From the IMG/VR virus record IMGVR_UViG_3300025154_002787, positions 1 to 20,190 of that record: a stretch of DNA of 20,190 nucleotides. The stretch is one strand, 5' to 3'. The notes under the pieces were generated by a model. The model was not told the DNA's origin. It did no database searches and saw only the letters and a program-made list of their open reading frames with translations. The position numbers and the translations under genes are program-made. Numbering within the stretch: the first letter of the stretch is position 1; each line of letters begins with the position of its first letter. Shown here piece after piece: positions 1-20,190 of the stretch. This DNA is from a virus.

Positions 1-243
1 ATGGTTAATAAGCATTTAGCAAAAGCCATCATTGATATTGCCGTCTTCTTAGAGTTCTCAAATGCGAACACATTGAATCCTGACGCTGCTGTTGCAGCCA
101 TGGAGCAGTTAGCAAATGAATTGCAGCAAATGCCAACTGACGTTAAACAAAGTCTTATCCATCATTTTCAGGAGCTCGCGAACGAATATGGAGACAAGGC
201 CAGATTCGTTGCAAGCTTGGCAGATACATTCGACATCAATTGA
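1..243 (+). CDS. Small hypothetical protein, probable non-phage flank
   Basis: An 80-residue reading frame starts with ATG at the first base of the window, so an upstream start or ribosome site cannot be judged. The predicted protein is soluble and mostly helical (for example AVAAMEQLANELQQM), acidic, with no signal peptide, membrane segment or Cys cluster. I do not recognise the family. The gene is visibly more AT-rich than the phage genes and points rightward, against the leftward late operon that begins at 600. It is followed by a hairpin and a repeat-rich spacer, so it most likely belongs to the DNA next to the prophage. A small immunity-type or regulatory protein is possible, but nothing in the sequence proves this. 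Confidence 0.6.
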   Translation: MVNKHLAKAIIDIAVFLEFSNANTLNPDAAVAAMEQLANELQQMPTDVKQSLIHHFQELANEYGDKARFVASLADTFDIN

Positions 244-253
244 ATAGCCAAGT

Positions 254-278
254 AGGGTGGGCACGAAGTGCTCACCCT
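254..278 (+). terminator. Hairpin downstream of the 80-aa gene (terminator or REP-like)
   Basis: Two 11-base arms, AGGGTGGGCAC (254-264) and GTGCTCACCCT (268-278), pair with one G-U and a three-base GAA loop. A T-rich stretch (GGTTTTAGGTTTT) follows. It lies 11 bases after the stop codon of the gene at 1-243 and could end its transcript. The shape also resembles dispersed intergenic hairpin repeats, which I cannot separate from a terminator by eye. Confidence 0.45.
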
Positions 279-302
279 GTGGTTTTAGGTTTTGACTTTC
301 CC

Positions 303-466
303 TCCCCTGTGCGCCGCCTCGATATTTCACAAACAAGCGGAGGTTTAGGCGAGCACTGTTCGAGCTCCGCGGTGGGGCACGTTTTGTGTGCCCCGCTAGG
401 GCGAGTTGCGCAGCCCCGCTTGTTTGTGAAATATCGAGGGAACCCCGCAGGGGCGGCGCACCGGGG
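303..466. repeat. Long interrupted inverted repeat in intergenic region
   Basis: A perfect 24-base inverted repeat (317-340 against 416-439, core CGATATTTCACAAACAAGCGG) brackets about 75 bases. The similarity continues outward: GCGCCG at 311-316 pairs with CGGCGC at 454-459, and the match degrades by about 303/466. The right arm is interrupted by about 15 extra bases that are themselves a small hairpin (CCCCGCAGGGG). The enclosed DNA has another hairpin, GGGGCAC (374-380) with GTGCCCC (388-394). No protein is encoded here. It may be a MITE, two oppositely oriented copies of a short dispersed repeat, or the relic of an insertion next to the prophage end. Confidence 0.7.
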
Positions 467-475
467 GCTGAACCG

Positions 476-599
476 GAGTGAGATAAATACAGGGGGAAAA
501 CTGAGATAAATATGGGATGAGGTGAAAAGAAACGGGACTAAGTGGGATGAGATATAAAAATAACTTTAAGCTGGTAAAACAAAAAACGAGCAGAAAAAT
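476..599. other. AT-rich spacer with short repeats; candidate prophage left end
   Basis: This stretch between the inverted repeat and the gpG stop codon is much more AT-rich than its surroundings. TGAGATAAATA occurs twice (479-489, 502-512), TGGGATGAG twice (513-521, 543-551), and related TGAGGTGAAAA and TGAGATATAAA at 518 and 548. Arrays of short degenerate sites recognised by the transposase are expected at the ends of Mu- and Tn7/Tn552-like elements, so this could be the terminal transposase-binding region. The exact junction and target duplication cannot be set because the other end is outside the window. No open reading frame is seen. Confidence 0.4.
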
Positions 600-1136
600 T
601 TAAGATCCATCAACTGCATTTTGGAGGGCGATACGAAGAACGCCAAGAATATCCTGGCTCAACTCTTCGGGCAGACCGCGCTCAGGATCAGGGAAATAAG
701 ACCGCGCAGGGATATCGCCCCACAGATGCGGGAACTCGGCCTTGGTCCCGCCGAAATGCTGCATGGCGGCTTGCACGGCAATTGATGTAACGCTGACACT
801 TTCGCCCAGTACGGTAGAGTGAAACTGGGTGGACAGGGTCTTTGAATCGCCGATTAGAGGCTTCTTACCTGCCAGCACCAATTCACCCCGAGCGGATACA
901 TTTCCCTTCTTTGTGAAGTTCTTTTGGCTGCCATGCAGCACATTGCGCAACGTGGCGTCTGCGTTCGGTTCCCAAGGGGTGCCGTAAGGGTCGGCGCTCT
1001 CAACGAAGCGCTGCTTGGTGAACTCCGTCGCCACCTCACCGATACCCATCAACACGCCGCTGGGGTCTTCGCCCAGGGAGATCAGGCGGTTGAATGCCTC
1101 GACCGCGTTGGATTCGGTTATTTCAAAATTGAACAT
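600..1136 (-). CDS. Phage virion morphogenesis protein (Mu gpG-like)
   Basis: A 178-residue protein that resembles the phage virion morphogenesis family (Mu gpG, Phage_tail_S). In Mu this protein acts in head-tail joining or tail completion. Supporting features are the N-terminal helical segment, the PYGTPWEPN motif (about residues 50-58), the AAMQHFGGTKAEFP stretch (about 123-136) and the IPARSYFP motif (about 142-149) near the C-terminus, all typical of this family. The ATG is preceded by AAGGA at seven-base spacing. It is the last gene of the leftward late operon, 87 bases after the MuF gene, which is an unusually wide gap here. In intact relatives protease, scaffold and capsid genes follow; here the operon simply ends. 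Confidence 0.88.
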   Translation of the reverse strand: MFNFEITESNAVEAFNRLISLGEDPSGVLMGIGEVATEFTKQRFVESADPYGTPWEPNADATLRNVLHGSQKNFTKKGNVSARGELVLAGKKPLIGDSKTLSTQFHSTVLGESVSVTSIAVQAAMQHFGGTKAEFPHLWGDIPARSYFPDPERGLPEELSQDILGVLRIALQNAVDGS

Positions 1137-1223
1137 ATGGTGCTATCCTTCACCCATAGGCGGTTACGTTTCGGACGTTCTAGGCTGGAGGGTGCGCAAG
1201 CACAACATCAGTCCCCGCCTGCT

Positions 1224-2414
1224 TCACATCAGTTTGATCACCAGCGACCACAGCGCCAGCGCGCGGTTGTTCTTCCCCGGCCTCACCTCAAACACACAGC
1301 GATACACCTCATCCCCGATCCGTTTCCACACAATAATCATTGGTTGCCCGTGCACCGATGACTTGTCGCTCATCTCCAGCCGATCATATTCGGCAAGTAC
1401 CTGCCAAACATGTATGTAATCATCAGGAGCAGATGGACGCTGGTCTCCTCCATCATGCCCGTGGCTGGTCTCGATGTGGCGTGGTGCTTCGGCGGGCAAT
1501 AAAACCATGTAGCCCTTGGTATCGATCTGCGTTATCTCCTGCAACCGGTCGTAATTCTCGACGAAACCCAGCCACAGCGGATCGGTGCGTGAATGGTCAG
1601 CCATTACCTCACCAGCGAATGAGGAAGCGCCCTGTGATGCATTGATGTAACGGTTCACGTCGCGCGTCAGCGCCTTGGTGATCGCGGATGGATAGGTGAT
1701 CAGCTTATCCTGGATGACTTGGCGCAGTGAGGTATCTATTCCAGCACCCGGTGCGTAGTCGAAACCCTTGTCGATCCCGACCTGCACGCCCGTTTTTGGG
1801 TCGATAGCATCCCATCCTTCTGGCGGCTGGCCTTTTCCGTTGGCGATGGCCAGCATGTATTTCTCTTTGGTCACCGCTGTCACCCAGCAATGGCAACCCC
1901 AGCCGTTGATCGGAAAGTGTGTTTTCCAGAAAGGATGCGTCCAATGCAGCACCAGGCCGTCCCAGCTTTCATGCAGTGGGCGCGGGTACAGCAGGCCATC
2001 CATGTGGTGGTATTGCCAGTACGGCATCACCTTGAGCAGCTCCGGATTGGTGAGCTGCTTCCAGCGGCCGGCTGAATAGCTAGTCGCCATGTTGGTCTGG
2101 TAAATCACCTTGGTGCGCCAAGCCTCGCCGCCCTTGGTGCCTTCGCCGGTCCATCCGGTCCATCCGTGCTTGGACACGAGCTGCCTGAAATCCTTGCGGA
2201 ACTGCTCCAGTCCGGTGCCTTCATTGATCGCCTTATCCACGGCGGCCCGCAGGTCATACAGTAGATCACCACCCTGCGCACCAGCCACGATGAAGGCGCG
2301 ATCATGCGCTGCGCGCTCGATGTCGTCCCACGCCTCGGTGGGAAGGTTGAGCTTATTCCGAAAGAAGTCGAGCTGCTCGGCGAAAGTCTGGCGGAAAGGC
2401 GGATAATTCGGCAC
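1224..2414 (-). CDS. MuF-like head morphogenesis protein with C-terminal nuclease/toxin-like domain
   Basis: A 396-residue protein. Residues about 50-185 match the Mu gpF/SPP1 gp7 head morphogenesis domain, including the Trp/Cys/His-rich GWGCHCWV motif at 171-178. Such proteins bind the portal and enter the procapsid in small numbers. After a linker (about 215-285), residues about 290-396 form a separate domain with YMVLLP, RHIETSHG (312-319), an HVWQVL helix and a terminal beta-rich IIVWKR...YRCVFEVR segment. That layout is like the PBECR nuclease-like domains found fused to MuF proteins. This assignment is by pattern, and the catalytic residues are not proven. The start is GTG at 2414, two bases after the portal stop codon, so translation is probably coupled. 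Confidence 0.9.
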   Translation of the reverse strand: MPNYPPFRQTFAEQLDFFRNKLNLPTEAWDDIERAAHDRAFIVAGAQGGDLLYDLRAAVDKAINEGTGLEQFRKDFRQLVSKHGWTGWTGEGTKGGEAWRTKVIYQTNMATSYSAGRWKQLTNPELLKVMPYWQYHHMDGLLYPRPLHESWDGLVLHWTHPFWKTHFPINGWGCHCWVTAVTKEKYMLAIANGKGQPPEGWDAIDPKTGVQVGIDKGFDYAPGAGIDTSLRQVIQDKLITYPSAITKALTRDVNRYINASQGASSFAGEVMADHSRTDPLWLGFVENYDRLQEITQIDTKGYMVLLPAEAPRHIETSHGHDGGDQRPSAPDDYIHVWQVLAEYDRLEMSDKSSVHGQPMIIVWKRIGDEVYRCVFEVRPGKNNRALALWSLVIKLM

Positions 2415-2416
2415 GT

Positions 2417-3952
2417 TTACTTACCGTATTGAACGTCCGCCATACCGGCCAGCGCGGCCAACTGAAAACCCTGCGCCATGATCTTGCGCAGATCCTCCAG
2501 TGGCAGATCGCCATAGGCGGTCAACATCGCCTCCTGCAAGGAGTTCATGCTGTCCGCCTTACCCACCAGGTCATCGACGTGTGCCATCACCGCATCCCAA
2601 GCGGCAGCAGATTCGACGTCAAGATCAACGCCATCCTGAGAAGTGAGAGCAGCTAAATTATTTTTTAGCGCGCCCTTGCTGGGTTCTGGTTTTTCCGCTC
2701 CAAGCACCGCCGCGCCTTCCTCGGCCTGAGGAATACCAGCACGCTCGTGTGCCCACTCAACCGGGATGCGCATACCGATACCGACCAGCTTTGGCAGTGA
2801 CTCAGCCAGCACGCCGAGATCCTCGGAGTCATCGAACATAAACTTGAAGCGCGGCAAGCGGCGGCGGTCATCCACACCGCCTTTATTAAGAGCCAGCAGC
2901 GGATACACCAGGTCGCGCGTCAGCGTGCCGCCGAGCTGGATGCCGTCCGACTCCATCAAGTCGTGACGCACTTCGTTGTGCACGTTACCCAGGGCATTGG
3001 TGCTGCTTTTACCGTCAGCCTGGCTGGTGAGCGTGCCGCCGAGGATGGCCTTGCTCTGGCTCTTCTCGCACCACTCAACCATCGCCATGAATGGGCCTTC
3101 ACTGCCTTTAGCTGCTTCTTTAAAGTCGATCATCATGCCTTCGGGGATGATGCCGGCAGCATCGTGGCCGATGCTCATTACCGCGCGCAGCAGCGTGGCT
3201 TTCTCATCATCGGATGCACCGGACTGATAGGTACCGAGTCGCAGCGGCAGGCCGTAGATCTCCAAGAACTCCGCCAGATCACCAACCGAGTAATTCTTGA
3301 ACAGATACGGCCACGACAGCGTGCGGTGCAGGCCGCAGCGCGCGATATAGCCACTCTTGGCCTTGTGCGTGTGGGTGATCCAACCGAACGGTTGCAGCGC
3401 TTGTCCATCCAGCGAATTATCGCGCAGTCGTATCTGCGTGCGCGTCTCGCGGTCAGTCTGGAACCAGCTTTGCGGGCGATGCGTGATCTCCTTCGGCACC
3501 CACTCGCTGCCGAGACGTTCCCACTCAATCTCCTGGCAACTGAAGCCGTGGCCGATACCGTCCAGTGCATCGAGAATCACATCCTCGAAGTTCGGCACAT
3601 CCTGCAGCAACTCCTTGGCGTAACCAGCCAGTTTCTTCTCGGCTGCGCTGGCATCTCGCGGCGGCACGATGTCCCAGTCCACCGTGAGCAGCGCACGCTT
3701 GCGCTTGCCCATCTCGGCGAATATGTGGGTGTCCTTCTCTTCCATATCAATGAACAAATCGTGCTGTGCACGGATGTCGCCTTGCTCGGCATCCCCAAGG
3801 ATGCGCGCCAGCTTGAGCGGCGTTAAACCGCGCGATGGATGGCTGGCGAATTCACGGTGCAACTGCGCCAGCTTCGAGGTTTGCGGCTCGACCAGCTCCG
3901 CGCGCTTGATCGGGTTGCCCGATGCGTCCAGTATTGTTGATGTGGTTACCAT
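2417..3952 (-). CDS. Portal protein, DUF935 family (Mu gp29-like)
   Basis: A 511-residue protein of the DUF935/Mu gp29 family. It forms the dodecameric ring at the capsid vertex through which DNA is pumped by the terminase. Recognisable family features are the N-terminal PSRGLTPLKLARIL segment, QHDLFIDMEEKDTHI, the ALLTVDWDIVPP strand, the LEIYGLPLRLGTY motif and ILGGTLTSQADGKSS. The length fits the family. The ATG has GGAG six bases upstream and overlaps the terminase stop codon by seven bases. Order terminase-portal-MuF-gpG is the standard Mu-like packaging block. The Ala/Leu-rich C-terminal tail after about residue 420 is less conserved in such proteins. Confidence 0.94.
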   Translation of the reverse strand: MVTTSTILDASGNPIKRAELVEPQTSKLAQLHREFASHPSRGLTPLKLARILGDAEQGDIRAQHDLFIDMEEKDTHIFAEMGKRKRALLTVDWDIVPPRDASAAEKKLAGYAKELLQDVPNFEDVILDALDGIGHGFSCQEIEWERLGSEWVPKEITHRPQSWFQTDRETRTQIRLRDNSLDGQALQPFGWITHTHKAKSGYIARCGLHRTLSWPYLFKNYSVGDLAEFLEIYGLPLRLGTYQSGASDDEKATLLRAVMSIGHDAAGIIPEGMMIDFKEAAKGSEGPFMAMVEWCEKSQSKAILGGTLTSQADGKSSTNALGNVHNEVRHDLMESDGIQLGGTLTRDLVYPLLALNKGGVDDRRRLPRFKFMFDDSEDLGVLAESLPKLVGIGMRIPVEWAHERAGIPQAEEGAAVLGAEKPEPSKGALKNNLAALTSQDGVDLDVESAAAWDAVMAHVDDLVGKADSMNSLQEAMLTAYGDLPLEDLRKIMAQGFQLAALAGMADVQYGK

Positions 3953-5481
3953 GCTCTTCTCCCGCTGTAATTGTCATCGGTGCGCTTCGGCACGCTCTGG
4001 TATTCGATTGGAGCCACCTCGCGCTTCATCGCATAGTGTCCAAGGAAGAGGCTGATCGCCGAGTCGCCGTGGCGCTGTAACTGCGGACCGTCTCCCTTTT
4101 GGGTCTTCGATTTCGGAAGTTTTGGCACGCCGTCGATCAGTTTCAGCGCCCGTAGATCATCCCGAACCTGAACATCCTTGGGGATATCGTCCAGTGTTCC
4201 GTCCTGCAGGGCAGCCTTGAAGCGCGGCATGTTCGCCAGGTAGAACGAATCGCTCAGCATCACCTGCTCGATGCGTGCCTGGCCGAATTTCTGTGCAGCA
4301 CGTTCCGCCAGGTATTGACCGTTTCCGCGGGCATCAAAAGCAGCCGATCTGAAGCGCGGCAGACGGCTGAGAATGTAGAAAACGATCTGTTCCTGCTGGG
4401 TAAACGGACAATTTGCCAGCTCGATCTGCCCGCGCACGCGGATGGTCAGATCGCGGCCTTCTTCCATGATGTCAAAGGTGGTCAAGTCGCCAGAGCGCGC
4501 GAAATCCTCGCCAAAGCCGTGCGCCAGATCGATATTGAGCGCATCCAGCACCGGTTTCAGGTGTTCTTCGCACCAAGCCGCCACCTCGGCATAGCGCTCG
4601 CCGTCCGGCAGGTAGGCAAACTCCGATGTCCACTTGCCGCGCACCAGCGGCGTATCCGGGTTCATGCGCGCCTCGATCAGGCCCATCGTCAGGTAAGCAC
4701 CGCCCGATTGAGACGGCACCACGTCCAGCTCTTCTGCTGCGTCGTCGCCATAGAACGCATAAGCATCGGCCACCCAGGCCGCTTCGCCTTCTGCGGTCCA
4801 GTCGATACCGCGCCGCAGGCACACACGCTGATACAGCCCTTGCTCGACCGCCTCGCGGAAGGTGATGCGGTGCACGCTGCCCTTGCGCTTGCCGGCGCGC
4901 ACTTCCTGGATGAGTTCGTTGAACGGGTTGTCCTGGCCGTCGTGGGTCGAGAAGATGCGCACCTTGTCGCCCCACAGCAGCATAGCCATCGCTGCCTTTA
5001 GCAGCGCGGCCAGATCGTTGTGGAACGCGGCCTCGTCGATAACAATCACGCCCTGCTTGCCGCGCAGGTTGGTGGGGCGAGAGCTGAGCGCCACGATGCG
5101 GCGGCCGGTGGCAGGGAAGTCGATCTTGTAGGTTTTAATCTCCTTGTCGCCGTCGACGAAGATGCCTTCCTCGATCTCCGAGGCGGCATAGTCGAAGGCG
5201 CGCGCCCACATGGCGCATGCCTCGATGTATTCCAGCGCCATGTCCTGCGTGGGACCTATGTAGAACACGTTGGAGCTGAGCTCTTCCCGTGCCGCGATCA
5301 GCACGTCGTCGGCAGCCTCGCCCCATGTCCAGCCGACGCGGCGCGACTTCTCGCCGATCTTCAGCGGGCTGTCGTCGGCGATCCATCGCTGCTGATAGGG
5401 CAATAAAGCGGGAGGCGGCGCGTCCTTGCGCGCCGCATCACTGGGGAGACCGACCGGAACGGTTTTAACTGGGGATGCCAA
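3946..5481 (-). CDS. Terminase large subunit (Mu gp28-like)
   Basis: A 511-residue packaging motor ATPase and nuclease. The N-terminal ATPase domain has the SRRVGWTWGEA segment (46-56), the unconventional Walker A region typical of gp28 proteins. The Walker B sequence GVIVIDEAAFHND (144-156) places D149 and E150 at the active site. The C-terminal nuclease domain shows GEDFARSGDLT (324-334) and FDARGNGQ (382-389), whose aspartates are likely metal ligands. The only start that keeps the N-terminus is TTG at 5481, with AGGAG eight bases upstream; it overlaps the DUF3486 gene by 17 bases. No frameshift or missing motif is seen, so the gene looks functional. Confidence 0.94.
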   Translation of the reverse strand: MASPVKTVPVGLPSDAARKDAPPPALLPYQQRWIADDSPLKIGEKSRRVGWTWGEAADDVLIAAREELSSNVFYIGPTQDMALEYIEACAMWARAFDYAASEIEEGIFVDGDKEIKTYKIDFPATGRRIVALSSRPTNLRGKQGVIVIDEAAFHNDLAALLKAAMAMLLWGDKVRIFSTHDGQDNPFNELIQEVRAGKRKGSVHRITFREAVEQGLYQRVCLRRGIDWTAEGEAAWVADAYAFYGDDAAEELDVVPSQSGGAYLTMGLIEARMNPDTPLVRGKWTSEFAYLPDGERYAEVAAWCEEHLKPVLDALNIDLAHGFGEDFARSGDLTTFDIMEEGRDLTIRVRGQIELANCPFTQQEQIVFYILSRLPRFRSAAFDARGNGQYLAERAAQKFGQARIEQVMLSDSFYLANMPRFKAALQDGTLDDIPKDVQVRDDLRALKLIDGVPKLPKSKTQKGDGPQLQRHGDSAISLFLGHYAMKREVAPIEYQSVPKRTDDNYSGRRAW

Positions 5482-5977
5482 GGATCCGGCTCCTGATCTC
5501 TTTGACCGCCGAGGCGGACAGGCCGCCCTTCTTGGCGATCTTCTCGACGGCAGATGCCGCCGACTCAGCCTTGGCGCGCACCTCTGTGGCCCATTGTTTC
5601 TGCTTCACCGTAGCGTTGGAAAGGCGTGCGACCATGAGGCCGATCTCCTTCATCGGTGCGCCTTCTTCCATTTTTAGTAAAGTCTCGAACGCCTTTTGCT
5701 GCACTAGGCGGATCAAGGCATCGTTCATCGAGCCTTCATCGTCCGGTACCGATTCTGATATCGCCTTGGCCTGCTCGGTGGCCAGCTTGAGCGCACGCAT
5801 GCGCTGCTCGAACTCTTGCCCGTAGCGGTTGATGCTGGACTTGCCGATCACAAAGCCGCGCCCGGCCAGCTCCTGCTCCAGCAGTTCGTACCCCGAGAAA
5901 TTGCCTTGCACCAGCGCGCGGTCAAGCCACGCCTTAACCTCGGTCGGTAGTTGCTTGATCTTGGAACGTGGTGGCAT
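5465..5977 (-). CDS. DUF3486 protein (Mu gp27-like), probable small terminase
   Basis: A 170-residue, mostly helical protein of the DUF3486/Mu gp27 family. Its N-terminus has the family's PPRSKIKQLPTEVKAWLDR opening. An HTH-like segment follows, with GYELLEQELAGRGFVIGKSSINRYG at about residues 29-53, then a long helical region. A DNA-recognition role as small terminase subunit is inferred from the HTH and its fixed place just before the large subunit. Translation begins at ATG 5977, one base after the preceding stop codon, with only a weak Shine-Dalgarno match, so it is probably coupled. Confidence 0.9.
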   Translation of the reverse strand: MPPRSKIKQLPTEVKAWLDRALVQGNFSGYELLEQELAGRGFVIGKSSINRYGQEFEQRMRALKLATEQAKAISESVPDDEGSMNDALIRLVQQKAFETLLKMEEGAPMKEIGLMVARLSNATVKQKQWATEVRAKAESAASAVEKIAKKGGLSASAVKEIRSRILGIPS

Positions 5978-5978
5978 A

Positions 5979-6290
5979 TCAGCCGCCCCAGTATTTCTTC
6001 GGGCGTGCGATGCCCGGATCGCACTCGACCGTATATTCAGCCAAATCCGTTCCGTAACGCGTCAGGTCGGCGAACCAGCGACCTGACGGTTGCTTATCCA
6101 GCAACACCAGCTCGCGGTCGGAGAGATAGTCCAGCACGCGCCGCACTTCGAGCGCTGTGGCATCTGGAAACATGCCCTGCACGGTGGCCAGGATCAATTC
6201 CTCGTATGCACCGACTGGGCTAGCGTTGTACAACGTCAGGATAACGAGCCAGCGCATGGTCTCGCGGCGGACTTTTTCTTGGTCAATCAT
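5979..6290 (-). CDS. Small winged-helix-like phage protein
   Basis: A 103-residue protein if the ATG at 6290 is used. That start overlaps the DUF2730 stop codon by eight bases and gives MIDQEKVRRETMRW as N-terminus; an upstream start at 6341 would run deeper into the neighbour. The middle (GAYEELILATVQGMFPDAT then VRRVLDYLSDRELVLLDKQ) has the helix-helix-strand look of a winged helix, followed by a GRWFADLTRYGTDL wing. Such small proteins regularly sit between DUF2730 and DUF3486 in Mu-like late operons. Their role is not established; a packaging accessory or regulator is a guess. Confidence 0.8.
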   Translation of the reverse strand: MIDQEKVRRETMRWLVILTLYNASPVGAYEELILATVQGMFPDATALEVRRVLDYLSDRELVLLDKQPSGRWFADLTRYGTDLAEYTVECDPGIARPKKYWGG

Positions 6291-6642
6291 TTTTTCTTGC
6301 CCCCTGTATTTGAACCACCTCAAGTTTGCTGTACAGCGCATCCAGCTTGGATTCGATCACCGTCTGCCCACGTATGTAGTCTTCGCGCCTGACATACAGC
6401 ACCGGCAAGCTGATTTGGAAGGCTGAAAAATCCTTTTCAAACTGGCGCAGTTGTTCGGCCACTTTGATGTCTTCGGCCGCGCGCTTGGTCAGATCGGAGT
6501 TGATCGATGTAAAACGCTGGTCCAGCAGCGCCTTGAACTGTTTCACCAGAATCGTCCCGAATGCCCACACCACCAAGGCAAAGGCCACAATGCACGATGC
6601 AATGCCGGTGATCAGTTGCCACAATTCAATCTGCACTTGCAT
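6283..6642 (-). CDS. DUF2730 membrane-anchored coiled-coil phage protein
   Basis: A 119-residue protein of the DUF2730 type found in Mu-like phages. Residues about 10-32 form one hydrophobic helix (ITGIASCIVAFALVVWAFG). A charged helical/coiled-coil region follows, with heptad-like spacing through about residue 110. Function is unknown. A membrane anchor next to the packaging genes suggests an envelope-linked role, but that is inference. ATG 6642 has AAGG five bases upstream, and the gene overlaps the end of the zinc-finger gene by 17 bases. Confidence 0.85.
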   Translation of the reverse strand: MQVQIELWQLITGIASCIVAFALVVWAFGTILVKQFKALLDQRFTSINSDLTKRAAEDIKVAEQLRQFEKDFSAFQISLPVLYVRREDYIRGQTVIESKLDALYSKLEVVQIQGARKND

Positions 6643-6865
6643 ATCTGCCTTTCAATTTCTTCAATCGTTCATTCCGTTCCTGGCACTCCGCGCAGAACTG
6701 CACACCAGGGATAGCCTCGCGCCGCTTTTCCGGTATCGGCTCCCCGCAATGCGGATCCGTGCAAAACTCTGCCGATGCAACTGTGGGTGTGGGCATGATT
6801 GCCTGCTTCTGGCGGGCCTCCCACTCGTCCGCCTCGATTTCCTGTGCTCTATCTGCTGGTCTCAC
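6626..6865 (-). CDS. TraR/DksA-type zinc finger protein
   Basis: A 79-residue protein with the TraR/DksA C4 zinc finger: C35 and C40, then GEPIPEKRREAIPGVQF, then C58 and C61. The first pair is spaced CxxxxC rather than the usual CxxC, so the knuckle is slightly enlarged. The N-terminal helix (residues 1-22) is much shorter than the DksA coiled coil, as in TraR, which binds the RNA polymerase secondary channel and changes promoter choice. The start is GTG at 6865 with AAGGA six bases upstream. Phages often carry such proteins in or near late operons; a role in host transcription is plausible from the family. Confidence 0.9.
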   Translation of the reverse strand: MRPADRAQEIEADEWEARQKQAIMPTPTVASAEFCTDPHCGEPIPEKRREAIPGVQFCAECQERNERLKKLKGRYASAD

Positions 6866-6874
6866 TGTGGATCC

Positions 6875-7159
6875 TTAAAGGTTGCTCGGTGACACAGACA
6901 GTTCGCCCTGGCACGCGCCCTGATAAGGCGCATCCGTCTCCCAGCGATACTTCCAGGTGCCCTTCTCGGTCAGCGCCACATCGCACTGGAACGAGCCGAC
7001 ACCCAGCCGGGTTACGGTGCCGGGGTAGGTGTAATTCGTGGTGACACCGGCGGGTGTCTTTACCTTCAGCGTCGCCGTGGCGGGGTCGGCAGCCGCGCCC
7101 GCCATATCCTTCACCTGCATCGATATGCGCCCCATCTCGCCTACCAGCCAATTAGCCAT
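6875..7159 (-). CDS. Small beta-rich (Ig-like) hypothetical phage protein
   Basis: A 94-residue protein with alternating hydrophobic strands (ISMQVKD, TATLKVKTPAG, GVGSFQCDVAL, GTWKYRWETD) and a closing ACQGELSVSP strand. This is the pattern of a single Ig-like or beta-sandwich domain. The strand-turn GTWKYRW is typical of extracellular or virion-surface domains. There is no signal peptide. The ATG at 7159 has a strong GGAGG upstream and overlaps the repeat-protein stop codon by eight bases. It is probably a small structural or decoration protein; the exact family is not recognised. Confidence 0.75.
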   Translation of the reverse strand: MANWLVGEMGRISMQVKDMAGAAADPATATLKVKTPAGVTTNYTYPGTVTRLGVGSFQCDVALTEKGTWKYRWETDAPYQGACQGELSVSPSNL

Positions 7160-8207
7160 GCGCCACCTCCGCAGTCAGGCTTGCCACACGGCTGAGTGAA
7201 TCGCTCAACGTCCACAAGCGCAGCGCCTGCGCGCTGTGGCTGCTTGTGCGGCCCACAGACGGCGTGATCGAGGCGAGTCGTGCAATGCCAGCCGACAGGG
7301 CCGCGATGCGCGCCACAGCCCCGCTGAGGCGCACCGGGTGCATCAGCATGAAGACGGTCAGGCTGCCGCTGGCCAGCGCCTGCGCCAGGGCATCGGCGCT
7401 CAGCGCGATGCGGGCCGTCAGCTCACCGGCGGCACCAACCAATGCGGCGGCTGGGCCAGTCAAGTGGATCTGCGTGGTGAGGATCGCGGCGGCGCTGGCC
7501 TGCGCTTGCGCAGCGCCTTCCAGTTGCGCGGCAGGGCCGGTGAAAGCGCCGCTGGCGCTGGCTTGGGCCGATGCATCGCCCGCCAGCGGGATAGCGCTGG
7601 TCAGCCCGGCAGCGGCCACGGCCTGCGCCAGCGCACCGCCGCCCAGCGTTATCTGTGCGGTAAGTTGTCCGTTGACGGTGACCAGCGCGATGGCGGCCCC
7701 GGACAGCGAGATCTGCGCGGACAGGTCGCCCGATGCGCCAACGCTGGCGATAGCTGCGCCGCCGAGCGAGATGCCAGATGTCAGCGCGGCGCTGGCATTG
7801 GCTTGTGCGATGGAATCGGCATACAGCTTGATGGCAGTAGTGAGAGCGCCGGTGGCCGCAGACACCGCAACAGCGGCACCGGCCAGTTCGGCAGCAGATC
7901 CGCCGACCGTCAGATCGGCGGCGGCTGTAGCCTGCGCAACCGCATCGGCATTGAGCCTGATCGCAGCATCGAGCGCGCCGGTCGCCGTGGCCAGCGCGAC
8001 GGCATCGGCGTTGAGTTGTATTGCAGATGACAGCGCGCCCGTGGCAGCGGCCAGCACTGCGGCATCACCCGCCAACGCGGCAGCGCCCGCAGAGACGGTG
8101 AACAGGTCGTCTTCAAGGACCAAGGCAGAATCGGGCGCATCCCAGGCGAACTCATCGCCTATCCATGCGCCTTCGTCCAGATCGTGCTGAAAGTTATCTC
8201 TCTGCAT
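7152..8207 (-). CDS. Alanine-rich 20-residue-repeat protein, putative virion protein
   Basis: A 351-residue protein. The first 40 residues are acidic (DEGAWIGDEFAWDAPD). Residues about 42-284 consist of about eleven tandem units of 20 residues with the pattern LTxxIxLxxxAxAxAxAxGx; LT or a related pair recurs at 122, 142, 162, 182, 202, 222, 243, 263 and 283. A different C-terminal segment (about 290-351) has a shorter S/A-rich periodicity (LSGAVARIAALSAGIARLASI). Alternating small and hydrophobic residues suggest a beta-solenoid or long fibrous rod. I do not recognise a named family. Position between structural-looking genes in the late operon suggests a virion fibre or surface protein, but this is inference. 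Confidence 0.75.
   Translation of the reverse strand: MQRDNFQHDLDEGAWIGDEFAWDAPDSALVLEDDLFTVSAGAAALAGDAAVLAAATGALSSAIQLNADAVALATATGALDAAIRLNADAVAQATAAADLTVGGSAAELAGAAVAVSAATGALTTAIKLYADSIAQANASAALTSGISLGGAAIASVGASGDLSAQISLSGAAIALVTVNGQLTAQITLGGGALAQAVAAAGLTSAIPLAGDASAQASASGAFTGPAAQLEGAAQAQASAAAILTTQIHLTGPAAALVGAAGELTARIALSADALAQALASGSLTVFMLMHPVRLSGAVARIAALSAGIARLASITPSVGRTSSHSAQALRLWTLSDSLSRVASLTAEVAHG
7356..8084 (-). repeat. Degenerate 60-base tandem repeats inside the Ala-rich gene
   Basis: About eleven in-frame units of roughly 60 bases encode the 20-residue protein repeats. The DNA copies are diverged, yet segments such as GCCGGTGGC and GCGATGGC recur. Such arrays can change copy number by recombination or slippage, which would lengthen or shorten the protein without breaking frame. 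Confidence 0.7.
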
Positions 8208-8210
8208 GGC

Positions 8211-9041
8211 TTATCCGTGAAGGAGCTTGCCGCGCCCCTTTACCGTTCCGGTTGAAGTGGCCGTGCAAAGCATCAATCCCATCAAGCATGCATCGTTGCG
8301 AATCTTGGGGAAGCCGAGTTGCGCATAGGTGAATAGCGCCGTTTTGTTGGCTACGGCTTCTGTGGACATCTCGGTGCGGTGCCTTGTGCAGGTGATGCCG
8401 AAGTTGCCTGCCGTACCTGTCGAAGCAGACAGGGTGACGCTGTTCACGCCACGGATGAACTTGCCGTTGGTCACCAGCGTATGCAGCGGAGTCATCCGGC
8501 CTGCAGGCATCGCTGTGCCGCCGATGGCGATGGCGGTAAGGTTGCCGGTAGTGCCGTCGCCATACGTGACGTTAACGGTAGCGTTGGAAGCCGTTGCGCC
8601 TGTCGCGGTGTACCACTCCAACCACCAGGACAAATCGGAGTAATCTACATCGCCCAGGCGCTCTGCGGCCGGTGCAGTCACAGTTAGATCACAGCTCGTT
8701 GTGTTCTGCCCGGTGGTGACGTTGCCTACCAGTCCACCGAAATGAAGCAGTCGGTCGTGGATCTCAAGGTTGTTGTTCGCGTTGCCCGTTTGCAGCGTGT
8801 GCCAGCCGATGTAGGAGACCGCAGGGTCGGTCTGATTCGTGAACGGATGCGCGCCTGCCAAGGCGCTGGTGCAGACCGCAGAAGCTGCCGGGATAGCCGC
8901 CTGTGTCGGAATTCCCGTTGCTCTCCAGAGCGAGCAGTAAGTACCGGCCACCTGCGTGGCGATGGAAGCCTTGTCCCAGACCAGTTTTTCGTGCTGGTTT
9001 CCAAGCTTACTCACCAGCGCATCGCGCGTATCGATGGTCAT
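8211..9041 (-). CDS. Hypothetical phage structural protein
   Basis: A 276-residue protein beginning with an acidic/helical N-terminus (TIDTRDALVSKLGNQHEKLVWDKASIATQ). It then becomes Ser/Thr/Gly/Ala-rich and beta-prone: TTSCDLTVTAPAAERLGD, ASNATVNVTYGDGTTGN and NSVTLSASTGTAGNFGITCTR. This composition is typical of exposed virion proteins such as fibres, collar or decoration proteins. There is no signal peptide or membrane helix. ATG 9041 overlaps the stop of the preceding small gene (ATGA), and the repeat-protein gene starts three bases after its stop, so the block is translationally linked. Family not recognised. Confidence 0.75.
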   Translation of the reverse strand: MTIDTRDALVSKLGNQHEKLVWDKASIATQVAGTYCSLWRATGIPTQAAIPAASAVCTSALAGAHPFTNQTDPAVSYIGWHTLQTGNANNNLEIHDRLLHFGGLVGNVTTGQNTTSCDLTVTAPAAERLGDVDYSDLSWWLEWYTATGATASNATVNVTYGDGTTGNLTAIAIGGTAMPAGRMTPLHTLVTNGKFIRGVNSVTLSASTGTAGNFGITCTRHRTEMSTEAVANKTALFTYAQLGFPKIRNDACLMGLMLCTATSTGTVKGRGKLLHG

Positions 9042-9202
9042 ACGGCCTCCAGATAGGAAGCATCGAAGCCGCCCGCATCCTGATCGAGGATGAAGACGGT
9101 CGTTCCGTCCGGGTTATTCACGATGTCTGCGATGGTGTAGACGCCGGGAAAAGACTCGGCGAACACCCCGACAACGCGCACTGGCTGGCCGATTGCGAAC
9201 AT
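9038..9202 (-). CDS. 54-residue beta-rich hypothetical protein
   Basis: A short gene of 54 codons from ATG 9202 to a TGA that overlaps the next ATG as ATGA. The product starts MFAIGQPVRVVGVF and continues GVYTIADIV, TTVFILDQDAGGFDASYLEAV. It reads like a small SH3-like beta barrel of the kind found in phage head-tail or fibre modules. It starts three bases after the stop of the upstream signal-peptide gene; no clear Shine-Dalgarno is visible, so coupling is likely. The good codon flow and exact ATGA junction support it as real. Confidence 0.7.
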   Translation of the reverse strand: MFAIGQPVRVVGVFAESFPGVYTIADIVNNPDGTTVFILDQDAGGFDASYLEAV

Positions 9203-9205
9203 GGC

Positions 9206-9709
9206 TTAGTTGTCGAGCTGCAAGGTGGCTGCGCCCGCCGCAAAGCTGGGGGCGGCATCGCCGTTGTTGATCGTCTTGGGCGTGGTCAAGGCGGTGCGCC
9301 ATAGCAGGTTGCCCGAGGTGGACGCATCGAACACGCAGTACTCGGTAACCAATCCCCAGCTCGCCGTGGGTGCCGGGAAGGTGATCGCGGCGTTGTTACT
9401 GGTGGTGCCGCCCGTACCGCTTGATGCGGCGGTGCTGCCAGCCGATTGCGTACCCGCCCAGTTAGCCAGGCTGGAGGTGACCGCCACCCTGGCATAGCTG
9501 CCGCCCGTGACCTCGGTGCCGCAGGCCGCATCCGACCCGGTGCTGGTCGCCAGCGCGACGTACACCGTGACGGGCATGGTGTACGCCTGGCCGCGCAGCA
9601 GTGCGTCGACGAGCTTGTTTTCGAGGTAGTCGGAAAGTGCACCGGCTTGCACCACAGCGGTGAAAGCCAGCAGCAACAGTCCGGTGATGAGGCGTTTAAC
9701 TTTGTTCAT
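9206..9709 (-). CDS. Phage tail-fibre/collar-like protein carrying a signal peptide
   Basis: A 167-residue protein. Residues about 24-167 resemble a small phage structural protein type with the pattern LSDYLENKLVDALLRG, TVYVALATS, EVTGGSYARVAV, NAAITFP, ASWGLVTEYCVFDAS, GNLLWRTALTTPKTINNGD. Relatives are usually annotated as tail fibre or structural proteins. Unusually, the N-terminus (MNKVKRLITGLLLLAFTAVVQA) is a textbook Sec signal peptide with a likely cut after A22. The mature part also has two Cys that could bond in the periplasm. ATG 9709 has AAAGGA seven bases upstream. A late protein exported to the periplasm is odd for a virion part, so a periplasmic or surface role should be considered. 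Confidence 0.75.
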   Translation of the reverse strand: MNKVKRLITGLLLLAFTAVVQAGALSDYLENKLVDALLRGQAYTMPVTVYVALATSTGSDAACGTEVTGGSYARVAVTSSLANWAGTQSAGSTAASSGTGGTTSNNAAITFPAPTASWGLVTEYCVFDASTSGNLLWRTALTTPKTINNGDAAPSFAAGAATLQLDN

Positions 9710-9721
9710 GTCGTCGTCCTT

Positions 9722-9964
9722 TTAACGGTGAGAATCGCATTCGGCCAGCTTACGGAGCTGGTCGCGGCATTGGCTGTAAAGCTCCATCGACTCGATGTGG
9801 TTGTCGCGCAAGTCCGCCAACCTTCCCGACTTCGCCGGTGGCGGTGCTGGACAATCGGTAGTCAAGTTTGCCGAGCAGGGGCGCGGCTGTATTAGCGTTG
9901 GCTGCGTTCCAGAGGCGCAGGCTGTTAGCATCAAGGCTGCAATCAGCGGTAACAGGGTTTTCAT
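9722..9964 (-). CDS. Rz1-like outer-membrane spanin lipoprotein (o-spanin)
   Basis: An 80-residue lipoprotein starting at ATG 9964. The signal sequence MKTLLPLIAALMLTAC ends in a lipobox (LTAC, Cys16). The mature part has a proline stretch (PAPPPAK) and two further C-terminal Cys, as in Rz1 proteins. An upstream ATG at 9997 would put charged residues before the signal and is rejected. Its start lies inside the Rz-like gene in another frame, giving 215 bases of overlap, then it extends 28 bases past it. Partner of the inner-membrane spanin in disrupting the outer membrane at lysis. Confidence 0.85.
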   Translation of the reverse strand: MKTLLPLIAALMLTACASGTQPTLIQPRPCSANLTTDCPAPPPAKSGRLADLRDNHIESMELYSQCRDQLRKLAECDSHR

Positions 9965-10205
9965 TGGCTTTCTCCTTGATCGTTCGGTACACCACACGGA
10001 TCTGCTCGCGCGAGGTTTCGCGCGACTGGGCTACTTGTTCACGGCCTGTATTGGTTTCGTCCACCTTGGCTTGCGCGGCCTGCTGCGCTTGGGTTTGGTC
10101 GATGGCGCAGGCGGACGACGCATGCTTGTCGCCATAGGCGTAACCGATACCGAACAGCGCGATAGATGACACAACCACGGCCAGCCAGTAGTTGAACGGG
10201 CTCAT
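9750..10205 (-). CDS. Rz-like inner-membrane spanin (i-spanin)
   Basis: A 151-residue protein with an N-terminal membrane anchor (about residues 6-24, YWLAVVVSSIALFGIGYAY). A periplasmic charged helical region follows (QTQAQQAAQAKVDETNTGREQ through about residue 85). The C-terminus contains LDANSLRLWNAAN, a motif common in phage Rz-type proteins. ATG 10205 overlaps the holin stop codon as ATGA; the longer frame from 10292 lies inside the holin gene and is not used. Together with the overlapping Rz1-like lipoprotein it should span the periplasm and fuse the membranes after the endolysin has cut the wall. Confidence 0.85.
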   Translation of the reverse strand: MSPFNYWLAVVVSSIALFGIGYAYGDKHASSACAIDQTQAQQAAQAKVDETNTGREQVAQSRETSREQIRVVYRTIKEKANENPVTADCSLDANSLRLWNAANANTAAPLLGKLDYRLSSTATGEVGKVGGLARQPHRVDGALQPMPRPAP

Positions 10206-10438
10206 TCCATCCTCCCCAGACCAAACATCAGCGGGGCTGTGGTGACGACACGCAGCGCAGTGTTGGCGACCGGAATCAGGATCGCCAACCACTGGTAGAT
10301 TTCAGGCGATACCAGCGGCTTGATGGCCTCGTACTTCACTTCCAGCACGATGCCGATGGCCGAGAGCAGGTTCACCCACAGGGTGCGGGACTTGTACCAG
10401 GGCTTGAGTTCGACGACGCGCGCCACTTGAGTGTCCAT
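10202..10438 (-). CDS. Holin-like small membrane protein
   Basis: A 78-residue protein with two hydrophobic segments, about 18-34 (RTLWVNLLSAIGIVLEV) and about 49-66 (YQWLAILIPVANTALRVV), and a basic loop or end. It lies directly between the endolysin and the spanins. The sequence type (KPWYKSRTLWVNLLSAIG) is common among small phage holin-like proteins. Its expected role is to make the inner-membrane lesion that times lysis. ATG 10438 has AGGA six bases upstream and starts eight bases after the endolysin stop. Confidence 0.82.
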   Translation of the reverse strand: MDTQVARVVELKPWYKSRTLWVNLLSAIGIVLEVKYEAIKPLVSPEIYQWLAILIPVANTALRVVTTAPLMFGLGRME

Positions 10439-10446
10439 GTGATTTC

Positions 10447-10917
10447 CTATGCGACGGTGTTGCGTGAGAGGGAAAGCCCGGCGGTATAGCTGACGCGGCC
10501 CTTGTCAAAATGGGCGGTCAACTCTTCGCAGCGATTGTTGTGGCGGGAAATAGCGAGATGCACCCACGCCCCTTCGTGGATGAGCTGGTCGTAATCGATC
10601 AGCGACCCGGCGATCTTTTGTGCCACTTCCAGCGGGCTACCGAAGTCAGGGGCGATGAAGTCGACAGCCAAGCCATGCATGTGCGCACTGGTCTTCGCCC
10701 CGCCGATGGCCGCATTGAGCGCCGGGCAGCGATAGCCGCTGCTGATGTAGATCGGAACGCCCAACTGCGCGCGCACACGCTCCATCGTGTCGGCAAGCAA
10801 TCCAAGATTGCGCACCACCTCGAAAGGCGGGTTGCTGTTGTTGATGCCCAAACGCAGCGCGGTGTCCGAGCGCAGCATTTCGTCCAGGGAAAAGTGATCA
10901 GTCAGGCGGAGTTTCAT
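10447..10917 (-). CDS. Endolysin, peptidase M15 family
   Basis: A 156-residue zinc peptidase of the M15 (D-Ala-D-Ala carboxypeptidase / L-Ala-D-Glu endopeptidase) type used by phages to cut peptidoglycan cross-links. Visible motifs are ISSGYRCPALNAAIGG (58-73), SAHMHGLAVD (77-86) with H79 and D86 as zinc ligands, and WVH (118-120) with H120 as third ligand; E115 is the probable catalytic base. There is no signal peptide, so a holin is needed for access to the wall. ATG 10917 overlaps the stop of the 53-residue gene as ATGA. All key residues are present. Confidence 0.93.
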   Translation of the reverse strand: MKLRLTDHFSLDEMLRSDTALRLGINNSNPPFEVVRNLGLLADTMERVRAQLGVPIYISSGYRCPALNAAIGGAKTSAHMHGLAVDFIAPDFGSPLEVAQKIAGSLIDYDQLIHEGAWVHLAISRHNNRCEELTAHFDKGRVSYTAGLSLSRNTVA

Positions 10918-11075
10918 GCCTTGCTCCAGCGCGAAGGCTCAATCAGGCAAAGGGATCGCTCAACGGTGTAATGCCCCACCGGACGCTTTGCGCATGAGCC
11001 GTAGTAATCCATGCGCGGATCGGTATGGCGCGTCCAGTTGGCACAAGTGCCGCAGGTGTGTTGAGGTGTGTTCAT
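10914..11075 (-). CDS. 53-residue four-cysteine microprotein, first gene of late operon
   Basis: A 53-codon gene from ATG 11075 to a TGA overlapping the endolysin start (ATGA). The product has CGTC at residues 8-11, then C28 and C43, in the setting TCGTCANW, GSCAKRP, SLCLIEPSRW. This looks like a small zinc-ribbon or treble-clef protein. Its lone position in front of the lysis genes and exact coupling support it. No strong Shine-Dalgarno is visible ahead of the ATG. Function unknown: a DNA- or RNA-binding late regulator is possible. Confidence 0.65.
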   Translation of the reverse strand: MNTPQHTCGTCANWTRHTDPRMDYYGSCAKRPVGHYTVERSLCLIEPSRWSKA

Positions 11076-11114
11076 GGCACGCGAGGTTACGCGCGCGCGG
11101 GGAGAGGGTTAAGC

Positions 11115-11128
11115 CGGAAACGTTTCCG
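11115..11128. promoter_or_regulatory. Perfect palindrome upstream of the late operon
   Basis: CGGAAACGTTTCCG is a perfect 14-base palindrome 40 bases upstream of the first late gene (start 11075) and just past the terminator of the lysogeny operon. Its place is right for an activator or repressor site controlling the late promoter. I see no convincing -35/-10 pair beside it, as expected for activator-dependent late promoters. Function is inferred from position only. Confidence 0.45.
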
Positions 11129-11129
11129 C

Positions 11130-11158
11130 AAAAAAGAAAAACCCCGCACTGGGCGGGG
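11130..11158 (-). terminator. Intrinsic terminator of the lysogeny (repressor-lipoprotein) operon
   Basis: On the minus strand a GC stem GCGGGG... (arms 11153-11158 and 11142-11147, five-base loop) is followed at once by TTTTTCTTTTTT. It lies about 35 bases after the lipoprotein stop codon and separates leftward transcription of the repressor operon from the leftward late operon. Confidence 0.85.
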
Positions 11159-11191
11159 CTGGTTCAGTAGAGGGTGTGCGATTATTTATTT

Positions 11192-11614
11192 TTAGTAGAG
11201 CGTTCTCACTCGCACGTATTTTTCAGTCATGCTTCGCGCGGAATCCTCTGGCAATTCATTGAAATCTGCTACGGTTGAAATGTCGTAATTGTAGAAATAG
11301 GACTTTCCAGCTTCGCATTTCACGAGCCTAGGGGTTGCATAAGGACCAGAAATCCAATGTTCTCCAGGAACAACATCCTTCACCACATAGCTACCTGGTG
11401 CAAGTCTCGAAATCTCTCGTCCATCAATAGAAAGTGGCCATGCACCTACCGCCCCGAGTAGCATCACCTCGCGAATAATTACCAAAGTGGCCTTTCCTTC
11501 GGTGGGTTTCGAGATGAATTTCCCTTGTTCGTCATGTTTAAATTCAGGCGGGACAACTGCACATCCGGCAAGCAATATTGTCAACAAAGCAAATGGGATA
11601 AGCGCTCTTTTCAT
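11192..11614 (-). CDS. DUF2846-like lipoprotein, accessory (moron) gene
   Basis: A 140-residue lipoprotein if the ATG at 11614 is used, which has GGAG six bases upstream; in-frame starts at 11626 and a TTG at 11641 are weaker. The signal MKRALIPFALLTILLAGC ends in a lipobox (LAGC, Cys18) followed by Ala, which favours the outer membrane. The mature domain (ATLVIIREVMLLGAVGAWPLSIDGREISRL, APGSYVVKDVVPGEHW, KCEAGKSYFYNYD) matches the DUF2846-type fold. It is noticeably AT-richer than neighbours, suggesting a separate origin. It lies directly after the PDZ-YbjQ gene in the repressor transcript and so is probably made in the lysogen. Confidence 0.85.
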   Translation of the reverse strand: MKRALIPFALLTILLAGCAVVPPEFKHDEQGKFISKPTEGKATLVIIREVMLLGAVGAWPLSIDGREISRLAPGSYVVKDVVPGEHWISGPYATPRLVKCEAGKSYFYNYDISTVADFNELPEDSARSMTEKYVRVRTLY

Positions 11615-11627
11615 GTATTTCTCCATG

Positions 11628-12326
11628 TCAAATCTTCTCAACCACCACGGCTGTGCCGCTAGCCACGAGGAATAGCATACTCTTCCCGCCCCCGGATATC
11701 TCGCTGTAGTCCAGATCCACGCCGATCACAGCATTGGCGCCGAGGCGGTCGGCTTCTGCCTTCAGGTTGACCAGGCAAGATTCACGCGCTTCGCGCAGTT
11801 CGTCTTGCAACGATCCGCTGCGACCGCCGATCGCATCCGTAATGCTGGCAAAAAACTCCCGGATCACATTCACGCCGCCGACGTATTCGGCGGTGATGAT
11901 CTCGCGGTGGTCAACGATGCGATACCCTTCCAGTTGCGGCGCGGTGGTGGTTTTGATGCTGGATACGCGACGCATCCACTCTTCCAGCTTGGCCTGCTTT
12001 TGGGCTTCCCTTTCCTGCTCGGAAAGGATCTCTGATTCTTTTAGAAACCCGCTCAAAACCTCACCGACACCCTCGATCACTGTGTCCTGTATTGGGTATG
12101 TAACAAGCGAAATACCCAACGACCCAGCTGCCACGCGATGGTTAATGACTTGCCTGTTGCGGATCACCACCAGGTCGTTTTCAGCGCCAACATTAGCGGG
12201 TGAAACTAAATCCCTGATCGTTTCGAGTTCGAGGCCGTTGTATTTGTACAGCACATCATGCACGCGAATACCCAGCTTTGCGGCTTTCCCAGTTGGATCG
12301 ACATCGACAACAACGAGACCTGGCAT
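11628..12326 (-). CDS. PDZ-like domain fused to YbjQ/UPF0145 domain
   Basis: A 232-residue protein with two recognisable parts. Residues 1-75 form a PDZ-like core: VVVDVDPTGKAAKLGIRVHDVLYKYNG, then LVVIRNRQ and GSLGISLV. The usual N-terminal carboxylate-binding loop of PDZ domains is missing or very short. Residues about 76-123 are a charged helical linker. Residues about 124-232 match YbjQ/UPF0145: GYRIVDHREIITAEYVGG, LREARESCLVNLKAEADRLGANAVIGVDLDY, and a final AVVVE strand; that family forms ring oligomers of unknown function. No signal peptide, so cytoplasmic. Strong Shine-Dalgarno GGGAGG ahead of ATG 12326. It begins 11 bases after the repressor stop codon. Confidence 0.85.
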   Translation of the reverse strand: MPGLVVVDVDPTGKAAKLGIRVHDVLYKYNGLELETIRDLVSPANVGAENDLVVIRNRQVINHRVAAGSLGISLVTYPIQDTVIEGVGEVLSGFLKESEILSEQEREAQKQAKLEEWMRRVSSIKTTTAPQLEGYRIVDHREIITAEYVGGVNVIREFFASITDAIGGRSGSLQDELREARESCLVNLKAEADRLGANAVIGVDLDYSEISGGGKSMLFLVASGTAVVVEKI

Positions 12327-12337
12327 AACAACCTCCC

Positions 12338-12922
12338 TCAGAAAAAACTAGATGCATATGGTGGCGGTGGCGGAAACCTCTTCGCCCACCCAAGTCGCAT
12401 AAACACTTCCAGCAACTTCTGCATGCCGTCCTTATCGAGGCGCTTCATATGCTCAAGCCCACCGCTCTGCGCACTCATCTTCACCGACAGGTTATACAGA
12501 TCGGCGGCGTATCCAATCTGGACTGCGGCTGGTTGCGCCTCAAACTCGGCCCCGTGCACCTGCCTGCAAGCAGCGTGACAAGCCGCCAGGATATTCACCT
12601 CAATCGCCGAACCTGTCGCCTCTGATGATCCGCCAGCCATGTACACGTTTTCCAGTTGACGCAATCTTCTGGGAGATCCGGTAGTCACGGTTTGTGAATA
12701 TTCTGGTGAAAATACAGCATCGAGGGATATGCCGCGTCCGTTCGAGACGGCAACCACCTCGTCGTATGGAATCGACCCGCTCTTCTTGCGATTGGCGAAT
12801 GTATTGGGCTTCATGCCCAGTGCATCGGCCAGTTCGGCATCCGTTTTAACGGCTAGCAGAACCCGCAGCCGATCCATGACGGCGTCAAATAGTTCACGAT
12901 TTGTGTTTTCCGTGCTTGACAT
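12338..12922 (-). CDS. CI-type phage repressor lacking a peptidase domain
   Basis: A 194-residue protein. Residues about 11-71 match the phage CI repressor helix-turn-helix domain (FDAVMDRLRVLLAVKTDAELADALG, MKPNTFANRKKSGSIPYDEVVAVS, GISLDAVF). The rest is a helical domain of unknown type with several Cys (AACHAACRQVHG). It ends in an odd PPPPPYASSFF tail. The Ser-Lys peptidase (S24/LexA) domain used for RecA-driven self-cleavage is absent. Divergent from the early operon and beside a palindromic operator, it is the best candidate for the lysogeny repressor. The start codon overlaps the -35 box of the rightward early promoter, so both promoters are physically interlocked. Confidence 0.88.
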   Translation of the reverse strand: MSSTENTNRELFDAVMDRLRVLLAVKTDAELADALGMKPNTFANRKKSGSIPYDEVVAVSNGRGISLDAVFSPEYSQTVTTGSPRRLRQLENVYMAGGSSEATGSAIEVNILAACHAACRQVHGAEFEAQPAAVQIGYAADLYNLSVKMSAQSGGLEHMKRLDKDGMQKLLEVFMRLGWAKRFPPPPPYASSFF

Positions 12923-12943
12923 TCACGTTCCGTGTATTAAGAT
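12916..12943 (+). promoter_or_regulatory. Early rightward promoter
   Basis: A perfect TTGACA (12916-12921) is followed after 16 bases by TAAGAT (12938-12943, four of six match to TATAAT). Transcription would start just inside the palindrome at 12942-12962 and read the Ner-like gene. The -35 box overlaps the repressor start codon. Confidence 0.65.
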
Positions 12944-12962
12944 GCTCACAAATTGTGAACAT
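12942..12962. promoter_or_regulatory. Palindromic operator between repressor and early operon
   Basis: The core TCACAAATTGTGA (12946-12958) is a perfect palindrome around a central A. It extends to 21 bases with a single mismatched pair. It covers the expected start site of the early promoter, so a bound dimer would block it. CACGTTCCGTG (12924-12934), a second smaller palindrome, lies in the promoter spacer. The binder could be the repressor, the Ner-like protein, or both. Confidence 0.7.
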
Positions 12963-12987
12963 AATTGCATCACGAAAGGACACGAAC

Positions 12988-13182
12988 ATGTCTTCCGATC
13001 AGGTCAAAAAACGATTCAGACAGCAAGGCACCACCTTTACCGACTGGGCCAAAAAGAACGGCTACACCAGGAACGAGGTGTATCGGGTACTCAACGGCCA
13101 AGCCAAGGGCAACTACGGCAAGGCGCATGAGATCGCCGTCAAGCTCGGTCTGAAACAAGACCCCGAAAAACTCGCCGCCTAG
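12988..13182 (+). CDS. Ner-like small DNA-binding protein
   Basis: A 64-residue protein from ATG 12988, with AAAGGA eight bases upstream; the longer frame from 12901 would start before the promoter and is rejected. The sequence FTDWAKKNGYTRNEVYRVLNGQAKGNYGKAHEIAVKLGL is a helix-turn-helix of the small lambda-repressor type (about residues 13-50). First gene of the early operon and divergent from the repressor, it occupies the place of Ner/Cro, which shuts off repressor and early promoters after induction. Confidence 0.85.
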   Translation: MSSDQVKKRFRQQGTTFTDWAKKNGYTRNEVYRVLNGQAKGNYGKAHEIAVKLGLKQDPEKLAA

Positions 13183-13190
13183 GAGCCGCC

Positions 13191-13307
13191 ATGCGAATCG
13201 CTTTGTGTATAGCGGCATTTTACGCAATAAAAACTGCTTTCACTCATTCCAAGCGCCTATTTGTTTGGACGGCTGTTCAAGCACGTGAAGTGAGGTCATT
13301 CCAATGA
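13191..13307 (+). CDS. 38-residue hypothetical small protein
   Basis: A short frame from ATG 13191, with AGGAG five bases upstream, to a TGA that overlaps the next gene start as ATGA. The product starts MRIALCIAAFYAIKTAF, a short hydrophobic stretch, followed by a basic tail (KRLFVWTAVQAREVRSFQ). The region is AT-richer than the rest of the operon. Strong Shine-Dalgarno and exact coupling argue that it is translated; it may be a small membrane peptide or simply a coupler for the next gene. Confidence 0.5.
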   Translation: MRIALCIAAFYAIKTAFTHSKRLFVWTAVQAREVRSFQ

Positions 13308-13780
13308 CACGACGCAATTGGAAGCGCATCCAGCCCACCAGCCTGCGCCAGGCATTGGAGCTGTGCAAAGACCACGCCCGCGAACGCCTAAACCTGTCGG
13401 TCGAACTCATTGCAGACCGCATGGGGGTGACCGATCACTGGACCCTCTACAAGTGGATCCAGAAGGGCAGCATCCCGGCCAACATGATCCGGCCATACGA
13501 GATCGTCTGCGGAATCGATTACGTCACCCGCTGGCTGGCAGCAAGCGCAGGACGCTTGTTGATCGAAGTTCCTACCGGCCGCGCCGCCACCCCATCCGAC
13601 ATTCAAGCCCTGCAGGAGCTGCTCAATACAGCGGTCGGGCAGCTGCTCCAGTTCCACAGCGGCAAGGCGCAGGCGGATGACGCGCTGGCCGCGATCCAGC
13701 AGGGCATGGAGGGCTTGGCCTGGCACAAAGGCAACGTCGAGAAGCATCTGCAACCCGAGTTTCAATTCACTGAGGAATAG
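13304..13780 (+). CDS. HTH-containing early regulator (CII-like)
   Basis: A 158-residue protein. Residues about 9-60 have an HTH look: SLRQALELCKDHARERLNLS, VELIADRMGVTDHWTLYKWIQKGSIP, then MIRPYEIVCGIDYVTRWLA. This is similar to CII-type or small phage regulatory proteins in Mu-like phages. The C-terminal part (about 95-158) is helical and acidic, suited to oligomerisation. Shine-Dalgarno GAGG lies about eight bases upstream of the ATG. Second-rank regulator of the early operon by position; actual targets unknown. Confidence 0.75.
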   Translation: MTRRNWKRIQPTSLRQALELCKDHARERLNLSVELIADRMGVTDHWTLYKWIQKGSIPANMIRPYEIVCGIDYVTRWLAASAGRLLIEVPTGRAATPSDIQALQELLNTAVGQLLQFHSGKAQADDALAAIQQGMEGLAWHKGNVEKHLQPEFQFTEE

Positions 13781-13782
13781 GC

Positions 13783-14085
13783 ATGGCAACGAAACCAAAC
13801 CAATCCGCGACCAAGCTTTTCACCGTGCTGGACGTGCTGTGGCGCAACTTCGCCAATGGCTACACGCCGGGCGAATTGGCAAAGGCCACCGGACTCAGCG
13901 CCAGCAGCATCACCGTCTACGTCAAGACGCTGCAGGAGGCTGGATACGCCGAGCAGATACCAACCACAAACCGCATCCGCGTCTCCGTGCAGGCCGCGCG
14001 CAAGGCGCTGCAAGTGATGCAAAGCCTGGACGCCGAAGAGCGCCGCATCGGGGAAATTCGCAATCGCCTTTCAACATCAGCATAA
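13783..14085 (+). CDS. IclR-like winged-helix protein
   Basis: A 100-residue protein with a clear winged helix: FTVLDVLWRNFANGYTPGELAKATGLSASSITVYVKTLQEAGYAEQIPTTNRIRVS (about residues 12-68), of the IclR/MarR HTH type. A short C-terminal helix follows. The gene starts two bases after the previous stop, with GAGG seven bases before the ATG. Probably a DNA-binding early protein; no effector domain, so it likely acts constitutively. Confidence 0.82.
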   Translation: MATKPNQSATKLFTVLDVLWRNFANGYTPGELAKATGLSASSITVYVKTLQEAGYAEQIPTTNRIRVSVQAARKALQVMQSLDAEERRIGEIRNRLSTSA

Positions 14086-14097
14086 GGGAGCAACAAC

Positions 14098-15084
14098 ATG
14101 GCACGCAAAGCTACAACCACAACAGCTGAGTCGCACGTAGTCACCAAAGAACAGACGCCTGCAATCGATGCGGCTTTTCTGGCCGCCAATCAATTGGCGG
14201 TAATGAAGGATCAGTACAGCGAAGATCGCGATCTGGCCAACCAGATGCTTGGTCAGATTCAAATGAGCATTTCAATATCAAAATTCACGACGGTCGTGGG
14301 TTTGTCAAAGCTCCGCGAAATCAAGGAAAGCAAGCTTTATAAGGCTTTGGCGGGCAAAACCATCGTTTTGGCTAACGGCGAAAATACCCGACTCGTCGGG
14401 ACTTGGGCCGAATATTGCGAGTTGCTCGGGACTTCCGCCAACAAGATCGATGAAGACCTGATGAACCTCCGCGTCTTCGGCGAGGATGCGATGGAAAGCC
14501 TCACCCGCATCGGTGCCGGATACCGTGAACTGCGCCAACTGCGCAAACTGCCAGAAGACCAACAGGCCGCGCTGATCGAGGTCGCCAAGCTGGGTGACAA
14601 GGATTCGTTCATCGAGTTGGCCGAAGAGATCATCGCCAAGCATGCCAAGGAAAAGGAAGAGCTGACCAAGGCCAAAGCCGAGCTGCAGGCCGACTACGAG
14701 GCCCAAGGCACGATCATCAGGAAGAAAGACGAGAAGCTCAACAGCGTCGAGAAGCAGCTGCACAAGCTGCAAAACCGTGCCGGTGATTGGCATCCGCGCG
14801 CAACCGAGATCGCCATCGAAACCACACGTCATGCGGCTGGAGCGCTCGAAGCGCTCGACAAGCTCGATGCCATGCGCGATGCGATCCTGACCGAAGAGTT
14901 CGGCGAAGAAGATCGCGATGCCGCCATTGAGGCAATGGCGGTCGTGTACTACGACGGCGTGAGCCAGATCGCGGGCAGGCTGGCCGAGGTGATGGCGGCC
15001 TGTGAAGAGGTGTTCATCGGCTACAAGGAAAAAGCCCGCCCGATGCTGGACGTTGAAGCCTTTCAACCCAAGGCTAGCAAGTAA
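14098..15084 (+). CDS. Coiled-coil early protein upstream of transposase
   Basis: A 328-residue protein. The N-terminal half (about 25-150) is helical and contains GTWAEYCELLGTSANKIDEDLMNLRVFGEDA, which resembles the DUF3102-type HTH-like region of mobile-element proteins. Residues about 180-228 form a strongly charged coiled coil (AKEKEELTKAKAELQADYEAQ, IIRKKDEKLNSVEKQLHKLQ). The C-terminal part is helical again (EALDKLDAMRDAILTEEFGEEDRDAAIEAM). Shine-Dalgarno AGGGAG is present. Proteins of this kind commonly precede the transposase in BcepMu-type phages; a DNA-organising or transposition accessory role is plausible but unproven. Confidence 0.8.
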   Translation: MARKATTTTAESHVVTKEQTPAIDAAFLAANQLAVMKDQYSEDRDLANQMLGQIQMSISISKFTTVVGLSKLREIKESKLYKALAGKTIVLANGENTRLVGTWAEYCELLGTSANKIDEDLMNLRVFGEDAMESLTRIGAGYRELRQLRKLPEDQQAALIEVAKLGDKDSFIELAEEIIAKHAKEKEELTKAKAELQADYEAQGTIIRKKDEKLNSVEKQLHKLQNRAGDWHPRATEIAIETTRHAAGALEALDKLDAMRDAILTEEFGEEDRDAAIEAMAVVYYDGVSQIAGRLAEVMAACEEVFIGYKEKARPMLDVEAFQPKASK

Positions 15085-15093
15085 GGGGCGATC

Positions 15094-16869
15094 ATGGCGA
15101 TGAACGAGCCAGCAACCCTCAAGGTACAGGACGCCCTGCGCGAACTCGCGTGCCTTCTGGACGCAGCGCCGCATGGCGAGCGTTCGGCCATGATCGATGC
15201 CTTCGCCGAGATGTACCAATGGGGAAGAGGCCGGGTCTACAACCGCCTGAAAGAGGTGGGTTGGTCCAGCGGCCGCAAGACGCGCTCGGATTGCGGCACA
15301 ACCTCGCAGGACATGGCCGTGCTGACCGACGTGTGCGCCACGCTGCGCATCGGCCAGCGCAAGAACGGCAAGGCTACCATGCACACGCCAACCGCCGTCT
15401 CCCTGTTATCGCAGAACGGCCGCGAGATCACCGTCTCCAACAGCCGCGTCAACGCGCTGCTCAAGGCCAACCAGATGAACATGGCATCGCAGCGCCTGGA
15501 CCGCGCCGCACAGTCCATGCGTTCGCTGCATCCCAACCATGTGCACCAGGTAGACCCGTCGCTGTGCCTGATCTACTACATGCCGGACGGCAAGCAACGC
15601 ATCATCCAGGAAGACGAGTTCTACAAGAACAAGCTGGAGAACGTTGCCAAGCTCAAACTCAAGGTGTGGCGCTACGTCCTCACCGACCATTTCAGCAACA
15701 CCACCCTCGTGCGCTACTACCAGGCCAAGGGTGAGACGCAGGCCAACCTGTTCGACTTCCTGCTGTATTGCTGGAACAAGCAGGAAGGCCGCGTTATGCA
15801 CGGAGTCCCGCAAATGCTGTACTGGGACAAGGGCAGCGCCAACACAGCCGGTGCGATCAAGAACGCGCTGCGCGCCCTGCAGGTCGAGGCCATCGAACAC
15901 AAGGCCAAGAACCCCCGCGCCAAGGGCTCCGTTGAGAACGGCAACAACCGTGTCGAATGCCTGTTTGAAAGCCGCCTGATGTACGAGCCGGTCGAGAACG
16001 TGGACCAGCTCAACGCCGCCGCCGAGGGCTGGTACAACGCCTACAACGCCGACGCCATCCCCAACTACGACGCGCGCCTGCATCGCAAATACATGGCTGA
16101 GCCAACGGCGCGCTATGCCCTGTGGCAGATGATCCGCCGCGAGCAGCTGCGCATCCTGCCGCAGGTAGACCTGTGCCGCCTGCTGCTCTCTGCCGACAAC
16201 ATCGAGCGCAAGGTAGACCAGGAACTGACCATCAGCTTCAAACACCCCGGCCCCAAGCAGCGCCTGCATTACGACGTGGGCCATATCCCCGGCGTATTCT
16301 TCGGCGCGATGGTTAAGGTATCGCCCCTGGTGTACGGCGAAAACCAAGTGCTGGTAACCGTTACGGACTACAAGAATGAAGAAACCACCCACATCGTTTC
16401 TCCCGTTGCTGCTGATGCTGGTGGCTTCCGCGCCGACGGCGCCGTTTACGGTGAAGAATACAAATCTCGCCCCGATACCGTCATCGAGACGGCGGGCAAG
16501 GCCGCCGATCAGGCCGCCTATGCAGGGCTATCAATCGAAGAAATCGAAAAGGCCAAGAACAAGAACGCCGTCCCGTTTGGCGGCTTGGATGCTCACTCGC
16601 ATCTGAAGGACGTAGCAGCGCCATCGTTCATGGATCGCCCTGGCGAACGCCTGAACGTGCCCAGCCCCATCCACGTCGAGATCAAGCCACTCACCCACAC
16701 CCAAGCCTCAATGCGCCTGCGCAGCATGCTGGGAAGGCCGGTTACGGCTGAGGATCGGGCGCACCTGGTCGAGTGGTACCCGGACGGAATCATGGAAGAG
16801 AAGCTGCAGGAAGCGGCGGATCACCTGGATGGGAAGTTCGCGGCGCCGGTGCTGCGGTTGGTTGGCTGA
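15094..16869 (+). CDS. DDE transposase (MuA-like, BcepMu type)
   Basis: A 591-residue transposase. The N-terminus (about 1-125) carries HTH-like DNA-binding segments (AMIDAFAEMYQWGRGRVYNRLKEVGW; TPTAVSLLSQNGREITVSNSRVNALL). The RNase H-like core shows the DDE triad: D154 (HQVDPSLCLIYY), D245 (LYWDKGSAN) and E281 (AKGSVENGNN) with 35 residues between the last two. A Mu-type C-terminal beta-barrel covers about 350-425. The remaining tail probably contacts the ATPase. It catalyses strand cutting and joining at the element ends for integration and replicative transposition. All catalytic residues are intact. Start ATG 15094 has GGGG just upstream. Confidence 0.95.
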   Translation: MAMNEPATLKVQDALRELACLLDAAPHGERSAMIDAFAEMYQWGRGRVYNRLKEVGWSSGRKTRSDCGTTSQDMAVLTDVCATLRIGQRKNGKATMHTPTAVSLLSQNGREITVSNSRVNALLKANQMNMASQRLDRAAQSMRSLHPNHVHQVDPSLCLIYYMPDGKQRIIQEDEFYKNKLENVAKLKLKVWRYVLTDHFSNTTLVRYYQAKGETQANLFDFLLYCWNKQEGRVMHGVPQMLYWDKGSANTAGAIKNALRALQVEAIEHKAKNPRAKGSVENGNNRVECLFESRLMYEPVENVDQLNAAAEGWYNAYNADAIPNYDARLHRKYMAEPTARYALWQMIRREQLRILPQVDLCRLLLSADNIERKVDQELTISFKHPGPKQRLHYDVGHIPGVFFGAMVKVSPLVYGENQVLVTVTDYKNEETTHIVSPVAADAGGFRADGAVYGEEYKSRPDTVIETAGKAADQAAYAGLSIEEIEKAKNKNAVPFGGLDAHSHLKDVAAPSFMDRPGERLNVPSPIHVEIKPLTHTQASMRLRSMLGRPVTAEDRAHLVEWYPDGIMEEKLQEAADHLDGKFAAPVLRLVG

Positions 16870-16875
16870 AAAGAT

Positions 16876-16925
16876 TTATGGCCGGGTTGCAGCCCGGCCA
16901 TAAGGGTGCCGCGAAAGCGGCTTTG
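16876..16925 (+). promoter_or_regulatory. Tandem hairpins between transposase and ATPase genes
   Basis: A perfect 11-base stem, TTATGGCCGGG (16876-16886) with CCCGGCCATAA (16893-16903), is followed by a second stem GCCGC-GAAA-GCGGC (16908-16921) with a GNRA-type loop and then TTT. It starts seven bases after the transposase stop codon. It may attenuate transcription, protect mRNA ends or set the transposase/ATPase ratio. A 21-codon frame (16951-17016, with GGAGG upstream) runs into the ATPase start and could be a leader peptide, but support is weak. Confidence 0.65.
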
Positions 16926-16993
16926 TAACGACGACGGAGGGATTGTAGCAATGAAAACCGGAAACGCAAACCACAGTGAGTCGGAGGTACGCC

Positions 16994-18235
16994 ATGCGCA
17001 CCGCGACCATTCTTAAACCGCAGGAGGCCCAATACATGCCGCTCAAACTCAAAGGCGTCCTGGCACGCCTTGGTATCCGCCAGTCCGAATGGGCCGCCTC
17101 CATCAAGCAAGAGGGGCGCGGTGTCGACGGCAAGCCGCTGTCGCTCTCCGCAGCCACGCAGATCATGAACTGGGGCGTCTGGCCCAAGCTCACCTCTGCC
17201 GAAAGCATCAAGCGCCAGACCGAAGAACTGCTGCGCCGCCATGACGTGGACGAGGTGGATATCGCCTTGGTGTGGGAAGTGGATGATGCCGATTCCGCCC
17301 GCTGCGCCCACCCCGTCAACGTACACCTCGGCCAGCAGTCCGGCCACCTGAAACCTGAAATCGAACCATTGGAGATCGAAATGCTCAGTCCAAACGCCAA
17401 GAAACAATTTGCAATCCTCCGCGACCCATTCATCGACGACGTGCAGTCCGCCGCCGACGTGTTCCTCAGCGCAGACCAGCGCTACATCCGCGAAGCCATG
17501 TACAGCACGGCCAAGCACGGCGGCATGCTGGCCGTGGTGGGCGAATCCGGCGCGGGCAAGACAGTACTGCGCCGCGATCTGATCGACCGCGTGCAGCGCG
17601 ACAGCCAGCTGATCGTGCTGATCCAGCCGCGCCTGATCGACAAGGGCACCATGACTGCAGGCGGCATCTGCGAGGCCATCATCGGCGACCTGCGCGAAGG
17701 CGAGAAGATCCCGCGCAGTCTCGAAGCCAAGGCCCGCAAGGTCGAAAGCCTGCTCAAGGATTCCAGCCGCGCCGGTAACGTGCACTGCCTGCTTCTCGAA
17801 GAGGCCCACGACCTCAGCATCCAGACCCTCAAGTACCTCAAGCGCTTCTGGGAACTGGAAGACGGCTTCAAGAAACTGCTCAGCATCGTCATGGTCGGCC
17901 AGCCCGAGCTGAAGATGAAGCTGGACGAGCGCGTGCACTACGAGGCGCGCGAAGTGATCCGCCGCTGCGAAGTGGCCGAATTGGCCCCGCTGGATCGCAA
18001 CCTGGAAGAGTACCTGGCACTCAAGTTCAAGCGCATCGGCAAGAACGTGGACGAACTGATCGCCAAAGACGCCTACGACGCCATGCGCGCCCGCCTGACC
18101 CGCAACAAGGGCGCAGGCAAGGCCGTCTCGATGGTTTACCCGCTGACCGTGAACAACCTGGTGACCAGCGCCCTGAACCTTGCCGCCGAGATCGGCGCGG
18201 ACAAGATCACCGCCGACGTCATCAAGGAACTCTGA
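16994..18235 (+). CDS. AAA ATPase, transposition target protein (MuB-like)
   Basis: A 413-residue ATPase using ATG 16994, which has CGGAGG six bases upstream; a GTG at 16976 precedes that ribosome site and is rejected. The N-terminal region (about 15-65) has an HTH-like segment (LKGVLARLGIRQSEWAASIK, SLSAATQIMNWG). The AAA core has Walker A GESGAGKT (183-190) and Walker B CLLLEEAHD (265-273), with MVGQPEL as a sensor-like motif. The family (MuB, TnsC, TniB) binds target DNA with ATP and activates the transposase. It follows the transposase after a hairpin-bearing gap of 124 bases. Motifs are intact. Confidence 0.93.
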   Translation: MRTATILKPQEAQYMPLKLKGVLARLGIRQSEWAASIKQEGRGVDGKPLSLSAATQIMNWGVWPKLTSAESIKRQTEELLRRHDVDEVDIALVWEVDDADSARCAHPVNVHLGQQSGHLKPEIEPLEIEMLSPNAKKQFAILRDPFIDDVQSAADVFLSADQRYIREAMYSTAKHGGMLAVVGESGAGKTVLRRDLIDRVQRDSQLIVLIQPRLIDKGTMTAGGICEAIIGDLREGEKIPRSLEAKARKVESLLKDSSRAGNVHCLLLEEAHDLSIQTLKYLKRFWELEDGFKKLLSIVMVGQPELKMKLDERVHYEAREVIRRCEVAELAPLDRNLEEYLALKFKRIGKNVDELIAKDAYDAMRARLTRNKGAGKAVSMVYPLTVNNLVTSALNLAAEIGADKITADVIKEL

Positions 18236-18245
18236 GGAGAACGCC

Positions 18246-18506
18246 ATGATCGCCTATTGCTACAGAAGCGGCCAGATTCGGTTTGGCCGAAAAGTTCCGG
18301 AGGGTGCGATTCAAGTCGCGGTCGGACCAGCGAAGCCACTGCGCGAACTGATCCGCAATGTTGCCCGGCACGCCTATGACGGAGTGACGTTGCTCGTCCC
18401 AGGCATTCCGGAGGCAGCATCGGATGAGGACGCTGGAGACGCTCTCCAGCGTTTCCTAGTCTGGATCGCGCCGCGCGTTGCTGAAATGCAGGGAGGTAAA
18501 TCATGA
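18246..18506 (+). CDS. Conserved small early phage protein
   Basis: An 86-residue protein from ATG 18246 with a strong GAGGAG upstream. The sequence has RSGQIRFGRKVPEGAIQVAVG, then PLRELIRNVARHAYDGVTLLVPGIPEA and FLVWIAPRV, typical of small uncharacterised proteins in BcepMu-like early operons. No motif gives a function. It follows the ATPase gene by ten bases and overlaps the next gene as ATGA, so it is certainly part of the early transcript. Confidence 0.78.
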   Translation: MIAYCYRSGQIRFGRKVPEGAIQVAVGPAKPLRELIRNVARHAYDGVTLLVPGIPEAASDEDAGDALQRFLVWIAPRVAEMQGGKS

Positions 18507-18802
18507 TCGACCACGCCCCCCGCATACGCGCACAGCAACAAGCAGCGCAGGAAAACGCCTTCATGGCCGACCTCGAACAGCGCAGCGCCCCGCTGCACTG
18601 GGCGCTGATCGCTGCCGTGGTTGTCCTGGTGCTGGCGGGCGCAGCAGACCAAGCCAGCACCTACGTCGCACACTACATGGACCTGTCACTCGCCAACGAA
18701 AAGCTGGTGCAGTGCATGAACGGCGGGCTGGTCAATGTCGGCGGCGTGTTCGTGACGTGCAACGAACACACCAGCACCATCATCGCGCAGGTGACGCCGT
18801 GA
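18503..18802 (+). CDS. Small single-pass membrane protein
   Basis: A 99-residue protein with one hydrophobic helix at about residues 33-49 (WALIAAVVVLVLAGAA). A charged cytoplasmic-type N-terminus precedes it and a short C-terminal part with two Cys (VQCMNGG, FVTCNEH) follows. Start ATG 18503 overlaps the previous stop as ATGA with GGGAGG nearby. Early phage membrane proteins can act in superinfection exclusion or host takeover; nothing specific is visible here. Confidence 0.78.
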   Translation: MIDHAPRIRAQQQAAQENAFMADLEQRSAPLHWALIAAVVVLVLAGAADQASTYVAHYMDLSLANEKLVQCMNGGLVNVGGVFVTCNEHTSTIIAQVTP

Positions 18803-19080
18803 ACGCCGTGGAACGCCTCCAACTCGCGCAGGTGGCCGACTACTGCGTGCGCTGGCTCAAGGTGAACGGCATCAAGGTGCAGCGCGTGGAAGGCGACACA
18901 GAGCAGCCGTGCATCATCGTCAAGCACAACGCCATGTGCGACCTCTTCGAAGGCATCGTGCTGGCATACGAGCGCAGCCAGCACGGCGAACGTCGCTACG
19001 GATGGGTGTACCGTCACGGGTGCCAGATCAAGTGGGTGGTGCCTGCGCCGAATCCGCATCAGGTTGGGAGGATGGCATGA
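18799..19080 (+). CDS. Hypothetical early protein
   Basis: A 93-residue protein beginning with GTG 18799, which overlaps the previous TGA (GTGA). A longer frame from 18478 would overlap the membrane-protein gene completely and is not credible. The sequence VADYCVRWLKVNGIKVQRVEGD, QPCIIVKHNAMCDLFEGIVLAYERS, RRYGWVYRHGCQIKWVVP shows alternating strands and helices and four Cys. The family is not recognised. Coupled translation on both sides supports it. Confidence 0.75.
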   Translation: MNAVERLQLAQVADYCVRWLKVNGIKVQRVEGDTEQPCIIVKHNAMCDLFEGIVLAYERSQHGERRYGWVYRHGCQIKWVVPAPNPHQVGRMA

Positions 19081-19322
19081 GCCGCCTTGTCCAATACGAG
19101 CAGTACGACATGATGCTGAGCCTGCGCAACGGCATCAGCCAGGCTGTGGCAACCGGCAGCGAGGCAGAAGCCCACGCAGCGGTCGGACGCCTGCAGGGCT
19201 ACCTGATCGGCCTGCACACGGCTGGCGAGATTGAGAAGGGCGACGTGGCCGTGCTTGAGGCCGACATGATGTCCGGCATCGCCTTCCTCTACAACGCAAG
19301 GAAGGCTGGCCATGCTCACTGA
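19077..19322 (+). CDS. Hypothetical helical early protein
   Basis: An 81-residue protein from ATG 19077, overlapping the previous stop as ATGA. It is almost wholly helical (YDMMLSLRNGISQAVATGSEAEAHAAVGRLQGYLIGLHTAGEIEKGD) and acidic, with no membrane segment. Function unknown. It ends 11 bases inside the next gene, whose ATG it shields. Confidence 0.75.
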   Translation: MSRLVQYEQYDMMLSLRNGISQAVATGSEAEAHAAVGRLQGYLIGLHTAGEIEKGDVAVLEADMMSGIAFLYNARKAGHAH

Positions 19323-20190
19323 CCTTACCCACCAGAAGATCCTCGCCATGCTGGCCGGATGCGATTCGCAGAAGCCCATGCCCTTCGACACCCTTGTGGA
19401 AAAGACAGGCCTGCTGCCTGAAACGCTCAGCCTGGTGCTGGACCAGATGCAGCACAGCCTACCGGCCACCATCAACAGCTGCGCCATCACCAAGGGCGGA
19501 AGCAAACAGACCGTGTACTGGCCGACGGGCGCAGTGGGCAACCCGCTCTCGTTCCATCAGATCAACAACCGCAACTGGCAGCGCGCCCTGGACGAAAAGG
19601 CTTCGGTCCGCAGGGAAGAGGTGCGGCCGGCCGCTTCAACAGAACAGGAACAAACCATGACCAAATCCACTGGCGTAGGCAAAGGGGCGCAACCCAGCGC
19701 GCTGAATCAAACCCTCTACAACCTGATCCTCGCATCGCCCGGCATCAGCGAAGACGAACTGGTCAAGCGCGTGCTGAAAGATGACCCGGAAGAAACGGAA
19801 AAGCACATCCGCAAAACGCTGGCGAACATGCGCCTCATCGGCAAAAAGGTTCGCGGTGAAGGCAAGCGCGGAAACCGTCAATACCACCTCGACAGCCGGT
19901 GGAACACCTTGGTTGTTACACCGGCCGCACAGCAGACCGGCGACACGGTAGTCACAGGAAAAGAGACGGCCCTGCGCTGCGCTGCCGAAGCGACTGCGCA
20001 TCATGTCGAAAGTGAAACAAAAGTCGCACATCTGGCATCTGTTGCGGGGGACGAAGTGTTCAGCATCGACATCGACGACCAGAACAATCTGTTCATCAGC
20101 GTCGGCGATCAGGATCTGCGGCTCGCCCCCCCCCAAACCGCACGGCTGCATGCCTTCATGCGCCGCGTGCAGCTTGAGGTGCCTGCGTGA
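19312..20190 (+). CDS. Early protein with two winged-helix-like regions
   Basis: A 292-residue protein ending exactly at the window edge. Residues about 1-72 look like a winged helix (HQKILAMLAGC, PFDTLVEKTGLLPETLSLVLDQM, KQTVYWPTG). Residues about 125-195 look like a second one (LNQTLYNLILASPGISEDELVKRV, EETEKHIRKTLANMRLIGKK, GNRQYHLD). A low-complexity linker joins them. The C-terminal domain (about 235-292) has EVFSIDIDDQNNLFISVGDQDLRLAP, a small beta unit with a helix. An internal ATG at 19657 (M116), with AGGA seven bases upstream, could start a shorter product holding only the second half. A C9 run (20126-20134) lies near the 3' end. Confidence 0.78.
   Translation: MLTDLTHQKILAMLAGCDSQKPMPFDTLVEKTGLLPETLSLVLDQMQHSLPATINSCAITKGGSKQTVYWPTGAVGNPLSFHQINNRNWQRALDEKASVRREEVRPAASTEQEQTMTKSTGVGKGAQPSALNQTLYNLILASPGISEDELVKRVLKDDPEETEKHIRKTLANMRLIGKKVRGEGKRGNRQYHLDSRWNTLVVTPAAQQTGDTVVTGKETALRCAAEATAHHVESETKVAHLASVAGDEVFSIDIDDQNNLFISVGDQDLRLAPPQTARLHAFMRRVQLEVPA

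Follow-up and report, generated by a model that had tools for sequence, protein, structure and literature searches.

The two genes that follow the immunity repressor of a B3/BcepMu-type transposable prophage, encoding a PDZ-YbjQ protein and a DUF2846 lipoprotein, are probably cargo expressed in the lysogen, judging from the layout of the region and from the transcription of a comparable phage. This degree of belief covers the lysogen-expressed cargo reading and not the phenotype, for which protection at the envelope would be the most likely candidate. The window that we analyzed, a stretch of 20,190 nucleotides, lies within an integrated prophage of ~40 kb, flanked on each side by host genes; the complete prophage lies at about 23.6 to 63.6 kb of contig C23. 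It carries genes for a DDE transposase, a MuB-like ATPase and a BcepMu gp16-type regulator, which place it among the transposable prophages (Table 1).

Table 1. Features of the repressor region and of the genes that mark the phage type, in window coordinates
Feature	Position	Strand	Evidence or remark
Intrinsic terminator, closes the unit	11140..11160	-	Terminator scan; near-identical in L030 and L155
Exchangeable cargo interval	11161..12359	.	Limits are the breakpoints of homology with L155
DUF2846 lipoprotein, 140 aa	11192..11614	-	Pfam DUF2846, E 1.6e-9; phrog_890 lipoprotein
PDZ-YbjQ, 232 aa	11628..12326	-	YbjQ_1, E 2.2e-28; PHROG 15412, 7e-37
YbjQ domain of PDZ-YbjQ	11640..11951	-	
Putative PDZ domain of PDZ-YbjQ	about 12117..12326	-	
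Immunity repressor, 194 aa	12338..12922	-	Pfam Phage_CI_repr, E 3.9e-9
Operator-like palindrome ATGCTCACAA-T-TTGTGAACAT, repressor/gp16 gap	12942..12962	.	Inverted repeats
BcepMu gp16/Ner-like regulator	12988..13182	+	TIGR04111, E 2.9e-27; phrog_925
Transposase and MuB-like genes, mark the phage type	15094..18235	+	phrog_310, E 2e-75; phrog_296, E 2e-59

Organization of the repressor unit

The repressor, PDZ-YbjQ and lipoprotein genes lie head to tail, in that order, on the minus strand (11192-12922). The first two are separated by 11 nt, read from the sequence as GAGGGAGG followed by ATG, and the second and third by 13 nt when ATG 11614 is taken as the lipoprotein start. This codon has a GGAG 6 nt upstream, and TTG 11641, the mechanical start, is the less likely choice. 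Both gaps contain a Shine-Dalgarno sequence. A terminator scan found no minus-strand terminator between the three genes and a strong intrinsic terminator after them (folding energy, -14.7 kcal/mol; z, -3.1). The initial annotation had described just such a head-to-tail layout, with gaps of about 11 to 13 bases and a terminator only at the end, and the lipoprotein start is the sole refinement that this description needs. A simple scan detected no sigma-70-like minus-strand promoter within the unit and no clear one before the repressor; because the same scan was blank in front of the repressor as well, its silence inside the unit carries little weight.

In an AlphaFold model, the repressor has an N-terminal CI-type HTH, a disordered linker, a helical C-terminal domain and a proline-rich tail; it lacks an S24 peptidase domain. 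Searches with its C-terminal domain and with PDZ-YbjQ led us to two close relatives of the prophage, L155 and L030, whose repressors are 68% and 42% identical to that of the window. The C-terminal domain was also found in two genomes (G060 and G129), in regulators that have no tail and no adjacent YbjQ gene; no relatives of the repressor were found in phage records. In the tail itself (FPPPPPYASSFF, 12338-12392), the prolines and the terminal FF are kept in L030 and L155 and the residues between them vary (PPPPPYASSFF in the window, PPPPTMSDRFF in L030, PPSVFF in L155). The tail is possibly a recognition tag for a protease or a partner.

Divergent from the repressor is the gp16/Ner-like gene, which is 75% identical to B3 ORF17 and opens the lytic early operon, with CII-like, transposase and MuB genes downstream. 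The palindrome between the two divergent genes lies in sequence that is near-identical in L155, and a related half-site is found at 12892-12905, inside the start of the repressor gene. We infer that the palindrome acts as an operator and that the repressor is autoregulated.

In PDZ-YbjQ, a helical linker joins the two domains. The protein matches the whole YbjQ_1 domain (PF01906) at 99 bits, against a Pfam cut-off of 23, and the YbjQ part of its structure model is of high confidence (TM 0.87, by target length, to 1y2i). The N-terminal PDZ assignment, made from sequence profiles, is weak but supported: the match to PDZ_6 (E 1e-4) falls below the Pfam cut-off, and a four-sequence profile hits solved PDZ domains, those of aq_1964, an RseP homologue (2.5e-7), and DegP (1.3e-5). 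The PDZ part of the structure model is of low confidence, too uncertain for use. Solved YbjQ structures are pentamers, and their fold resembles those of RcsF and DUF1471 proteins (PMC4092069); weak Foldseek matches include RcsF and the periplasmic domain of IgaA. PDZ-YbjQ, taken to be a cytoplasmic protein, is probably a pentamer like the solved proteins.

The third gene encodes a protein with a signal sequence, an LAGC lipobox and a DUF2846 match of 38.1 bits against a cut-off of 34.3. Its GC content of 46% (GC3, 42%) lies below that of the other window genes (59 +/- 5 and 73 +/- 8, respectively), suggesting recent acquisition; the PDZ-YbjQ gene, at 55% GC, is within the range of the window genes.

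The interval behind the repressor is exchanged between relatives

When the window was aligned to L155 with blastn, the match ran from 12360 to 16601, covering the early region, and resumed from 11160 down to 10954. Homology thus ends 22 nt inside the 3' end of the repressor gene and restarts exactly where the terminator stem begins. Between these two breakpoints the content is replaced: genes for a 203-aa protein and a 114-aa exported protein occupy the place in L155, which has no PDZ-YbjQ. L030 keeps the repressor and PDZ-YbjQ, with a 126-aa exported protein instead of the lipoprotein and the same terminator after it; the exported proteins of L155 and L030 share phrog_2320. Judged by these alignments, the stretch from the repressor 3' end to the conserved terminator is a cargo slot whose content can be exchanged.

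The repressor-holin interval of other phages of this type (B3, Ps59, JBD25, H71, KS10, PM105 and TJ1) likewise holds varied genes, and lipoproteins or membrane proteins are often among the products. Of the 10 B3/BcepMu-type slots examined, 9 encode one or more exported or membrane proteins, an enrichment that is modest and was counted by hand (Fisher P, 0.012).

The cargo is probably transcribed in the lysogen

Expression of the slot has a direct analogue in the beetrevirus Fc02, for which strand-specific RNA-seq of the lysogen found transcription limited to the repressor region, including e4, the accessory gene next after repc; transcription of the Fc02 holin and head clusters began only after induction (PMC9936078). 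The cargo of Fc02 differs from the pair studied here. By this analogy, the repressor of our prophage would be co-transcribed with both cargo genes, and the three genes would form a lysogenic transcription unit, headed by an autoregulated immunity repressor, with the terminator separating the cargo from the lytic lysis and head genes. Given that the cargo would be read with the repressor and that the terminator would cut off the lytic genes, the two proteins would be made in dormancy and would serve the lysogen. Their likeliest service would be to protect the host cell or the resident prophage at the envelope, as superinfection exclusion or stress tolerance.

The initial annotation had proposed that both extra genes are conversion genes expressed in the lysogen. 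The Fc02 data support co-transcription with the repressor and lysogen expression by analogy, and the exact edges of the swapped interval support accessory status. Its further statement that neither gene is a standard phage function is not quite right, since YbjQ is a recurrent phage accessory and lipoproteins are common in B3-like slots.

YbjQ genes recur behind unrelated repressors and at other accessory positions

YbjQ proteins are encoded in many phage contigs, nearly all with a CxxC...CxxC zinc-ribbon-like N terminus, a cysteine motif that the PDZ variant lacks. A repressor-type gene lies directly upstream of YbjQ in 14 of the 46 callable phage loci, those of Rhodobacter phage RC1 and Rhodovulum phage RS1 included, or in 12 once near-duplicates are removed, where ~2.5 would be expected at a chance rate of 5.5% per gene; the P value of 5e-6 depends on this rate, which is our assumption, and on loci that are not fully independent. 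The classification of neighbors finds repressor-type genes best, because its seeds came from these loci. Ten upstream seed genes were checked against Pfam, and each proved to encode either an S24 CI repressor or a short XRE protein. As the repressors before YbjQ differ in family (S24 CI, short XRE, helical), the link is to the transcription unit and not to one repressor.

YbjQ as an obligate partner of the repressor was rejected as a general rule: the upstream repressors are non-homologous, and YbjQ lies elsewhere in half or more of the callable loci from phages. At ~15 further phage loci, it is a lone gene divergent from the tape-measure gene, a typical moron position. In many prophages (L045-L069, at about 4700-5400), a zinc-ribbon YbjQ gene lies 43 to 141 nt from the tape-measure gene and is divergent from it, and in L013 and L031 YbjQ is opposite a Mu-type head protease gene. 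That YbjQ recurs at accessory positions of several unrelated kinds favors a function directed at the host or the lysogen.

The PDZ form turned up in just five loci, the window, L030, L004, G027 and G227; the last was the sole addition when 768 genome entries at order and class level were searched. In all five, the direct neighbor of PDZ-YbjQ is an exported protein or lipoprotein, a pattern drawn from few cases and from a class of genes that is not rare. Besides the DUF2846 lipoprotein of the window and the exported protein of L030, these neighbors are a 143-aa lipoprotein in L004, an RcsF-like lipoprotein in G027 (Pfam RcsF, 6.8e-5; NCBIfam RcsF, 9e-7; both below cut-off) and an SH3-like exported protein in G227, and all are mutually unrelated. 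The layout of repressor, PDZ-YbjQ and lipoprotein occurs twice in unrelated phages, since L004 is of the integrase type and its repressor is unrelated to that of the window; the first and third genes of the two loci are not homologous. No relatives of the DUF2846 lipoprotein were found in phage records or viral contigs. In G027 (L171:767-1939), the RcsF-like lipoprotein gene and PDZ-YbjQ, which have related folds, lie behind a terminase-like gene and beside host genes.

Chromosomal YbjQ genes showed no excess of membrane proteins beside them, and genomic context therefore gives no support to an envelope role of YbjQ itself. In several bacteria, mainly alphaproteobacteria, the chromosomal gene lies directly beside sufC/sufB-like or glutamate-synthase genes (L092, L094, L108, L111, L115, L118, L126, L134, L146; L109, L112, L142; representatives checked against NCBIfam), a clue that links YbjQ to Fe-S proteins.

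Possible functions of the cargo

We rank exclusion or envelope protection first among the possible functions, metal or Fe-S stress second and modulation of the repressor third. For an envelope or stress trait of the host, as the initial annotation had proposed, the hints are indirect: the exported neighbors, one of them RcsF-like, the RcsF-related fold and the suf adjacency.

A narrower form of this explanation makes the pair a specific superinfection-exclusion or defense module, with a cytoplasmic sensor and a lipoprotein. Such a module is possible, and we propose it tentatively. Lipoproteins recur in the slot, an exported neighbor accompanies every PDZ-YbjQ gene found, and exclusion is seen in B3-like lysogens, where Fc02 genes beside the repressor (olg1 and gene 10) exclude phages (PMC9936078, which cites doi 10.1128/JVI.00953-20 for exclusion in B3-like prophages). 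The Fc02 exclusion genes, however, sit upstream of the repressor and outside the slot, the exported partners are unrelated to one another, and neither PDZ-YbjQ nor the lipoprotein matched a known anti-phage defense family in PADLOC. A broader proposal, more doubtful than this module, is that YbjQ joined to a reader domain (PDZ or zinc ribbon) is a widespread lysogeny factor behind unrelated repressors, of which the PDZ form and its exported protein would be a cytoplasm-to-envelope module for stress or exclusion.

The YbjQ cargo could instead give the lysogen tolerance of metal or redox (Fe-S) stress, with the lipoprotein as an unrelated neighbor. Pfam labels YbjQ_1 as "putative heavy-metal-binding," and the suf and glutamate-synthase adjacency and the cysteine motif of most phage YbjQ proteins are in keeping with such a role. 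Yet the metal-binding label of YbjQ comes from annotation, the PDZ variant is without the cysteines and the suf link is confined to one clade, and we consider this account unlikely.

PDZ domains of the RseP/DegP type bind hydrophobic C termini. The PDZ domain of PDZ-YbjQ might accordingly bind the FF tail of the repressor and tune its activity or stability, such that stress would sway induction. The tail is proline-rich, disordered and ends in FF in both the window and L030, and PDZ-YbjQ or YbjQ directly follows a repressor in many phages. This possibility is weakened because L155 keeps the FF tail without any PDZ-YbjQ; moreover, in L004 PDZ-YbjQ follows a non-homologous repressor that ends in GGDV, most repressor-linked YbjQ proteins have a zinc ribbon and not a PDZ domain, and many phage YbjQ genes are far from repressors. 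We regard a role as repressor partner as improbable. Least credible is that the two ORFs are passive passengers or belong to the lytic phase, unexpressed in the lysogen or devoid of function, a view for which the blank promoter scan speaks, but against which stand the strong Shine-Dalgarno sequences, the intact frames, the similarity of PDZ-YbjQ to its L030 version (64% identity, YbjQ core residues kept), the conserved closing terminator and the transcription of the Fc02 analogue in the lysogen (PMC9936078).

Relation to known systems

Lysogen-expressed cargo behind the repressor has its closest parallel in Fc02 and B3 (Beetrevirus), which share with our prophage the divergent repressor and Ner/gp16-like genes, the transposase operon on the far side and the variable gene or genes between repressor and lysis genes, lysogen-transcribed by RNA-seq (PMC9936078). 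They differ in host, in a repressor that is not recognizably similar by tblastn, and in cargo (e4 and B3-type lipoproteins versus PDZ-YbjQ and a DUF2846 lipoprotein). Rhodobacter phage RC1 and Rhodovulum phage RS1 are Mu-like, with a gene for a YbjQ protein 17 nt behind that of a CI-like repressor, but the repressor is of the S24 type, the YbjQ protein has a zinc-ribbon-like N terminus and no PDZ, and no lipoprotein gene follows. The YbjQ protein of E. coli and Shigella (UPF0145; PDB 1y2i, 1vr4, 2gtc) is 44% identical to the phage domain (Foldseek E 1.7e-10 to 1y2i), but it stands alone as a chromosomal protein of about 107 aa and lacks a PDZ domain. In lambda, the accessory exclusion genes rexA-rexB belong to the cI operon and are transcribed along with the repressor in lysogens. 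The likeness to rexA-rexB is an analogy of layout only (rex is mentioned in PMC4378225).

An accessory gene at this slot and its lysogenic transcription are already known for B3-like phages. The cargo described here and the recurrent repressor-YbjQ pairing appear to be undescribed, and we found no paper on a repressor-YbjQ association in the open-licence literature. The slot, with edges set to the base, is a place to seek phage genes that alter dormant hosts. YbjQ is a widespread bacterial protein, and its repeated capture by unrelated phages, often into a place where it would be transcribed with the repressor, is a lead to what it does: a phage gene retained at that place would be expected to exert a selectable effect in the lysogen.

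Other features of the window

Just past the terminator, at 11090-11140, lies GCGGAAACGTTTCCGGCTTAA with the palindrome GGAAACGTTTCC, which is kept in L030 and mostly in L155; this site may serve to control the lysis/packaging operon. The minus-strand late genes include one at 7152-8207 that encodes a 351-aa alanine-rich protein with repeated units of ALAxATGALxxxIxLxADAVA and no Pfam match. At the left prophage/host junction, window positions 1-243 on the plus strand hold an 80-aa ORF with 42% GC.
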